Below, piece after piece: positions 1-64,000 of a DNA stretch of 64,000 nt. Numbering within the stretch: the stretch's first letter is position 1; every line of letters begins with the position of its first letter. Source of the DNA: Nocardioides panaciterrulae (GTDB lineage Bacteria; Actinomycetota; Actinomycetes; Propionibacteriales; Nocardioidaceae); NCBI RefSeq assembly GCF_013409645.1, contig NZ_JACCBG010000001.1, positions 1,858,001 through 1,922,000 on the forward strand, in the 5' to 3' direction. The notes beneath the pieces were generated by a model, which saw only the letters and a program-made list of their open reading frames with translations, had not been told where the DNA came from and searched no databases. The translations under genes and the position numbers were made by a program.

Positions 1-291
1 AACCTGCCCCTCGCCGAGGGCACCGGGGACGGGCCGTGGGTCGAGGCGGTCGAGCGCCTGGCGTCGTGGGTGTCCGGCTCCGGCGCGTCGGCGCTGGTCG
101 TGTCGCTGGGCGTCGACGCCGCGGCCGACGACCCGGAGAGCCCGCTGCTGGTCACCGCCGAGGGCTACCGGTCCGCCGGCGCCCTGCTCGGCGGCCTGGG
201 GCTGCCCGCCGTGGTGGTGCAGGAGGGCGGCTACCACCTGCCCTCGCTCGGGGGGCTGGTGGCGGCGTACCTGGAGGGCCACGGCTCCTGA
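1..291 (+). CDS. Histone deacetylase / acetylpolyamine amidohydrolase family, C-terminal fragment
   Basis: Only the last 96 residues lie in the window; the frame is open from base 1 to the TGA at 289-291. The family consists of zinc-dependent deacetylases acting on acetylated amines such as acetylpolyamines or acetyl-lysine. The fragment carries the SLGVDAAADDPESPL stretch, which corresponds to the region of the second zinc-binding aspartate, and the QEGGY motif whose tyrosine stabilises the transition state in family members. The remaining domains are upstream of the window, so the substrate cannot be judged. The gene ends 6 bp before the SOS-type palindrome of the next gene. Confidence 0.8.
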   Translation, partial: NLPLAEGTGDGPWVEAVERLASWVSGSGASALVVSLGVDAAADDPESPLLVTAEGYRSAGALLGGLGLPAVVVQEGGYHLPSLGGLVAAYLEGHGS

Positions 292-297
292 CCACAA

Positions 298-323
298 GTC
301 GATCGAACAGACGTTCGATCGAC
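298..323. promoter_or_regulatory. LexA/SOS box (perfect palindrome)
   Basis: The sequence is a perfect 11-bp inverted repeat around a 4-nt spacer (AGAC). Its core, TCGAAC-N4-GTTCGA at 303-318, is exactly the LexA consensus of actinobacteria. It sits just upstream of the -10 hexamer TACCAT (328-333) of the following small gene, so LexA binding would occlude RNA polymerase. It is the only TCGAAC-N4-GTTCGA noticed in the window. Confidence 0.85.
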
Positions 324-327
324 GGCG

Positions 328-333
328 TACCAT
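328..333 (+). promoter_or_regulatory. -10 hexamer of the SOS-box gene (leaderless)
   Basis: TACCAT lies 6 nt before the ATG at 340. Transcription would start at or next to the start codon. The left half of the SOS box (303-308) occupies the -35 position. Confidence 0.5.
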
Positions 334-339
334 GGCGCC

Positions 340-711
340 ATGCCCACCTACGTCGCCCCGCCCGGCTGGCCGGCCGAGGTGCGACCGCCGGACGCGCCCG
401 ACTGGGAGCGGACCGCGCAGGCCTGGCTGCTCGACCTCTGTCCGCCGGAGTTCCGCTCCTACCCGGCGCTGCGCCGGCATCTGGTGGTGCTCGCCCGGTT
501 CGCGGTGCTGCACGTCGAGGCCTGCCAGGCCGCGGTGCGCCGGGGCCTGAGCGAGGCGAGGGCCGACCTGCGGGACGTGGCGATGCCCGACGTCGTGGAG
601 GCGGCGGTGCAGACGTGGCTGGCCGAGGACGCGCGGCTCTCCGGCGTACGCCGGGCCGTGGGACTGGTCGAGGAGGCGCTGCGCGGCCGGCGGTTCGTGG
701 CCCGGCTCTGA
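340..711 (+). CDS. Small hypothetical protein under a LexA/SOS box
   Basis: This 123-residue soluble protein has no recognised domain. It begins with a proline-rich stretch containing a GWPAEVRPP motif. The rest is a predicted helical, Leu/Ala/Arg-rich body with no cysteine pairs or membrane segment. The ATG at 340 is preferred because TACCAT at 328-333 would give a leaderless mRNA; an in-register ATG is absent upstream. The gene stands alone: a deacetylase ends upstream on the same strand and a NUDIX-like gene converges from the other side. The perfect LexA-type palindrome makes DNA-damage induction likely, but nothing in the protein says what it does. A role in repair, mutagenesis or checkpoint control is inference. 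Confidence 0.75.
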   Translation: MPTYVAPPGWPAEVRPPDAPDWERTAQAWLLDLCPPEFRSYPALRRHLVVLARFAVLHVEACQAAVRRGLSEARADLRDVAMPDVVEAAVQTWLAEDARLSGVRRAVGLVEEALRGRRFVARL

Positions 712-716
712 TCGCC

Positions 717-1175
717 TCAGCGCCGCGAGGCCGGGGAGGCCGGGGAGGCCACCAGGCCCAGCGCATGCGCGTGACGCACGACGTCCGCGCCGACGGGATC
801 GTCCTCCTGCAGGTAGGCGACGGCCTGGGCAAGTGGAAGCTCGAGGACCTCCGCGACCGTCTCGCCGTCAGCCGGGTTGGTGGGCTCGCCGACGATCCGT
901 ACGTCGGCGACCGCGTAGGCCCACAGACTGCGCGGGTGCGGCAGGTGGGGCCGGAACGGGCGCTCGCGGCAGCTGTCGGCCACGTGCGCGGCGAAGCAGC
1001 GGACCTCACCCACGATCTCCGCGGCCGGGGTGACCGCGACGAGATGCAGGCGCGAGACCAGCTCCTGCGAGGCGAGCTCGGTCGTGTACCGGACCCGGGC
1101 GTCCGCGTAGTCGACGTACGCCTCGCGAAAGAGGTCCGGGAACCGCGCGCTCCAGAAGGCGTCACCTCGTCGCAT
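717..1175 (-). CDS. NUDIX-fold protein lacking the NUDIX box (degenerate?)
   Basis: The 152-residue product resembles the second half of actinobacterial NUDIX proteins. A strand-like segment RLHLVAVTPA is followed by FAAHVADS, PFRPHLPHP, and a WAYAVADVRIVGEPTNPADG segment typical of the part after the catalytic helix. The NUDIX box itself (G-x5-E-x7-REUXEExGU) is missing. The text runs from VAVTPA straight to AEIVGEVRC, as if about 25-30 codons had been removed in frame. The start is the ATG at 1175, preceded by a GGGAGG ribosome site. Without the box, pyrophosphohydrolase activity is not expected. It may be a decaying gene or a non-catalytic relative. Confidence 0.6.
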   Translation of the reverse strand: MRRGDAFWSARFPDLFREAYVDYADARVRYTTELASQELVSRLHLVAVTPAAEIVGEVRCFAAHVADSCRERPFRPHLPHPRSLWAYAVADVRIVGEPTNPADGETVAEVLELPLAQAVAYLQEDDPVGADVVRHAHALGLVASPASPASRR

Positions 1176-1264
1176 GCCCGTCAGCCTCCCAGGGCGGAGC
1201 GGCGGGCGCTGCAGATCGCTTGGCCGGGCGCGGGTCGTCCTTCCGGGCGACGCTCCCGCCCGCG

Positions 1265-2747
1265 GGAGATTTCTTTACTTTCGAATTTGCTGGTCCTGTG
1301 CAAGAAGGGCGGTTCTGGGCCCCGGGGTGTCGGTGCCGGGTGCTTGCATGGGTGCATGTTGATCACCGACCCGGCCGGGGAGCCCGTGGAGCTCGACGAG
1401 CTCGACGGTGACGCCACGCTGTCGGTGCTGTCGAGTCTGAAGGTGCAGGCGCGGGCGGTGGAGCGGGACAAGCTGCGGGTGGTGGCGCACTGGTGTGTGC
1501 TGCACCCCGCCACCGCCGAGGACGGGGTCGCCACCTGGGATCCCTCGGGCCTGCCGGGGGTGCTGGGCCAGGAGGAGTCCCTGGGTGGGGAGGGCTGTCC
1601 GCCGGTCGCGGCGTTCACCCCCGAACCCCTGGCCGCCACCTTGGGGGTCTCCAAGCACGCGGTGCGCCAGTTGATCGCCGACGCCCTGGACCTGGGCCAC
1701 CGGCTGCCCCGCTGCCGGCGGCGGGTCGAGGCGCTGGAGGTGGAGGCGTTCAAGGCCCGTCGGGTCGCCCAGCTGACCCACCCGCTGTCGCAGGCGGCGG
1801 CCGCGCAGGTCGACGCCGCCCTGGCCCCGGTGCTGCACTCGTGCTCGTTCGCGGCGATCGAGCGTGCCGTCGCGGCCGCGATCGCCGCGCACCATCCCGA
1901 GCTGGTCGCCGAGCGGGAGAAGAGGGGCAAGGACGCCTGGGACGTCACCCTTCACCACCCCGGACCGGCCGATTTCGCGGGCACGTCCTGGCTCGAGGCG
2001 ACCGGGGACACCTTGGACCTGACCGCGTTCTACGACCGGGTCGGCCAGATCGCCGCCGACCTCGCCGACGCCGGCGACACCGACCCCCTCGGCGCGCGGA
2101 AGGCCAAGGCGCTGGGGGTGCTGGCCCGCCAGGGCCTCGAGGGCGCGGAGGCCGACCTGGCCACCCTGGTCGGCGCCAGCCAGGCCGATCAGGCCCCACC
2201 GGCCCGGCCGAGGCCGCCGCGCTCGCGGAAGCCGAAGACTCACCTGTTCTTGCATTTCACGCTGCTCGAGGCGCTCGGCCTCGCGGTCGATGACGAGCTG
2301 GTGTGCGGCCAGGTCGAGAGACTCGGCCCGGTGCTGGAGGAGGCCATCCGGGCCTGGCTGGCCGGCTCCGAGGCGGTCATCACCCCCGTGTTGGACCTCA
2401 ACCGGTCCTGGGCCGTGGACGGCCACGACATCCCCGCCGCGATGCGTGAACAGGTCGTCCAACGCGACAAGCACTGCGTGCACCCCTACTGCGCCACCGA
2501 CGCCCGGGCCTGCGACCTGGACCACATCACCCCCTACCTCCCGATGGACGAGGGCGGACCACCGGGCCAGACCAACCCCGACAACCTCGCGCCTCTCTGC
2601 CGAAGACACCACCGCGCCAAGACCAGCGGCCGATGGCGCTACCGACGCGACCCCACCACCGGCAACTACCACTGGACCGGCCCCCACCACCGCCACTACC
2701 TCACCACCCCGCTAGGCACCCTCGAGCACCAGCCGAACTGACGCGCC
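1265..2747 (+). repeat. Dispersed repeat, copy 1 (DUF222-HNH gene plus conserved leader)
   Basis: About 1.48 kb is shared with 41244-42693. Similarity begins abruptly at GGAGATTTCTTTACTTTCGA, about 90 bp before the start codon, and ends 6 bp after the stop codon (TGACGCGCC). Sequences outside these limits are unrelated. There are no terminal inverted repeats and no obvious target duplication, so this is not a classical insertion sequence. It resembles the mycobacterial REP13E12 family in organisation. Confidence 0.85.
1356..2741 (+). CDS. DUF222 domain HNH endonuclease-like protein (13E12 repeat family), copy 1
   Basis: The 461-residue protein has an N-terminal DUF222 region and a C-terminal HNH nuclease motif: a CVHPYC cysteine pair, DLDHI with the catalytic histidine, NPDNLAPLC with the asparagine, and RRHHRAKT. 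HNH domains cut or nick DNA using a metal ion; the role of DUF222-HNH proteins is unsettled. The ATG at 1356 is chosen because conservation with copy 2 and codon usage begin there; no clear Shine-Dalgarno precedes it. The open frame runs much further upstream without coding signal. It differs from copy 2 mainly by 33 extra bases (11 codons) in the variable linker near 2135-2190 and by scattered third-position changes. Both copies look intact. Confidence 0.85.
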   Translation: MLITDPAGEPVELDELDGDATLSVLSSLKVQARAVERDKLRVVAHWCVLHPATAEDGVATWDPSGLPGVLGQEESLGGEGCPPVAAFTPEPLAATLGVSKHAVRQLIADALDLGHRLPRCRRRVEALEVEAFKARRVAQLTHPLSQAAAAQVDAALAPVLHSCSFAAIERAVAAAIAAHHPELVAEREKRGKDAWDVTLHHPGPADFAGTSWLEATGDTLDLTAFYDRVGQIAADLADAGDTDPLGARKAKALGVLARQGLEGAEADLATLVGASQADQAPPARPRPPRSRKPKTHLFLHFTLLEALGLAVDDELVCGQVERLGPVLEEAIRAWLAGSEAVITPVLDLNRSWAVDGHDIPAAMREQVVQRDKHCVHPYCATDARACDLDHITPYLPMDEGGPPGQTNPDNLAPLCRRHHRAKTSGRWRYRRDPTTGNYHWTGPHHRHYLTTPLGTLEHQPN

Positions 2748-2832
2748 CGGTGGTCGCCCGGGCGGTGACCTTGGCCCCTACCCACTCGGGTCGGCACGGC
2801 GGTCTCCTCGAAGCCCGGGGAGAGGATCGACG

Positions 2833-3612
2833 ATGAATGGTCCATGGCGTGGTGCCGGCGGCTCCCGGGTGCCCGCCCTGGGGGTCGTGGCCGCGTTGGT
2901 GCTGACCCTCGCGGTGCTGGGGCCGTTGACGGTGACGCCCGCGCCCGCCGCAGGTGCCACGGCGGGAGGGACACTTCGCGATCCGTTCAGCCGCGAGATC
3001 GTGCGCCGGGGCGACGTCGATGCCGACCCGTACCACATCGAGCATGTCTACGAGGTCCAGTACCGACTCAAGCGGGTCGGCCTCTTCGACGCGGTCCCGA
3101 ACGGCCAGTTCGGTCCCATCACCGAGGCCGGCGTCAAGAAGTTCCAGAAGAGGATCGGGGTCAGGCCGACCGGGATCGCCAACCGCCCCACCTGGCGTCG
3201 GTTGATCAAGCAGAGCGTGCGTGGTCGCGGCGCCGTCCCACCCGGCTGCACGACAAGCGGCTGGCACGCCTGCTACGACCGCTGGTGGCACCAGGTGAAC
3301 CTCTACCACGACGGGAAGCTGCTCAATTCCTGGCTGGTGCGCGGTGGAGGGAGCTCCACACCCACCCGCACAGGGACCTTCCGGGTGTACTACCGGGATA
3401 TCGACCATGTCAGCAGCGCCTTCCACACCCCGATGCCCTACGCGCAGTTCTTCTCCGGAGGCCAGGCCCTGCACGGCTCGCGGCTGATGATGGACCCGTA
3501 CGTCGGGCACAGTCACGGCTGCGTGAACTTCTGGACCGAGGACGCGCGGCAGCTGTGGGCGCTCACCTCCCACAAGCGCCTCCGGGTGCACGTGTACGGA
3601 CAGTGGAGCTGA
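2833..3612 (+). CDS. Exported L,D-transpeptidase (YkuD) with peptidoglycan-binding domain
   Basis: The 259-residue protein has a hydrophobic signal segment at residues 14-35 ending in an Ala-rich processing region, a peptidoglycan_binding_1 domain at about 65-125 (YHIEHVYEVQYRLKRVG, GQFGPITEAGVKKFQ), and a YkuD catalytic domain at about 150-258. The active-site signature is H214 followed by the HGC-x-N motif with nucleophile C230. Such enzymes make 3-3 cross-links in peptidoglycan, or attach or remodel wall components, outside the membrane. GGAGAGGAT just upstream supports the ATG at 2833. It converges with a membrane protein gene. The exact wall reaction cannot be told from sequence. Confidence 0.9.
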   Translation: MNGPWRGAGGSRVPALGVVAALVLTLAVLGPLTVTPAPAAGATAGGTLRDPFSREIVRRGDVDADPYHIEHVYEVQYRLKRVGLFDAVPNGQFGPITEAGVKKFQKRIGVRPTGIANRPTWRRLIKQSVRGRGAVPPGCTTSGWHACYDRWWHQVNLYHDGKLLNSWLVRGGGSSTPTRTGTFRVYYRDIDHVSSAFHTPMPYAQFFSGGQALHGSRLMMDPYVGHSHGCVNFWTEDARQLWALTSHKRLRVHVYGQWS

Positions 3613-3646
3613 ACGAGCACGCAGTGTGCGGTCGGACCTCCCGCCG

Positions 3647-4498
3647 TCAGGGCCGCTTGCTTCGCACGAGAGCGGTGAGCGCGGCGGCGGTGGCCACGAG
3701 CCAGAGGGCTGCGAGCCCGGCAGCGAGGTCGCTGCTGCCGTGGTTCGGGTAGTCACCGGTGGCGCGAGGCGGGAGCATGTGCTGCTGACCGCCGTCGCGC
3801 TGGTGCACGACCGCGGAGGTGTGCATGGTGACATGGGTGACCACGGCGCCGACCGGGTTGCCGGTCAGGGCGATGGGAACGTTGGCGGCGACGGCTCCGA
3901 GCTCGGGGTAGCGCAGGTCCTGGCTGCGGAACTCGGAGTAGCCCAGGTGGTAGGTCGCGGTCACGAACATCGACAGCACGAGGGCCAGGCCCGCGAACGC
4001 CGCCCTACGGGCGGTGCTGTGCCGATCGCCATGCAGCAGCAGGTAGGCGACCGCCGCGGGGAACACGAACAAGGTCAGGGCGTCCACGGTTCCGTAGACG
4101 AGCCCTCGCCAGACGATCTCGAACCCGAAGTGCCAGCCGGCGGCCCGGGCCGTCCCCGTCTGCGCGAAGATCCCGGCCGCGAGTGCCGCGCCGACCACGG
4201 CGCCGAGCACGACGGTCTGCCACAGGTGCAGCGTCCACAGCTCCTTCAGGGCGTCGGCGTAGCGGGTCACGAACGCGGTGAAGAAGACCACCGCTACGGT
4301 GAAGTAGCCGAGGTAGTACAGGTCGGGTTGCAGACCGAGCCAGCCGGTGCCCACGGCAGGTACCAGGAAGAACCCCACTGCCGCGGTGGCGTACCACAGC
4401 CAGAGTTGCTGGGACGGTGGGCTGGCGTCGCGGGTCCGTGAGAAGTGGACTGAGAAGTGGATCCGGTGTGGGTGGCTCATCTCGCTCATCCCGCTCAT
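3647..4498 (-). CDS. Polytopic membrane protein of unknown function
   Basis: The product is about 283 residues with some seven predicted hydrophobic helices (for example WLWYATAAVGFFLVPAVGTG, YYLGYFTVAVVFFTAFVT, LALVLSMFVTATYHLGY, LAAGLAALWLVATAAALTAL). No family is recognised. A mostly hydrophilic loop near the C-terminal third carries several histidines (VVTHVTMHTSAVVHQRDGG). Three in-frame ATGs lie close together (4513, 4498, 4489). I place the start at 4498, directly behind AGGAGGG, although spacing is short and 4489 is equally possible. It converges with the transpeptidase and diverges from a NUDIX gene. Confidence 0.65.
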   Translation of the reverse strand: MSGMSEMSHPHRIHFSVHFSRTRDASPPSQQLWLWYATAAVGFFLVPAVGTGWLGLQPDLYYLGYFTVAVVFFTAFVTRYADALKELWTLHLWQTVVLGAVVGAALAAGIFAQTGTARAAGWHFGFEIVWRGLVYGTVDALTLFVFPAAVAYLLLHGDRHSTARRAAFAGLALVLSMFVTATYHLGYSEFRSQDLRYPELGAVAANVPIALTGNPVGAVVTHVTMHTSAVVHQRDGGQQHMLPPRATGDYPNHGSSDLAAGLAALWLVATAAALTALVRSKRP

Positions 4499-4595
4499 CT
4501 CCCTCCTGTTCATGAAGCGACCCGCGGCTCCGGGCAGGTAGGGCCAGACGTCACGGCCGCCCAAGGTGCCTGCGGTGGGTCTGCGGCGCGGCCGC

Positions 4596-4601
4596 TAGCG
4601 T
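4596..4601 (+). promoter_or_regulatory. -10 hexamer, leaderless start of the NUDIX gene
   Basis: TAGCGT sits 6 nt before the ATG at 4608, and no ribosome-binding site is present. Confidence 0.45.
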
Positions 4602-4607
4602 GGCGAC

Positions 4608-5036
4608 ATGTTGCGATTCGGCTGTGTGATCCTCGTCGACCGCCGGGGGTGGCTGCTGCTGCAGGAGCGGGATGAGCACCCGGCCATCGACCCGGAGAAG
4701 TGGTCGCTGTGCGGTGGGCACCTCGAGGAGGGCGAGGAGTACGCCGAGGGCGCCTCCCGCGAGCTCGCGGAGGAGACCGGGGTGCAGCTGGCGCCGCACG
4801 AGCTCGAGCTGTTCTGCGAGCTCGACCTGCGGCCCTTCGGCCGCGACTCCCACGACGTGATGGCGGTGTACGCCGCGGCCACCGAGCTCACCGACGACGA
4901 CATCGTCCTCGGCGAGGGCCGCCAGATCGTGTTCGTCGAGCCCGGCGCCGCCCGGTGCCTGGACCTGAGCCCGTCGGCCGCCGCGGTGGTGCCGGACTTC
5001 CTCGACTCCGACCACTACCGGCGGCTGTGCCGGTGA
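4608..5036 (+). CDS. NUDIX hydrolase
   Basis: This 142-residue protein has a complete NUDIX box: GGHLEEGEEYAEGAS followed by RELAEETGV at about residues 36-59, matching G-x5-E-x7-REUXEExGU. The glutamates of the box bind the metal used to hydrolyse a nucleoside diphosphate linked to another moiety. The upstream strand (MLRFGCVILVDRRGWLLLQER) is standard for the fold. The substrate cannot be predicted. The gene is probably leaderless, with TAGCGT at 4596-4601. It is followed after about 100 bp by dxs on the same strand. Confidence 0.85.
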   Translation: MLRFGCVILVDRRGWLLLQERDEHPAIDPEKWSLCGGHLEEGEEYAEGASRELAEETGVQLAPHELELFCELDLRPFGRDSHDVMAVYAAATELTDDDIVLGEGRQIVFVEPGAARCLDLSPSAAAVVPDFLDSDHYRRLCR

Positions 5037-5143
5037 GCCCAGCGGAGATGGGCGGACGCGAGGAGGGGGCAGTCGCGGTTCTCGATCTGTGACCCGCCCC
5101 GATACAGTGAACGGTCGGCACCAACCACGAGAGCGGAGGACAC

Positions 5144-7048
5144 ATGGGCCTGCTGGAGTCGATCTCGACGCCCGGTGACCTCGCCGGTCTGACCGACGAG
5201 CAGCTCGAGACCCTCGCGAGCGAGATCCGCGACTTCCTGGTGGCGACCTGCGCCCGCACCGGCGGCCACCTCGGCCCGAACCTGGGCGTGGTCGAGCTCA
5301 CGATGGCGATCCATCGGGTCTTCGAGTCGCCGAAGGACCGGGTCGTCTTCGACACCGGCCACCAGGCCTACGTCCACAAGCTGCTGACCGGCCGCCGCGA
5401 GGGCTTCGAGAAGCTCCGCCAGGAGGGTGGCCTCAGCGGATACCCCAGCCAGGCGGAGTCCGAGCACGACATCGTGGAGAACTCGCATGCCTCGACGGCG
5501 CTGAGCTACGCCGACGGGCTGGCCAAGGCGTACGCCATCCGCGAGGAGGACCGCCACGTCGTCGCCGTCATCGGCGACGGCGCGCTGACCGGCGGCATGG
5601 CCTGGGAGGCGCTGAACAACATCGCAGTGGCCCGCGGGAGCAAACTGGTCATCGTCGTCAACGACAACGGCCGCTCCTACACGCCGACCATCGGCGGCCT
5701 CGCGAACGCGCTCACCTCGCTGCGCACCAACCCGCGCTACGAGCAGATCCTCGAAGCGGTCAAGAAGCGGCTCAACGCGGTCAAGGGCATCGGCCCGGTC
5801 ACCTACGACGCGCTGCACGCGATGAAGCGCGGCCTCAAGGACGCGCTCGCGCCGCAGGGGCTCTTCGAGGACCTCGGCCTGAAGTACGTCGGGCCCGTCG
5901 ACGGCCACGACCGCGCCGCGATGGAGCACGTGCTGGCCCAGGCCAAACGGTTCAACGGGCCCGTCATCGTGCACGCGCTGACCCGCAAGGGCTTCGGGTA
6001 CGACGCCGCCGAACGGCACGAGGCCGACCAGTTCCACTCGCCCGGCCCCTTCGACGTCGACTCCGGCCTCGAGGTGCCCAAGGGGCGGATCTGGACCGAC
6101 GTGTTCGCCGACGAGATCGTGCACATCGGCCAGCGCCGCAAGGACGTCGTGGGGATCACCGCCGCGATGGTGCACCCGGTCGGGCTGCACCACTTCCAGG
6201 CCCGGTTCCCCGAGCGCACCTTCGACGTCGGCATCGCCGAGCAGCACGCGGCCACCTCGGCGGCCGGCCTGGCGATGGGTGGGCTGCACCCGGTCGTCGC
6301 GGTCTACGCGACGTTCCTGAACCGGGCCTTCGACCAGGTGCTCATGGACTGCGCGCTGCACCGCTGCGGTGTCACGTTCGTGCTCGACCGGTCAGGCGTC
6401 ACCGGTGACGACGGCGCCTCCCACAACGGCATGTGGGACATGTCGATCCTGCAGGTCGTGCCCGGGCTGCGGCTCGCCGCGCCCCGGGACGCCACCCGGT
6501 TGCGCGAACTGCTCAACGAGGCCGTCGAGGTCGAGGACGCCCCCACCGTGGTGCGGTTCCCGAAGGGCCCGCCGCCCGAGGACATCCCGGCCGTCGGCAA
6601 GGCCGGCGGTGCCGACGTGCTGGTGCGCAACGGCACCAAGGACGTGCTCATCGTCGCGGTCGGCTCGATGGCCACCACCGCGGTCGAGGTCGCCGACCGG
6701 CTGGTCGCGCAGGGCATCGGCGTCACGGTCGTGGACCCGCGCTGGGTCAAGCCGGTCGACCCGGCCATCGTCCAGCTCGCGCGCGAGCACAAGCTGGTGG
6801 TCAGCGTGGAGGACAACGGGAAGGTCGGCGGCTGCGGCGCCGTGCTGCTCCAGACGCTCAACGAGGCCGGGGTGACCACGCCGTTCCGGCTGCACGGCAT
6901 CCCGCAGGCGTTCCTCGAGCACGCCAAGCGGGCGGCGATCCTCGAGCGCATCGGCCTCACGCCGCAGGCGCTGGCGCTGTCGATCGTGGAGGACATCACC
7001 GCCTCAACCGCCGCCGAGTCGCTCCTGGAGTCCGACCAGCCCCTGTGA
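5144..7048 (+). CDS. dxs: 1-deoxy-D-xylulose-5-phosphate synthase
   Basis: Dxs condenses pyruvate and glyceraldehyde 3-phosphate to DXP, the first step of the MEP isoprenoid pathway, using thiamine diphosphate in the cytosol. The 634-residue length is normal. The thiamine motif runs from GDG at residues 144-146 to NN at about 158-159, and [10 protein letters not shown] contains a conserved active-site histidine. The transketolase pyrimidine-binding region ([16 protein letters not shown]) and the C-terminal domain ([13 protein letters not shown]) are present. GAGCGGAGGACAC upstream supplies a ribosome site for the ATG. GATACAGT near 5100 is a plausible -10. The 3' end overlaps the convergent MFS gene by 45 bp. 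Confidence 0.96.
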
Positions 7049-8308
7049 GTCGCCGTGCCGGGCATGCCGGAAGGGCGAAGCGGCCAGCCCCCCGGCGACC
7101 AGGGTGAACCCGACGATGGCCACGACCATGACCGGGCGATAGCCGACGGCATCGGCGAGCAGGCCACCCAACGGAGCGCCGATGACGATCATCGCGCGGT
7201 TCAGGGACCTCCTGGTGGTGTTCATCCGGCCCTGGAGCTCGTCGGGGGTGATGGCCTGTTGGTAGGCCATCTCGTTGGCGTTCTCCACGCCCATGGCCAG
7301 GCCGATGAGGAACTGCCCGCCGCCCGCGAGCACGAGCGCGAGCACCGATGCGTGGCCGTGGTTCTGCACGGGCGCGATCACGATCACCGCCCAGGCGAGC
7401 GGCATGACGGCGCGACAGGCGATGACCGTCCCCCCCGCACCCCAACGCATCCCCACCCGGGTGGAGACCGAGCTGCCGAGGAGTCCTCCCACCCCGGCGG
7501 CGGCGAAGGCCACGCCCAGCTCGAAGGGGCTCAGCCCGAGCCTGAGCAGGGCGAAGGGCACGAAGACCGTGGTCACGATGCTGTTGCACAGGAACCAGCC
7601 GTGCGTCGAGAGCACGACGGGAGCGAGCATCCGGTGACGGTAGATCCACCGGAGTCCCTCGCCGATCTCGCGACGCAGGTGGCGCGGCGTGCCGTCGGGG
7701 ACCGGGGTCGGTTCGGGCGTCCGGATGCTCGCTGTGGCCAGCGCGGAGACCAGGTAGGAGACGGCGTCGACCAGCACGGCGGCCGGTGCACCGATCGCGG
7801 TCACCAGTCCGCCGGCGACCACTGGACCCGAGGTCTGCGCGACCGACGAGCTCTGGTCCAGCCGGGCGTTCGCGGCGAGCAGCGAGGGCCCTGGCACCAG
7901 CCGCGGCAGGAAGGACTGGGAGGCGGCGTCGTTCAACAGCGACATGGTGCCGAAGACGACCATCACGACGAGGAGCGTCGGCAGGCTCAGGTCGTCCACC
8001 ATCCACAGGACCGGGATGCTGAGGAGCAGGACGGCGCGGGCCAGGTCGGTCACGACGAGGACCGGGCGCCGCCGGCGGCGCTCGACCAGGCTCCCCACGA
8101 CCAGCCCGAGCAGCAGGTACGGCGTCCAGCGCGCCGCGTTCAGGAGCCCGACGTCGCCCGCGGAACCGTGCAGGGACAGCACCACGAGGACCTGGAGCGC
8201 CATGGTCGTGACGTAGCTGCCGAACCCCGACACCGTCTCGGCCACCCAGAACCGAGTGAAGTCGTGGTGCCCGAACACGTCACCTGGGGGTTCGTCGCCA
8301 CCGGTCAT
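7004..8308 (-). CDS. MFS exporter (MFS_3 / enterobactin-exporter-like)
   Basis: The 434-residue protein has about twelve hydrophobic helices. It carries the family's N-terminal [20 protein letters not shown] segment, an intracellular loop [15 protein letters not shown], and the second-half motif [20 protein letters not shown]. Relatives export siderophores, macrolides or other small compounds by proton antiport; the substrate here is unknown. It starts at an ATG (8308). Its last 45 bp lie inside the 3' end of dxs on the other strand, an arrangement that may cause transcriptional interference. No regulator is adjacent. Confidence 0.85.
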
Positions 8309-8344
8309 CTGCGTCCCCCGAGCCTCACCGTCCGATCGAACGGC

Positions 8345-9604
8345 TCATGATGTCAAAGCCGACCCGCGTCGGCACCACGCGGTCGCGACCGGCGAGGAGA
8401 GGGCGAGCACGGCCATGATCGTCACGCCCGCGTGGCGCACCGCCGCCAGCTGCGTGCCGGTCACGTCGCTGACGTCGTACTCGACGAACTGGGCGACCGC
8501 GATGAGGCAGGACAGCAGCAGCAGCCAACGGCGGGACCACGCGGAGCGGCGCAGCATCATGACCGCGCAGGCCAGGGACGCCACGGCCAGGGCGACCACG
8601 AAGCCCAGCAGCAGGTGCTCGGCCGTCGAGGCGTCGCCGGTCCAGATCCCCAGTGCGTCGAGCAGGACCGCCGGCCCCACCACGATGGCGAGGACCGCCG
8701 GCAGCAGGACCTGCAGCGGCGGTCTCGCGGCCTGGTCGGGCCGATCCACGAGGGGGTCGGCACCGGCCCCCGGTGCCACCGCGGCGAGGTCCACGACGGG
8801 AAGGGTGCCGTCGGTGTGCACGGTGTCGCCGCCTCCGTTGCGGGAGTGGTAGCCGGTCGTGAAGTCGAGGAGCGGCTCCACGGTGGCGGCGGGCTCGGCC
8901 CGCAGGATCGAGTCCGTGATGAAGTCACGCTCGACGTCGATGTCGGCGTCGATCTTGTGGGTCACCTGCAGCGTGAAGAGCGACAGCCCGACCCGGCGGT
9001 CGTAGGTGCCCCCGGCCAGCCAGTCGACCCGGTGCCCGCCGGGGAGCACCCAGCCCGGCGGCGTGCGCCAGAGCCGTACGTGGTGCCGCTGGCCCGGGTT
9101 GCCGGCCACCTCCTGCTGGAACGCCGCGTCCTGCTGCCGGCCGAACAGCATCAGCGGACTGACAGGAGCCTGGCTGTAGCTGCGGCCGGACAGCGTCGCG
9201 GTGATGATGTGCACCGAGCTGGCCAGCGTCACCGGGTCCGCCTTGATCCATCCCGCGCGGCCCAACGCGGTCGACAGCTGCTCGCCGGTGCCACGGAAGG
9301 CGAGGTTGAGCGGGTCGCCGAGCAGTCCGTCGGAGGTTCGGGTCCGGCCGATGAAGTAGTCCGGGACGTAGATCGACGACAGGATCCGGTTCAACCGGGG
9401 GAGTGCGAGATAGGCGAGGACCAGCCAGAACACCACGAGGAGGGCGAGGCTCCACCACGAGAGGTCGAGGCTCGCCCGGGCCAGGTCCCAGGCGAGCCAG
9501 ACCGCGGCGACGGTGCCGAACCCGAAGAACAACCGGTCGACCAGCTCGGTCCGGTCGGCCGGCGCACCCGGCAGGTCGCGCACCTTGTCCGGTAACGCGC
9601 TCAC
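8345..9604 (-). CDS. LssY C-terminal domain membrane protein
   Basis: This 419-residue protein has two N-terminal transmembrane helices (residues about 25-70), a soluble LssY_C-like domain at about 80-220 (PLNLAFRGTGEQLSTALGRAGW, PLMLFGRQQDAAFQQE, HHVRLWRTP), and three or four C-terminal helices. LssY_C domains occur in membrane proteins, some linked to PAP2 phosphatases or type I secretion; the biochemical role is unknown. The start is a GTG at 9604. Downstream on the same strand lies the MFS exporter after 36 bp, so the two may be co-transcribed. Confidence 0.75.
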   Translation of the reverse strand: MSALPDKVRDLPGAPADRTELVDRLFFGFGTVAAVWLAWDLARASLDLSWWSLALLVVFWLVLAYLALPRLNRILSSIYVPDYFIGRTRTSDGLLGDPLNLAFRGTGEQLSTALGRAGWIKADPVTLASSVHIITATLSGRSYSQAPVSPLMLFGRQQDAAFQQEVAGNPGQRHHVRLWRTPPGWVLPGGHRVDWLAGGTYDRRVGLSLFTLQVTHKIDADIDVERDFITDSILRAEPAATVEPLLDFTTGYHSRNGGGDTVHTDGTLPVVDLAAVAPGAGADPLVDRPDQAARPPLQVLLPAVLAIVVGPAVLLDALGIWTGDASTAEHLLLGFVVALAVASLACAVMMLRRSAWSRRWLLLLSCLIAVAQFVEYDVSDVTGTQLAAVRHAGVTIMAVLALSSPVATAWCRRGSALTS

Positions 9605-9633
9605 GCCTCGATGCTCTCACCGGTCCGAGTGGT

Positions 9634-9665
9634 GGCGCCTCCTCCTGGCGACAGGAGGAGGCGCC
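9634..9665 (-). terminator. Perfect 14-bp hairpin downstream of fadA-fadB-monooxygenase
   Basis: A perfect 14-bp GC-rich stem (GGCGCCTCCTCCTG and its complement) encloses a GCGA tetraloop. It begins 10 nt beyond the stop of the monooxygenase gene on the minus strand and precedes the LssY_C gene. No U-tract follows, which is common for actinobacterial terminators. Confidence 0.75.
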
Positions 9666-9674
9666 GTCACCGGG

Positions 9675-9998
9675 TCAGTCGACCTTCATCTCGCCGAGCT
9701 CGTTCCAGTCGTCCTGGTCGACGCTCTGGCTGACGATCTTCGGCGTGGCGGCCAGGTACGCCGGCAGCTTCGCCTGCGCGGCCTTGAAGTGGTCGCTGTT
9801 CACGTGCCGCCCGCCCGCGTCGCCGTCCCGGAACGCCTCGACGAGCACGTACTCGTTCGGGTCGTCGAGGCTGCGGGACCAGTCGAACCAGAGGCAGCCC
9901 TCCTCGGCGCGGGTGGCCGCGGTGAACTCGCGGCTGATCTCGGGCCAGTCCTCGGCGTGCTCGGGCTTGACCTGGAACTTCGCGGTGATGAAGATCAT
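9675..9998 (-). CDS. Antibiotic biosynthesis monooxygenase (ABM) / quinol monooxygenase-like protein
   Basis: The product is 107 residues, a single dimeric alpha+beta barrel of the ABM family: MIFITAKFQVKPEHAEDW, REFTAATRAEEGCLWFDW and a final conserved HVNSDHF histidine segment. Members oxidise quinols, polyketide intermediates or haem, or act as stress proteins; the substrate is not predictable. GAGGAG lies 7 nt before the ATG at 9998. The gene begins 28 bp after fadB and is followed by a strong hairpin, so it is probably the last gene of the fadA-fadB operon. Confidence 0.8.
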   Translation of the reverse strand: MIFITAKFQVKPEHAEDWPEISREFTAATRAEEGCLWFDWSRSLDDPNEYVLVEAFRDGDAGGRHVNSDHFKAAQAKLPAYLAATPKIVSQSVDQDDWNELGEMKVD

Positions 9999-10026
9999 CG
10001 GCTCTCCTCAGGAGTCGGCGTCGGGC

Positions 10027-12150
10027 TCAGTGGAACTTCTTCCCACTCACCTTCTCACCCAGCCCCAGCCGGTCCAGCAGCATCGTCAGGCCGCCGTTCC
10101 AGAAGGAGAACCCGGCCCCGGTGATCATCGCGAGGTCGAGGTCCTCCGGCGCGGCGACGACGCCCTCGTCGAGCATCAGCCGCGCCTCCTCGGCGAGCCC
10201 AGCCAGCGTGCGCTCGCGCACCTCGGCGGGCTCGAGGACCACCGGCGAGGCCGGCTTCTCGAGCAGTGCCTCGACCTCGGGGTCGAGGCTGCCGTCGGGC
10301 CCGTAGTACGCCGCCTTCCGCGCCGCCACCACGCGCTCGAGCGCGGGCGAGACGTAGAACCGGTCGGGGAACGCCCTGTGCAGCGTCTCGTTGTTGTGCA
10401 GCGCGATCGCCGGCCCGACCAGCGAGAGCAACATGAACGGCGGCATCGGCGCGACCCCCGCGAACGCGGAGTCGACCACCGGCACCGGCGTGCCCTCGTC
10501 GACGATCCGCCCGACCCCGCCCATGAACCGGCCGAGCAGCCGGTTGACGATGAAGGACGGGCTGTCCTTGACCAGGATCGTGGTCTTCTTCAGCGCCTTG
10601 CCGGTCGCGAACGCCGTGGCCAGCGTCGCGTCGTCGGTCCGCTCGCCCTTCACGATCTCCAGCAGCGGCATCACCGCGACCGGGTTGAAGAAGTGGAACC
10701 CGACGACCCGCTCGGGGTGCTCGAGGTCGGCGGCCATCTCGGTGATCGACAGCGAGGAGGTGTTGGTGGCCAGGATGCACTCCGGCGACACCGTCTTCTC
10801 GACGTCGGCGAAGACCTGCTTCTTCACCGACATCTCCTCGAAGACCGCCTCGATGACGAAGTCGGCGTCGGAGAAGGCGTCGACACCCTCGGCTCCGCCG
10901 CTGAGTGCGCCGGAGACCAGGGCCTTGTGGCGGTTGGCCTTGTCCCCGCCGATCCGGCCCTTGGCGAGCAGCTTGTCGATCTCGGCGTGCACGTAGGCGA
11001 CGCCCTTGTCGACCCGCTCCTGGTCGAGGTCGGTGAGCACCACCGGCACCTCGAGCCGGCGCACGAAGAGCAGGGCCAGCTGGCTGGCCATCAGCCCGGC
11101 GCCGACGATGCCGACCTTGGTCACCGGTCGCGCCAGCGACCGGTCCGGCGCGCCGGCCGGACGCTTGGCCCGCTTCTGCACGAGGTCGAAGGAGTAGAGC
11201 GACGCCAACAGCTCCGGGGTGCGGGACATCGCCTCGAGGGCCTCGTCCTCGCGGGCGAAGCCGGCGTCGCGGTCGCCGTCGCGGGCGGCCTCGATCAGCT
11301 CGACGGCCTTCTTCGCCGCCGGGCTGGCACCTCCGGTCTTCGCCTCGACCACCGATCGGGCCTTCGCGACCGCGGCGTCCCACGCCTCCCCGCGGTCGAT
11401 CTCGGCCCGGTCGACGGTGACCGTGCCGTTGAGCACGTCGGCCGCCCAGCGCAGCGACTGCTCGAGGAAGTCGGCGCCGGAGAAGCAGGCGTCGGCCAGC
11501 CCGAGCGCGTAGGCCTCGGCGCCCTTGAGCACCTTCCCGTTGTTCAGAGGGTTCTCGATGATGACCTTGACGGCCTGCTCCGCGCCGACCAGGTTCGGCA
11601 CGAGGAACGCGCCGCCCCAGCCGGGGACCAGGCCGAGCATGACCTCGGGCAGGCCGAGCGCCGGGGCGCTGTCCATCACGGTGCGGTAGCCGCAGTGCAG
11701 GGCGACCTCGAGGCCGCCGCCGAGCGCGAGGCCGTTGACGAACCCGAACGACGGCTTGGCCCGGCCGTTCACCCCGTCCTGCAGCTTGCGCATCACCGCG
11801 TGGCCGAGCTCGGCGATCACGCGTACGCCGTCCGGGCCGCCGCCCGCGATCGAGGTCAGGTCGGCGCCGGCGGCGAGGATGAACGGCTTGCCGGTCACGC
11901 CGATCGAGGTGATCTCGTCGTCGGCCAGCGCCGCGTCGATCGCGGTGTTCAGCGCGATCAGGCCGCGCGGCCCGAACGTGTTCGGCTTGGTGTGGTCCTC
12001 GCCGTTGTCGAGGGTGATCAGGCCCATGACGCCGGCGCTCCGGCCGTCGCCGCCCACCAGGGTGACCTTGCGCAGCTTGGCGTCGGTGACCCGTTCGGCG
12101 TCGGTGGCGAGCTCCTGCGCGCGGGCCAGGAGGTTGTCGATGGCGCTCAC
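10027..12150 (-). CDS. fadB: Multifunctional beta-oxidation alpha subunit: enoyl-CoA hydratase / 3-hydroxyacyl-CoA dehydrogenase
   Basis: FadB hydrates trans-2-enoyl-CoA and oxidises the resulting 3-hydroxyacyl-CoA with NAD+, passing 3-ketoacyl-CoA to the thiolase. The 707-residue protein has an N-terminal crotonase domain (oxyanion-hole segments AAGADLTSIAGG and GLALGGGLEVALHCGYR), a Rossmann domain starting KVGIVGAGLMASQLALLF, the HxxNP motif in VGFHFFNPVAVMPLLEIV, and C-terminal helical domains. Length and order match the actinobacterial trifunctional alpha subunit. The start is the GTG at 12150, overlapping the fadA stop as GTGA, which indicates translational coupling. Confidence 0.95.
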   Translation of the reverse strand: MSAIDNLLARAQELATDAERVTDAKLRKVTLVGGDGRSAGVMGLITLDNGEDHTKPNTFGPRGLIALNTAIDAALADDEITSIGVTGKPFILAAGADLTSIAGGGPDGVRVIAELGHAVMRKLQDGVNGRAKPSFGFVNGLALGGGLEVALHCGYRTVMDSAPALGLPEVMLGLVPGWGGAFLVPNLVGAEQAVKVIIENPLNNGKVLKGAEAYALGLADACFSGADFLEQSLRWAADVLNGTVTVDRAEIDRGEAWDAAVAKARSVVEAKTGGASPAAKKAVELIEAARDGDRDAGFAREDEALEAMSRTPELLASLYSFDLVQKRAKRPAGAPDRSLARPVTKVGIVGAGLMASQLALLFVRRLEVPVVLTDLDQERVDKGVAYVHAEIDKLLAKGRIGGDKANRHKALVSGALSGGAEGVDAFSDADFVIEAVFEEMSVKKQVFADVEKTVSPECILATNTSSLSITEMAADLEHPERVVGFHFFNPVAVMPLLEIVKGERTDDATLATAFATGKALKKTTILVKDSPSFIVNRLLGRFMGGVGRIVDEGTPVPVVDSAFAGVAPMPPFMLLSLVGPAIALHNNETLHRAFPDRFYVSPALERVVAARKAAYYGPDGSLDPEVEALLEKPASPVVLEPAEVRERTLAGLAEEARLMLDEGVVAAPEDLDLAMITGAGFSFWNGGLTMLLDRLGLGEKVSGKKFH

Positions 12151-13352
12151 GCGGCCGCTCCCTTCCAGTTCGGGTTCTCCCAGATCACGGTGCCGCCCAT
12201 GCCGATGCCGATGCACATGGTGGTCAGGCCGTAGCGGACGTCGGGCCGCTCCTCGAACGCGCGAGCGAGCTGGGTCATCAGGCGGACACCCGAGGAGGCC
12301 AGCGGGTGGCCCATGGCGATCGCGCCGCCGTAGGGGTTGACGCGCGGGTCGTCGTCGGCGATGCCGAAGTGCTCGAGGAAGGCCAGCACCTGCACGGCGA
12401 AGGCCTCGTTGACCTCGAACGCCTCGATGTCCTCGATGGTCAGGCCGGCCTGCTTGAGCGCCTTCTCCGTGGCCGGGATCGGCCCCGCGCCCATCACCTC
12501 GGGCTCCACGCCGACGAAGGAGTAGGAGACCAGCCGCATCTTGACCGGCAGCCCGAGCTCGCGGGCGGTCTCCTCGTCGGCCAGCAGCGCGGCGGTCGCG
12601 CCGTCGTTGATGCCGGCCGCGTTGCCGGCGGTCACCCTGCCGTGCGCCCGGAAGGGCGTCTTCAGCGTGGCGAGGCTCTCGAGCGTGGTGCCGGGGCGCA
12701 TCGGCTCGTCGGTGGTGGCCAGGCCCCAGCCCTGCTCGGCGGAGCGGGTGGCGACCGGCACCAGGTCGGCCTGGATCTTGTGGTCGGCGTACGCCGCCGC
12801 GGTCTTCTCCTGCGAGCGCACGGCGTAGCGGTCCACGCGCTCCTTGGTGATCGTGGGGTAGCGGTCGTGGAGGTTCTCGGCGGTCTTGCCCATCACCAGC
12901 GCGTCGGGGTCCACGATCCGCTCGGAGAGGATGCGCGGGTTGGGGTCCACCGACTCGCCCATCGGGTGGCGGCCCATGTGCTCGACGCCGCCGGCGATGG
13001 CGACGTCGTAGGCGCCGAACGCGATGCCGGACGCGGTCGTCGTGACCGCGGTCATGGCGCCGGCGCACATCCGGTCGATCGCGTAGCCGGGGACGCTCTG
13101 GGGCAGCCCGGAGAGCAGGGCGGCGGTCCGGCCGATGGTCAGGCCCTGGTCGCCGATCTGGGTGGTGGCGGCCACGGCCACCTCGTCGACCCGCTCCGCG
13201 GGCAGCGAGGGGTTGCGGCGCAGGAGCTCGCGGATGCACTTGATGACGAGGTCGTCGGCGCGGGTCTCGGCGTACTGGCCGTTGGCCTTGCCGACGCCGA
13301 AGGGGGTGCGCACGCCGTCGACGAAGACGACCTCTCGCAGCTGTCGGGACAC
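12147..13352 (-). CDS. fadA: Acetyl-CoA C-acyltransferase (beta-oxidation thiolase, FadA)
   Basis: FadA cleaves 3-ketoacyl-CoA with CoA to acetyl-CoA and a shortened acyl-CoA. The 401-residue protein contains the acylated cysteine in DRMCAGAMTAV, the histidine of VNEAFAVQVLAF, the GHPLASSGVR histidine and the second cysteine in TTMCIGIGMGG. The GTG at 13352 is preferred: AGAGGA lies 9 nt upstream and the protein then begins VSRQLREVVFVDGVRTPFG as in homologues. It is first in fadA-fadB-ABM and diverges from a PAC2 gene. The palindrome GTTACC-N4-GGTAAC lies about 45 bp upstream and may be its operator. Confidence 0.95.
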   Translation of the reverse strand: MSRQLREVVFVDGVRTPFGVGKANGQYAETRADDLVIKCIRELLRRNPSLPAERVDEVAVAATTQIGDQGLTIGRTAALLSGLPQSVPGYAIDRMCAGAMTAVTTTASGIAFGAYDVAIAGGVEHMGRHPMGESVDPNPRILSERIVDPDALVMGKTAENLHDRYPTITKERVDRYAVRSQEKTAAAYADHKIQADLVPVATRSAEQGWGLATTDEPMRPGTTLESLATLKTPFRAHGRVTAGNAAGINDGATAALLADEETARELGLPVKMRLVSYSFVGVEPEVMGAGPIPATEKALKQAGLTIEDIEAFEVNEAFAVQVLAFLEHFGIADDDPRVNPYGGAIAMGHPLASSGVRLMTQLARAFEERPDVRYGLTTMCIGIGMGGTVIWENPNWKGAAA

Positions 13353-13394
13353 TCTCGGGGGTCCTCTCACGAAGGGACGGGGATCTGGCGTCAC

Positions 13395-13410
13395 GTTACC
13401 CTGCGGTAAC
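13395..13410. promoter_or_regulatory. Inverted repeat GTTACC-CTGC-GGTAAC, candidate operator of fadA-fadB
   Basis: Perfect 6-bp arms surround a 4-nt spacer in the divergent fadA/PAC2 intergenic region, 43 bp upstream of the fadA start. Size and position suit a TetR- or GntR-type repressor of beta-oxidation. The cognate regulator is not identified. Confidence 0.5.
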
Positions 13411-13577
13411 AACGCGGCGACACCGGCCTGCGGTGTGGCTGTGCTCACCCGGCGGGGCGCAGTGTGCGGGGGCGGACGCGGGGAATATCGTGAGTCGTCC
13501 GGGTGCTGCGCCTGCCGCGGCGGACGACCGTCCGCCGGACCGCCGTCCGGACCGCAAACCCGAGGAAGGGGCCGACC

Positions 13578-14504
13578 GTGCCGCAGGAGCCGCGTCTGGT
13601 GCACATCGTCGACGACGTGCCCGAGCTGGAGGAGGCCTCGCCGCTGACGATGGTGGTGGTCCTCGACGGCTTCCTCGACGCCGGCAACGCGGCCGCGAGG
13701 GCGGCCCGGCACCTCGTGGACCTCGGTGAGGGCCCGGTGGTGGCGACCTTCGACGTCGACCAGTTCCACGACTACCGGGCGCGCCGGCCGGCGATGTCGT
13801 TCGTGCGCGACCACTACGAGGCGTACGACGCCCCGCGCCTGGTCGTGCGGCAGCTGCGCGACACCGGCGGCACGCCGTACCTCCTGCTGCAGGGCCCCGA
13901 GCCCGACAACCGCTGGGAGGCCTTCTGTCGCTCGGTGCGCGAGGTCGTCGAGCGCTTCGGGGTCACCCGCGTGGTCAGCATGGGCTCGGTGCCGATGGCC
14001 GTGCCGCACACCCGGCCGATCGCCGTCACCCACCACGCCAACGACCCGGACCTGCTCATCGGCGCCAGCGCCTGGAGCGGCGAGCTGCGGATCCCCAGCA
14101 GCGCCCAGGCGCTGCTCGAGCTGCGGCTGGGGGAGTGGGGCCACGCCGCGCAGGGCTTCGTCGCCCACATCCCGCACTACCTCGCCCAGCTGGACTACCC
14201 GAAGGCGTCCGCAGCGCTGCTGGAGCAGGTCGAGCGGGCCGGACGGCTGACCATCGACCTGTCCGCGCTGCTGGTGGAGGCCGAGGAGCGCGAGCTCGAG
14301 ATCACCCGCCACCTGGCGGCCAACGAGGAGGTCCACCAGGTGGTGGTCGCCCTCGAGCAGCAGTACGACGCCTTCGAGCGCGCGCAGGCGTCCGGGAGCA
14401 ACCTGCTGGCCGAGGATCAGCCGCTGCCGACCGGCGAGGAGATCGGGCGCCAGTTCGAGCAGTTCCTCGCCGGCCTCGACCACCCCGACACCGACCAGCA
14501 GTAG
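13578..14504 (+). CDS. PAC2 (proteasome assembly chaperone) family protein
   Basis: The 308-residue protein belongs to the actinobacterial PAC2 family: an N-terminal VVVLDGFLDAGNAAARAARHL segment, a central VSMGSVPMAVPHTRP motif, and a Glu-rich helical C-terminus. Homologues are named after eukaryotic proteasome assembly chaperones, but the bacterial function is unproven. The GTG at 13578 is selected because GAGGAAGGGG lies 6-8 nt upstream; an in-frame ATG at 13503 has no ribosome site and its codons look non-coding. The gene diverges from fadA and is followed after 35 bp by a leaderless thioesterase gene. Confidence 0.85.
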   Translation: MPQEPRLVHIVDDVPELEEASPLTMVVVLDGFLDAGNAAARAARHLVDLGEGPVVATFDVDQFHDYRARRPAMSFVRDHYEAYDAPRLVVRQLRDTGGTPYLLLQGPEPDNRWEAFCRSVREVVERFGVTRVVSMGSVPMAVPHTRPIAVTHHANDPDLLIGASAWSGELRIPSSAQALLELRLGEWGHAAQGFVAHIPHYLAQLDYPKASAALLEQVERAGRLTIDLSALLVEAEERELEITRHLAANEEVHQVVVALEQQYDAFERAQASGSNLLAEDQPLPTGEEIGRQFEQFLAGLDHPDTDQQ

Positions 14505-14527
14505 CCCGCCGTCCCCCTCCCCGTCCC

Positions 14528-14533
14528 TAGGAT
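14528..14533 (+). promoter_or_regulatory. -10 hexamer, leaderless start of the thioesterase gene
   Basis: TAGGAT ends 6 nt before the GTG at 14540, and there is no Shine-Dalgarno. Confidence 0.45.
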
Positions 14534-14539
14534 CCGCCT

Positions 14540-15409
14540 GTGCCCGCACCCGCCTCCGCCCAGGACCTCGTCGAGCTGCTCGAGCTCGAGGAGATCGACG
14601 TCGACCTCTACCGCGGCCGGCAGTCCGACACCGACCGGCAGCGCGTCTTCGGCGGCCAGGTGGCCGCGCAGGCGCTGATCGCCGGCATCCGGACCGTGGC
14701 GCCCGAGCTCGCGGTGCACTCCCTGCACTCCTACTTCCTGCGTCCCGGCGACACCCGGATCCCGATCGTCTACGACGTCGAGCGGATCCGCGACGGCCGC
14801 TCGTTCAGCACCCGGCGGGTGGTCGCCCGCCAGCACGGGCGGGCGATCTACTACCTGACCGCGAGCTTCCAGCGCGCGGAGGACGGCCTGGAGCACCAGG
14901 ACGTGATGCCCCAGGTGCCCGGCCCCGACGAGGGCATGAGCCTGGCCGAGCTGTGGCTGAAGAGGCAGGACGGCGACCAGGCGCAGTCGCTGGTCAAGGA
15001 GTTCGCCGCGCTGGACGCTCGCTACCTCGGCAACTCGCTGCGCGGGTTGGAGGAGGACCCGGACCGCCCGGCGCGGGCGCGGATGTGGCTGCGCGTCACC
15101 GAGGATCTCGGCGACGACCCGGTCCGTCACCTCGCGGCGTTCACCTACGCCAGCGACATGAGCCTGCTCGGCGCCACGCTGACGCCGCACAAGGCGGGGC
15201 CGCCGCAGATCCAGATGGCCTCGCTGGACCACACCATCTGGTTCCACCGGCCCTTCCGGGCCGACGAGTGGTGGCTCTACGACCAGGCGTCGCCCTCGGC
15301 GCAGGGCGCGCGCGGGCTGGCCATCGGGCGGGTGTTCGCCCAGGACGGCCGGCTGGTGGCGACCGTCGCCCAGGAGGGCCTGATCCGCCCGGTCACCCCC
15401 CGCGACTGA
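14540..15409 (+). CDS. tesB: Acyl-CoA thioesterase II (TesB type)
   Basis: TesB hydrolyses acyl-CoA to free fatty acid and CoA. The 289-residue protein shows the two hot-dog domains of the family: VFGGQVAAQALIAGIRTV and HSLHSYFLRPGDTRIPI in the first, and LDHTIWFHRPFRADEWWLY with the conserved C-terminal segment (GRVFAQDGRLVATVAQEGLIR) in the second. It begins at a GTG with a leaderless-type promoter. It ends directly against the convergent MaoC gene, with no bases between the stops. It sits among beta-oxidation and FAS-like genes, consistent with control of acyl-CoA pools. Confidence 0.93.
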   Translation: MPAPASAQDLVELLELEEIDVDLYRGRQSDTDRQRVFGGQVAAQALIAGIRTVAPELAVHSLHSYFLRPGDTRIPIVYDVERIRDGRSFSTRRVVARQHGRAIYYLTASFQRAEDGLEHQDVMPQVPGPDEGMSLAELWLKRQDGDQAQSLVKEFAALDARYLGNSLRGLEEDPDRPARARMWLRVTEDLGDDPVRHLAAFTYASDMSLLGATLTPHKAGPPQIQMASLDHTIWFHRPFRADEWWLYDQASPSAQGARGLAIGRVFAQDGRLVATVAQEGLIRPVTPRD

Positions 15410-16297
15410 TCAGGCCGCGCGGGTCCGGCCCGCCAGGTGCGGCGCGCCGCTCTTCGGGCTGCTGAGCGAGAAGGCGTAGCCCGGGCCGTCCTCGGACTCC
15501 GCGAGCCGGCGGGACCCGAACGCCACCGACCCCGGCAGCAGGATCGGCTTCTTGAAGGCGACCTGGACGGTCGCGGCGTCCGGCAGCCGGTTCTCCAGCA
15601 TCGCCACGCAGCGCGCCATGCTCCACATGCCGTGCGCGATCTGGCGCGGGAAGCCCAGCGCCTTCGCGGTCAGCGGGTAGAGGTGGATCGGGTTGTGGTC
15701 GCCCGAGACCGCGGCGTACCGGCGGCCGAGGTCGGCCGGCAGCCGCCACACGATCCCGGTCGGCGGTGCCTCGGGGAGCTCCGAGCCGCGGTCTGCGGCC
15801 GCGTCACCGCGCCCGCGGCGCAGGAACGTCGAGGTCTCCTCCCACACCGGCTCGCCGGCGGAGTGCACGGTGGTGACCATGTCGAAGACCCTGCCCTTGG
15901 CGTGCGGGCGCAGGTCCCGCGCGCGGGCGGTCACCTGCAGCCGCTCGCCGGCGGAGATCGGCCGGTGCCGGGTGATCGTGTTCTCCAGGTGCACGGTGCC
16001 GATCGCCGGGAACGGGAAGGAGCCGTCGGTCATGATCGCCATGTGCAGGCCGAAGGCCAGCAGGTGCGGGTAGGGCAGCGGGAGCGTGTCCTTGGCCGGG
16101 AAGCCGCAGACCCGGGCGTAGGCCGCCACGTGGCCGGGGTCGACCTCGACGTCGTGCCGGGTCAGCACCAGGTCGGGCAGGTCGTCCCCGCTCCTGCGCA
16201 CCCCCGGCAGCGCGTTGACCCCGGGGAGCGCGGGCAGCGCGGCCTTCAGCATCATCGGCAGCGCGCCGGGCGTGCCCTCCACGACACGGGTCTCCAT
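15410..16297 (-). CDS. MaoC-like (R)-specific enoyl-CoA/ACP hydratase (HtdX-like)
   Basis: The 295-residue protein has a C-terminal MaoC hydratase segment with the catalytic pair in VSGDHNPIHLYPLTAKALGF and a preceding hot-dog domain, the double-domain arrangement of mycobacterial HtdX. It would hydrate 2-enoyl thioesters to (R)-3-hydroxyacyl thioesters. Its ATG overlaps the fabG4 stop by one base (TGATG), so the two are translationally coupled. The order MaoC-fabG4 with a divergent fadA2 equals the M. tuberculosis Rv0241c-Rv0242c-Rv0243 layout as I recall it. Confidence 0.85.
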   Translation of the reverse strand: METRVVEGTPGALPMMLKAALPALPGVNALPGVRRSGDDLPDLVLTRHDVEVDPGHVAAYARVCGFPAKDTLPLPYPHLLAFGLHMAIMTDGSFPFPAIGTVHLENTITRHRPISAGERLQVTARARDLRPHAKGRVFDMVTTVHSAGEPVWEETSTFLRRGRGDAAADRGSELPEAPPTGIVWRLPADLGRRYAAVSGDHNPIHLYPLTAKALGFPRQIAHGMWSMARCVAMLENRLPDAATVQVAFKKPILLPGSVAFGSRRLAESEDGPGYAFSLSSPKSGAPHLAGRTRAA

Positions 16298-17658
16298 CAG
16301 GCCCCCAGCATCATCTGGCCGCAGACGCGGACCACGTTGCCGTTGACGGCGGTCGAGCCGGGGCTGGCGAACCAGGCGATGGCCTCCGCGACGTCGATGG
16401 GCAGGCCGCCCTGGGACATGGCGTTCATCCGCTGGCCGACCTCGCGGGTCGCGAACGGCACCGCGGCGGTCATCTGCGTGATGATGAAGCCGGGCGCGAC
16501 CGCGTTGATCGTGATGCCCTTCGTCAGCTCCCCGGCCAGGGAGTCCACGAGCCCGATCACGCCGGCCTTGGAGGCCGCGTAGTTGGTCTGGCCCACGTTG
16601 CCGGCGATGCCGGCGATGGAGGCGACGCCGATGATCCGGCCGTTGTCGTGGACGACGCCCTGGTCGAGCAGCTCGCGGGTGATCCGCTCCGGGGCGATCA
16701 GGTTGACCTCCAGGACCTGCTGCCAGCGGTCTCCCTTGTCCGACGGCGCCATGTTCGCGAGCTTGCGGTCGCGGGTGATGCCGGCGTTGTGCACGACGAC
16801 GTCGACGCCGCCGTGCTCCTCCTTCAGGTAGTGGGCGATCCGCTGCGGGGCGTCCTTGGCGGTGATGTCGAGGACCAGGTGGTCGCCGTCGAGCTCGCCC
16901 ATCACGGACTGCAGCTCGCTGGCGGCCTGCGGGACGTCGACGCCGACCACGGTGGCGCCGTCGCGGTGCAGCACCCGGGCGATCTGCTCGCCGATCCCGC
17001 GGCTGGCGCCGGTGACCAGGGCGACCTGGCCGGCCAGCGGTCGCTGCCAGTCGGTGACCTCGGCGGCCTTCGTCGTACCCGTCGCGCCGACCCGGACGAC
17101 CTGGCCCGAGACGTAGGCGGACTTGGGGGAGAGCAGGAACGCCAGCGTCGACGCGGTGGCGGCCTCGGCGCCGTCGGCGACGTAGACCAGCTGCACCGTC
17201 CCGCCCCGGCCGACCTCCTTGCCGAGGCTGCGTGTGAAGCCCTCCAGCGCGCGCTGCGCGACCCGCTCACCGCCCGCGACGGACTCCGGCGGCGTGCCCA
17301 GCACGATCAGTCGCGGGCAGCTGTCCAGGCTTCGCAGCACCGGCGTGAAGAAGTCGCGCAGCGCGACCAGGTCGGCGGAGCTGGTGAGGCCGGTGGCGTC
17401 GAACACCAGGCCCTTGTACGTCGCGCCCTCGGACGTCGCATCGGCGTCGGCGGACCGGACCGAGGCGATGCCGAGGCCGTCCAGCAGCTCGGGGAGCGAG
17501 TCGCCGAGCCGGCCGCGACCGCCGACGAGCACGGTGCCGTCGACCAGCGGTGCGCCTTCGGTCCAGCGCTCCAGCCTCGCGGGGGCGGGCAGGCCGAGGT
17601 TCTTCACGAGCAGCTTGCCGATCGGCGTCTGCACGAAGCCCTGGTACTTGTCGCTCAT
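16297..17658 (-). CDS. fabG4: High-molecular-weight 3-oxoacyl-ACP/CoA reductase FabG4
   Basis: The 453-residue length fits FabG4, which carries an N-terminal flavodoxin-like Rossmann domain (about residues 1-190) before the canonical SDR domain. The SDR part has GASRGIGEQIARVL for cofactor binding, the NAG motif (VVHNAGITRDRK), the catalytic serine in IIGVASIAGIAGN and the YAASK tyrosine/lysine. It reduces 3-oxoacyl thioesters using NAD(P)H. The ATG at 17658 follows GGAGGATCCCGACGC; earlier in-frame starts lie in the intergenic region. It is the first gene of fabG4-maoC and diverges from a fadA2-type thiolase over a 140-bp control region. Confidence 0.93.
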   Translation of the reverse strand: MSDKYQGFVQTPIGKLLVKNLGLPAPARLERWTEGAPLVDGTVLVGGRGRLGDSLPELLDGLGIASVRSADADATSEGATYKGLVFDATGLTSSADLVALRDFFTPVLRSLDSCPRLIVLGTPPESVAGGERVAQRALEGFTRSLGKEVGRGGTVQLVYVADGAEAATASTLAFLLSPKSAYVSGQVVRVGATGTTKAAEVTDWQRPLAGQVALVTGASRGIGEQIARVLHRDGATVVGVDVPQAASELQSVMGELDGDHLVLDITAKDAPQRIAHYLKEEHGGVDVVVHNAGITRDRKLANMAPSDKGDRWQQVLEVNLIAPERITRELLDQGVVHDNGRIIGVASIAGIAGNVGQTNYAASKAGVIGLVDSLAGELTKGITINAVAPGFIITQMTAAVPFATREVGQRMNAMSQGGLPIDVAEAIAWFASPGSTAVNGNVVRVCGQMMLGA

Positions 17659-17706
17659 GCGTCGGGATCCTCCGTTGATCGTGAGCCGGCTGGGTCGTCC
17701 GAGTCC

Positions 17707-17725
17707 ATGCAACTCGATGTGTAAC
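17707..17725. promoter_or_regulatory. Operator-like element in the fabG4/fadA2 intergenic region
   Basis: ATGCAACTCGATGTGTAAC shares the TGCAACTC left half and the spacing with the palindrome GTGCAACTCCGCGTTGCAC in front of the tetR at 20820; its right half is degenerate. It may be a weaker site for the same TetR protein. The match is limited (11 of 18 positions), so this is a suggestion only. Confidence 0.3.
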
Positions 17726-17798
17726 TCTGCGTCCACATTTCGTGACGTGCCCCTCATAACCTTCACTCCCGAGGGCCGCAGCGCAAGGATGTCTGGCC

Positions 17799-19079
17799 AT
17801 GAGGACCGAGACCCGCCGCGTCGCCGTGATCGGCGGCGACCGCATCCCGTTCGCCCGCTCCAACACCGCCTACGCCGACGTCTCCAACCAGGACATGCTC
17901 ACGGCCGTCATCGACGGCCTGGCGGCCCGGTTCGGGCTCGAGGGCGAACGACTCGGCGAGGTGGTCGCCGGCGCCGTGCTCAAGCACGCCCGGGACTTCA
18001 ACCTGGCCCGGGAGGCGGTGCTGGGCTCGCGGCTGGCGCCGGAGACGCCGGCCATCGACATCCAGCAGGCGTGCGGGACCGGCCTGCAGGCGGCGATCGA
18101 GGTCGCCAACAAGATCGCGCTCGGCCAGATCGACGTCGGCGTCGCCGGCGGCACCGACACCACCTCCGACGCGCCCGTCGCGATCAGCGACCGGCTGCGC
18201 CGGAAGCTGATGAAGGTCAACGCCGCCCGCGACGTCAAGGGACGCGTCGCGGCGCTGGGCGCCATCCGTCCCGGCGACATCGGCCTGGAGATCCCGCAGA
18301 ACGGGGAGCCCCGCACCGGCCTGTCCATGGGCGAGCACGCCGCGCTGACCGCGCTTGAGTGGCGGGTGACCCGGGAGGAGCAGGACGAGCTCGCGGCCGC
18401 CTCGCACCGCAACCTCGCCGCGGCGTACGACGAGGGGTTCCTCGACGACACGGTCACGCCGTTCCGCGGCGTCGAGCGCGACAACAACCTGCGCGCCGAC
18501 TCCAGCGCGGAGAAGCTGGCGAAGCTCAAGCCGGTCTTCGGCAAGGGCGAGGCGGCCACCATGACCGCGGGCAACTCCACGCCGCTGACCGACGGCGCGT
18601 CCGCGGTGCTGCTGGCCTCCGAGGAGTGGGCGTCCGGGCGCGGGCTCGAGCCGCTGGCCTTCCTCGCCGACTACGAGACCGCGGCCGTGGACTACGTGCA
18701 CGGCGGGGAGGGCCTGCTGATGGCCCCGGCGTACGCCGTGCCGCGGATGCTGGCGCGCCAGGGGCTGACCCTGCAGGACTTCGACTACTACGAGATCCAC
18801 GAGGCGTTCGCCTCCCAGGTGCTCTCCACGCTCAAGGCGTGGGAGGACCCGGTCTTCTGCAAGGAGCGCCTCGGCCTCGACGCGCCGCTCGGCCCGATCG
18901 ACCGCGACCGGCTCAACGTCAAGGGCTCCTCGCTGGCCGCCGGCCACCCGTTCGCCGCGACCGGCGGCCGGATCCTCACCGTGGCCGCGAAGCTGCTCGC
19001 GGAGCGCGGCGAGGGCCGGGTGCTCATCTCGATCTGCGCGGCCGGCGGCCAGGGCGTGGTCGCCATCCTCGAGCGCTGA
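17799..19079 (+). CDS. fadA2: Acetyl-CoA C-acetyltransferase, FadA2 type
   Basis: This 426-residue thiolase has the nucleophilic cysteine in IDIQQACGTGLQAAIEVANK, the histidine in YEIHEAFASQVLSTL, GHPFAATGGR, and the second cysteine in SICAAGGQGVVA. It interconverts two acetyl-CoA and acetoacetyl-CoA, or thiolyses 3-ketoacyl-CoA. AAGGA about 10 nt before the ATG gives a ribosome site. It is divergent from fabG4-maoC, an arrangement that resembles the mycobacterial fabG4/htdX/fadA2 locus. Together they could interconvert 3-oxo-, 3-hydroxy- and enoyl-thioesters and their C2 precursors. Confidence 0.9.
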   Translation: MRTETRRVAVIGGDRIPFARSNTAYADVSNQDMLTAVIDGLAARFGLEGERLGEVVAGAVLKHARDFNLAREAVLGSRLAPETPAIDIQQACGTGLQAAIEVANKIALGQIDVGVAGGTDTTSDAPVAISDRLRRKLMKVNAARDVKGRVAALGAIRPGDIGLEIPQNGEPRTGLSMGEHAALTALEWRVTREEQDELAAASHRNLAAAYDEGFLDDTVTPFRGVERDNNLRADSSAEKLAKLKPVFGKGEAATMTAGNSTPLTDGASAVLLASEEWASGRGLEPLAFLADYETAAVDYVHGGEGLLMAPAYAVPRMLARQGLTLQDFDYYEIHEAFASQVLSTLKAWEDPVFCKERLGLDAPLGPIDRDRLNVKGSSLAAGHPFAATGGRILTVAAKLLAERGEGRVLISICAAGGQGVVAILER

Positions 19080-19175
19080 CCTCCGGACTGTTCCGACCCG
19101 CGGGCGACCACCGTCCGTGGACCGGTTGTTCGGGAGGGGTCGCATCACTCGCCGCGACTCGGGTACGAGGCCGAC

Positions 19176-20750
19176 GTGGTGGATGTGGCGCAGACCCTCG
19201 CGGACGGCCGCTACGAGCTCGGTCCGGTGATCGGCTCCGGCGGCAGCGGGTCGGTCCGGCAGGCGCACGACCGCCTGCTGGACCGGCCCGTCGCCGTCAA
19301 GCTGCTGCGAGACGACGGTGCCGACGACACCGACCGGCAGCGGATGCGTGCCGAGGCACAGCTCGCCGGCTCGCTTGCCCACCCCGGCATCGCCCGGGTC
19401 TACGACTACGGCGAGGAGCCCGCCGCGGACGGGGCAGGTGGCCGGCCGACGCCGTACATCGTCATGCAGCACGTGGCGGGTGCCTCGCTGTGGCAGGTGC
19501 TGGCCGAGCGCCGCACCCTCCCGCCCGCCGAGGTGATGCGGATCGTCGCGCAGGTGGCGGACGCGCTGCAGGCGGCGCACCGGGCCGGGATCGTGCACCG
19601 CGACCTCAAGCCCGCGAACCTGCTACTCACCGAGGACGGTGGGGTGGTGATCGTGGACTTCGGGATCGCCCGCACCCGCGGTGCGGACCCGCTGACGCGC
19701 ACCGGGACCATCGTCGGCACCGTGGACTACCTCAGCCCGGAGCAGGCCGAGGGCCGGTCCGCGACGCCGCGGTCGGACCTCTACTCCCTCGGCATGGTGG
19801 CCTACGAGTGCCTGACCGGGCGCAAGCCGTTCCGCCGCGAGACCGAGGTCGCGACGGCCCTCGCGCACCTGCTGGAGGACGCGCCCGAGCTCGGCGCGGA
19901 GGTCCCGGCATCGGTGCGGGCGCTGGTCGGTCAGCTGATCGCCAAGGATCCCGAGGAGCGTCCCAAGGACGCGGCGGAGGTCGCCGTCCGCGCCGCCGGC
20001 CTCGCCGTCCCCACGACCGTGGTGCTGCCGCCTCCCGCGGCCCGGCGCCTGGTCGCCGCGGTGCGTGGTCCGGCGCTCCGGTCCCGACGCGCCTACGTCG
20101 CGGCCGGGGTGCTGGTCGCGGCGGTCGCAGGGTCGGCGCTGGTGGCGGCCCGGCCGGCCACGTCGAGGGTTCCGGACCTGCGCGGTGAGTGGTGGACGGC
20201 GGCGAGCGCGACACTCGACGGTCGTGACCTCGAGGCGCGCCGGCAGGTCGTGGACGACCCGGCGGCGCACCGAGGCACCGTGCTGCGGCAGGACGTGCCG
20301 CCCGGCTCGACCGTCCATCAGGGCGCCGTGGTGACACTGTCGGTGGCCTCCGGGCGCACGGACCTGAAGGCGAGCGACGTGCTGGGGGAGTCGTGGCGCC
20401 GGGCGGCCCGGGACCTGGTCGCGCTCGGGCTGGTGCCCGAGCGCACCTCCCGCACGCAGGGCTCGAGGGCCGGCCGCGTCGTCGGCGTCCGCCCCACCGG
20501 TCGGCTGCCGCTCGGCGCCACGGTCACGCTGGCCGTCGCCCAGAAGCCGGCCCCGGCCGCGGTGACCTCCTCGACCGCCGCTCCGTCCCCGGCCGTGCCG
20601 CGCGTCACCCGGACGCCCCACCCCCGGGTGCACCACCGCGCGCAGCGGCATCACCGCAAGCCACCCAAGGCGCACCGCGGGCACGGGCACGGGCGAGGGC
20701 ACGGGCACGGACACGGACACGGACACGGGCGGGGCCACCGGCCGCACTGA
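19176..20750 (+). CDS. PASTA-type serine/threonine protein kinase with a His-rich C-terminal tail
   Basis: The 524-residue membrane kinase has an N-terminal kinase domain at about 13-270 (glycine-rich loop GSGGSGSV, lysine K42, HRDLKPAN at 141-148, DFG at 161-163), a single transmembrane helix at 306-325, and two PASTA repeats outside the cell at about 331-392 and 397-456. PASTA domains sense muropeptides or beta-lactams in related kinases. The last 43 residues carry about 15 histidines in HGHG-type repeats, an unusual extracellular tail that could bind metals. The start is the GTG at 19176; no strong ribosome site is seen. The gene stands alone between fadA2 and tetR. Confidence 0.9.
   Translation: MVDVAQTLADGRYELGPVIGSGGSGSVRQAHDRLLDRPVAVKLLRDDGADDTDRQRMRAEAQLAGSLAHPGIARVYDYGEEPAADGAGGRPTPYIVMQHVAGASLWQVLAERRTLPPAEVMRIVAQVADALQAAHRAGIVHRDLKPANLLLTEDGGVVIVDFGIARTRGADPLTRTGTIVGTVDYLSPEQAEGRSATPRSDLYSLGMVAYECLTGRKPFRRETEVATALAHLLEDAPELGAEVPASVRALVGQLIAKDPEERPKDAAEVAVRAAGLAVPTTVVLPPPAARRLVAAVRGPALRSRRAYVAAGVLVAAVAGSALVAARPATSRVPDLRGEWWTAASATLDGRDLEARRQVVDDPAAHRGTVLRQDVPPGSTVHQGAVVTLSVASGRTDLKASDVLGESWRRAARDLVALGLVPERTSRTQGSRAGRVVGVRPTGRLPLGATVTLAVAQKPAPAAVTSSTAAPSPAVPRVTRTPHPRVHHRAQRHHRKPPKAHRGHGHGRGHGHGHGHGHGRGHRPH
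20679..20732 (+). repeat. Hexanucleotide repeat encoding the His-Gly tail
   Basis: Degenerate tandem GGGCAC / GGACAC hexamers run in frame and encode the Gly-His repeats at the end of the kinase gene. Repeat number may vary between strains by slippage. Confidence 0.7.
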
Positions 20751-20784
20751 GTCCGGGCCATCGTGTGACATTCGTGCCACGGCC

Positions 20785-20803
20785 GTGCAACTCCGCGTTG
20801 CAC
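20785..20803. promoter_or_regulatory. TetR operator GTGCAAC-TCCGC-GTTGCAC
   Basis: A perfect 7-bp inverted repeat with a 5-nt spacer lies 17 bp before the tetR start. Its left arm occupies the -35 position (GTGCAA, 17 bp before the -10 TACGAT), and the rest fills the promoter spacer. This is the normal geometry for autorepression by a TetR protein. Confidence 0.75.
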
Positions 20804-20807
20804 TTCC

Positions 20808-20813
20808 TACGAT
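20808..20813 (+). promoter_or_regulatory. -10 hexamer of tetR (leaderless)
   Basis: TACGAT ends 6 nt before the ATG at 20820, so the transcript would begin at or beside the start codon. Confidence 0.5.
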
Positions 20814-20819
20814 GGCGTC

Positions 20820-21512
20820 ATGCCCACCCACGAGAGCCCGCCGACCGACGGCCGCCGCTCCGCCGCCGCGGCACGACGGCGGGCGCGCGAGCGGGAGATC
20901 CTGGCCGCGACCCGGGCGCTCTTCGACGAGCGCGGGGTGCGGGACGCTCAGATCGAGGACATCGCCCGAGCGGTGGGCATCAACCGGGCGATCGTGTACC
21001 GGCACTTCACGGGCAAGGAGGAGCTCTTCGCCCTGACCCTGGTGACCTATCTCGACGAGCTGCGCGGCGAGCTCGAGGAGGCCGCGGCCGGTCACCGCGA
21101 TGCCGGCGAGCGGCTGGCGTCGCTCGTCGGGGCGTTCGTCGACTACGGCGTGGCCCACCCGGCCTTCACCGACTGCGCGCAGGCGCTGATGCGGCGCAGC
21201 GGTCCCGAGCTGCTCGAGGAGATCTCCGAGGGCGCGCTCTTCCGGCTCGGCCGGGGGATCTCCTCGTGCCTGGCGACGCTCGGCGGCGTGCTGGAGGAGG
21301 GCGTGGCCAGCGGCGACTTCACCGTGGACGACCCGACGCTGCTCGCGAACACCCTCTACGCCAGCGGGCTGGGCGCGCTGCAGCTGGCCCGGGTCGGGAT
21401 CCTGGTCAAGGAGGCTGCCCCCGGCATCCCCACGGTCGGCTCGATCTCGCCCGACCAGGTCAAGGACTACCTGGTCGCCTCGGCGCTCGCGCTGGCCAGC
21501 CGCCCGACCTGA
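20820..21512 (+). CDS. TetR/AcrR family transcriptional regulator
   Basis: The 230-residue protein has a TetR N-terminal helix-turn-helix at about 22-70 (REILAATRALFDERGVRD, IEDIARAVGINRAIVYRHF) and a ligand-binding helical C-terminal domain. The preceding palindrome GTGCAACTCCGCGTTGCAC overlaps its promoter, so it probably represses itself. A partly matching element in the fabG4/fadA2 control region, about 3 kb away, suggests that locus as a second target; this is inference. A long inverted repeat that can act as a terminator follows the gene. Ligand unknown. Confidence 0.85.
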   Translation: MPTHESPPTDGRRSAAAARRRAREREILAATRALFDERGVRDAQIEDIARAVGINRAIVYRHFTGKEELFALTLVTYLDELRGELEEAAAGHRDAGERLASLVGAFVDYGVAHPAFTDCAQALMRRSGPELLEEISEGALFRLGRGISSCLATLGGVLEEGVASGDFTVDDPTLLANTLYASGLGALQLARVGILVKEAAPGIPTVGSISPDQVKDYLVASALALASRPT

Positions 21513-21556
21513 CACCGGCCTGCGGTCTGCGGTCTGTGGACTGCGATCGCGATTCC

Positions 21557-21601
21557 TTTGCGGCGGATCTGATCTGCCTGGTGGGTGGGATCCGCCGCAA
21601 A
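21557..21601. terminator. Long inverted repeat between convergent tetR and ligB
   Basis: A perfect 13-bp inverted repeat (TTTGCGGCGGATC and its complement) is separated by 19 nt. It lies between the 3' ends of two convergent genes and can form a hairpin on either transcript, so a bidirectional terminator is the simplest reading. The 19-nt loop is long for that, and an alternative role is possible. Confidence 0.55.
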
Positions 21602-21710
21602 CACCGGCTGCCCCGGGCGTGCTAGCGGTCGGCCCCGATCTCGACGGGATCCTGGCGCCGTGCAGCACCGACTTGGCGTGCTGGCAGACCGGAGGCCAAC
21701 CTGTTCGGCA

Positions 21711-23267
21711 TCACCGCGTAGGACCGGCGCCGGCGTCCGGCACTCGCGAATACGACCGAACCGTCTCGACCGTGTCCACCTCCTCAGGGCCCTTGTCGTC
21801 GCGGTAGCGGAGCACCCGGGCGAAACGCAGGGCCATCCCGCCGGGGTAGCGCGAGGAGCGCTGCACGCCGTCGAACGCGATCTCGACGACCTGCTCGGGC
21901 TGGACGTGGACGACGTGCCCCTCCCGGTGCGTCTCCAGCTCCAGGAAGCGTTCGGTCTGCCAGCGCAAGGTCTCGTCGGTGAGGCCCTTGAACGTCTTGC
22001 CCAGCATCACCAGCCCACCGGTCGCCGGGTCGCGGGCGCCGAGGTGAATGTTCGACAGCCAGCCCTGGCGCCGGCCGCTGCCCCACTCGACGGCGAGCAC
22101 GACGAGGTCGAGGGTGTGCACCGGCTTGACCTTCACCCACGCGGCGCCGCGCCGGCCGGCGTCGTACGCCGCGGCGAGGTTCTTCACCACGACGCCCTCG
22201 TGGCCCGACGCGAGGGCGCCCGCCAGGAAGGACCGGGCCGCCTCGGGGTCGGAGGTGACGAGGCGGGGGACCCGGTGCTGCTCGGGCACCAGCCGGCCGA
22301 GGACCGCGAGCCGGTGGGCGCCGGGGGCGTCGAGCAGGTCCTCCCCGTCGTGGTGGAGCACGTCGAAGAAGTACGGCGTGACCGCGACCCCGCCCTCCTG
22401 CGTGACCCGCTGGGCGGTGCGGGCTGCGGTCTCCTGGAACGGCCGCGGCCGACCTCGGTCGTCGAGCGCGATCGCCTCGCCGTCGAGCACGAACCGGGTG
22501 GCGGGCAGCGACAGCGCCACCGCCACGACCTCGGGCAGCCGGGCGGTGATGTCCTCCAGGCTCCGGGTGGCCACCAGCACCTCGTCGCCGTCCCGGTGCA
22601 CCTGGATGCGGATGCCGTCGAGCTTCACGTCGACCGCGACCTCGCCGCCGTCCACGCCGGCCGCCTTGACCAGCGCCGCGTCGAGGTCGGGGGCGCTGGA
22701 GGCCAGCATCGGCAGCACCGGGCGGCCGACCTGCAGGCCGAGGCCGGCCAGCTCGGCCTCGCCGCCGGTCATCGCCGCCACCGTGACCGCGACCGTGGAG
22801 CCGACCAGCATCGCGGCCCGGCGTACCGCGGCCAGCGGCACGCCCGAGGCCAGCGCCACCGCCTCCTGCACCAGCGCGTCGAGCGCGCCCTGCCGCACCT
22901 CCCCGGTGACCACGCCCCGCAGCCAGGCCTGCTCCTCGACGGTGGCCCGGCCGAACAGCTCGGCCACGGCGGCGGTCCGGGCCGCCTGCGAGCCGGGCCC
23001 GGCCAGCGCCGCGATGGTCTCGAAGGCCGCGTGCACCTCCAGCACCTCCAGCGCCGGCGCCTCGGCGGCCGACGGCAGCTCGGCCAGGCTGCGCCAGCCG
23101 AGGCCGGTGCGGCGCTGCCGCAGGGTCCCCCCGAGGTACGCCGTGACCGTCTCGATCTCCTCGGGCGCGGCCCGGGCGAGCAGCTCGGCGATCGCGGCGA
23201 CCTTGGCCTTGCGAGACCGGGTCGCCGCGACGGCGTTGGAGGTGGCGACGACGTCGGCGAGCAGCAC
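21711..23267 (-). CDS. ligB: ATP-dependent DNA ligase (LigB type)
   Basis: The 518-residue ligase has an N-terminal DNA-binding domain (residues about 1-185), the adenylation domain with the KxDG motif (K215-L-D217-G) and motif VHRDGD, FVLDGEAIAL (motif III) and EGVVVKNL (motif IV), then an OB-fold with VKVKPV (motif V). It seals nicks with ATP; actinobacteria usually also have NAD-dependent LigA for replication, so this enzyme serves repair. Length agrees with mycobacterial LigB (about 507). It starts at ATG 23267 and is divergent from an AlkA-like glycosylase, forming a repair pair. Confidence 0.93.
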   Translation of the reverse strand: MLLADVVATSNAVAATRSRKAKVAAIAELLARAAPEEIETVTAYLGGTLRQRRTGLGWRSLAELPSAAEAPALEVLEVHAAFETIAALAGPGSQAARTAAVAELFGRATVEEQAWLRGVVTGEVRQGALDALVQEAVALASGVPLAAVRRAAMLVGSTVAVTVAAMTGGEAELAGLGLQVGRPVLPMLASSAPDLDAALVKAAGVDGGEVAVDVKLDGIRIQVHRDGDEVLVATRSLEDITARLPEVVAVALSLPATRFVLDGEAIALDDRGRPRPFQETAARTAQRVTQEGGVAVTPYFFDVLHHDGEDLLDAPGAHRLAVLGRLVPEQHRVPRLVTSDPEAARSFLAGALASGHEGVVVKNLAAAYDAGRRGAAWVKVKPVHTLDLVVLAVEWGSGRRQGWLSNIHLGARDPATGGLVMLGKTFKGLTDETLRWQTERFLELETHREGHVVHVQPEQVVEIAFDGVQRSSRYPGGMALRFARVLRYRDDKGPEEVDTVETVRSYSRVPDAGAGPTR

Positions 23268-23332
23268 GTCGTCATTGTGCCGGGTGCCACCGACGCCCCG
23301 ACGGGGCCGCAGCGGGCGGGGGTGGCGTCGGT

Positions 23333-23338
23333 TAACGT
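23333..23338 (+). promoter_or_regulatory. -10 hexamer, leaderless start of the glycosylase gene
   Basis: TAACGT ends 6 nt before the GTG at 23345. Confidence 0.45.
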
Positions 23339-23344
23339 GCCGCC

Positions 23345-24295
23345 GTGACGTCGCAGGAGCCCCGGGAGCGGATCTGGCGCCCCGGGTTCGACTGCCCGGT
23401 GAGCCGGATGCTGCTCCACCGACGGCGCGGAGCCGGCGATCCGACGTACCGTCTCGACGCCGCGGGTCGGCACTGGCGCGGCGTCCGGACGCCCGACGGC
23501 CCGGCGACGCTGGTGCTGCGGGCGCGGCCGACGGACGCGGAGGTGCACGCGCAGGCGTGGGGCCCGGGTGCGGAGTGGGCGCTGGCGTCGGTGCCCGACC
23601 TGCTCGGGGCCGCGGACGACCCGAGCGGGTTCGAGCCGCGGCACCCGGTGCTCGCCGAGGCGCTGCGGAGGTACGGCGAGGTCCGGGTCGGCCGCAGCGG
23701 GCTGGTGATGGAGTCGCTGGTGCCGGCCATCCTGGAGCAGAAGGTGACCGGGCAGGAGGCCTTCGCCGGCTTCCGGATGCTGGTGCACCGGTTCGGCGAG
23801 CGGGCGCCGGGGCCGGGCCGAGAGCAGCGGCTGTGGGTGCAGCCGACCCCGGAGCAGCTCCGCGTGATCCCCTCCTGGGAGTGGCTGCGCATGCACGTCG
23901 ACCCGGCCCGGTCCAGGACCCTCGTGCAGGCCGCTCGGGTCGCCGACGCCCTCGAGCGCACCGTCGGGCTGCCCCACGAGGAGGCCGACCGCCGGTTGCG
24001 CAGCCTCCCCGGCATCGGCGTGTGGACCAGCGCCGAGGCGCGCCAGCGCGCCCACGGGGACCCCGACGCCGTGTCGTTCGGCGACTACCACGTGGCCAAG
24101 GACATCGGCTGGGCGCTGACCGGCACGCCGTTCGACGACCAGGAGCTCGAGGAGTTCCTCGAGCCCTGGCGGCCGCACCGGGGCCGGGTCCAGGCCCTCG
24201 TGGCGATCGCGGGGCTGCACCGCCCCCGGCACGGCGCCCGGATGGCCCCGCGCACCCACCTGCCGGCGTCCGTCACCCGTCGGGTCCCTCGCTGA
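23345..24295 (+). CDS. DNA-3-methyladenine glycosylase-like HhH-GPD protein (AlkA-like)
   Basis: The 316-residue protein has a C-terminal helix-hairpin-helix segment RLRSLPGIGVWTSAEARQRA followed by SFGDYHVAKDIGWALTG, which supplies the catalytic aspartate region of HhH-GPD glycosylases, and the helix VMESLVPAILEQKVTGQEAF typical of AlkA-type proteins. These enzymes excise alkylated bases. The start is a GTG with a leaderless-type promoter. It is divergent from ligB, so base excision and nick sealing genes share a 77-bp control region. The exact lesion specificity is not predictable. Confidence 0.85.
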   Translation: MTSQEPRERIWRPGFDCPVSRMLLHRRRGAGDPTYRLDAAGRHWRGVRTPDGPATLVLRARPTDAEVHAQAWGPGAEWALASVPDLLGAADDPSGFEPRHPVLAEALRRYGEVRVGRSGLVMESLVPAILEQKVTGQEAFAGFRMLVHRFGERAPGPGREQRLWVQPTPEQLRVIPSWEWLRMHVDPARSRTLVQAARVADALERTVGLPHEEADRRLRSLPGIGVWTSAEARQRAHGDPDAVSFGDYHVAKDIGWALTGTPFDDQELEEFLEPWRPHRGRVQALVAIAGLHRPRHGARMAPRTHLPASVTRRVPR

Positions 24296-24311
24296 GCGGG
24301 CGTACCGCCGG

Positions 24312-24317
24312 TACGGT
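24312..24317 (+). promoter_or_regulatory. -10 hexamer, leaderless start of the SCP2 gene
   Basis: TACGGT ends 6 nt before the ATG at 24324. Confidence 0.45.
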
Positions 24318-24323
24318 GTCGCT

Positions 24324-25268
24324 ATGACGACCGGGCTCGAGCACCTGCGCACCGCGAGCCACACCGAGGCGACCGCGTTCTTCGCCGACATCGACCCCGA
24401 GGCGCTGGTCGCCGAGGTCCGCCGGACCGGGGACGAGGAGCTGCTGGCACTGATCGCGCGCGAGGAGGTCCGCCCCGCCGCGGTCGAGGGCATCCTGGCC
24501 CGCCTCCACGAGTACGCCGTGGCCGAGCGGCTGGCCGACCTGCGCGGCGTCGTCCGGTTCGACCTGGAACGACGCGGCACCCTGCTCGAGAGGCACGGTC
24601 TGGTCTTCGAGGCGGGCACCATGGTGCTGCGCCGCGGCCTGTCGGCCACCGAGCCGACCGACGTGGTGTTGCGCACCAGCGTGCTGCGGTTCGTGCGGAT
24701 CGTCAGCGGCCAGCTCAACGCCGGCCTGGAGTACCTCCGGGGCAAGCTCGACATCGACGGCGACGCCCTGCTGGCGCTCGCGGTCGGCGGCATCTTCCGG
24801 GTGCCCGGCACCGGCGAGATCGCCGTCGACCCGACCACGCTGGACCCGGTCGAGGTCGCGACCGTGCTCGGCGAGGTGCGCGGCGAGCACCTGAAGAAGG
24901 TGATGGCCTCCGGTTTCCGTCCGATCGTGCTCGGCGAGATCTTCCGGCGGTTGCCGGACTTCGTGGACGAGCGCAGGGCCGCGAAGGCCGACCTCACCAT
25001 CGGGTTCCGGCTGCTGGGCAACCCCACCGGCGAGGTCGAGCGCTACGTCGTGCGGGTCCGCGGCGGCGTCGCCACCGTCTCGGCCGGCGACGCGGGGGAG
25101 GAGCGGGACGCGACCGTCACCTGCGAGGGCCACGACTACCTCCGGCTGGCCACCGGCCACCTGAACCCGGTCACCGGGGTGCTCAAGGGCCAGCTCAAGG
25201 TGCGTGGCGACAAGGCGAAGGCGCTGGCGCTCAGCTCGGTGATCGACATCCCGAAGCCGGCCCGCTGA
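24324..25268 (+). CDS. Tandem SCP2 sterol-binding domain protein
   Basis: The 314-residue cytosolic protein contains two SCP2-like halves. The first (about 75-165) includes ERRGTLLERHGLVFEAGT and SGQLNAGLEYLRGKLDIDGD. The second (about 215-312) includes LTIGFRLLGNPTGEVERYVV, ATVTCEGHDYLRLATGHLNP and LKGQLKVRGDKAKALAL. SCP2 folds bind sterols, acyl-CoAs or other lipids. An N-terminal helical region precedes them. It converges with the acetamidase gene, with only 3 bp between the stops. The lipid is unknown; the neighbourhood's KstR and beta-oxidation genes make an acyl-CoA or sterol ligand plausible. Confidence 0.8.
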   Translation: MTTGLEHLRTASHTEATAFFADIDPEALVAEVRRTGDEELLALIAREEVRPAAVEGILARLHEYAVAERLADLRGVVRFDLERRGTLLERHGLVFEAGTMVLRRGLSATEPTDVVLRTSVLRFVRIVSGQLNAGLEYLRGKLDIDGDALLALAVGGIFRVPGTGEIAVDPTTLDPVEVATVLGEVRGEHLKKVMASGFRPIVLGEIFRRLPDFVDERRAAKADLTIGFRLLGNPTGEVERYVVRVRGGVATVSAGDAGEERDATVTCEGHDYLRLATGHLNPVTGVLKGQLKVRGDKAKALALSSVIDIPKPAR

Positions 25269-25271
25269 GGC

Positions 25272-26291
25272 TCAACGGCTGCGCAGGTACTCCTCCGCGA
25301 CGCCGCGCAGGCGGTCGTGCAGCCCGTCGTACGCCGTCCGGCCGTCCAGCAGCGACTTCGGCAGCTTGCCCAGCATCGTGTAGTTGGTGTCCACGACGTT
25401 GCCCGCCGGCGCCAGCCCGGCCTGGCTGACCAGCTGGTAGGCGTCGAGCGCCTCGAGGTCGAACAGGTCCGCGGTCCACGTCACGAGGTCGTGCTGGCTC
25501 ATCCGGAACGCGTCCTCCAGCGGGCGGGCCGACCCGGTGGTCATCAGGTGGGTGTCGCTCTCCAGCCGCGGCGAGGCGGGAGCGAGACCCTTGACCAGGT
25601 CGATGACGACCACGGTCTCCATCGCCGCCTCGACGGCCGTGCCGCACACCTCGCCCTCGCCCTGGCGGGCGTGCCCGTCGCCGATCGAGAGCATCGCCCC
25701 CGGCACGTTGACCGGGAAGTACGCCGTGGTGCCGGCCCGCATCTCCGGGGTGTCCATGTTCCCACCGTGAGCGGCGGGGGTGATGCTCATCATCACCTCG
25801 CCTGCGGCCGGGGCGACACCGACCGTGCCGTGCATCGGGTCCAGCGGGAGCTCCACGGTGAGGTCCGACCTGCGGGCGCTGAACCGGCACACGCCGGCCG
25901 CGACGTCGACGTCGTACATCCACACCCGCTCCTCGAGGGCCGGGTGCAGCATGGCCGTGGTGTGGGTGGCGGTCAGCGCCCCGAACAGCGGGAAGGTCGC
26001 GGAGACCGCCCAGTCGCGGGCCGGCCGGATGTCCACGAAGTGCACCGCCAGCGTGTCGCCGGGCTCGGCGCCCTCGACGGCGATCGGACCGGTGACCGGG
26101 TTGAGGAACGGGAACGTGCACACCGCGCTGGGCAGGTCGTCGACGCCGCGCACGAGGCCGCCGAAGCAGTCCTCGGTCGTGAGCTCGACGAGGTTGCCGG
26201 GCCGTACGGTCAGCAGCGGCTCGCGGCCTCCGAACGCGTAGGCGTACTGCTCCGGGGTCGGGTGGAGCCGGACGACGTCGGGGATGCTCAT
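25272..26291 (-). CDS. Acetamidase/formamidase family protein
   Basis: The 339-residue protein shows family hallmarks: NPVTGPIAVEGAEPGDTLAV, FGALTATHTTAMLHP, GTVGVAPAAGEVMMSITP, HGGNMDT, YFPVNVPGAMLSIGDGHARQ and the conserved GEGEVCGTAVE. Relatives hydrolyse short amides to the acid and ammonia. Its ATG overlaps the stop of a 25-codon gene (ATGA), and that gene overlaps the phospholipase D-like gene in the same way, so three cistrons are coupled. The substrate is uncertain. Confidence 0.88.
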   Translation of the reverse strand: MSIPDVVRLHPTPEQYAYAFGGREPLLTVRPGNLVELTTEDCFGGLVRGVDDLPSAVCTFPFLNPVTGPIAVEGAEPGDTLAVHFVDIRPARDWAVSATFPLFGALTATHTTAMLHPALEERVWMYDVDVAAGVCRFSARRSDLTVELPLDPMHGTVGVAPAAGEVMMSITPAAHGGNMDTPEMRAGTTAYFPVNVPGAMLSIGDGHARQGEGEVCGTAVEAAMETVVVIDLVKGLAPASPRLESDTHLMTTGSARPLEDAFRMSQHDLVTWTADLFDLEALDAYQLVSQAGLAPAGNVVDTNYTMLGKLPKSLLDGRTAYDGLHDRLRGVAEEYLRSR

Positions 26292-26365
26292 GGGTTCTCC
26301 AGCTCGGTGTGGTCGATGACGGACGGGTCGGGCTTGCGGCCGCGGCCGCGGCGAAGTGCGCTCAC
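26288..26365 (-). CDS. 25-residue peptide gene coupled between the PLD-like and acetamidase genes
   Basis: A GTG at 26365 overlaps the stop of the upstream PLD-like gene (GTGA), and the TGA at 26290-26288 overlaps the acetamidase start (ATGA). The peptide would be basic at the N-terminus (LRRGRGRKPDPS) and acidic at the C-terminus (VIDHTELENP). It fits no known family. Two precise 4-nt overlaps in a 78-bp gap are what genuine coupled cistrons look like. Alternatively it is only a ribosome relay that couples the two flanking genes. Confidence 0.5.
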   Translation of the reverse strand: MSALRRGRGRKPDPSVIDHTELENP

Positions 26366-27624
26366 AGCAGCGGGCGCAGCGGGCCGAGCACGAACTCGGT
26401 GAACTTGCGGTGCAGGTCGCGCGCCTCCCACTCGCCGCTGGTGAGCTCCAGGCTGTTGGCCTGGTCGGTGGCGAAGATCTCCTCCAGGGCCGCGGCCACG
26501 TCCGGGGCGATGAGCTCGACGTTGATCTCGTAGTTGCCGGTGAGGCTGAGCCGGTCGATGTTGGCGGTGCCGACCGTCACCCAGGTGCCGTCGATGGTCG
26601 AGGTCTTGGCGTGCACCATCGCGTCCTTGTAGCGGAAGATCCGCACCCCGGCGTCGAGGAGCTGGCTGAAGTAGCCGCGCGAGATCCAGTCGGCCACGAT
26701 GTGGTTGGACTTCAGCGGCACCAGCAGGCGGACGTCGACCCCGCGCCGCGCCGCGGCCTTCATCGCGTCGACGAAGTCCTGGTCGGGGATGAAGTAGGCG
26801 TGGGTCATCCAGAGCTTGTGGCTCGCCCGGTTGATCGCCTCGAGGTACATCGACCGGATCGGGAACATCCACAAGCGCGGCACGTTGCGGTGGAACCGGA
26901 CCCGCGGCTCCCAGGTGGAGGAGGTCTCCAGCAGCAGCGGGCGCCGGTCGGCCCCGACGAACCGCCGCCGGTTGAGGTTCCAGAAGTCCACGAAGGCGCG
27001 GGTGAGGTCCCACACCGCCGGTCCGGTGATGCGCAGGTGCGTGTCGCGCCACTCGGTCTCGTAGGCCGACCCGATGTTGTAGCCGCCGACGAAGCCCACC
27101 TCGTCGTCCACCACCAGGATCTTGCGGTGGTCGCGGCCGTAGCGCCGCAGGTCGAAGGGGCGCCAGCCGGCGGCGTACACGGGGTAGCGCAGCACCTTCA
27201 TGGTCGGCGGGAAGCGCAGGAACCGGGGCGAGACCACCAGGTTGGCGAAGCCGTCGTAGATGCAGTGGACCTCGACGCCGCGCGCCGCCGCGTCGGCGAG
27301 CGCCCGCTTGAAGCGCTCCCCGATCTCGTCGGCCTTCCAGATGTAGGTCTCGAACAGGATCCGCATCTGCGCGCCCTCGATCGCGGCGAGCATGTCGGCG
27401 TAGAGGTCGCGGCCGAAGGTGTAGGTCGTGACCGTCCCGTCGCCGATGGACACCGTGCGGGGGGCGGTCACCGGGAACCGGCCCGGTTTCTTGCCGCGGC
27501 GCCGGTAGGAGTCCACCAGGGACATCCCGATCGCGAGCGCGAGCTGGACGCCCAGCACGCCGAGGAAGGTCAGCCGGCCCCAGCGCACGAGTCGTTGCGC
27601 GACGGGTGTGGCACGTGAGGTCAC
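26362..27624 (-). CDS. Phospholipase D superfamily protein (cardiolipin synthase-like)
   Basis: The 420-residue protein has an N-terminal membrane segment (residues about 17-38) and two HKD motifs: RDHRKILVVDDEVGFVGGYN and MVHAKTSTIDGTWVTVGTAN. The pair forms one active site for phosphatidyl transfer or phosphodiester hydrolysis at the membrane. Cardiolipin synthesis is the likeliest role, but the family also contains other lipid enzymes. The GTG at 27624 is probably leaderless (TAGATT 6 nt upstream). It is the first gene of a coupled PLD - small ORF - acetamidase operon. Confidence 0.87.
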   Translation of the reverse strand: MTSRATPVAQRLVRWGRLTFLGVLGVQLALAIGMSLVDSYRRRGKKPGRFPVTAPRTVSIGDGTVTTYTFGRDLYADMLAAIEGAQMRILFETYIWKADEIGERFKRALADAAARGVEVHCIYDGFANLVVSPRFLRFPPTMKVLRYPVYAAGWRPFDLRRYGRDHRKILVVDDEVGFVGGYNIGSAYETEWRDTHLRITGPAVWDLTRAFVDFWNLNRRRFVGADRRPLLLETSSTWEPRVRFHRNVPRLWMFPIRSMYLEAINRASHKLWMTHAYFIPDQDFVDAMKAAARRGVDVRLLVPLKSNHIVADWISRGYFSQLLDAGVRIFRYKDAMVHAKTSTIDGTWVTVGTANIDRLSLTGNYEINVELIAPDVAAALEEIFATDQANSLELTSGEWEARDLHRKFTEFVLGPLRPLL

Positions 27625-27630
27625 GCCGAC

Positions 27631-27636
27631 AATCTA
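27631..27636 (-). promoter_or_regulatory. -10 hexamer, leaderless start of the PLD-like gene
   Basis: On the minus strand TAGATT ends 6 nt before the GTG at 27624. Confidence 0.45.
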
Positions 27637-27661
27637 GTCAGTCCGGCGAGGGGATCGGTCC

Positions 27662-28330
27662 TCACCGCGGACCGGACCGGTCCCCGTAGTCCGGGGAGCC
27701 CCCGCCGTAGGGGTTGCCGTACCCCTGGTAGGGAGCAGGCTGCCCGCTGTTCTGGCCGTACTGGCCGCTGTTCTGGCCGTACTGGCCGTACTGGTCCCCG
27801 TAGGGCGCGCCCGGACCGCCGTACGGCGGGTTCCCGCCCTGGCCGTAAGGGTTGGGGCCGTAGGGGTCGGGGCCGAAGCGGTTCGGGCCGGGCGTGCTGG
27901 AACGCAGCATCAGCACGAGGCCGACGACCAACGAGACGAGGCCCATCAGCAGGCCCACCAGGAGGAGGGCGACCGCGGCGCCGGTGAGCCGGTTGTTCCC
28001 GCCGCCGGCGGCGTCGACGATCACCGCACCGACGCCGGCGAAGATCAGGACCAGCGCGACGATCCCGCACACGATCGGCGCGAGGAGCCACCAGCCCGAC
28101 AGGTTGCTGTCGTGGAGCCGGCGGACGCCGACCGCGAGCGAGGGCAGCAGCAGCGCGAGGCTGGCCAGCGGGTTGAGCAGGTTGGTGCCGAGGACCCCGT
28201 CGAGGATGTTGGCCGCGATCCCCACCAGGACCGAGAACAGGTAGAACCACCAGTACTCCGCCCGGGGCGCGCGGCCCCGGAACGTGGCGTACTGGCGCAG
28301 CGCGCTCTCCACAGACCCCCGAAAACCCAT
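27662..28330 (-). CDS. DUF805 membrane protein with a Gly/Pro/Tyr/Gln-rich tail
   Basis: The 222-residue protein has the DUF805 signature (YATFRGRAPRAEYWWFYLF, GVRRLHDSNLSGWWLL) and four or five transmembrane helices up to about residue 148. A cytosolic or external tail follows, of low complexity, including PYGPNPYGQGGNPPYGG and two copies of QYGQNSG. DUF805 function is unknown. The ATG at 28330 is preferred; GAGGAG lies about 8 nt upstream, and a GTG one codon earlier is also possible. The tail DNA contains short direct repeats that may change length. Confidence 0.8.
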   Translation of the reverse strand: MGFRGSVESALRQYATFRGRAPRAEYWWFYLFSVLVGIAANILDGVLGTNLLNPLASLALLLPSLAVGVRRLHDSNLSGWWLLAPIVCGIVALVLIFAGVGAVIVDAAGGGNNRLTGAAVALLLVGLLMGLVSLVVGLVLMLRSSTPGPNRFGPDPYGPNPYGQGGNPPYGGPGAPYGDQYGQYGQNSGQYGQNSGQPAPYQGYGNPYGGGSPDYGDRSGPR

Positions 28331-28531
28331 CACAACTCCTCATTTGGTGCCGCTCGCGACCACCGCGGGCCGGACCCGGGAACCGTACCGGAGTCCGGCG
28401 TCCCCAGAACGGATCACGGATCACCCACCCGGGGGCGCGGGTGGCCGGGACCTTCGCACCTGTCGCAGCACCGCGCCGACGCCGGAGGCTCGTGGACGAC
28501 GTCCACCCCCGACCCCGACGAGGAGACGCCG

Positions 28532-29014
28532 ATGGCCCACATCCGAGGCACGATCGAGATCGCCCGCCCTGTCGAGACCGTGTTCGACGTGGTCGCCGAC
28601 CAGACCCAGGAGCCGACCTACAACCCGCAGATGATCCGCTCCGAGAAGGCCACCCCCGGGCCGATCGGCCCCGGCACCCGGTTCCGGGCCGCGGCGCGCT
28701 CGGGGACCCACGAGGTGCCGATCTCGGTGGAGCTCGTCGACTACGTGCGGCCCCGGCACCTGGGGATGCTGACCGCGGCCGAGGGCACCTTCGTGGACGG
28801 CACCATCGACTTCGACCCCTGCCCGGGCGGCACCCGGATGAGCTGGGAGTGGGACGTGCACCCGCCCCGCGGCACGGGGTTCCTCGGACCGCTCTTCGCC
28901 TGGCTGGGCCGGCGCCAGGAGCAGCGGGTCTGGCACGCGCTCAAGGACTACCTCGAGGACCGGGAGCGGCCGGCCCGCGGTCCGCGGCACGCCCGGCGGT
29001 TGGCTCGGGAATAA
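28532..29014 (+). CDS. SRPBCC family protein (polyketide cyclase/START-like)
   Basis: The product is 160 residues with the START-like N-terminal pattern IEIARPVETVFDVVADQTQE and a typical C-terminal helix (FLGPLFAWLGRRQEQRVWHALKDYL). The fold binds hydrophobic ligands in a cavity; no specific ligand is suggested. The ATG at 28532 is set by GAGGAG 6 nt upstream; longer in-frame extensions run into the DUF805 promoter region. It is transcribed toward uvrB but uvrB has its own leaderless-type promoter. Confidence 0.8.
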   Translation: MAHIRGTIEIARPVETVFDVVADQTQEPTYNPQMIRSEKATPGPIGPGTRFRAAARSGTHEVPISVELVDYVRPRHLGMLTAAEGTFVDGTIDFDPCPGGTRMSWEWDVHPPRGTGFLGPLFAWLGRRQEQRVWHALKDYLEDRERPARGPRHARRLARE

Positions 29015-29034
29015 GCCCTGTCGGTGGCGGCGTT

Positions 29035-29040
29035 TAGGCT
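29035..29040 (+). promoter_or_regulatory. -10 hexamer, leaderless start of uvrB
   Basis: TAGGCT ends 6 nt before the ATG at 29047. No LexA box was found nearby. Confidence 0.45.
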
Positions 29041-29046
29041 CGAGTC

Positions 29047-31173
29047 ATGCGTCCCGTCACCGATCTCGAGCGCCGCGTGGCGCCGTTCCAGGTCGTCTCC
29101 GACTACCAGCCCTCCGGTGACCAGCCAGCCGCCATCGCCGAGATCTCCAAGCGGATCAAGGGCGGCGTCGAGGACGTCGTGCTGCTCGGCGCCACCGGTA
29201 CCGGCAAGACCGCGACGGTCGCCTGGGTGGCCGAGCAGCTCCAGCGCCCGATGCTGGTGCTGCAGCCCAACAAGACGCTCGCGGCCCAGTTCGCCAACGA
29301 GCTGCGCCAGCTGTTCCCGGACAACGCGATCGAGTACTTCGTCTCGTACTACGACTACTACCAGCCCGAGGCCTACGTCCCGCAGACCGACACCTACATC
29401 GAGAAGGACTCCTCGATCAACGAGGAGGTCGAGCGGCTGCGGCACTCCGCGACCAACTCGCTGCTGACCCGCCGCGACGTGATCGTGGTCAGCACGGTCT
29501 CGTGCATCTACGGCCTGGGCACGCCGCAGGAGTACGTCGACCGGATGCTGCGGCTGCGCGTCGGCGAGGAGCACGACCGTGACTCGATCCTGCGCCGGCT
29601 GGTCGAGATCCAGTACACCCGCAACGACATGAGCTTCACCCGTGGCACCTTCCGGGTGCGTGGGGACACCCTCGAGATCTTCCCGGTCTACGAGGAGCAC
29701 GCGGTGCGCATCGAGTTCTTCGGCGACGAGATCGAGCGGCTGATGACGCTGCACGCGGTCACCGGCGAGGTGCTGACCGAGGACGAGGAGCTCTACGTCT
29801 TCCCGGCGACCCACTACGTCGCCGGTCCGGAGCGGATGGAGCGGGCGATCCGCGGCATCGAGCTCGAGCTGGACGACCAGCTGGCGAAGTTCGAGCGCGA
29901 GGGCAAGCTGCTGGAGGCCCAGCGGCTGCGGATGCGCACGACGTACGACGTCGAGATGATGCGCCAGGTCGGGTCCTGCTCGGGCATCGAGAACTACTCG
30001 ATGCACATCGACGGCCGCGGCCGCGGCTCGGCGCCCAACTGTCTGCTGGACTACTTCCCGGAGGACTTCGTCCTCGTCGTCGACGAGTCGCACGTCGCGG
30101 TGCCGCAGATCGGCGGCATGTACGAGGGCGACATGTCCCGCAAGCGCAACCTCGTCGAGCACGGCTTCCGGCTGCCGAGCGCCATGGACAACCGCCCGTT
30201 GCGCTGGGAGGAGTTCCTCGACCGGATCGGGCAGACGATCTACCTCTCCGCGACCCCCGGCAACTACGAGCTGGACAAGGTGGGCGGGGACGCCGTCGAG
30301 CAGATCATCCGCCCGACCGGCCTGATCGACCCTGAGGTGGTCGTGAAGCCGACCAAGGGCCAGATCGACGACCTCATCCACGAGATCCGCGAGCGCACCG
30401 AGAAGAGCGAGCGGGTCCTGGTCACCACGCTGACCAAGAAGATGTCCGAGGACCTCACCGACTACCTTCTCGACGCCGGCATCCGCACCCGCTACCTCCA
30501 CTCCGAGGTCGACACGCTCAAGCGGATCGAGCTGCTGCGCGACCTCCGGCTCGGGGAGTACGACGTGCTCGTGGGCATCAACCTGCTGCGGGAGGGCCTG
30601 GACCTCCCCGAGGTGTCGCTGGTGGCGATCCTCGACGCCGACAAGGAGGGCTTCCTGCGCTCCGACAAGTCGCTGATCCAGACGATCGGTCGCGCCGCCC
30701 GCAACGTGTCCGGACAGGTGCACATGTACGCCGACCGGATCACGCCCTCGATGGAGTCGGCGATCGACGAGACCAACCGGCGGCGCGCCAAGCAGGTCGC
30801 CTACAACAAGGCCCACGGCGTCGACCCGCAGCCGCTGCGCAAGAAGATCGCCGACATCACCGAGATGCTGGCGCGCGAGGACGAGAACACCCAGGCCCTG
30901 TTGCAGACGTGGGCCGGCACCGAGGCCAAGGGCCGCGCCGGCGGGGTCAAGGCCAAGCAGCCCGTGCCCGGGTTGTCCAAGGAGGCCGCGGGCAAGCACG
31001 CCGAGGGCCTGGCCGGCATGCCCAGCTCCGAGCTGGCGCAGCTGATCCAGGAGCTCACCGACCAGATGAAGGGTGCGGCGGCCGAGCTGCAGTTCGAGGT
31101 CGCGGCGCGGCTGCGTGACGAGATCTCCGATCTGAAGAAGGAGCTCCGTCAGATGATGGAAGCCACCAGGTGA
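29047..31173 (+). CDS. uvrB: Excinuclease ABC subunit B
   Basis: UvrB verifies DNA damage delivered by UvrA and holds UvrC for incision in nucleotide excision repair. The 708-residue protein has [15 protein letters not shown], Walker A GATGTGKT, the beta-hairpin [18 protein letters not shown], the DEAD-like box VVDESHVA, helicase motifs ([28 protein letters not shown]) and a C-terminal UVR motif ([20 protein letters not shown]). It probably starts as a leaderless message. An MFS gene begins inside its stop codon (GTGA). Confidence 0.97.
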
Positions 31174-32456
31174 CCCCGGCGACCACCACCTCTCGGGCCT
31201 GGGCGGTCTGGGTCACCGGACTGCTGGTCTACTTCCTGGCCGTCTTCCACCGCTCCTCACTCGCGGTCGCCGGGCTGGCCGCGACCGACCGCTTCGACAT
31301 CTCCGCCTCCCAGCTGGCGACGTTCACGATGCTGCAGCTGCTGGTCTACGCCGGGATGCAGATCCCGGTCGGGCTGCTGGTCGACCGGTTCGGGTCCCGC
31401 AGCGTCCTGCTGGCGGGCACCCTGCTGCTGACCGCCGCCCAGTCCGGCTTCGCCGTCGCCGACTCCTACGGGCTGGCGCTGGTGGCGCGGGTCTTCGTCG
31501 GGATGGGCGACGCGATGACCTTCATCTGCGTGCTGCGGCTGGTCACCACCTGGTTCCCGGTGCGCCGGATCCCCCTCGTCACCCAGCTGACGGGCATGCT
31601 CGGCCAGCTGGGCGCGGTGATGGCGGCGATCCCCATGACCTGGGCGCTCGGCCACCTCGGCTGGACCGAGGCCTACCTGCTCGCCGCCTCGCTCGGCATC
31701 GTGCTGGCCGTCGCGCTGCTGCTGGTCCTGCACGACAGCCCCGAGTCCCGTCACCTGCGCGGGCCCCGGCTCTCGCTGGCGGCGGTCCGGGTGAGCCTGG
31801 CCGCCTCCTGGGCCCATCCCGGCACCCGGCTGGGCTTCTGGATCCACTTCTCCTCGCAGTTCAGCCTCACGGCGCTCAGCCTGCTGTGGGGCTACCCGTT
31901 CTTCGTCCGCGGGGAGGGGCTGAGCCCGACCGCGGCCGGCACCCTGCTCACCGTGCTGATCGTGGCCGTGATGCTCGCCGGCCCGACGCTGGGCTGGCTT
32001 GTCGGCAGCTACCCGTGGCACCGCTCCTCGATGGCGGTGGCCATCGTCGCCACGATCGCGGCCGTGTGGACCGTGGTGCTGGCCTGGCCGGGCACGGCGC
32101 CGATGTGGTTGCTGGTGGTGCTCGCGCTGGTCGTCGGCGTCGGTGGACCCACCTCGATGATCGGCTTCGACGTGGGCCGCACGTCCAACCCCGGGGCCCG
32201 GATGGCCAGCGCCAGCGGCATCATCAACCAGGGCGGGTTCCTCGCCAGCCTGGTGCTGGTCGTGGCGATCGGCGTGATCCTGGACTGGCGGACGCCCGGC
32301 ACCAGCACGGCGTACACGCCCTCGGCGTTCCGCTGGGCGATGAGCTCGCAGTACGTCCTCTGGGCGCTGGGCCTGACCCAGATCCTGCGCTACCGGCGCC
32401 AGGCGCGCCGGGTGGTCGACCGCGACGAGCTCTACGCGGCCAGGCTGGTGTCGTAG
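31170..32456 (+). CDS. MFS transporter, nitrate/sugar-phosphate-like subgroup
   Basis: The 428-residue protein has twelve predicted helices. It shows [19 protein letters not shown] in helix 1, the MFS motif [14 protein letters not shown] after helix 2, and a central hydrophilic loop. The substrate is unknown. Its GTG overlaps the uvrB stop (GTGA), so it is translated from the uvrB message by coupling, an odd partner for a repair gene; co-regulation is the only inferred link. It converges with the anti-sigma-type kinase gene at its 3' end. Confidence 0.87.
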
Positions 32457-32471
32457 CCGACCCGGCGATGC

Positions 32472-32927
32472 TCAGCGGGGCCGGCCCCGCAGGCACAGCA
32501 GCCGCCAGTGGTTGCGCCCGTCGTTTCGGGAGTAGGCGAGGTCGTCGAGGGCGGCGGCGGCCAGCGCGAGGCCTCGCCCGGACTCGGCGTGCTCGTCGGG
32601 CATCGCGACCCTGCTCAGGTCGAGCTCCATCGGCAGCCCGTTGTCGGCGAACGCCGCCTGCAGCGCCTCCGGGGTCACGGCCAGGCACACCGTGAACCGG
32701 CGCTGCCCGTCGCCGGCCGGCTGGTCGAGGCGGTACGCGTGCTCGACGATGTTGGCGAGCACCTCCACGACCGCCATCTCGAAGCGGATCCGGTCCGCGT
32801 CCTCGACGTCGGGATGTCGCAGCCACACCTGCTCCAGCAGTCCGTGCAGCAGGTCGATGATCGCCGGATCGGCCGGAGCGGACAGCTCGATCCGGCCCGG
32901 CAGCTCCGGCAGGGACGGCTCAGTCAT
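32472..32927 (-). CDS. Anti-sigma-type HATPase serine kinase (RsbW-like)
   Basis: The 151-residue GHKL kinase has the N-box FEMAVVEVLANIVEHAY, the G1-like box FADNG and the G2 segment ESGRGLALAAAALDDLAY. RsbW-like kinases phosphorylate a STAS partner and bind a sigma factor or other effector. Its ATG lies within the last codons of the STAS gene (8-bp overlap ATGACTGA), and it is last in the operon. No sigma factor is encoded nearby, so the target of this kinase is either elsewhere or not a sigma factor. Confidence 0.85.
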   Translation of the reverse strand: MTEPSLPELPGRIELSAPADPAIIDLLHGLLEQVWLRHPDVEDADRIRFEMAVVEVLANIVEHAYRLDQPAGDGQRRFTVCLAVTPEALQAAFADNGLPMELDLSRVAMPDEHAESGRGLALAAAALDDLAYSRNDGRNHWRLLCLRGRPR

Positions 32928-33255
32928 CGAACGCGGCCTCCACCGACTCGCGGGGGCGCAGCACCCGGTCGAGGTTGGTCAGCTCCAGCACGGTCGTCAC
33001 CGGCGCCGTCGGCCGGGCGATGCGCAGGTCACCGCCCGCCTGCCGGGCCGACTTGAGCCCGGCGATGAGCGCGCCGAGGCCGGAGGAGTCCAGGAACGTC
33101 GTCTCGCCCATGTCGACGACGATGCGGGTGCTGCCGTCCGACACCAGGTCGGCGATGATGTCCCGCAGCCGCTTGGCCGAGACCATGTTGAGCCGGCCCC
33201 GGGGGGACACCACCGCGACGTCGCGGCTGTGGGTGTCGACGTCGAACTCGATCAT
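32920..33255 (-). CDS. STAS-domain anti-sigma factor antagonist (RsbV-like)
   Basis: The 111-residue single STAS domain carries the phosphorylatable serine motif FLDSSGLGALIAGLK. In partner switching, the dephosphorylated form binds the RsbW-like kinase and frees its client. AAGGAGCACG precedes the ATG at 33255. It overlaps the glycosyltransferase stop (ATGA) and the kinase start, so production of the two switch partners is coupled to that of the glycosyltransferase. The matching phosphatase is encoded at the head of the same operon. Confidence 0.9.
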   Translation of the reverse strand: MIEFDVDTHSRDVAVVSPRGRLNMVSAKRLRDIIADLVSDGSTRIVVDMGETTFLDSSGLGALIAGLKSARQAGGDLRIARPTAPVTTVLELTNLDRVLRPRESVEAAFDD

Positions 33256-35249
33256 CGTGCTCCTTCGTGGGTGGGGGTGCGGTGAGGCGGCTCGAAGCCG
33301 TCGTACCGGACGGCCGGGATGATGACGCCCAGGACGGCCAGGTCGAACACGACCCAGCAGAGGTTGACCAGCGTGCCCAGCGGGTGGGCGGCGCCCACGG
33401 CGACGCGCACGACCCCGACGACCGCGGCCACGAGGAGCAGCCCCATGGTCCACAGCTGGGGCCGGACCAGGTGCCAGGGTCGGGTGCCGGCCCCGCTGCG
33501 CGTCTTGGGGGTGACCGCGAAGTCGAGGCTGCGGCCGAACCACACGTTGCCCACCGCGGAGGTCACCGACCGGATCCAGGTGGGGAACAGGGCCAGGGAG
33601 TACTGCTGCCCGCGCCAGGTGGGCCGGCCGTTCGCCACCAGGAGGAACAGCAGCTGGTTGACGACCAGGAACGGCACCAGGCGGACGAAGAACTGCAGGC
33701 TGAACGACTGCACCGGGAGCACCCCCGAGACCAGGTAGATGACCGGGGCGGCGAAGTAGACGATCGCCGCGAAGCCCGAGAGGTAGCTCCACATCGTCGC
33801 GAAGTACATCAGCCGCTGGGGGAGCGAGAGGCCGCGCTGGACCAGCGGGTTCTCCCGCAGCATCACCTGCACGGTGCCCTGGGCCCAGCGGAGCCGCTGG
33901 GTGAGCATGGTCGCGACGTCCTCCGGCGCGAGCCCCCGGGCCAGGATCTCGTCGTGGTAGACCGTGCGCCAGCCCAGGGCGTGCAGCCGCATGCAGGTCG
34001 CCATGTCCTCGGTCACCGAGATGGTGGCCAGAGGCATCAGCGGCTGGGCCTCGCCCGCCCGGTCGACGTCCACGGCGCGGACCAGCGCCTCGACGCTCTC
34101 GATCGCCCCCAGCGGCGACCACTGCCGGTGGCCGAGCTGGTCGAGCAGGGTGTCGTCCACCACGGCCAGCCCGCCGTCGCCGCCGCTGGCCCGCTCGAGC
34201 TCGTGGATGGCCTCGAGGTCGGCGCGCATCGACTCGACGTCGGCCGAGACCAGCCCCGCACGGATCGCGTCGACGCGCTGCTGGAAGGCGAAGGTCACGT
34301 CGAAGAGCGCCGCGCCGCCGCGCAGCTGGCGCCGGGCCGCGTCCAGGGCCTCGCCCACCCCGTCGAGGGCGGCCCGCAGCTGCGCGTCCCCGGTGCCGAG
34401 CCGTCGGCGTGCGGAGCGCAGCACCGACCGCGCGGTGCGCAGGGCGCGGTGGACGCCGAGCTCGACCTCGGTGACGTAGCGGGACACCCCGAGCTGCATC
34501 AGCGCCTCGCGGCGCAGCACCGCGTTGGAGCCGCAGAAGAACGCCGCGTTCCAGCCGTCCTTGCCCTGCTGGATCGGCCCGTAGAACAGCGGCGCCTGGC
34601 TGCCCAGCGGGTCGGTGGCCGGCACGTTCACGAAGTACTGCGGGGTCTGCACCAGCGCCAGCCGCTCGTCGGTGAAGTAGCCGAGGGTCCGGTCCAAGAT
34701 GCCCGCCGCGGGGACCTGGTCGGCGTCGAGGATCAGCAGGAACTCGCCCTCGAGCGTCATCAGGGCGTTGTTCAGGTTGCCCGCCTTGGCGTGCCGGGGC
34801 ATGCCCTCCCAGTCCTCGGACCGGGTGATCACGCCGATGCCCTCGGCCTCGGCCGCCGCGCGCAGGTCGGGGCGACCGCCGTCGTCCAGGATCCAGGTGC
34901 GGTGCGGGTACCTGATCTCTCGGGCGGCTCGCGCGGTGCTCAGGACCAGGTCGAGCGGCTCGTTGTAGGTGGTGACGAGGACGTCGACGGTGAGGCCCTC
35001 GGGCGCCGGCGGTGGCTCGCCCCGCTCCTTCAGGCGCCACATGGCCAGTCCGAAGAGCAGCGAGTCCACGAGGCTGTAGGTCTCGGCGACGACCAACGGG
35101 ACGGCGATCCACCACGCGTGCCAGTTGACCGAGTCCAGCCAGCGCCACGCCACGTAGTCGGTGCCGAGCACCGCCGTGAGCAGCACCACGAGCCGGATCA
35201 CCACGAGCCGGGCCGCACTGGTCGTCCGGGCTGCCCGGCGTCCGCTCAT
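33252..35249 (-). CDS. Cellulose-synthase-like glycosyltransferase 2 with a ~150-residue insertion
   Basis: The 665-residue membrane enzyme has two N-terminal helices, a GT2 catalytic domain with the D,D,D,QxxRW pattern (D122/D123 in LDDGG, D175 in LDADQ, TED at 413-415, QRLRW at 451-455) and five or six C-terminal helices. It should polymerise a nucleotide-sugar and extrude a beta-glucan or related polysaccharide. No PilZ domain is present. Between residues about 258 and 409 lies an extra Arg/Ala/Asp-rich helical block where BcsA proteins have only a short link. It overlaps the PP2C gene and the STAS gene by 4 bp each, tying synthesis to a phosphoswitch. Confidence 0.88.
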   Translation of the reverse strand: MSGRRAARTTSAARLVVIRLVVLLTAVLGTDYVAWRWLDSVNWHAWWIAVPLVVAETYSLVDSLLFGLAMWRLKERGEPPPAPEGLTVDVLVTTYNEPLDLVLSTARAAREIRYPHRTWILDDGGRPDLRAAAEAEGIGVITRSEDWEGMPRHAKAGNLNNALMTLEGEFLLILDADQVPAAGILDRTLGYFTDERLALVQTPQYFVNVPATDPLGSQAPLFYGPIQQGKDGWNAAFFCGSNAVLRREALMQLGVSRYVTEVELGVHRALRTARSVLRSARRRLGTGDAQLRAALDGVGEALDAARRQLRGGAALFDVTFAFQQRVDAIRAGLVSADVESMRADLEAIHELERASGGDGGLAVVDDTLLDQLGHRQWSPLGAIESVEALVRAVDVDRAGEAQPLMPLATISVTEDMATCMRLHALGWRTVYHDEILARGLAPEDVATMLTQRLRWAQGTVQVMLRENPLVQRGLSLPQRLMYFATMWSYLSGFAAIVYFAAPVIYLVSGVLPVQSFSLQFFVRLVPFLVVNQLLFLLVANGRPTWRGQQYSLALFPTWIRSVTSAVGNVWFGRSLDFAVTPKTRSGAGTRPWHLVRPQLWTMGLLLVAAVVGVVRVAVGAAHPLGTLVNLCWVVFDLAVLGVIIPAVRYDGFEPPHRTPTHEGAR

Positions 35250-36451
35250 CGGGCGGCCCGGTAGACCGCGACGACGGTCACGTCGTCCAGGGCCACCCGG
35301 TCCTCGGTGAGCGAGGCGACCACCGCGAGCAGCGCGGTGGCGGTGTCGTGCCCGGCCAGCAGCTCGGCCACCGCGTCCAGCCAGGTGTCGGGGTCGTCGA
35401 GCAGGTCGAGCAGCCCGTCGCTGAAGACGATCATCCGGTCGCCCGGACCCAGCTCGGCCTCGTGCTCGGTCCAGTGGTCGTCCGGGAGCACGCCGAGCGG
35501 CCGGTCCCGGCCCACCAGCCGTTCGAGGGTGCCGTCGGCGTGCCGCAGCAGGGCCAGTCCCATGCCGGCGTCGACGTACCGGATCAGGCCGTCCTCGAGG
35601 TCCACGGCCGCCTCGAAGAGGGTCACGAACGACTCCGCGCGCTCGAGGTCGGGCAGCAGCGACCGGGCCACGTGGGTGATGGTCACGCCCAGATCGGCGC
35701 CGGCGGTGACGGCGGCGTGGGTGCCGCGGAGCGCCGCGCGAGCACCGGCGCCGACCAGGGCCGCGCCGGTGCCCTTGCCCATCACGTCGCCCATGCCGAC
35801 GTGCAACGTGCCGTGCGCGACGCCGTAGTCGTAGAAGTCGCCCCCGACCGCCAGGGCGGGACGGCAGATGCCGGCCACGTGCCAGCCGTCCACCTCGAGG
35901 TCGCCGGGCGGCAGCATCGCGGACTGGACGGCGCCGGCCGCCGACATCTCGGCCTCCGAGCGGAGCTCGCGCTCGGCCCAGCTCGCCAGGTCGCCCAGCG
36001 CGGTGACCTGGTCGTCGGTGAGGTGGCGGGGTCGGTCGTCGTAGATGCACAGCGTGCCGATGATCGTGCCCGAGCGATCGCGCAGCGGGTGGCCGGCGTA
36101 GAAGACGACGCGTCCCTCGCGCACGCCCTCCTTGTCCCGGAACCGGGGGTCGAGCCTGGTGTCGTCGCACACGATGAGCCGGCCCTCGACCACCGTGCGC
36201 TCGCACAGGGTGCGGTCCCGGGGGACCGGGCCGCTGGCGAAGCCGTGCTGGCCGGGGAACCAGGCCCGGTCACCGTCGAAGACGGTGATGGCGGCCATCG
36301 GCACCCCGAAGATCGTCGTGGCGAGACGGGCGATCCGGTCGAACCGCTCCTGCGGGCCGTCCTCGATCAGCCCCAGCGCCGTGACCGTGCGCTGCCGACG
36401 CTCCTCGTCCGCCGATCCGCGGCCGAGGTCGCCCGTGGCTGCCTGCGTCAT
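35246..36451 (-). CDS. GAF-PP2C (SpoIIE/RsbU-type) serine phosphatase
   Basis: The 401-residue protein has a GAF domain at about 35-170 (FDRIARLATTIFGVPMAAI, DRTLCERTVVEGRL, GTIIGTLCIYDDRPR) and a PP2C domain at about 190-400 with metal-binding motifs VGGDFYDY, MGDVMGKG and IVFSDGLLDLLDD. RsbU-like phosphatases dephosphorylate a STAS protein when the sensor domain is activated. GAGGAAGG before the ATG at 36451 supports this start. It heads the operon PP2C - GT2 - STAS - kinase, overlapping the next gene by 4 bp, and is divergent from a response regulator. Confidence 0.9.
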   Translation of the reverse strand: MTQAATGDLGRGSADEERRQRTVTALGLIEDGPQERFDRIARLATTIFGVPMAAITVFDGDRAWFPGQHGFASGPVPRDRTLCERTVVEGRLIVCDDTRLDPRFRDKEGVREGRVVFYAGHPLRDRSGTIIGTLCIYDDRPRHLTDDQVTALGDLASWAERELRSEAEMSAAGAVQSAMLPPGDLEVDGWHVAGICRPALAVGGDFYDYGVAHGTLHVGMGDVMGKGTGAALVGAGARAALRGTHAAVTAGADLGVTITHVARSLLPDLERAESFVTLFEAAVDLEDGLIRYVDAGMGLALLRHADGTLERLVGRDRPLGVLPDDHWTEHEAELGPGDRMIVFSDGLLDLLDDPDTWLDAVAELLAGHDTATALLAVVASLTEDRVALDDVTVVAVYRAAR

Positions 36452-36532
36452 GTGAGCCTTCCTCCTCGGCCCTCCCGAGACTCCTGTTGCCTGAGGGGGA
36501 GTGGGGACAAACCTAGCGAAGGTGGGACCTGA

Positions 36533-36538
36533 TAGAAC
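36533..36538 (+). promoter_or_regulatory. Probable -10 of the response regulator gene
   Basis: TAGAAC (within TGATAGAACGG) lies 9 nt before the ATG at 36548. The leader would be only 2-3 nt. Confidence 0.35.
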
Positions 36539-36547
36539 GGGAACGCC

Positions 36548-37270
36548 ATGCACAAGCACGATGAGGCTCGGGTCCATCGCATCCTCGTGGTCGAGGACGA
36601 CCCCGACATCCGCGAACTGATCGTCCACGTCCTGGAGGGCGAGGACCGCGAGGTCGCGCCCGCGGCCACGGGGGCGCAGGCCCTCGCCGCGGTCCGCGAG
36701 CGCGACCCGGACCTGGTCACGCTCGATCTGACCCTGCCCGACGCCGACGGCGTGGAGGTGTGCCGGGCGATCCGCCAGGACAGCGACGCCTACATCGTGA
36801 TGATCACCGGCCGCGACGAGCAGGTCGACCGGCTGGCCGGCCTCGACGTCGGCGCGGACGAGTACCTCGTCAAGCCCTTCGACCCGCTGGAGCTGCGCGC
36901 GCGGGTCGTGGCGCTGCTGCGTCGACCCCGGCGCGGCATCGTCGGTGAGCCCGCCCCGGCGCCCGCGCCGCATGACCTCGGCGGTGGCCTGCGGCTCGAC
37001 CGGGCCGGGCGGAGCGTCAGCTACGACGGGGTCGTGGTGCCGCTGAGCCCCACGGAGTACGACGTACTCGCGGTGCTCGCGTCCCGGCAGGGCAGCACCG
37101 TCGCGCGGGCCGACCTGGCGGCCGAGGTCTGGGCCGGGGAGTCGATCGACAGCGACTTCGGGGTCGACGTGCACGTGGGCGGGCTGCGCCGCAAGCTGCG
37201 CCGCGCCGCGCCCGGGCGGGACTGGGTGCGCACCGTCGGGGGAGACGGCTACCAGCTGCGGGAGCCCTGA
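36548..37270 (+). CDS. OmpR/PhoB-family response regulator (orphan)
   Basis: The 240-residue regulator has a receiver domain at about 10-125 (acidic pair VVEDDPD, phospho-acceptor aspartate in LVTLDLTLPDADG, lysine in VKPFDPLELRARV) and a winged-helix output domain at about 145-238 (LSPTEYDVLAVLASRQGSTV, VDVHVGGLRRKL). No histidine kinase is adjacent. It is divergent from the PP2C - GT2 - STAS - kinase operon over 96 bp, so it is the obvious candidate regulator of that operon, but this is inference. It converges with a K+-channel-like gene. Confidence 0.92.
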   Translation: MHKHDEARVHRILVVEDDPDIRELIVHVLEGEDREVAPAATGAQALAAVRERDPDLVTLDLTLPDADGVEVCRAIRQDSDAYIVMITGRDEQVDRLAGLDVGADEYLVKPFDPLELRARVVALLRRPRRGIVGEPAPAPAPHDLGGGLRLDRAGRSVSYDGVVVPLSPTEYDVLAVLASRQGSTVARADLAAEVWAGESIDSDFGVDVHVGGLRRKLRRAAPGRDWVRTVGGDGYQLREP

Positions 37271-37279
37271 GCGCGCGTC

Positions 37280-37294
37280 GCCCCGGTCCGGGGC
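37280..37294. terminator. Short hairpin between the response regulator and channel genes
   Basis: GCCCC and GGGGC pair around a small loop, between two convergent stop codons. It is a modest candidate for a bidirectional terminator. Confidence 0.4.
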
Positions 37295-37304
37295 ACGCTG
37301 CCCG

Positions 37305-37979
37305 TCACCGGGAGGCGCGGGTCACCGTCAGCCCCACCAGGCGGGCGACGACCAGGGCCACGTAGAACACCCCCGCGACCTGTTCGACCATCACGAACGA
37401 GCGGGCGTGCGCCAGCACCGGCGTGACGTCGGAGAGGCCCACGCTCGTCAGCGTCGTGAAGGAGAGGAACAGCAGCTCGAACCACGACCTGTTCCCGGAG
37501 CCGTCGACGCCCGCGAAGGACCCCGGCCAGACCACCTGGACCGCGGCGTACACGTAGGCGAAGCCCCAGGCGACCACGGTGAACGCGGCGCCGGTGGCGA
37601 ACAGCTCGTCGCGCGTGACTCGCTGGTCGTGGAAGAGGTAGCGGATCATCCCGTAGGACACGTAGAAGTAGAACGGCGCGTGCAGCAGCGCGTTCACCAG
37701 CACCAGCGGGCCGTCCTGGGGATGGGTCGCCTCGAGCACGGTGGTGACCGTGGCCGGGAGTCCGAGCAGCAGTGCGACCCACGACAACGCCGGCGTCCGA
37801 CGTACCGCCCAGAGGGCGAGCAGCACCACAAGCGTCCCCACCACACCGATGAAGGCCCGCCCGACGGGGGAGCCCTCGAGGAACGGGTAGGCCAGCAGGG
37901 CGACCAGCTGGGCGACGAGCAGCAGGGCGGAGGGATGCCGCGCCGCGACCCGTACCCGCTGTCGGACACTCTCGACCAC
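37305..37979 (-). CDS. Two-TM-type ion channel protein with noncanonical filter
   Basis: The 224-residue membrane protein has several N-terminal helices and an Ion_trans_2-like pore region: LLFLSFTTLTSVGLSDVTP followed by a final helix. In potassium channels the filter is T-x-G-Y-G; here the positions read T-S-V-G-L-S, so potassium selectivity is doubtful. The GTG at 37979 starts directly after the TGA of the DUF1707 gene, with no gap. The two form an operon with the DUF1707 gene first. Confidence 0.75.
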   Translation of the reverse strand: MVESVRQRVRVAARHPSALLLVAQLVALLAYPFLEGSPVGRAFIGVVGTLVVLLALWAVRRTPALSWVALLLGLPATVTTVLEATHPQDGPLVLVNALLHAPFYFYVSYGMIRYLFHDQRVTRDELFATGAAFTVVAWGFAYVYAAVQVVWPGSFAGVDGSGNRSWFELLFLSFTTLTSVGLSDVTPVLAHARSFVMVEQVAGVFYVALVVARLVGLTVTRASR

Positions 37980-38537
37980 TCAGTCCTCCGGCTGGTCCCG
38001 GGACTCGCGCTGCTCGAGCTCGCGGATCTCCTTCTCCTGCTGCTTGAGGAGCTTGCGCTTGTTGTTCTCGACCATGTCACGGCGGTTGACCAGGACGCGC
38101 AGCACGTTGAGGAACGTGAAGACGAGGACGAAGCCCGGCCAGAAGAAGCCGGCGCCGGTCAGGGCCCAGATCACCACGCACACCAGGCTCGGCCCGACGA
38201 ACTCCAGGAACGCCTCACGCCGGTCGGAGCGGTACTTCTCGGCCGCGCGTCGCTCGAGCTCGTCGCGCGGCATCGGCACGAGGCCGGCCGAGGCCGGGCC
38301 CGGTTCGGGGACGAGGTCTCGCACCAGCGCCGGCAGCTCCCCGAGGGTGCGGGCGGCATCGGCCGATGCCGACCGGGTGTCCAGCTCCTCGCGGTCCAGC
38401 CGGCCGTCGGCGTACGCCTCGGTCAACACCTCCTGCACCACGGCGCGATCGGCGTCGGACGCACGCAGCCCGGCGTTGCCGGGCTGACGAGGATCGTGCC
38501 TGAACGACGACCAGACATCTGCTTCCACGTCGGGCAT
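37980..38537 (-). CDS. DUF1707 and 2TM-domain protein
   Basis: The product is about 185 residues: an N-terminal DUF1707 domain (LRASDADRAVVQEVLTEAYA, GRLDREELDTRSASADAART, LGELPALVRDL), a two-helix membrane domain (LVCVVIWALTGAGFFWPGFV, VLVFTFLNVLRVLV) and a charged C-terminal tail with KRKLLKQQEKEIRELEQRE, likely a short coiled coil. DUF1707 proteins are common in actinobacteria and of unknown role. I prefer the ATG at 38537; a GTG at 38555 is the alternative. It is transcribed with the channel gene and diverges from an MmcQ/YjbR gene. Confidence 0.8.
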   Translation of the reverse strand: MPDVEADVWSSFRHDPRQPGNAGLRASDADRAVVQEVLTEAYADGRLDREELDTRSASADAARTLGELPALVRDLVPEPGPASAGLVPMPRDELERRAAEKYRSDRREAFLEFVGPSLVCVVIWALTGAGFFWPGFVLVFTFLNVLRVLVNRRDMVENNKRKLLKQQEKEIRELEQRESRDQPED

Positions 38538-38569
38538 CCTAGGGTCATGGCGCACCGCGCCGAGGACGA

Positions 38570-38950
38570 GTGAGCGGGGTTCGCGTGGATGTCGCGCTGA
38601 TGCAGGAACACTGCCTGGCCAAGCCCGGAGCCTGGGCGGACAACCCCTGGGACCACGAGCATCCGGTGATCAAGGTCGGGCCGGAGGGCGCCGCGAAGAT
38701 CTTCGCGTTCCTCGGCACCGACGGGGTCGGGGTGAAGGCCGGCGCCACCCGTGAGGTCGCCGACGAGTGGCTGCACCGCTATCCCGGCGCCGCGAGCGTG
38801 ATGGCCTACATCGGCCGCTCCGGCTGGAACGACCTGTCGTTCGGGGGCGAGATCCCGGACGACGAGCTGCTCGAGGCGGTCGACGAGTCCTACCGCCTGG
38901 TGGTCGAGAAGCTGCCCCGCAAGCACCGACCGGACGGCTGGGACGCTTGA
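38570..38950 (+). CDS. MmcQ/YjbR family protein
   Basis: The 126-residue protein has the family pattern MQEHCLAKPGAWADNPWDHE, VIKVGPEGAAKIFAFLG and LSFGGEIPDDELLEAVDESY with a final ending VVEKLPRKHRP. The YjbR fold resembles a DNA-binding CyaY-like domain, but the biological role is not established. The start is a GTG at 38570, with a GTG five codons later as the alternative. A reductase gene follows after 32 bp on the same strand. Confidence 0.85.
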   Translation: MSGVRVDVALMQEHCLAKPGAWADNPWDHEHPVIKVGPEGAAKIFAFLGTDGVGVKAGATREVADEWLHRYPGAASVMAYIGRSGWNDLSFGGEIPDDELLEAVDESYRLVVEKLPRKHRPDGWDA

Positions 38951-38982
38951 GCCGGAGCCCGGCACCGGGAAGGATCACGCCT

Positions 38983-39951
38983 GTGGCGCACCAGACCGAC
39001 CTCCTCGTGATCGGCGCGGGCCCGACGGGGCTCTTCGCGACCTACTACGCCGGCTTCCGCGGCCTGCGGGTGGCGGTCGTCGACTCGCTGCCCGAGCTCG
39101 GCGGCCAGATCACGGCGATGTACCCCGAGAAGCAGATCCTCGACGTGGCCGGCTTCCCCTCCGTCAAGGGACGCGACCTCGTGGAGGGGCTGGTGGCCCA
39201 GGCGGCCTCCGCGCACCCGGAGTACTTCCTCGACCGGACCGCGGTCGCGCTCACCCACGACGACCAGGGGGTGACGGTCCGGTTGGACGACGGCGCCGAG
39301 GTCCGCGCCGGAGCGGTGCTGATCACGGCCGGTATCGGCAAGTTCAGCCCGCGGCCGCTGCCCGCCGGCGAGGGCTGGCTGGGGCGGGGGCTGGAGTTCT
39401 TCGTGCCGTCCTTCGCGCCGTACGCCGGGAAGGACGTCGTCATCGTCGGCGGCGGCGACAGCGCCTTCGACTGGGCGCTCCACCTCGAGCCCATCGCCCG
39501 GTCGGTGACGCTCGTGCACCGCCGTGAGGCGTTCCGCGCGCACGCCCGCACCGTCGAGCAGGTCCGCGCGACCCCGGTCCGGATCATCACCAGCGCCGAG
39601 GTGACCGAGCTGCGGGGCAACGGCGTCGTCGAGGCGGTCGAGCTGTCGGCCGCGGGGGAGAGCATCACCCTGCCGGCGCAGGCCGTCGTCGCCGCGCTCG
39701 GATTCATCGCCGACCTCGGGCCCCTGCAGCAGTGGGGGATCGAGGTCTCCAAGCGGCACGTCTGCGTGGACTCCGCGATGCGCACCAGCCTGCCGCGGGT
39801 CTTCGCGGCCGGTGACGTCACCGAGTACGCCGGGAAGGTGCGCCTGATCGCCGTCGGCTTCGGCGAGGCCGCCACCGCTGTCAACAACGCCGCCGTGGCG
39901 ATCGACCCGCACGCCCACGTCTTCCCCGGCCACTCCAGCGAGGGGACCTGA
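38983..39951 (+). CDS. Ferredoxin/flavodoxin-NADP+ reductase, thioredoxin-reductase-like type
   Basis: The 322-residue flavoprotein has an FAD-binding motif LLVIGAGPTGLFATYYAG, an NADPH-binding motif DVVIVGGGDSAFDWALHL and the C-terminal FAD contact FAAGDVTEYAGKVRLIAVGFGEA. There is no CxxC redox motif, which separates it from thioredoxin reductase and points to type 2 ferredoxin-NADP+ reductase. It transfers electrons between NADPH and ferredoxin or flavodoxin. GGGAAGGA lies 8 nt before the GTG at 38983. It follows the MmcQ gene after 32 bp. Confidence 0.88.
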   Translation: MAHQTDLLVIGAGPTGLFATYYAGFRGLRVAVVDSLPELGGQITAMYPEKQILDVAGFPSVKGRDLVEGLVAQAASAHPEYFLDRTAVALTHDDQGVTVRLDDGAEVRAGAVLITAGIGKFSPRPLPAGEGWLGRGLEFFVPSFAPYAGKDVVIVGGGDSAFDWALHLEPIARSVTLVHRREAFRAHARTVEQVRATPVRIITSAEVTELRGNGVVEAVELSAAGESITLPAQAVVAALGFIADLGPLQQWGIEVSKRHVCVDSAMRTSLPRVFAAGDVTEYAGKVRLIAVGFGEAATAVNNAAVAIDPHAHVFPGHSSEGT

Positions 39952-39961
39952 GGCGGCTGCG

Positions 39962-40030
39962 GCGAGGGCCGTGGCGGTGATCGCGCCGGGTGGCCGGCTG
40001 GTCATCGTCGGCTGCTACGGCGACGATCCA
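39962..40030 (+). pseudogene. Possible remnant of an enzyme C-terminal segment
   Basis: In one frame a short run reads AARAVAVIAPGGRLVIVGCY, the kind of sequence found near the core of methyltransferases or zinc-type dehydrogenases (RVLxPGGRLVIVG). The frame carries no proper start and passes into unrelated sequence. It may be debris of a truncated gene marking the left edge of the gene-poor islet. Chance resemblance is possible. Confidence 0.25.
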
Positions 40031-40114
40031 CCCGCCTGTTCGGGACAAGTCAGGCGGTCGCAGCGGACGCCGTTCGTGTCCCTTGATGGGTGCGCGTCAG
40101 GCGGCGCTTCGCAC

Positions 40115-40120
40115 TATCGT
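40115..40120 (+). promoter_or_regulatory. -10 hexamer, leaderless start of the small membrane protein
   Basis: TATCGT ends 6 nt before the ATG at 40127. Confidence 0.4.
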
Positions 40121-40126
40121 CTTGTC

Positions 40127-40441
40127 ATGACTCGCATCCTGTGCCTGGTTGGTGCAGTCGCCGCCGGTCTCTGCGCCGCGATCCTGCTCGCGTCAGGGCC
40201 AACCGTGCACTACAACGGGAAGACAGCCACGTGCCCGGGGATCATCGCCACTAGCGAGGGCGGGGTCGGCATCAGCTCAGATTACGGCCACGGATACACG
40301 CGTGCCTGCGAGGACAAGCAGCACGAGTGGTCGGTGCTCGCGGGCTTGGCTGCGTTCGTTGCTTTGGGCGCGGGGTCGGTGGCTCAGTTCAGTGGGCGGG
40401 ATCGAGGCGCTCCTACCGTGACGTCGCTCGCTCGTCAGTAG
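40127..40441 (+). CDS. Small two-helix membrane protein, hypothetical
   Basis: The 104-residue protein has an N-terminal hydrophobic helix (ILCLVGAVAAGLCAAILLAS), a middle domain with two cysteines (KTATCPGI, TRACEDK) that would lie outside and could form a disulfide, and a second helix (WSVLAGLAAFVALGAGSV). No family is recognised. The ATG at 40127 is chosen because TATCGT lies 6 nt upstream; the open frame extends further back, but without coding bias. Local GC content appears lower than in the surrounding genes. Confidence 0.55.
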   Translation: MTRILCLVGAVAAGLCAAILLASGPTVHYNGKTATCPGIIATSEGGVGISSDYGHGYTRACEDKQHEWSVLAGLAAFVALGAGSVAQFSGRDRGAPTVTSLARQ

Positions 40442-40712
40442 CCGGCGTAGGAACGGGAAGGGCACGACCTCTCGCGTTCGGAACCACTTGGATCTTGTGT
40501 GGGTTATCTCGCCTGGTTTCGCGATCTGCGAGCTACCGGCCTTGTAGAGGTTGGGAGTGTGGAAGGGGCGGTCGTGGCGCGAGGGCGGAAGCCGAAGTAC
40601 GTCGCACGATGTCCCGCCGCGGTCGGCACACCGACATCGACCCCATCCTCGGCTACCTGCGCCCGCCCGGCCGGCAACACCGATGACTCGTGCGACCCAA
40701 CCGGTTCAAGCG
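40442..40712. other. Gene-poor stretch
   Basis: No supported gene. Codon bias is lost and GC content drops. Two short frames (for example MSRRGRHTDIDPILGYLRPP near 40610) have no ribosome site or match and are treated as debris. Confidence 0.4.
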
Positions 40713-40949
40713 CTAGGCCGAACGGAGCTCCGACTGGCGAGCAGCTGCGCGGCGCACGTGCTGGAACGCCGCAACGACCCCGATGATGACGGCTGCGCCT
40801 GCGGCAGCCACGAGCCAAGCGGGTACGCCGACGTACAGCGCGAAGAACGCCACCAGAGCAAGCACGAACGCTCCCACCAGCAGAGCCAGGGACGCCACCG
40901 CGCCCAAGACGAAGCGCGCGGTGCGGGTCGGAGACGTCAACTCGTTCAC
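40713..40949 (-). CDS. Small two-helix membrane protein, hypothetical
   Basis: From the GTG at 40949 the product is 78 residues with two long hydrophobic helices (FVLGAVASLALLVGAFVLAL, WLVAAAGAAVIIGVVAAF) and a basic end (QHVRRAAARQSELRSA). No family is recognised. An upstream extension to ATG 41039 would add 30 residues of non-coding character. The gene is a single unit on the minus strand in the gene-poor islet. Confidence 0.5.
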   Translation of the reverse strand: MNELTSPTRTARFVLGAVASLALLVGAFVLALVAFFALYVGVPAWLVAAAGAAVIIGVVAAFQHVRRAAARQSELRSA

Positions 40950-41243
40950 GGGACCTACCGTGCCCACTGGTGCCGGTTCTGGCAATGCCTTCGGCGCCGA
41001 CAGGCCGCACGTCGAGATCGCCGCCTCGGGTGACCTCAACTGCCACGCTGGAGCTCACCAGCCACCCTGGGCCCGGCAGAGGCGCCGAACAAAACACAGC
41101 CATCCAAGTGGTTTGCCGAACTCGCGACCTCTTGCCGAACTCCGCGGCAGGAGCGAGGGTCCTCCCAGGCGCGCACAACGAGGCAGATCCCGTAGACGCC
41201 ACCCGGCCCGAGTGACCTGGTGCTGCTCATGACGCAGGTGGCC
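40950..41243. other. Gene-free stretch upstream of DUF222-HNH copy 2
   Basis: No gene is supported between the small membrane protein and the start of the dispersed repeat. The sequence holds an 11-bp direct repeat, TTGCCGAACTC, at 41113-41123 and 41132-41142, which could be a regulatory or recombination site. The conserved repeat leader begins at 41244. Confidence 0.4.
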
Positions 41244-42693
41244 GGAGATTTCTTTACTTTCGATTTGGCTGGTCCTGTGCAACAAGTGCGGTTCTGGGCC
41301 CCGGGGTGTCGGTGCCGGGTGCTTGCATGGATGCATGTTGATCACCGACCCGGCCGGCGAACCCGTGGAGCTCGACGAGCTCGACGGTGACGCCACCCTG
41401 TCGGTGCTCACGAGCCTGAAGGTCCAAGCGCGGGCGGTCGAGCGGGACAAGCTACGGGTCGTGGCCCACTGGTGCGTACTGCACCCCGCCACCGCCGAGG
41501 ACGGGGTCGCCACCTGGGACCCCTCGGGCCTGCCCGGCGTGCTGGGCCAGGAGGAGTCCCTGGGTGGCGATGGGTGTCCGCCGGTCGCGGCGTTCACCCC
41601 CGAACCCCTGGCCGCCACCCTGGGGATCTCCAAGCACGCGGTGCGCCAGCTGATCGCCGACGCCCTGGACCTGGGCCACCGGCTGCCCCGCTGCCGGCGG
41701 CGGGTCGAGGCGCTGGAGGTGGAGGCGTTCAAGGCCCGCCGGGTCGCCCAGCTGACCCACCCGCTGTCGCAGGCGGCCGCAGCCCAGGTCGACGCCGCCC
41801 TGGCCCCGGTGCTGCACTCGTGCTCGTTCGCGGCGATCGAGCGTGCCGTCGCGGCCGCGATCGCCGCGCACCATCCCGAGCTGGTCGCCGAGCGGGAGGC
41901 GAGGGGCAAGGACGCCTGGGACGTCACCCTGGGCCACCCCGGCCCGGCCGATTTCGCGGGCACGTCCTGGCTCGAGGCGACCGGGGACACCTTGGACCTG
42001 ACCGCGTTCTACGACCGGGTCGGCCAGATCGCCGCCGACCTCGCCGACGCCGGGGACACCGACCCCCTCGGGGCCCGGAAGGCCAAAGCCCTCGGGGTGC
42101 TGGCCCGCCAAGGCCTCAACGACGACCAGCCGGATCAGGCTCCACCGGCCCAGTCGAAGCCGCCGCGCTCGCGGAAGCCGAAGACCCACCTGTTCATGCA
42201 CTTCACACTGCTCGAGGCACTCGGCCTCGCGGTCGATGACGAACTGGTGTGCGGACAGGTCGAGAAGCTCGGCCCGGTGCTGGAGGAGGCCATCCGGGCC
42301 TGGTTGGCCGGCTCCGAGGCGGTCATCACCCCGGTGTTGGACCTCAACCGGTGCTGGGCCGTGGACGGCCACGACATCCCGGCTGCGATGCGCGAGCAGG
42401 TCGTCCAACGCGACAAGCACTGCGTGCACCCCTACTGCGCCACCGACGCCCGGGCCTGCGACCTGGACCACATCACCCCCTACCGCCCGATGGACGAGGG
42501 CGGGCCACCCGGCCAGACCAACCCCGACAACCTCGCCCCCCTCTGCAGGCGACACCACCGCGCCAAAACCAGCGGCCGATGGCGCTACCGACGCGACCCC
42601 ACCACCGGCAACTACCACTGGACCGGCCCCCACCACCGCCACTACCTCACCACCCCCCTCGGCACCCTCGAGCACCAGCCCAACTGACGCGCC
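41244..42693 (+). repeat. Dispersed repeat, copy 2 (DUF222-HNH gene plus conserved leader)
   Basis: This is the second copy of the segment at 1265-2747. The 91-bp leader differs from copy 1 at only about half a dozen positions and includes the GGGCCCCGGGGTGTCGGTGC block. The insertion-like boundaries at GGAGATTTC and TGACGCGCC are the same. Confidence 0.85.
41335..42687 (+). CDS. DUF222 domain HNH endonuclease-like protein (13E12 repeat family), copy 2
   Basis: The 450-residue protein is nearly identical to the product at 1356-2741, with the same HNH signature (CVHPYC, DLDHI, NPDNLAPLC, RRHHRAKT). The linker after LARQGL is shortened to NDDQPDQA, accounting for the 33-bp length difference. 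The ATG at 41335 aligns with the start of copy 1; an in-frame TTG twelve bases upstream is an alternative. Both copies remain open and conserved in protein, which argues for selection or recent gene conversion. Confidence 0.85.
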   Translation: MLITDPAGEPVELDELDGDATLSVLTSLKVQARAVERDKLRVVAHWCVLHPATAEDGVATWDPSGLPGVLGQEESLGGDGCPPVAAFTPEPLAATLGISKHAVRQLIADALDLGHRLPRCRRRVEALEVEAFKARRVAQLTHPLSQAAAAQVDAALAPVLHSCSFAAIERAVAAAIAAHHPELVAEREARGKDAWDVTLGHPGPADFAGTSWLEATGDTLDLTAFYDRVGQIAADLADAGDTDPLGARKAKALGVLARQGLNDDQPDQAPPAQSKPPRSRKPKTHLFMHFTLLEALGLAVDDELVCGQVEKLGPVLEEAIRAWLAGSEAVITPVLDLNRCWAVDGHDIPAAMREQVVQRDKHCVHPYCATDARACDLDHITPYRPMDEGGPPGQTNPDNLAPLCRRHHRAKTSGRWRYRRDPTTGNYHWTGPHHRHYLTTPLGTLEHQPN

Positions 42694-42727
42694 ATGAGGG
42701 CGCCGGCGCGCGCGCAGATGTCTCGCG

Positions 42728-43345
42728 TCAGTCGCGCAGCAGCAGCCGGACGGCGACGTCCATGTGCTCGGTCACCTCGTCGGCGGAGGACCGGCCGGTC
42801 ACCCAGCCGACCAGCGCGGAGAGCCAGACGTCGATGATCACGCGCGCGATCGCCGCGTCCTCCGCGGTCGGCCCGGCGGCGTCGGGACGCATCGCGCGGG
42901 TCAGCATCGAGGTCAGCAGGGCGCCGACGGTGCGGATCTCGTCCTGCACCGTGGCGTCGGCGAACATGAAGGCCCGGGTGAGCGCCTCGGTCAGGTGCGG
43001 GTCGCGCTGGAGATTCGCGTTCGTCCGGCCGAGCAGGCACATCACCCGCTCTTGTGCGGTGGCACCCGGCACCGGCTTCTCCAGGGTGACGGCCTCCGCC
43101 CGCTCGAACTCCCGGGCGAGCGCGGAGACCAGCAGGTGGATCTTGGAGGGGAAGTAGCGGTAGAGCGTGCCGAGCGCGACGTCGGCCCGTTCGGCGACCG
43201 TGCGCATCTGGACGGCGTCGAAGCCGCCCCCGGACGCGAGCGCGATCGTGGCGTCGAGGATCCGGCGGCGCCGGTCGCGCTGTGCCGGGGAGCCCAGCTC
43301 CTCAGCGGTCAGCGAGCTGGCGCGACTGCCGGGGCCACCGCCCAT
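42728..43345 (-). CDS. kstR: TetR-family regulator, KstR-like
   Basis: The 205-residue protein matches the cholesterol-catabolism repressor KstR as I know it from mycobacteria: SPAQRDRRRRILDATIALAS, FDAVQMRTVAERADVALGTL, YRYFPSKIHLLVSALAREF and LTEALTRAFMFADA. KstR binds a 14-bp palindrome and is released by a 3-oxo-4-cholestenoyl-CoA type ligand. The ATG at 43345 is chosen because AGGAGGG lies 5 nt upstream; an earlier start at 43372 has none. A KstR-like box and the -10 TATCAT lie upstream, consistent with autoregulation. It is divergent from a GT4-methyltransferase-toroid operon. Confidence 0.8.
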   Translation of the reverse strand: MGGGPGSRASSLTAEELGSPAQRDRRRRILDATIALASGGGFDAVQMRTVAERADVALGTLYRYFPSKIHLLVSALAREFERAEAVTLEKPVPGATAQERVMCLLGRTNANLQRDPHLTEALTRAFMFADATVQDEIRTVGALLTSMLTRAMRPDAAGPTAEDAAIARVIIDVWLSALVGWVTGRSSADEVTEHMDVAVRLLLRD

Positions 43346-43410
43346 CTGTTCCCTCCTGAGGTGTCCGTCCACGGCCTGGACGGACGACCTAGGCTAGCAA
43401 CCTGGGGACC

Positions 43411-43416
43411 ATGATA
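43411..43416 (-). promoter_or_regulatory. -10 hexamer of kstR
   Basis: On the minus strand TATCAT abuts the KstR-like box, so the box lies in the promoter spacer of kstR. Confidence 0.45.
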
Positions 43417-43429
43417 AGAACAGGTTCCA
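43416..43429. promoter_or_regulatory. KstR-like operator AAGAACAGGTTCCA
   Basis: It fits TnnAACnnGTTnnA except for the first base (A for T). It lies between kstR and the divergent GT4 operon, next to the kstR -10, so binding could silence both directions. Confidence 0.6.
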
Positions 43430-43472
43430 CTTCGTCCGGCACGGACGTTCCCACCCAGAGAGGTCGTGGCGG

Positions 43473-44741
43473 ATGCGGATCGCACTGCTGTCCTACCGCA
43501 GCAAGCCGCACTGCGGGGGACAGGGCGTCTACGTCCGGCATCTCAGCCGCGAGCTGACGAACCTCGGCCACCGGGTCGAGGTCTTCTCCGGCCAGCCGTA
43601 TCCCGAGCTCGACCCCGGCGTCGAGCTGACCAAGGTGCCCAGCCTCGACCTCTACCGCGAGCCGGACCCGTTCCGGGTCCCGCGGCTGGGGGAGTTCCGC
43701 GACCGCGTGGACGTGGAGGAGTTCCTCACCATGTGCACCGGGGGGTTCCCGGAGCCCAAGACGTTCAGCACCCGGGTCGCCAGGATCCTGCGGGAGCGCG
43801 TCGACGACTTCGACGTCGTGCACGACAACCAGGTCCTCGGCTACGGCATGCTCGAGATCGAGGAGATGGGGCTGCCCCTGGTCACCACCCTGCACCACCC
43901 GATCACCTTCGACCGCCGCATCGACCTCGCCGCGGCCCCGTGGCGGCGCAAGCTGTCGCTGCGGCGGTGGTACGGCTTCCTGCGGATGCAGGGCAAGGTG
44001 GCCCGCCGGGCGCGCCGCATCCTGACGCCCTCGCAGGCGTCCAAGCGCGACATCGTCGCCGACTTCGGCGTCGACCCGGCCCGCCTGCAGGTGATCCTGC
44101 TGGGTGTCGACGACGGCTTCGTCCCGCCCACGAGCCCGCGGGTCCCCGGCCGGATCCTGGCCATGGCCAGCGCCGACATGCCGATGAAGGGCATCGCCAC
44201 CCTGCTGGAGGCCTTCGCCAAGCTGCGCACCGAGCGGGACGTCGAGCTGTTGCTGGTCACCAAGCCCCAGCCGGGCGGCCGCACCGAGCAGCTCATCGAC
44301 CGGCTCTCGATCGGCGACGCCGTCCGGTTCGTGCACGGGGTCAGCGACGCCGAGCTCGTCGAGCTGATGGGCTCGGCCGAGGTCGCCTGCGTGCCGTCGC
44401 TCTACGAGGGCTTCTCGCTGCCGACCGCCGAGCTGATGGCCTGCGCCACCCCGCTCGTGGCCTCCCGGGCCGGCGCGATCCCCGAGGTGGTGGGCGAGGA
44501 CGGCGAGTGCGCCGACCTGGTGACCCCGGGGGACGTCGGCGAGCTGGAGGCGGCGCTGGCGGCCCTGCTGGACGACCCCGAGCGGCGCCGGCGGATGGGC
44601 CGGGCCGGCCGGAGGCGGGTGGAGGAGATGTTCAGCTGGCGCGCGGTTGCGGCAGCCACCGCCGCGGCGTACGAGGAGACGATCGAGGAGTACCACGCCT
44701 CGAGGGGCGCGACCGACGAGGAGACCGATGCTGACCGTTGA
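43473..44741 (+). CDS. Glycosyltransferase family 4
   Basis: The 422-residue GT-B enzyme has the donor-side EX7E segment PSLYEGFSLPTAELMACATP and an N-terminal acceptor domain (ALLSYRSKPHCGGQGVYVRH). It transfers a sugar from a nucleotide donor with retention; donor and acceptor are unknown. As I recall, the N-terminal segment and the pairing with a methyltransferase match Rv0225/Rv0224c of M. tuberculosis. The ATG at 43473 follows GAGAGG. The start of the methyltransferase lies 14 bp inside its end. A KstR-like box lies 44 bp upstream. Confidence 0.9.
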   Translation: MRIALLSYRSKPHCGGQGVYVRHLSRELTNLGHRVEVFSGQPYPELDPGVELTKVPSLDLYREPDPFRVPRLGEFRDRVDVEEFLTMCTGGFPEPKTFSTRVARILRERVDDFDVVHDNQVLGYGMLEIEEMGLPLVTTLHHPITFDRRIDLAAAPWRRKLSLRRWYGFLRMQGKVARRARRILTPSQASKRDIVADFGVDPARLQVILLGVDDGFVPPTSPRVPGRILAMASADMPMKGIATLLEAFAKLRTERDVELLLVTKPQPGGRTEQLIDRLSIGDAVRFVHGVSDAELVELMGSAEVACVPSLYEGFSLPTAELMACATPLVASRAGAIPEVVGEDGECADLVTPGDVGELEAALAALLDDPERRRRMGRAGRRRVEEMFSWRAVAAATAAAYEETIEEYHASRGATDEETDADR

Positions 44742-45490
44742 CTTCGACCGCCTCGGCCTGGAGCCGGGCGACCGGGTCCTCGACATGGGTTGCGGGGCCG
44801 GCCGGCACGCCTTCGAGGCCTACCGCCGCGGCGCCGACGTGATCGCCTTCGACCAGGACGCCGACGAGCTGGCCGGCGTGCGCGAGCTGTTCGCCGCGAT
44901 GAAGGAGGCCGGCGAGGTGCCCGACGGCGCAGAGGCCGACGTCAAGGAGGGCGACGCGCTGGCGCTGCCGTTCGCGGCCGGCGAGTTCGACCGGATCGTG
45001 GCGGCCGAGGTGCTCGAGCACATCCCCGCCGACATCCAGGCCATCGAGGAGCTCGTGCGGGTGCTCCGCCCCGGAGGCACGATGGCGGTGTCCGTGCCCC
45101 GCTGGCTCCCCGAGATCGTCAACTGGAAGCTCTCCGAGGACTACCACAACGTGCCCGGCGGGCACATCCGGATCTACTCCGACAAGGAGCTGATCGGCAA
45201 GCTGGTCAACGCCGGCCTCGAGTACGCCGGGAAGGACTACGCCCACGGGCTGCATTCGCCCTACTGGTGGATCAAGTGCGCCGTCGGCGTGCAGAACGAC
45301 GAGCACCCGCTCGCGAAGGCCTACCACCGGCTGCTGGTGTGGGAGATCATGAAGCAGCCGCGGGTGCTGCGGCTCGCCGGCAAGGTGCTCGACCCGTTGA
45401 TCGGCAAGAGCCTCGTGCTCTACCTGCGCAAGCCCGAAGACGGGCCCGAAGACAAGCCCGAAGACAAGCCCGGAGAAGTGACGACCGCCG

Positions 45491-45498
<8 letters not shown>
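44728..45498 (+). CDS. Class I SAM-dependent methyltransferase
   Basis: The 256-residue enzyme has the SAM-binding motif DRVLDMGCGAGRHAFEAYRR, the acidic DQD of motif II and FDRIVAAEVLEHIPADIQAI. It methylates an unknown substrate, perhaps a lipid or sugar intermediate made by the GT4 enzyme. The ATG at 44728 overlaps the GT4 gene by 14 bp. The tail holds a short repeat, PEDGPEDKPEDKPGE, from a degenerate 12-bp tandem repeat. The next gene overlaps its stop by 8 bp. Confidence 0.88.
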
Positions 45499-47279
<1,781 letters not shown>

Positions 47280-47318
47280 GCCAGGGATGAACGGCTGCCG
47301 ACCGTCGGCGCGGTGCCC

Positions 47319-47324
47319 TAGCCT
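47319..47324 (+). promoter_or_regulatory. -10 hexamer, leaderless start of the glycosylase gene
   Basis: TAGCCT ends 6 nt before the ATG at 47331. A divergent -10 lies 40 bp away. Confidence 0.45.
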
Positions 47325-47330
47325 GCCGGC

Positions 47331-48455
47331 ATGGCCGTCGCCCACGAGCTCTCCCGCACCGAGGCGCGGCGGGTGGCCGTGCGCGCGCAGCTGCTCACCG
47401 CCGACCGGCCCACCGACCTGCTCGAGCTGGTCGAGCACCTGACCATCCTGCAGCTCGACCAGACCAACGCGGTCGCCCCGAGCGCCGACCTGGTCGCGTG
47501 GAGCCGGCTCGGGTCGGCGTTCCGGCCGGCCGACCTCGAGGACGCGCTCGCCGAGGGGCGCCTGGTCGAGCTGGACGGGAGGGCCCGACCGGCGGGTGAC
47601 ATCGCGCTGTTCCGTGCGGAGATGGCGGCCTGGCCCGGGGTCGGGGAGCCCAAGGAGTGGGAGCACCACGTCGCGCAGTGGGTCCGCGACAACGACGAGT
47701 GCCGCCGCGACATCCTCGAGGCGCTGCGGGCCGACGGGCCGCTCCCCGCCAGGGCTCTGCCCGACACCTGCGTGCGGCCCTGGCGCTCGAGCGGGTGGAA
47801 CGACCACAAGAACGTCCAGCGACTGCTCGCTATGATGGTGCAGCGAGGCGAGGTGGCGGCGGCCGGCCGGGAGGGGCGGGACCGGCTCTGGGACCTCGCC
47901 GACCGGATCTACCCCGACGACCCGGTGGTGCCGCTCGAGGAGGCCGCGCGGCAGCGGGCCGCGCGGCGGCTGCGGTCCCTGGGGATCGCCCGTGCACGGG
48001 CGGCGGTGACGCCCGGAGAGCCCAACGACGTGGGCGAGGCGGGGGAGCCCGCGGTGGTCGAGGGGCTGCCCGGGAAGTGGCGGGTGGACCCGGCCTACCT
48101 CGACACCGCCCCGTTCGCGGGGCGCACGGCGCTGCTGTCCCCGCTGGACCGGCTGGTCTTCGACCGCAAGCGGATGACGGAGATCTTCGCGTTCGACTAC
48201 CAGCTGGAGATGTACAAGCCGGTGGAGAAGCGACGCTGGGGCTACTGGGCGATGCCGATCCTCCACGGCGACCGGCTGGTCGGGAAGCTGGACGCGAGTG
48301 CCGACCGGCCCGAGGGGGCGTTCGTGGTGCACGCGGTGCACGAGGACGAACCCTTCGACGCCGCGACGACCGCAGCGGTGCGCGCCGAGATCGAGGAGCT
48401 CGCGCGGTGGCTCGACCTCGACCTGGTGATGCCGCCCGGGACGTCGGGGGGCTGA
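47331..48455 (+). CDS. Winged-helix DNA glycosylase family protein (AlkX/YcaQ-like, HTH_42)
   Basis: The 374-residue protein belongs to the HTH_42 superfamily. It carries Q41-L-D43 in TILQLDQTNAVAPS, corresponding to the catalytic Q-x-D of YcaQ (AlkX) rather than the Q-x-Q of AlkZ, and the conserved C-terminal segments LLSPLDRLVFDRKRM, FAFDYQLEMYKPVEKRRWG and HGDRLVGKLDA. YcaQ-type enzymes unhook interstrand cross-links. It starts with a leaderless-type promoter and is followed after 4 bp by a DUF1905 gene. Confidence 0.85.
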   Translation: MAVAHELSRTEARRVAVRAQLLTADRPTDLLELVEHLTILQLDQTNAVAPSADLVAWSRLGSAFRPADLEDALAEGRLVELDGRARPAGDIALFRAEMAAWPGVGEPKEWEHHVAQWVRDNDECRRDILEALRADGPLPARALPDTCVRPWRSSGWNDHKNVQRLLAMMVQRGEVAAAGREGRDRLWDLADRIYPDDPVVPLEEAARQRAARRLRSLGIARARAAVTPGEPNDVGEAGEPAVVEGLPGKWRVDPAYLDTAPFAGRTALLSPLDRLVFDRKRMTEIFAFDYQLEMYKPVEKRRWGYWAMPILHGDRLVGKLDASADRPEGAFVVHAVHEDEPFDAATTAAVRAEIEELARWLDLDLVMPPGTSGG

Positions 48456-48459
48456 GCAG

Positions 48460-48747
48460 ATGGAGCTGGAGTTCACCGGGGAGCTGTGGTTCTGGCGCGG
48501 GCCGGCGCCCTGGCACTTCGTCAGCGTGCCCGAGGAGGACTGCGAGGAGCTGCAGGCGACCTCGGCCCTCGTCACCTACGGCTGGGGGATGATCCCGGTG
48601 GGAGTCCGGATCGGCGCGACCCGCTGGACGACCTCGCTGTGGCCCAAGGACGGCGGCTACGTCGTGCCGGTGCGCAGCGACGTGCGGCGCGCCGAGGGGC
48701 TCGAGGTGGGCGACCGGGTGACGGTGCGGCTGACCGTCGGCGCGTGA
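48460..48747 (+). CDS. DUF1905 domain protein
   Basis: The 95-residue protein has the DUF1905 pattern: FTGELWFWRGPAPWHFVSV, IPVGVRIGATRWTTSLWPKD and a final VGDRVTVRLTV. The fold is a small beta barrel of unknown role. The ATG at 48460 lies 4 bp after the glycosylase stop, so the two genes form an operon; a functional link to DNA repair is not established. Confidence 0.85.
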   Translation: MELEFTGELWFWRGPAPWHFVSVPEEDCEELQATSALVTYGWGMIPVGVRIGATRWTTSLWPKDGGYVVPVRSDVRRAEGLEVGDRVTVRLTVGA

Positions 48748-48763
48748 GCCCTCAGGGGGCCGG

Positions 48764-48943
48764 TCAGTGCAACGCCTTGAACGCGTCGTAGACCATGAAC
48801 GCCGGCCAGACGATGCCCTCGAGCACCGCCAGGCCGTGGGCCCAGAAGCCGTCGGCCTGCTGCCAGAACCACACCCACGCGCCGAAGATGCCCAGGCCGT
48901 AGAGCGCGCCGCCGCCGGCCGCGCCCGCGTTGGAGTTCGCCAT
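48764..48943 (-). CDS. Small Trp-rich membrane protein (59 residues)
   Basis: The 59-residue product begins MANSNAGAAGGGALYGLGIF and continues with GAWVWFWQQADGFWAHGLAV and WPAFMVYDAFKALH, giving two hydrophobic helices that are rich in tryptophan. The frame is fully open with good codon bias and ends at 48764. GGAGG lies very close to the ATG (1 nt), which is atypical. I recall similar short membrane proteins in other actinobacteria; function unknown. It faces the DUF1905 gene. Confidence 0.65.
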   Translation of the reverse strand: MANSNAGAAGGGALYGLGIFGAWVWFWQQADGFWAHGLAVLEGIVWPAFMVYDAFKALH

Positions 48944-49033
48944 GCCTCCATGGTCGCCTCGGCGGGTGGCCCGGGCGTCATGTGAATTGAGGGTTCCGGA
49001 CCACGGCTCGCCGGACGGCGCCTCGAGGGAGGG

Positions 49034-50281
49034 TCAGGCGCGGTCGCGCTCGTGGCGGTAGAGGTTCCAGTGCCAGTGCAGGTAGCGGTCGACCGCGCGC
49101 ACGATGTGGGCCGAGCGGATCGACGGGAAGACGTCGAAGGCGTGCTGGGCCCCCGGCAGCTCGGCGTACACGACCGAGCGCTTGGACACCGCGCGCAGCC
49201 GATCGACGAACAGCCGGGCCTGGGCCAGCGGGACGAGGGTGTCGCGGGTGCCGTGCAGCACGAAGAAGTCGGGCGCGTCGGGGGTGATCCGCAGGATGGG
49301 CGAGGCGGCCTCGAAGATCTCCGCGTCCTCGGTCCAGCGGCGCTGCACGATCCGGGGTGCGAGGTAGGTGTCGCGCATCAGCTCCATGGTGCGCACCCCG
49401 GTGGAGCCGGCGAAGTCGTAGACGCCGTAGTGCGGCACCGCCACCGAGACGCTGGTGTCGGCGCTCTCGAAGCCCGGCTGCCAGGTGGGGTCGTTGGGCG
49501 TGAGTGCGGCGAGCGCAGCGAGGTGGCCGCCCGCGGAGCCGCCGGTGATCGCGAGGTACGACGGGTCCCCGCCGTAGTCGGCGATGTGCTGGCGGATCCA
49601 GGCGATCGCACGCTTGACGTCGACGATCTGGGCCGGGAAGGCGTCCCGCGGGGCGAGTCGGTAGTTGATCGCGACGCAGACCCAGCCCTTGGCCGCGAGG
49701 TGCTGCATCAGCGGGATGCCCTGCTGGTCCTTGCTCCCGAGCGTCCAGCCGCCCCCGTGGATCTGGAGCAGGACCGGCGCGTCGGCCAGCTGTCGCCCGG
49801 CGGGACGGTAGACGTTGAGCAGGCCCCGCTTGCCATGACGGGGGTCGTAGACGACGTCACGCTCGACGAGCACCGCGTCGTTGCGGACGCGGAACGGGTT
49901 GACCAGCTGCCGCCACGGGGTCGCCAGATCCGCCGGGGTGGGGCGGGTGTCGAGGTGGTCGACGTAGTCGGCGCCGAGGGCCTCGACCAGCGCGTCCTCG
50001 GCGTTCTTCTGGACCCGGCGGCTCTGGTCGATGAGGAACGCCATGCCCGCGACGTTCGCGGCCGCCAGGACGAGACCGGCGGGCCCGCGGCGTCCGCGGC
50101 GCCGGTCCAGCGCGAGGTGGGTGGCGGTGTCGGCCGCGGTCAGCGCCAGCAGCTGCGGCGCCAGCTCGCCGGTCAGCCAGCCGGCCAGGAACGCCGGGAT
50201 GGCCACCCGGAAGCCGGGCACCGGGCGGATCGCGTTCGCGGTCAGGGCTGCGGTGACGATCTGGCGGCGCAGGAACGACAT
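49034..50281 (-). CDS. HSL-type alpha/beta hydrolase (esterase/lipase)
   Basis: The 415-residue protein has N-terminal hydrophobic segments up to about residue 85 and an alpha/beta hydrolase domain with the oxyanion motif IHGGGW, nucleophile elbow TGGSAGGHLAALA, the acid in HGTRDTLVPLA and the histidine in GAQHAFD. The HSL (HGGG) family hydrolyses carboxylic esters. The start is ATG 50281. A KstR-like box (TAGAACACGTTCTC) overlaps the minus-strand -10 TAGAGT, so the gene is a likely KstR target and may act on a sterol or lipid ester. Confidence 0.88.
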   Translation of the reverse strand: MSFLRRQIVTAALTANAIRPVPGFRVAIPAFLAGWLTGELAPQLLALTAADTATHLALDRRRGRRGPAGLVLAAANVAGMAFLIDQSRRVQKNAEDALVEALGADYVDHLDTRPTPADLATPWRQLVNPFRVRNDAVLVERDVVYDPRHGKRGLLNVYRPAGRQLADAPVLLQIHGGGWTLGSKDQQGIPLMQHLAAKGWVCVAINYRLAPRDAFPAQIVDVKRAIAWIRQHIADYGGDPSYLAITGGSAGGHLAALAALTPNDPTWQPGFESADTSVSVAVPHYGVYDFAGSTGVRTMELMRDTYLAPRIVQRRWTEDAEIFEAASPILRITPDAPDFFVLHGTRDTLVPLAQARLFVDRLRAVSKRSVVYAELPGAQHAFDVFPSIRSAHIVRAVDRYLHWHWNLYRHERDRA

Positions 50282-50288
50282 GACCCCG

Positions 50289-50294
50289 ACTCTA
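50289..50294 (-). promoter_or_regulatory. -10 hexamer of the HSL esterase gene
   Basis: On the minus strand TAGAGT lies 7 nt before the ATG at 50281 and shares two bases with the KstR-like box. Confidence 0.5.
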
Positions 50295-50306
50295 GAACAC
50301 GTTCTC
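50293..50306. promoter_or_regulatory. KstR-like operator TAGAACACGTTCTC
   Basis: Thirteen of fourteen bases fit the palindrome TAGAACACGTTCTA, which satisfies TnnAACnnGTTnnA except for the last base. It overlaps the -10 of the esterase gene. It is the best such match in the window. Confidence 0.7.
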
Positions 50307-50339
50307 GACCGCGCCCGGCAGGCGCATGCCGGCAGCCTG

Positions 50340-51077
50340 TCAGACGCCGCCCCTCAGCCGCTCGGTGAAGAAGGCCAGCACCCGGTCGACGCCCTCCTGC
50401 TGGCGGTGCTCGGTCAGCGTGGAGTGACCCTTGCCCGGGAACTCCACCCGGATGAACTGCTCGCCGAGCTCGTGGGAGAGCGTGTCGAACCGGGTGCCGG
50501 TCGCGGCGTCCTCGCGGTAGCGCAGCCCGAGCACGGCGCAGCCGTCGGCCGCCCGCTGTCTCACCGTCGCGAGGTCGCCGGGGGAGAGGTTGAGGTCGGC
50601 CCGGCGGGCGCGCCCGATCGGGAACGGCAGGCTGGGCTGCGCGACGACGGGCGCGACCACCGAGGGGTCGACCATCATCGCCAGCGCGAAGCCGCCGGTG
50701 AAGCACATGCCGAGGGCGCCGACCCCGGGGCCGCCGAGCTCGTCGTGCAGCTCACGGGCGAGGCTGCGCAGCCAGGTGGCGATCGGCGAGGTGCGCCCGG
50801 CCGCCATGGTCGTGAACTCCCTGCTCACGCACACCCGCGGGATCGTCCGCAGCATGGCCGCGGCGGTGATGTCCGCACCTGCCTCGCCGAAGAGCTGCGG
50901 CATCACGACCGTGAAGCCGGCGTCGACCACCTCCTCGGCGAACGCGACCACCTTCGGGGTGATGCCGGGGATCTCGTGGACGAGCACCACTCCCGGTCCG
51001 GATCCCCGGCGCCAGGTCGGATGGGTCACGTCGCCGGCGGTGTGCGAGCCGCGGCTCCAGCTGTCGAGCAGGGCCAT
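50340..51077 (-). CDS. Dienelactone hydrolase family protein
   Basis: The 245-residue alpha/beta hydrolase has VVLVHEIPGITPKVVAFAEE near the N-terminus, the nucleophile motif GMCFTGG with cysteine as in dienelactone hydrolases, and a C-terminal histidine in PGKGHSTLTEH. Family members open lactones of aromatic catabolism, but many have other esterase roles. The minus-strand -10 CATACT lies 6 nt before the ATG at 51077. It precedes the HSL esterase gene with a 58-bp gap that contains the KstR-like box. Confidence 0.85.
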   Translation of the reverse strand: MALLDSWSRGSHTAGDVTHPTWRRGSGPGVVLVHEIPGITPKVVAFAEEVVDAGFTVVMPQLFGEAGADITAAAMLRTIPRVCVSREFTTMAAGRTSPIATWLRSLARELHDELGGPGVGALGMCFTGGFALAMMVDPSVVAPVVAQPSLPFPIGRARRADLNLSPGDLATVRQRAADGCAVLGLRYREDAATGTRFDTLSHELGEQFIRVEFPGKGHSTLTEHRQQEGVDRVLAFFTERLRGGV

Positions 51078-51083
51078 GGGGTG

Positions 51084-51089
51084 AGTATG
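51084..51089 (-). promoter_or_regulatory. -10 hexamer, leaderless start of the dienelactone hydrolase gene
   Basis: On the minus strand CATACT ends 6 nt before the ATG at 51077. Confidence 0.4.
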
Positions 51090-51091
51090 GG

Positions 51092-51097
51092 TAGTTT
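51092..51097 (+). promoter_or_regulatory. -10 hexamer, leaderless start of the 2H phosphoesterase gene
   Basis: TAGTTT ends 6 nt before the ATG at 51104. Confidence 0.4.
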
Positions 51098-51103
51098 CAG
51101 CGC

Positions 51104-51631
51104 ATGGTGGAAGGGGTGCACGTGAGCGGCCCGATGCACTCCCTCGAGCTGCTGCCCGACGAGGAGGGCCGGGCCGTCGTACGACGGGACTGGCAGGCGC
51201 TGCGGGACGCGGGCCTCCCCTCCCAGCTCGACCACCGGGGCCCGACGAACGCGCCGCACCTGACGGTGCTGGCCGCGCCGGCGATCGACGCCCGGGCCGA
51301 GGCGGTCGCCGTCGAGGTGCTCGGGCCGCTGCTGCCGCTGCGGGTGCGCGCCGCCGGGCTGGTGCTCCTGGGCGCCCGGCGGGTCACCGTCGCCCGCGTC
51401 GTCGACGTCGAGGAGCCGCTGCTCGAGGCGGTCGTGCGGGTGCGGGCCGCGGTGCCCGACCTGCCGCGGCAGGGCTGGCTGCCGCACGTGACGCTCGCGC
51501 GCCGGCTGGAGCGCGGGGACGTGCAGCGCGCGGTCGACCTGCTGGGCCACGAGGACGTGGTGCTCACGCTCACCTGCCTGCGGCACTGGGACCCCACCGC
51601 GCGGACCGTGACCGAACTGGCCCGCGGCTGA
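51104..51631 (+). CDS. 2'-5' RNA ligase superfamily (2H phosphoesterase) protein
   Basis: The 175-residue protein has two H-x-T motifs (APHLTVLAAP, LPHVTLAR) that form the paired catalytic site of 2H phosphoesterases. Members act on 2',3'-cyclic phosphates or as reversible ligases; the bacterial role is obscure. It begins at an ATG with a leaderless-type promoter and is divergent from the dienelactone hydrolase gene, with 26 bp between the starts. The next gene begins 23 bp downstream. Confidence 0.8.
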   Translation: MVEGVHVSGPMHSLELLPDEEGRAVVRRDWQALRDAGLPSQLDHRGPTNAPHLTVLAAPAIDARAEAVAVEVLGPLLPLRVRAAGLVLLGARRVTVARVVDVEEPLLEAVVRVRAAVPDLPRQGWLPHVTLARRLERGDVQRAVDLLGHEDVVLTLTCLRHWDPTARTVTELARG

Positions 51632-51642
51632 GCGGAGTGCGG

Positions 51643-51648
51643 CACGAT
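51643..51648 (+). promoter_or_regulatory. -10 hexamer, leaderless start of the AttH/CrtC-like gene
   Basis: CACGAT ends 6 nt before the ATG at 51655. Confidence 0.35.
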
Positions 51649-51654
51649 CAGCCC

Positions 51655-52641
51655 ATGAGGCCCGCGAACGCGCCGCGCTTCCGGAGAGGAACCGACCACG
51701 TCGAGTCGTGGTTCGTGCGCGCCAACGACCCGCAGCGGGCACGGGCGCTCTGGCTGAGGTCGACCGTGCTGACCCGGCGGGACGGCGACGCCGTGGCCGA
51801 GGCGTGGTGCAGCGTGTTCGACGACACCCGCACCCTGGCGTTCCGGCAGCAGGTCCCGCTGGCGGACGCGTCGTACGGCGCCGACGGGTCCAGTCGCGTG
51901 GGCCCCCTGCGGCTCGGACTGGCCGGCGACGGGGGCAGCAGCAGCGGCGAGCTCACCTCGGTCTCGGGACCGGTCCGGTGGGACCTCGCCTTCCGACGCG
52001 TTCCGGCCCCGCTCGGGGCGCCGATGTGCCTGCTGCCCCACGAGCGGCTCGTCGACGCGCCGTTCCCGCGCAACACGCTGCTGACCCCGTTCCCCGTGGC
52101 GACGTTCTCCGGCCGGCTGGCGTGGGGCGAGGACGAGTGGGACCTGACCGGCTGGACCGGGATGCAGGGACACAACTGGGGCGCCGCGCACAGCCCGGAG
52201 TACGCGTGGGCCCAGTGCGTGTTCCCGGACGACGACGCGGTCGTGGAGGCGGTCTCGGGACGGATCGAGCTCGGTCGCCGGGCCTCGCCGCTGGTCTCGA
52301 TGCTGGTGCTGCGCCGCGACGGGGAGGAGCTGCGCTTCGACCGGCTGCTCGACCTGTGGCGGCAGCGGACCCGGATCGACTTCCCGCGGTGGTCGCTGAC
52401 GATGCGCGGCCGAGCGGGGGAGGCCCGCCTGGAGGTGCGGGCCGACCCGGCGGCGACGGTCTGCCTCGGCTACGACAACCCCGCGCGGGCGCGCAGCTAC
52501 TGCCTGAACTCCAAGACCGCCCGGGTCCGGCTCGAGGTCCGGCCCCGCCGCGGCCCGGCGTACACGCTGGAGAGCGAGCACGGCGGCGCGTTGGAGTTCC
52601 TCCGCGCCGAGCCGCTGCCCGAGGTGCAGCCCGTGGTCTGA
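51655..52641 (+). CDS. Hypothetical protein, possibly AttH/CrtC-like lipocalin fold
   Basis: I do not recognise this 328-residue protein with certainty. It is beta-rich by sequence and has a GTDHVESWFVRANDPQRARA start and a GMQGHNWGAAHSPEYAWAQC motif like those in AttH/CrtC-type hydratase-like lipocalin folds. A hydrolytic or lipid role is possible but not shown. The ATG at 51655 is chosen (6 nt from CACGAT); an in-frame ATG at 51637 is possible. It precedes a CorA-like gene by 37 bp on the same strand. Confidence 0.65.
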   Translation: MRPANAPRFRRGTDHVESWFVRANDPQRARALWLRSTVLTRRDGDAVAEAWCSVFDDTRTLAFRQQVPLADASYGADGSSRVGPLRLGLAGDGGSSSGELTSVSGPVRWDLAFRRVPAPLGAPMCLLPHERLVDAPFPRNTLLTPFPVATFSGRLAWGEDEWDLTGWTGMQGHNWGAAHSPEYAWAQCVFPDDDAVVEAVSGRIELGRRASPLVSMLVLRRDGEELRFDRLLDLWRQRTRIDFPRWSLTMRGRAGEARLEVRADPAATVCLGYDNPARARSYCLNSKTARVRLEVRPRRGPAYTLESEHGGALEFLRAEPLPEVQPVV

Positions 52642-52678
52642 GCCGCCGGGTCGGGGCCGGCGGCGCATACTCGACCGC

Positions 52679-53653
52679 ATGGTGCGCACGCGGTGCTACC
52701 GGGGCGGGGTCCTCGTCGACGAGGACTTCGCGCTGGCGCGGGTGTCCGACCTCGTGGGGGAGCCGGGATCCCTGGTGTGGGTGGACCTGTGCGGCCCCGA
52801 GGCGGCCGCCGGGCTGGTGCAGGTGGCCTCGGAGCTCGGGCTGCACTCGCTCGCGGTCGAGGACGCGACGAGCGGGCGGCAGCGGCCGAAGTTCAGCCGG
52901 TTCGAGGGCCACGACTTCCTCACGGCGTACGCCGTCAGCCTCGACAACCGCACCGGCACCCTGACGACCCGCCAGGTCTCCGCCTTCGTGACGCCGACCG
53001 CGCTCGTGACCGTGCGCACCGACGACGGTTTCCCGCTCGAGACGCTGCTGGCGCGGTGGGACGAGAACTCCGAACTGACGCGGCTGGGCGTGGGGGCGCT
53101 GCTGCACGGCCTGCTCGACGTCATCGTCGACGGACACTTCGAGGCGGTCGGAGTGCTCGACGACGACATCGAGGCGCTGGAGGACCTGCTCTTCGACGAC
53201 CGGCCGCGCGACCGGGACGTGCAGCGACGCAGCTTCGAGCTGCGCAAGAGCCTGGTGCGGCTCCGGCGCGTGGTGCTGCCGATGCGCGAGGTCGTCAACA
53301 CCGCGATGCGCCGCGACATCGGGCTGGTGCCCCCGGAGCTGGCGCCGTACTTCCAGGACGTCTACGACCATGTGCTGCGGGCCGCGGAGTGGACCGAGAG
53401 CCTGCGGGACCTGGTCGCGACGATCGTCGAGACCAACCTGACCATCCAGGGCAACCGGCTCAACGTGATCACCAAGAAGGTGACGAGCTGGGCGGCGATC
53501 ATCGCGGTGCCGACCGCGATCACCGGGTTCTACGGCCAGAACCTGCCCTACCCCGGCTTCGCCCGGGAGTCGGGCTTCGTCACCTCCACGCTGCTGATCG
53601 TGCTGATCTCGGGCGGCCTCTTCTGGATGTTCCGGCGCCGCGACTGGCTCTGA
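52679..53653 (+). CDS. CorA-family magnesium/cobalt transporter
   Basis: The 324-residue protein has the CorA layout: an acidic N-terminal cytosolic domain, long helices (EALEDLLFDD, FELRKSLVRLRRVVLPMREV) and two C-terminal transmembrane helices. The signature at the end of helix 1 is GFYGQN rather than GMN; the same variant occurs in other actinobacterial CorA-like proteins as far as I recall. CorA pentamers import Mg2+ or Co2+. Its start codon ATG 52679 has CATACT 7 nt upstream. Confidence 0.87.
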   Translation: MVRTRCYRGGVLVDEDFALARVSDLVGEPGSLVWVDLCGPEAAAGLVQVASELGLHSLAVEDATSGRQRPKFSRFEGHDFLTAYAVSLDNRTGTLTTRQVSAFVTPTALVTVRTDDGFPLETLLARWDENSELTRLGVGALLHGLLDVIVDGHFEAVGVLDDDIEALEDLLFDDRPRDRDVQRRSFELRKSLVRLRRVVLPMREVVNTAMRRDIGLVPPELAPYFQDVYDHVLRAAEWTESLRDLVATIVETNLTIQGNRLNVITKKVTSWAAIIAVPTAITGFYGQNLPYPGFARESGFVTSTLLIVLISGGLFWMFRRRDWL

Positions 53654-53672
53654 GCACCAGCCGGGGGATGAC

Positions 53673-53678
53673 TACGGT
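53673..53678 (+). promoter_or_regulatory. -10 hexamer, leaderless start of the flavin reductase gene
   Basis: TACGGT ends 6 nt before the ATG at 53685. Confidence 0.45.
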
Positions 53679-53684
53679 AGGGGC

Positions 53685-54290
53685 ATGGCGTCGGAGACCG
53701 GTCGGAGCGGGCCCACCTGGGACCAGATCACCGACTGGATGGGTGACCCCGGCGTCGACTTCGAGCTGTGGCCCGGCGAGACGGCCGAGGTGCACGCCGG
53801 CGACCAGGCCGGGCTCACCGCCGCCCGCCGCTTCCGCGACGTGCTCGGACGTTTCGCCTCCGGGGTCACCGTGGTGACCGGGAGCAGCGACGGGCGGCCG
53901 GTGGGGCTGACCTGCCAGTCGTTCTCGAGCGTCTCCCTCGACCCGCCGCTGGTGCTCTTCGTCGCGGCGAAGACCTCGCGCGCCTGGCCGCTGATCCAGC
54001 GCTCGGGCCACTTCTGCGTGAACTTCCTCGGGGCCGACCAGGCGCGGGTCTCCAACGTGATGGCCAGCCGTGGCGTGGACAAGTTCGCCGCCGTCGGGTG
54101 GGCGCCCTCGCCGGCCACCGGGTCGCCGGTGCTCGACGGGGTCCTGGGCTACGTCGACTGCACGATCCACGCCGTGCACGAGGCCGGCGACCACCACATC
54201 GTGGTCGGCCGGGTGCTCGACCTGGGCAGCGCCGAGGCCACGGAGCCGCTGTTGTACTACCGGGGCCGCTACACCACGACGGAGGGCTGA
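53685..54290 (+). CDS. Flavin reductase family protein, HsaB-like
   Basis: The 201-residue protein has the flavin reductase pattern FRDVLGRFASGVTVVTG, GLTCQSFSSVSLDPPLVLF, FCVNFLGADQARVSNVMASR, VDCTIHAVHEAGDHHIVVGR. Such NAD(P)H:flavin reductases feed reduced flavin to a two-component monooxygenase. The sequence resembles HsaB of cholesterol ring degradation, but HsaA and the other hsa genes are not in the window, so another oxygenase may be the partner. The gene starts leaderless at 53685 and converges with a cupin gene. Confidence 0.82.
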   Translation: MASETGRSGPTWDQITDWMGDPGVDFELWPGETAEVHAGDQAGLTAARRFRDVLGRFASGVTVVTGSSDGRPVGLTCQSFSSVSLDPPLVLFVAAKTSRAWPLIQRSGHFCVNFLGADQARVSNVMASRGVDKFAAVGWAPSPATGSPVLDGVLGYVDCTIHAVHEAGDHHIVVGRVLDLGSAEATEPLLYYRGRYTTTEG

Positions 54291-54300
54291 GCCGGGCGGC

Positions 54301-54684
54301 TCAGCCGTGGTGCGGGGGCGGCGGGGCGTCTACGTTGACGGTCGGGATGCCGTCGCCGGCGCGGGCGATCACCACGACCGAGGGCTCCTGGCCGGGGTTG
54401 GACTCACGGTGCACGGTGTGCGCCGGGACGTGCACGAAGTCCCCGGGACCGGCCTCGACGTAGCCCTCGCGTCCCTCGAACTCCAGGCGCAGCAGCCCGG
54501 AGACGACGTACAGGCTGGACTCGTTCACGTCGTGGTGGTGCCAGCCGGAGGTGGTGCCCGGGTCGGTCTCGAGCCGGCCGGCCCACAGGCCGGGCGCCAG
54601 GAAGGCGAGCGTGCGGTGCATGCCCGGGGTCGGGTCGGCCGGCTGCAGGTCGGTGGACCGGACGACGCGCAGGGGTTCGCTCAT
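54301..54684 (-). CDS. Cupin-domain protein
   Basis: The 127-residue single-cupin protein has the metal-ligand motif WHHHDVNESSLYVVSGLLRLEF and the second cupin motif PGDFVHVPAHTVHRESNP. Metal-binding histidines are intact. Function is unknown; cupins range from isomerases to dioxygenases. The C-terminus ends PPPPHHG. It starts at ATG 54684 and converges with the flavin reductase gene, 10 bp apart. Confidence 0.82.
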   Translation of the reverse strand: MSEPLRVVRSTDLQPADPTPGMHRTLAFLAPGLWAGRLETDPGTTSGWHHHDVNESSLYVVSGLLRLEFEGREGYVEAGPGDFVHVPAHTVHRESNPGQEPSVVVIARAGDGIPTVNVDAPPPPHHG

Positions 54685-54714
54685 GGGGTCAGTCTTCCGT
54701 GTCCTGTCAACGCC

Positions 54715-55638
54715 TCACGGCTCCAGGCAGGCGGGGATGGAGTCGCTGTGGCCGCGCGGTCGTTCGGTGTGTCCCTGCGGGTCGAGGAGCTTCACCCAGC
54801 GCACGGTCGGGAACTGCCGCAGCGTCGGCAGCACCTCACCCGCGAGCGTCACCGTGGAGCCGCCGCTGTTGCAGCCGCCGGTCATCCGGGTGCGTGCCAC
54901 GCGGTCGCGGATGGACGGCCCGGTCAGCCCGGTGGCCCGCGACCGGAGCAGCCGGAGGCCGGCGGCGCGCTCGCTGCCCAACGGGCCCGCGAACAGCCGG
55001 TCGAGCACGCCGCGCGCCGGAGAGGTCGGGATCACCGGGCGCGTGACCGACCGGAAGAAGGGCTCCTGGTTGGCGACGAACGCGTCGTGGTCGAAGAAGA
55101 AGACCCGGCGGGGCACGGTCCGGAACGCGGCGCGGACGTCCACGACGATCCGGTCGGGGTGGTGTCGCCGGGTCACGTGGAACGGCGTGCGCTTGGCCAG
55201 ACCCAGCCCGAAGGTGGTCACCGCCTCGAAGTCGCCGGCCCGGACCGCGGTCATCACGTTGGGCAGCGCGAACGCCGTCCGCCCCGCGACGGTCGGTCCG
55301 CTGGTGTCGTGGGCGTCGGCGCGGAAGAACCTGACCCCGAGGATCGCCCGGCCCGGGATCCACAGCCGCCGGCCGGAGCCGTCCTGGATCAGCTCGCGGG
55401 CGTAGTGGACCCGGACGTTCCCCGGCAGTCCGCCGGTGAAGTCGAAGACCACGCGGTCGAAGGCGGGCCGCCCGGCCGGGTCGTGGTGCGCGGCACGGAT
55501 GCCGACGAGGACGGGGTTGGGGTTCGGCTGGGCCGCTGACTGGGCCGCTGGTTGGGCGGCTGACTGGGCCGCGGGGGCGGCGGTCAGGACCGAGGAGAGG
55601 GCCAGGGTGGCGGCGGCGAGGAGCGCGGTGTTCTTCAC
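54715..55638 (-). CDS. Exported AMIN-like/GerMN-type protein
   Basis: The 307-residue protein has a signal peptide (residues 1-30, Ala-rich), a short SAAQ repeat, an AMIN-like domain at about 40-165 (FDRVVFDFTGGLPGNVRVHY, FHVTRRHHPDRIVVDV), and a GerMN-like domain in the last third. It has no lipobox. GerMN domains are beta-rich modules of sporulation and secreted proteins. The GTG at 55638 lies 4 bp after the stop of a TetR gene, so the two are co-transcribed, possibly as regulator and target. Role unknown. Confidence 0.75.
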   Translation of the reverse strand: MKNTALLAAATLALSSVLTAAPAAQSAAQPAAQSAAQPNPNPVLVGIRAAHHDPAGRPAFDRVVFDFTGGLPGNVRVHYARELIQDGSGRRLWIPGRAILGVRFFRADAHDTSGPTVAGRTAFALPNVMTAVRAGDFEAVTTFGLGLAKRTPFHVTRRHHPDRIVVDVRAAFRTVPRRVFFFDHDAFVANQEPFFRSVTRPVIPTSPARGVLDRLFAGPLGSERAAGLRLLRSRATGLTGPSIRDRVARTRMTGGCNSGGSTVTLAGEVLPTLRQFPTVRWVKLLDPQGHTERPRGHSDSIPACLEP

Positions 55639-55642
55639 GCAC

Positions 55643-56215
55643 TCACGTTCCGTCCGGCGTCCCCGGGCGGTCAGGGGCCAAGGTCCTCGGGCCGCCGAGG
55701 AAGGTCTCCATGAGGTGGACCGCCTGCTCGGTCGACATGTCCGGGCCCGGTGTGCACAGTGAGTGACGGAGGCCGTCGAGCACCGTCCGGAGCAGCTCCA
55801 GGTCGGGCCGGGACCAGGTCTGGCCCGTCATCACGTCGAGCATCCTCGGCTCCTCCGCTCGCCGGTCCTCGATCGCGGAACGGACGTACTCGTTGCTCCT
55901 GGCGAGCTCGCACATCGCGAGCCAGAACCGGGTCTCGCCGCGCTCGTCGTCGTCGCGGGGCAGCAGGCCCGCCAGCCCGCGTGAGTCGAACCGCACCCAC
56001 ATCGCGTCGTGCCACCTGCGGCCGAAGTGATGGGCGGCGATGCCCAGCATCCGGTCCCGACCGCCCCAGCCCTCCACGAGGGCCGCGGAGCTCACCCTCG
56101 ATCGGCGGGCCACTCCACGCAGGGTCGCCGCTGCGAGCCCACCCTCGGCGACGAGCTCCACGAGGGCGCCGACGACTGCTCCGCGGTGGCTGTCGTAGTC
56201 GATGAGCTTGGGCAT
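55643..56215 (-). CDS. TetR-family transcriptional regulator
   Basis: The 190-residue protein has a TetR-type N-terminal helix-turn-helix (HRGAVVGALVELVAEGGLAA, LRGVARRSRVSSAALVEGWG), ending in a helical ligand domain. The recognition helix is unusual (AALVEGWGGRD in place of the common YxHF). The ATG at 56215 is the best start; in-frame upstream starts extend through the palindrome region. It is first in a TetR - AMIN-like pair and divergent from the metalloprotease. Confidence 0.75.
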   Translation of the reverse strand: MPKLIDYDSHRGAVVGALVELVAEGGLAAATLRGVARRSRVSSAALVEGWGGRDRMLGIAAHHFGRRWHDAMWVRFDSRGLAGLLPRDDDERGETRFWLAMCELARSNEYVRSAIEDRRAEEPRMLDVMTGQTWSRPDLELLRTVLDGLRHSLCTPGPDMSTEQAVHLMETFLGGPRTLAPDRPGTPDGT

Positions 56216-56559
56216 GTTCCGATCACAGCACGGTCCCGCGCGCCCTGCGGCCGGCCATCCACAGGCCTCGGCCCTCGCCGGAGCGGGGCTCGCTCCGGGG
56301 TGTACGTACGTGCGTACACCCCGGAGCGCCCTATCGGTCCGGTCGAGCCGGCGGGCCGCACCGCTCGCCAGACCTGCACCTTCGTGCACTGCACAGTTCC
56401 GCACGTCGGATCCGTTGACCGCCCGGCGTCCCGGCCGCGAGAGTTCCCGCGGTTCCCGTTCTCGGGTGGAACTCCTTGCGTGACTCGCGGGGCTGGAGCC
56501 GGCACCACAACCCCCTCTCGGTGGGCCCGCGATCCGGGCCCCGACCCAAGGAGTGTCGA
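56216..56559. other. 344-bp divergent control region of tetR and metalloprotease
   Basis: No gene is supported. It holds the perfect 15-bp palindrome at 56292-56327 and a GTGCACTGCAC element near 56382. The last 20 bases contain the metalloprotease ribosome site AAGGAG. Confidence 0.5.
56292..56327. promoter_or_regulatory. Perfect 15-bp inverted repeat, candidate TetR operator
   Basis: GCTCCGGGGTGTACG pairs with its complement across TACGTG. The core GTACGTACGTGCGTAC resembles TetR operator geometry. It lies 77 bp upstream of tetR and 233 bp upstream of the metalloprotease, in a divergent region where a terminator is not expected. Confidence 0.6.
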
Positions 56560-58632
56560 GTGAGAAGACTCGTCGCAGGGGCGTCGCGCAAGCTGGTCCT
56601 GGCCAGCACGACCGCCCTCGTCACCGCGTCCGTCCTGGCCGCGGTCCCCGCCGCCAGCACGGCGGCCAGCACGGCGGCCACGGCGCACCATCCGCCGACC
56701 CGCACCGAGCCCGGCTCGGCGCGGGCCGAGGCGGCCCGATCGGCGCAGCAGCTGGTCCGGACCCGGCCCGCCCTGCTGCACGCCAGCCCGTACGACGGCT
56801 TCCGCGCCCAGCCCGTCGTCGTCTCCTCGGGCGGCCTGCAGTACGTGCCCTACGAGCGGACCTACCGCGGCCTGCCCGTCGTCGGCGGCGACTTCGTGGT
56901 CGCGACCGACCGGTCCGGCAACGTCCTGGGCACCACCGTCGCCCAGTCCCGCGCGGTCCACCTGCGCACGATCGAGCCCGCGGTCGCGGAGGCCGCCGCC
57001 CGGCGCACCTCGGCCGGCCAGGTGCGGCACGCCGCGGTCGGCGACACTCGCCTGGTGGTGCTCCAGCAGGGCTCCTCCCGGCTGGCCTGGGAGACCCTGG
57101 TCACCGGCACGCGGCACGGGGAGCCGTCGCGGCTCTCGGTCTACGTCGACGCCCGCGACGGGAAGGTCCTCACGACCACCGAGCACGTCCTGGAGGGCAC
57201 CGGCGGCTCGGCGTACGCCGGGACGGTCTCGATCCCGACCAGCGGGTCCGGCTCGTCGTACTCGATGAGGGACAACAACGCCTCCAGCCTGGTCTGCCAG
57301 GACGCGGCCACCGACACCACCTTCACCGGCAGCGACGACAGCTGGGGCAACGGCGACGCCACGAGCCGCGAGACCGGCTGCGTCGACGCCTTCTACAGCG
57401 CCGAGGAGGAGCGGCAGATGCTGTCCTCGTGGCTCGGCCGCAACGGCATGGACGGCTCCGGCGGCTGGGTGCCGATCCGGGTCGGACTCAACGACGTCAA
57501 CGCCTACTACGACGGCACCCAGGTGCAGGTCGGGCACACCCAGTCCGGCGGCAGGTGGATCGGCGCCATGGACGTCGTCGGCCACGAGCTCGGCCACGGC
57601 GTGGACGACCACACCCCGGGCGGGATCTCCGGGGGCAACACCCAGGAGTTCGTCGCGGACACCTTCGGTGCGTCGACCGAGTGGTATGCGAACAACGGCG
57701 TCGACAGGCCGGACTTCACCGTCGGTGAGCGGGTGAACCTCGTCGGCAACGGGCCGATCCGCTACATGTACGACCCGTCGCTGGCCGGTGACGACAACTG
57801 CTACTCCTCCTCGATCCCGAACGAGGAGGTGCACGCCGCGGCCGGGCCCGGCAACCACTGGTTCTACCTGCTCGCCGAGGGCAGCAGCCCGACCAACGGC
57901 CAGCCCACCAGCCCGACCTGCAACGGCAGCTCGGTGAGCGGCATCGGCGTCTCGAAGGCCATGAAGATCATGTACAACGCGATGCTGATGAAGACCTCGT
58001 CCTCGTCCTACCTGAAGTACCGGACCTGGACGCTGACGGCCGCCAAGAACCTGTACGGCGCGTCGGGCTGCACCGAGTTCAACGCGGTCAAGGCGGCGTG
58101 GGACGCGGTCAACGTGCCGGCCCAGAGCGGCGACCCGACCTGCACCACCGGCGGTGGCGGCGGGGGCGGTGGCACCAGCTGCTCCGGCCAGCTGTTCGGC
58201 AACCCCGGCTTCGAGACCGGCTCGGCCGCCCCGTGGAGCACCTCCAGCGGCGTCGTCGACAGCTCCACCAACCAGCCCGCGCACAGCGGCAGCTGGAAGG
58301 CCTGGCTGGACGGCTACGGCACCACGCACACCGACACGCTGAGCCAGTCGGTGTCGATCCCGAGCGGGTGCCGGGCGACGCTGTCGTTCTACCTCCACAT
58401 CGACACCGCCGAGTCCACCGGCTCCACGGCGTACGACAAGCTCACCCTCAAGGCAGGCTCGACCACGCTGGCGACCTACTCGAACCTCAACGCGGCCTCC
58501 GGCTACACGTTGCGCTCGTTCGACGTCTCCTCGCTGGCCGGCCAGACCGTGACGATCGGCTTCACCGGGAAGGAGGACAGCTCGCTGGCCACCGGGTTCG
58601 TCATCGACGACACCGCGCTGACCCTGGGCTGA
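56560..58632 (+). CDS. Secreted M4-family metalloprotease with C-terminal beta-sandwich module
   Basis: The 690-residue preproenzyme has a signal peptide (about 1-40), an FTP-like propeptide, and an M4 catalytic domain with HELGH (H342, E343, H346), the third ligand E363 in TQEFVAD, and the active-site histidine in AGPGNHWFYLL. A glycine linker (GGGGGGGG) leads to a C-terminal beta-sandwich domain with FETGSAAPW, probably carbohydrate binding. AAGGAG lies 7 nt before the GTG at 56560; an ATG at 56476 is less likely. It should be secreted and autoprocessed. Downstream is a short tandem repeat. Confidence 0.92.
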   Translation: MRRLVAGASRKLVLASTTALVTASVLAAVPAASTAASTAATAHHPPTRTEPGSARAEAARSAQQLVRTRPALLHASPYDGFRAQPVVVSSGGLQYVPYERTYRGLPVVGGDFVVATDRSGNVLGTTVAQSRAVHLRTIEPAVAEAAARRTSAGQVRHAAVGDTRLVVLQQGSSRLAWETLVTGTRHGEPSRLSVYVDARDGKVLTTTEHVLEGTGGSAYAGTVSIPTSGSGSSYSMRDNNASSLVCQDAATDTTFTGSDDSWGNGDATSRETGCVDAFYSAEEERQMLSSWLGRNGMDGSGGWVPIRVGLNDVNAYYDGTQVQVGHTQSGGRWIGAMDVVGHELGHGVDDHTPGGISGGNTQEFVADTFGASTEWYANNGVDRPDFTVGERVNLVGNGPIRYMYDPSLAGDDNCYSSSIPNEEVHAAAGPGNHWFYLLAEGSSPTNGQPTSPTCNGSSVSGIGVSKAMKIMYNAMLMKTSSSSYLKYRTWTLTAAKNLYGASGCTEFNAVKAAWDAVNVPAQSGDPTCTTGGGGGGGGTSCSGQLFGNPGFETGSAAPWSTSSGVVDSSTNQPAHSGSWKAWLDGYGTTHTDTLSQSVSIPSGCRATLSFYLHIDTAESTGSTAYDKLTLKAGSTTLATYSNLNAASGYTLRSFDVSSLAGQTVTIGFTGKEDSSLATGFVIDDTALTLG

Positions 58633-58660
58633 CCCTGGGCTGACGCTGGCTGACCCTGGG
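58618..58660 (+). repeat. Short tandem repeat at the metalloprotease stop codon
   Basis: Three copies of CTGACCCTGGG (58618-58628, 58629-58639, 58650-58660) and a shortened CTGACGCTGG follow one another. The in-frame stop TGA is in the second unit, so slippage would leave the protein end nearly unchanged. Hairpin CTGACC-GG-GGTCAG at 58662-58675 follows. Confidence 0.6.
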
Positions 58661-58671
58661 CCTGACCGGGG

Positions 58672-59445
58672 TCAGCCGGCGTCGCGCGCGGTGAGCACGA
58701 CCGGGTCGCCCTCGGTGATCGCGACCGTGTGCTCCATGTGCGCGCCCCGGGAGCCGTCCGCGCTGCGCAGCGTCCAGCCGTCCGGGTCGGTGACGATCTC
58801 GTCGGTCGTGTGCAGGAACCACGGCTCGATGGCGATGACCAGGCCGGGGCGCAGGGGGAACCCGCGTCCCGGCCGGCCGTCGTTCGGCACGTGCGGGTCA
58901 CCGTGCATGGTGCGCCCCACCCCGTGGCCGCCGAACTGGGTGTTGATGCGCAGCCCGGCGGCCCGGGCCACGCCGGCGATCGCGTGGCCGATGTCCCCGA
59001 CCCGGTTGCCCACCCGGGCCGCCTCGATGCCGGCCGCGAGGGCGCGGTCGGTGACCTCGATCAGCCGCAGGTCCTCCTCGCGCGGGGTGCCGACGACCAG
59101 GCTGTACGCCGAGTCCGAGACCCAGCCGTCGACGCTGGCGGCGAAGTCGACGCTGAGCAGGTCGCCGTCCCGCAGCGTGTAGTCGTGGGGGAGCCCGTGC
59201 AGCACCGCGTCGTTGACGGACGTGCACAGCACCTTGCCGAACGGCGAGGCGCCGAACGACGGGTGGTAGTCGATGTAGCAGGACTCCGCGCCCCGCTCGC
59301 GGATCATCTCGTGCGCCAGCGCGTCGAGGTCGAGCAGGTTCACCCCCACGTCGGCGGCTCCGGCGAGCCGGGTGAGGACGTCGGCGACGAAGCGCCCGGC
59401 GGGGCGCATCTCCTCGATCTGGGCGGCGGTGCGGAGCTCGATCAC
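58672..59445 (-). CDS. map: Methionine aminopeptidase, type I
   Basis: The 257-residue enzyme removes the initiator methionine from nascent proteins. The five metal ligands are present: aspartates in LLSVDFAASVDGWVSDSAY, histidine in GGHGVGRTMHGDPHVP, and glutamates in IAIEPWFLH and HMEHTVAI. It lacks an N-terminal extension. The start is a GTG (59445) with TAGGGT 7 nt upstream on the minus strand. It is divergent from the SNF2 helicase gene. Actinobacteria usually have two map genes; this is one of them. Confidence 0.93.
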   Translation of the reverse strand: MIELRTAAQIEEMRPAGRFVADVLTRLAGAADVGVNLLDLDALAHEMIRERGAESCYIDYHPSFGASPFGKVLCTSVNDAVLHGLPHDYTLRDGDLLSVDFAASVDGWVSDSAYSLVVGTPREEDLRLIEVTDRALAAGIEAARVGNRVGDIGHAIAGVARAAGLRINTQFGGHGVGRTMHGDPHVPNDGRPGRGFPLRPGLVIAIEPWFLHTTDEIVTDPDGWTLRSADGSRGAHMEHTVAITEGDPVVLTARDAG

Positions 59446-59509
59446 GACCCCGACCCTAGAGCCTGGCCGGCAGTCTCAGCGGGTCGGCTCGGTCCCCGCG
59501 TCCCGGCGC

Positions 59510-59702
59510 GGTAGAGTGGAGGACAGCAGCCACCCCTGCTGACCATGCGGCCGTCCCCGGTGCTCACCGGGTCGCAGCCGGTCGCACCGGGTGTGGCCGG
59601 AGGTCTCGCGGCCTCCACTCTCGTCGCCGGTCCGTCGAGGACCGGCAACGGTGCCGCCGTACTGCCGTGGCCCTCGGGCCAGGCACTCCGAAGGAGGAGC
59701 CA
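59510..59702 (+). promoter_or_regulatory. Structured 5' leader of the SNF2 helicase gene
   Basis: About 190 bases lie between a likely -10 (GGTAGAGTGG, near 59510) and the TTG start. The sequence can form four successive hairpins: 59557-59570 (CCGGTG/CACCGG), 59599-59616 (GGAGG/CCTCC), 59626-59646 (GCCGGTCC/GGACCGGC) and 59669-59680 (GGCCC/GGGCC). No known riboswitch family was recognised. Confidence 0.4.
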
Positions 59703-61856
59703 TTGCCTCGACGAGGCCAGCGCCGTTCCGGCGCGACCCGGACCGCGCCGCGCCAGCAGCGCGGTCGTGACCTCGACAACGAGGGCATCATCCCGGTGCT
59801 CGCCCGTGCCGTCCGCGACGTCGAGAACGGCGTCCAGCGGGGACGGGTCGGCCCGTCGCTGCGGACGAAGTTCCAGGTGGTGGCGCTGCTGGTGCGCGAG
59901 GAGCGCGCCCACGTCAAGGCGGACACCGAGAACACCGAGGCGCACCGCGCCGAGCAGCTCAAGCGCCTGGACGGCGTCGCCACGATCCTCGCCAAGACCG
60001 CGGCCCGCGAGCCGTCGCTGCTCGCGCTGCTGGCCGAGGACGTCGTCCTCTCCGACGACGCCAGGTCGCTGCGGCGGGAGATGCTCGAGGCCGGCGGCGT
60101 CGAGCAGCCGGCCGAGGAGCTGGTGCCGGCCGCGGCCACCGAGACGGCCGACGGCGTCGCCACGCCTCGCCAGGTGGTCCCGCAGTCGGTGGTCTCGCGG
60201 CAGCTGGCCAACCCCTTCCTGGTCCCCGACTTCACCGGCCTCAAGCCCGGGTCGGGCCGCGCGCGCCGCCTCGCCGGCTGGGAGCTGATCGGGCCGCTGC
60301 TGCGCTCCTTCGAGTACGCCACCGGTGGTGGCACGGCCAGCATGCCGCTGCCCGAGCCGACGCCGTTGTTCCTGCCGCACGGCCGGGAGCTGATGAGGCA
60401 CCAGGGTGAGGTGGTCGCCGCCGCCGAGGCCGGCCACCGGACGTTCCTCCTCGCCGACGAGCCCGGCCTGGGCAAGACCGCCCAGGCGCTGCTGGCCGCG
60501 CAGGCCGCGGACGCCTACCCGCTGCTCGTGGTGGTCCCCAACGTGGTCAAGACCAACTGGGCGCGCGAGGCCGGCCTGTGGACCCCCGCCCACCCGGCGA
60601 CCGTGATCCACGGCGACGGCCAGGACGTGGACGGCTTCGCCGACATCGTCGTCGTCAACTACGAGGTCCTCGACCGGCACGTCGGCTGGCTCGGGGAGTT
60701 CGGGTTCCGCGGGATGGTCGTGGACGAGGCACACTTCATCAAGAACAAGACCTCCCAGCGCTCCCGCAACGTCCTGCAGCTCTCCGAGCGGATCCGGGCG
60801 CGCATGGTGCGGCCGCTGCTGATGGCCCTGACCGGCACCCCGCTGATCAACGACATCGACGACTTCCGCGCGATCTGGCAGTTCCTCGGCTGGACCGACG
60901 ACAAGGTGCCGCTCGGGGAGCTGATGGACGCGCTGGAGGAGATCGGGCTGACCCCCGCCGACCCCGGCTTCTATCCGAACGCACGCCGCTGCGTGATCGA
61001 CCGCGGCATCGTCCGTCGGCGCAAGGTCGACGTGGCTGCCGACATCCCGGCCCGCCGCGTGGCGGACCTGCCGGTCGAGCTCGACGACGAGATGGGCCGC
61101 TCGATCCGCCAGGCGGAGCGCGAGCTCGCCAGGCGTCTCGTGGCCCGCTACCACCAGGCGCTGGAGACCCGCACGTCCGGCGCCGTCGTCGACGGCATCG
61201 ACCACGAGCTGGTACGCCGGGTCGCGACCTGGGAGCGCGAGGACACCGACAGCTCGCCGACCGGTGAGAACGTCTTCACGATGATGCGGCACATCGGCCA
61301 GGCCAAGGCCGGCCTCGCCGCCGACTACGCCGCCCAGCTGGCCCGCAGCGTCGGGAAGGTCGTCTTCTTCGCCAAGCACGTCGACGTGATGGACGTCGCC
61401 GAGGAGACCTTCGCCCGCCGCGGCATCAAGTACGCCTCGATCCGCGGCGACCAGACGCCGAAGGCCCGCCAAGCCGCCATCGACGCGTTCACCGAGGACC
61501 CGGACGTGCAGGTCGTGGTCTGCTCGCTGATGGCGGCGGGCGTCGGCCTGAACCTCCAGGTCGCGTCGAACCTGGTGCTCGCCGAGCTGTCGTGGACCGA
61601 CGCCGAGCAGACCCAGGCGATCGACCGGATCCACCGGATCGGCCAGGAGATGCCGGTCACCGCGTGGCGGATCATCGCCGCCCAGACGATCGACTCCAAG
61701 ATCGCCGAGCTGATCGACAGCAAGGCCGGCCTGGCCGCCCGCGCGCTCGACGGCTCCGACGAGGAGGTGTCGTCGTCGGCCGACGTCCAGCTCGAGGCGC
61801 TGGTGGCGCTGCTCACCGAGGCGCTGGAGAGCGAGCGGGCCGCCGCGGTCGCCTGA
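59703..61856 (+). CDS. SNF2-family DEAD/DEAH helicase
   Basis: The 717-residue SF2 ATPase has Walker A in DEPGLGKTAQAL, DEAH-like VVDEAHFIKN, motif III ALTGTPLINDIDD, and the C-terminal motif QTQAIDRIHRIGQE. The N-terminus is Arg-rich with a long non-catalytic region. SNF2 proteins translocate on DNA and remodel protein-DNA complexes; bacterial ones are little studied. The start is a TTG at 59703, set by GGAGGAGCCA just upstream, with a long structured leader before it. Confidence 0.88.
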   Translation: MPRRGQRRSGATRTAPRQQRGRDLDNEGIIPVLARAVRDVENGVQRGRVGPSLRTKFQVVALLVREERAHVKADTENTEAHRAEQLKRLDGVATILAKTAAREPSLLALLAEDVVLSDDARSLRREMLEAGGVEQPAEELVPAAATETADGVATPRQVVPQSVVSRQLANPFLVPDFTGLKPGSGRARRLAGWELIGPLLRSFEYATGGGTASMPLPEPTPLFLPHGRELMRHQGEVVAAAEAGHRTFLLADEPGLGKTAQALLAAQAADAYPLLVVVPNVVKTNWAREAGLWTPAHPATVIHGDGQDVDGFADIVVVNYEVLDRHVGWLGEFGFRGMVVDEAHFIKNKTSQRSRNVLQLSERIRARMVRPLLMALTGTPLINDIDDFRAIWQFLGWTDDKVPLGELMDALEEIGLTPADPGFYPNARRCVIDRGIVRRRKVDVAADIPARRVADLPVELDDEMGRSIRQAERELARRLVARYHQALETRTSGAVVDGIDHELVRRVATWEREDTDSSPTGENVFTMMRHIGQAKAGLAADYAAQLARSVGKVVFFAKHVDVMDVAEETFARRGIKYASIRGDQTPKARQAAIDAFTEDPDVQVVVCSLMAAGVGLNLQVASNLVLAELSWTDAEQTQAIDRIHRIGQEMPVTAWRIIAAQTIDSKIAELIDSKAGLAARALDGSDEEVSSSADVQLEALVALLTEALESERAAAVA

Positions 61857-61901
61857 GGTCAACCGAGCGAACCGAACCGGGCGAACCGGGCCGACCGGCG
61901 G

Positions 61902-62453
61902 TCAGCCCCGGGCGATCCACGGCGTGAAGCTGCGCCTCTGGCCGAGCCAGTCCACCAGCCCGTGGCTGGTGCCATCGGTCCGGGTGCCCGAGGCGCGTAC
62001 GGCGAGACGGACCGCGTCGGGGGTCCCGAGCGCGGCGCTGGAGATGCGCACCCGCGCCTGGTCGGCGCGGTAGCGGATCCGCAGGATGTAGTCGCCGTTC
62101 TCCACCGGGTCTCCCCACGTGTCGCGGGCGAATCCCTCGGTCTCACGGAGCACGTAGTCGGTGCCCTCGTAGAGCCCGGCCGAGAACACGTACTCGGGGC
62201 CGCGGTTGGACCTGTCGGTGTCGATGAAGATCGTCTCGCTGGAACCCGTGGCCGGGTCGCGGCGCAGGTTCTCGTGGTAGGTCGTGACGTGGAGGGTCGG
62301 CTTCGCGTACCGGACCTGGACGGCCAGGATGTCCGAGCCGTGCCCGGTGTCGCGCGGGTCGTCGATCCCGTAGAGCTCGGCGCTGGCCGGGCCGGCGAGG
62401 CCGATGGTGAGTGCGGCGGTCGACAGGGCGACGGCCGGGAGGGTCTTGCGCAT
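61902..62453 (-). CDS. Exported hypothetical protein
   Basis: The 183-residue protein has a signal peptide (MRKTLPAVALSTAALTIGLA with a PASA processing site) and a soluble domain with repeated acidic/aromatic beta-type segments (SDILAVQVRYAKPTLHVTTY, ETIFIDTDRSNRGPEYVF, NGDYILRIRYRADQARVRIS). No known domain and no lipobox. It should be exported. The ATG at 62453 is followed by normal codon bias. It is preceded upstream on the minus strand by the hairpin at 62510-62532. Confidence 0.75.
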   Translation of the reverse strand: MRKTLPAVALSTAALTIGLAGPASAELYGIDDPRDTGHGSDILAVQVRYAKPTLHVTTYHENLRRDPATGSSETIFIDTDRSNRGPEYVFSAGLYEGTDYVLRETEGFARDTWGDPVENGDYILRIRYRADQARVRISSAALGTPDAVRLAVRASGTRTDGTSHGLVDWLGQRRSFTPWIARG

Positions 62454-62509
62454 GGCGATCTGGTCCTTCGTGCGTGGAGCGGCTGGTGGCCCTGTCGGGC
62501 GAGTCCCCG

Positions 62510-62532
62510 GGTCGGGGACTCGGTGGTGTTAC
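62510..62532 (-). terminator. Hairpin downstream of the MBL-fold gene
   Basis: CGAGTCCCC pairs perfectly with GGGGACTCG across GGGTC. It lies 35 nt beyond the stop of the MBL-fold gene on the minus strand, upstream of the next gene. Confidence 0.65.
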
Positions 62533-62566
62533 GCCCGGGGTGCCGGCTCGGTTGCATGCACGGTCG

Positions 62567-63235
62567 TCACCAGCCGCGGGCGCGCCACTCCCCGAGTCGA
62601 GGCCGCTCCTGGCCGAGGATCGAGTCGTTGCCGTGCCCGGGGTAGAACCACGTGCTGTCGGGGAGCCGCTGGAAGATGCGCGCCTCGAGGTCGTCCATCA
62701 GCCTCGTGAAGTCGGCCTCGTTCGTCGTCCGGCCCGGACCACCGGGGAAGAGCGAGTCGCCGGTGAACAGGTGCGGGTGGCCGCTCGGGTCGTCGTACAG
62801 CAGCGCGATCGAGCCGGGGGTGTGCCCGGCGAGCGCGATCACCTCGAGCGTGCAGTCGCCGACCGCGACGGTGTCGCCCTGGCGGACCTCGCGGGTGACC
62901 GGCACCCCGGTCTGCTCGGTGACCGACACCGCGTCGGGAGCACCCACCACGACCGCCGCGCCGGTCGCGCCGACGACGTCGGCGAGCGCCCGGTGGTGGT
63001 CCCAGTGCCGGTGGGTCGTCACGACCGCCGCCAGCCCCGCGTCGCCGACGAGGGGGAGCAGCCGGTCGGACTCCGCGGCCGCGTCGATGAGCACCTGCTC
63101 GCCGGTCCGGCGGCAGGCCAGCAGGTAGCAGTTGTTGGACATCTCCGGGTCCACCGCGAGCTTGGTGATCCGCAGCGCGTCCAGCTCCCGGACGTCCGGC
63201 TCACCGCCCGGCGTCACCTCGCCCGTGTAGGTCAC
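62567..63235 (-). CDS. MBL-fold metallo-hydrolase (glyoxalase II-like)
   Basis: The 222-residue protein has the zinc motif THRHWDHH (H-x-H-x-D-H), the later ligands in LAGHTPGSIALL and FTGDSLF, and a final FYPGHG. Such proteins hydrolyse thioesters such as S-lactoyl or mycothiol adducts, among others. The GTG at 63235 overlaps the stop of the adjacent mycothiol-type gene (GTGA), so the two are translated together. A role in mycothiol-dependent detoxification is suggested but not shown. Confidence 0.87.
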   Translation of the reverse strand: MTYTGEVTPGGEPDVRELDALRITKLAVDPEMSNNCYLLACRRTGEQVLIDAAAESDRLLPLVGDAGLAAVVTTHRHWDHHRALADVVGATGAAVVVGAPDAVSVTEQTGVPVTREVRQGDTVAVGDCTLEVIALAGHTPGSIALLYDDPSGHPHLFTGDSLFPGGPGRTTNEADFTRLMDDLEARIFQRLPDSTWFYPGHGNDSILGQERPRLGEWRARGW

Positions 63236-63951
63236 CAGCCCTCGATCCCCGGCAGCTCGCCGTCGCTCGTCAGTCCCTCGCCACTCCCGCGCCCGGTGAG
63301 CCACCAGGCCAGGTCCGCGGCCGTGCCCGAGACCGTCGGCCCCGCCTCGGCGCCCGCGCCGAAGGTCCACGACCGGTCCAGGTCGGTGGCCCGCCCGGTG
63401 AAGGGGGTGCTCCAGGAGTCCCGCTTGCGCATCGAGTCGACGACGGAGGCCGCGAACACCGGCGGCCAGTCGGCCGCGGTGTAGCCGACGTCGAGGTCGG
63501 CGTGGTGGATCTCCACCTCGGACAGCCGCATCCCGGGGGCGGTGGCGGCCCGGAACGTCCGGGCGCCTCCCGGGACCCGTTCCAGGACGGCCCCGCCGAG
63601 GTCCTCGGGGACGGCGCCGATCGCGTCGGCGAGCTCCGTGGTCGCTCCCAGCAGCCGGTCGCGCAGCTCCGCCGGGTCGGCCGAGGCCAGCTCGTCGATG
63701 TCGCTGTTCCGGGCCTCCTGGGAGCGGTACATCGGCGTCGGCTCCCCGGCGACGAGACCGCGCAGCGCGCCCGTGAGGCCCTCGGCGTTCAGGACCAGGT
63801 GCGCGATCACGTGCGCCCGCGACCAGCCGGGGAGCCCGCTCGGCCGAGCCCAGGCCTCGTCCTCGAGACCGTCGACGGTGCGGATCAGCCGCTGCGAGGC
63901 CTCGGCGAGGAGATCGGGGGCCGGCTCGGTCGCCGGGTGGGAGGGCACCAT
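63232..63951 (-). CDS. Maleylpyruvate isomerase / mycothiol-dependent DinB-fold protein
   Basis: The 239-residue protein has the MDMPI/DinB-like N-terminal pattern LAEASQRLIRTVDGLEDEAW, PSGLPGWSRAHVIAHLVLNA (histidine metal ligand), SEVEIHHADLDVGYTAADWP, and a C-terminal domain. Members are mycothiol-dependent isomerases or transferases. The ATG start at 63951 lies 49 bp from the end of the window. The gene overlaps the MBL gene by 4 bp, so it is first in a two-gene operon. Confidence 0.85.
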   Translation of the reverse strand: MVPSHPATEPAPDLLAEASQRLIRTVDGLEDEAWARPSGLPGWSRAHVIAHLVLNAEGLTGALRGLVAGEPTPMYRSQEARNSDIDELASADPAELRDRLLGATTELADAIGAVPEDLGGAVLERVPGGARTFRAATAPGMRLSEVEIHHADLDVGYTAADWPPVFAASVVDSMRKRDSWSTPFTGRATDLDRSWTFGAGAEAGPTVSGTAADLAWWLTGRGSGEGLTSDGELPGIEGW

Positions 63952-64000
63952 GACCCCATCTTGTCACTCACCGGGCTCACCCGCTCGGGTGCACGATGGT
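63952..64000. other. Window end, no feature
   Basis: These 49 bases upstream of the isomerase start show no further gene. Confidence 0.5.

Follow-up and report, generated by a model that had tools for sequence, protein, structure and literature searches.

A LexA-box gene of an unnamed actinomycete protein family in Nocardioides panaciterrulae, a candidate accessory of DnaE2-type translesion synthesis

Described LexA-controlled systems and the focal locus

The small accessory proteins of the SOS response, such as RecX, DinI, SulA, and ChiZ, are encoded by small, LexA-controlled, single-gene units. LexA regulons usually include some genes without an assigned role; earlier ones of this kind yielded division inhibitors and mutagenesis factors. 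In Streptomyces venezuelae, the LexA motif is tCGAAC-N4-GNNCGa (PMC9380542). A further system described in actinobacteria is the DnaE2B - ImuB-C - PolY - RecA module (PMC12926913).

We analyzed a gene for a 123-residue protein (the focal gene) in a 64-kb stretch of Nocardioides panaciterrulae DNA, the whole of which is referred to as the window. Like the genes of RecX, DinI, SulA, and ChiZ, it is small, predicted to be LexA controlled, and a single-gene unit; unlike theirs, its product matches no sequence family or fold. The genome resembles S. venezuelae in its operator core, in the promoter position of the operator, and in the apparent co-regulation of recA, lexA, dnaE2, and alkB, but in the accessible text of that study (PMC9380542) no core LexA target is recognizable as the focal product, and the Streptomyces homologues that we inspected lack the box of the Nocardioides gene. 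As in the accessible description of the DnaE2B module (PMC12926913), a divergent DnaE2 is found here together with DUF6504, a nearby DinB-like polymerase, and a perfect LexA box. The focal protein, in contrast, is all-helical, is encoded elsewhere on the chromosome, and is not mentioned in that text. A search of the open-access literature found no paper on the focal gene.

The operator and the gene that it precedes

Table 1. Features at the start of the window (window coordinates)
Feature	Position	Strand	Remarks
End of upstream gene, histone-deacetylase-like (PF00850)	1..291	+	stops short of the operator
26-bp perfect palindrome, predicted LexA operator	298..323		core TCGAACAGACGTTCGA at 303-318; conserved at 79/80 homologous loci
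Probable -10 hexamer TACCAT	328..333	+	9 nt past the box core; from comparison across 79 loci
123-aa protein, unnamed family	340..711	+	AlphaFold2 model, pLDDT 91; helices 22-33, 36-40, 42-46, 48-79, 83-116
Convergent unnamed gene	717..1175	-	stop side 5 bp past the focal gene

The palindrome reads GTCGATCGAAC-AGAC-GTTCGATCGAC, an exact inverted repeat with 11-bp arms and a 4-bp spacer that encloses the 16-bp LexA consensus core TCGAAC-N4-GTTCGA. It is intergenic, lying between the histone-deacetylase-like gene and the focal ATG, and its end is 16 bp from that ATG. From base composition, 0.001 perfect sites are expected per window and 0.06 per genome; the window contains this one. Ten further sites with two mismatches were all found inside called genes, and thus no other gene of the window has an intergenic box. 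The sequence-only reading, which had described a perfect LexA box with 11-bp arms over the promoter of the 123-residue open reading frame and had noted that uvrB lacks one, was right on both points, the latter for sites with up to two mismatches. Its statement that the site is the only one of its kind is true of the window and does not extend to the genome, where the site is one of four.

These four perfect sites occur in 4.27 Mb, whereas a reversed control pattern gave none. They mark the focal gene, the gene of an AlkB-like oxygenase, the DUF6504-HEPN-dnaE2 operon, and an orphan gene of 95 codons. Intergenic sites with one mismatch precede recA and lexA, of which the genome has one copy, and three more lie in the region of a LysM-domain gene. 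The remaining one-mismatch sites that we inspected were inside or across called genes or, at two loci (L154 and L156), in sequence without a called gene. Because the motif marks the classical SOS set in a genome that encodes LexA, we read the palindrome as a LexA operator. As a prediction from sequence, this assignment, and with it LexA control of the focal gene, is close to certain. At 26 bp, the palindrome is longer than the LexA core, as it might be if a different regulator, such as a TetR-type protein, bound there. This reading is very unlikely, however, since the orthologues keep the 16-bp core and not the outer extension, the same core is found here at lexA and recA, and it is the LexA-bound motif given for Streptomyces (PMC9380542).

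The GC content of the open reading frame is 0.84, 0.54, and 0.96 at the three codon positions, and differences among orthologues are most frequent at the third position (0.125, 0.106, and 0.395, respectively). Thus, the frame is a real gene, and its product, judged from these differences, is under purifying selection. Since the convergent gene follows so closely, the transcript is probably monocistronic. A generic sigma-70 scan returned no promoter, and the -10 hexamer was placed by comparing loci. Among 79 loci, a TAnnnT sequence follows the box by 0 to 2 nt in 33 and by 7 to 9 nt in about 36, with almost none at other offsets; the shuffled control had a mean of 0.46 per offset. The set (L039-L118) therefore displays two discrete promoter layouts for one gene. 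The usual spacing of 6 to 7 nt from the -10 hexamer would place the transcription start on the ATG or beside it, so that the mRNA is likely leaderless. Rfam had no match in positions 1-3000 of the window.

We infer from this arrangement that a LexA dimer would occupy the palindrome in undamaged cells, over the promoter spacer and beside the -10 hexamer, and block transcription. DNA damage would lead to RecA filaments and self-cleavage of LexA, after which the transcript of the helical protein, probably a leaderless one, would be made alongside those of the DUF6504-HEPN-dnaE2 operon, the alkB-like gene, recA, and lexA. This repression and induction half of the proposed mechanism has strong support from the sequence.

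Conservation of the box and history of the family

In a first set of genomes, all 30 genus orthologues were preceded by a LexA box with at most one mismatch. A second set of 80 homologous Nocardioidaceae loci, which overlaps the first, comprised 64 with a perfect box and 15 with one mismatch; only one locus (L078) had no box within 150 bp. Shuffled upstream sequences usually had a best site with 4 to 6 mismatches. The recA gene carried a box with one mismatch in 59 of 61 genomes, including all genus members tested, with the focal gene present or absent. Thus, the motif is a stable LexA site throughout the genus. The sequence-only reading had proposed a DNA-damage-induced protein and had pointed to orthologues as the place to look for the box. 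Its retention across the genus (30/30 and 79/80), together with the same motif at lexA, recA, dnaE2, and the alkB-like gene, favors that prediction. In one genome, the recA match was in two parts within a single open frame of 800 aa, as an inserted intein would give (G048:C157:13489-15597).

Of 395 genomes sampled from the class Actinomycetes, 153 carry the family, as do 68 of 137 genera. In many actinomycete families, the homologue is flanked by acn and dxs and has no box close by, and some of these genes start within about 10 to 20 bp of the acn stop. Boxes with 0 to 2 mismatches were found in five families (f1, f2, f9, f92, and f117), the two-mismatch cases being uncertain. On a tree of 99 proteins, the state of the box changed about six times, at least three of the changes being forced by supported branches; LexA control has therefore probably arisen or disappeared on more than one occasion. 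The boxless homologues of the Streptomyces branch, which is short, and the many acn-linked ones indicate that SOS control is not needed for basal function, and from its distribution the family is old and not limited to SOS control.

At the focal locus, the conserved chromosomal neighborhood includes YjbQ upstream and NUDIX, SMP-30-like, and dxs genes downstream. A phage or mobile-element origin was considered and rejected: the protein occurs in no phage record and in only five plasmid records, mostly megabase-scale actinomycete replicons, and the conserved neighborhood agrees with this.

As the sequence-only reading held, the protein belongs to no known family, with no convincing match in Pfam, NCBIfam, PADLOC, or PHROGs; sub-threshold library matches to ThcOx and SecE were rejected as chance. 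The AlphaFold2 model (pTM 0.80) consists of a proline-rich arm with an invariant W10-P11, short helices, and a hairpin of the two long helices. Foldseek found nothing below an E value of 0.001 in PDB or BFVD (weak long-helix matches were disregarded), and PDB gave no sequence match. The sequence has a predicted pI of 7.9; inspection by eye showed no clamp-binding motif, and no LysM or other domain was found. The protein does not resemble ImuA, ImuB, or a beta-barrel, and with its all-helical model and the absence of family and PDB matches, we found no sign of homology to ImuA, ImuB, ImuB-C, or UmuD-like subunits.

Co-occurrence with DUF6504 and candidate roles

The DUF6504-HEPN-DnaE2 operon, of which DUF6504 is the first gene, is about 211 kb from the focal gene, which is not a member of it; about 1 kb past the operon is a DinB-like gene. 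The DnaE2 encoded there (G000:C1:1647221-1654500, L251) scores below the NCBIfam cutoffs of the DnaE1-type and error-prone DnaE models. With DUF6504 and HEPN, it may form a DnaE2B-type system. From the operon context, on which its use as a mutasome marker rests, we infer that DUF6504 is the ImuB-C of the actinobacterial module. If so, the layout, with its DinB-like gene, fits the pattern outlined for that module (PMC12926913). A search for annotated plasmid homologues that might identify DUF6504 as the ImuB C-terminal domain gave no hits, and DUF6504 did not occur in the open-access papers listed by a literature search that named it.

Within the genus, the focal gene and DUF6504 were both present in 28 genomes and both absent from 27, with 3 genomes carrying only the focal gene and 1 only DUF6504 (Fisher p=2e-12). 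An equally patchy control gene scored for presence and absence (window 10030-12150, a FadB-type enzyme by appearance) gave p=0.44 in the same comparison. Close copies of the divergent DnaE2 (at least 72% identity) were found almost only in members with the focal gene; four genomes (G007, G012, G019, and G022) have the focal gene and DUF6504, and no close copy was found in them. Mapped on a recA tree, the focal gene shows about ten changes; DUF6504 took the same direction in 4.7 of six supported independent pairs and the opposite direction in 0, compared with 0.3 and 1.7 for the control. The sign test reached only p=0.06 because supported branches were few and the recA tree is weak. Across 137 genera, the counts were 58 with both, 10 with the focal gene only, 18 with DUF6504 only, and 51 with neither (p=1e-12, in a test that treats genera as independent, ignoring phylogeny, on genome samples whose completeness may be uneven). 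Members with the focal gene and no DUF6504 are G040, G055, G058, and the Streptomyces branch. The association extends to families with a boxless gene; shared SOS control alone is thus insufficient to explain it.

That the gene is kept and lost together with DUF6504 suggests that its product helps the error-prone polymerase machinery. We therefore favor, with a probability of about 0.4, a single-gene SOS unit, repressed by LexA and induced by damage, that encodes an accessory of DnaE2-type translesion synthesis. The protein would most likely act in trans: small and entirely helical, it would serve the actinobacterial DnaE2 machinery as an accessory or adaptor; this half of the mechanism is a correlation, and any physical or functional contact with DnaE2 is conjectural. 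It is quite possible that the protein answers to LexA and acts in damaged cells outside translesion synthesis, its target being, for example, RecA filaments, the nucleoid, or a different step of repair, and DUF6504 being merely common in genomes with a rich SOS response. The conserved box, the genome-wide sites, and the promoter phasing would all fit this, as would the location of the gene far from dnaE2 in a conserved neighborhood of its own. Against it are the co-occurrence in families whose gene has no box and the recA boxes that genus members carry regardless of the focal gene. A broader form of the accessory reading is somewhat less likely: that the DnaE2/ImuB-C/Y-family translesion machinery has in this unnamed ancient family a subunit or regulator that has been overlooked, and that the gene, at first next to acn and dxs and free of SOS control, was later brought under LexA in several lineages.

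Two other roles are less probable still. Division inhibitors are typically small single-gene SOS units, and residues 48-66 of the focal protein have a borderline mean hydropathy of 1.68, as might a membrane-directed checkpoint protein like SulA, DivS, or ChiZ. Yet the stretch contains the charged residues R53, H58, and E60 and is part of the predicted long hairpin, and the ChiZ-like part may already be played in this genome by the LysM-domain gene with its three LexA-like sites, which makes a checkpoint role improbable. A function in central or isoprenoid metabolism with Acn and Dxs, the LexA box being a later addition in some lineages, would account for the position of so many homologues between acn and dxs. 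We consider it more doubtful again: adjacency need not mean shared function, members in Nocardioides, Streptomyces, and f92 keep the gene despite having lost the tight linkage, and metabolism offers no explanation for the co-occurrence with DUF6504. The family is wide in Actinomycetes, unnamed and unmatched in fold, and follows a marker of error-prone polymerase systems; were it part of the mutasome, the machinery for damage-induced mutation in this phylum would gain a component.

Three further observations concern other genes. The fourth perfect LexA box stands directly before the small unnamed 95-aa gene (G000:C1:2186191; locus L148:2992-3315), whose product has no Pfam or NCBIfam match and has partial homologues on Nocardioidaceae plasmids. 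The three LexA-like sites near the LysM-domain gene (G000:C1:3533975-3534057; locus L145:3976-4058) lie between it and a divergent toxin-like gene, which encodes a WXG100-like protein with a CdiA-type RNase A domain and is followed by a CdiI-type immunity gene; the two are possibly a DNA-damage-induced interbacterial toxin pair. Within the window, two genes at 1356-2741 and 41335-42687 (HNH/13E12-like by eye) have almost identical protein starts, which suggests a recent duplication or a mobile copy.
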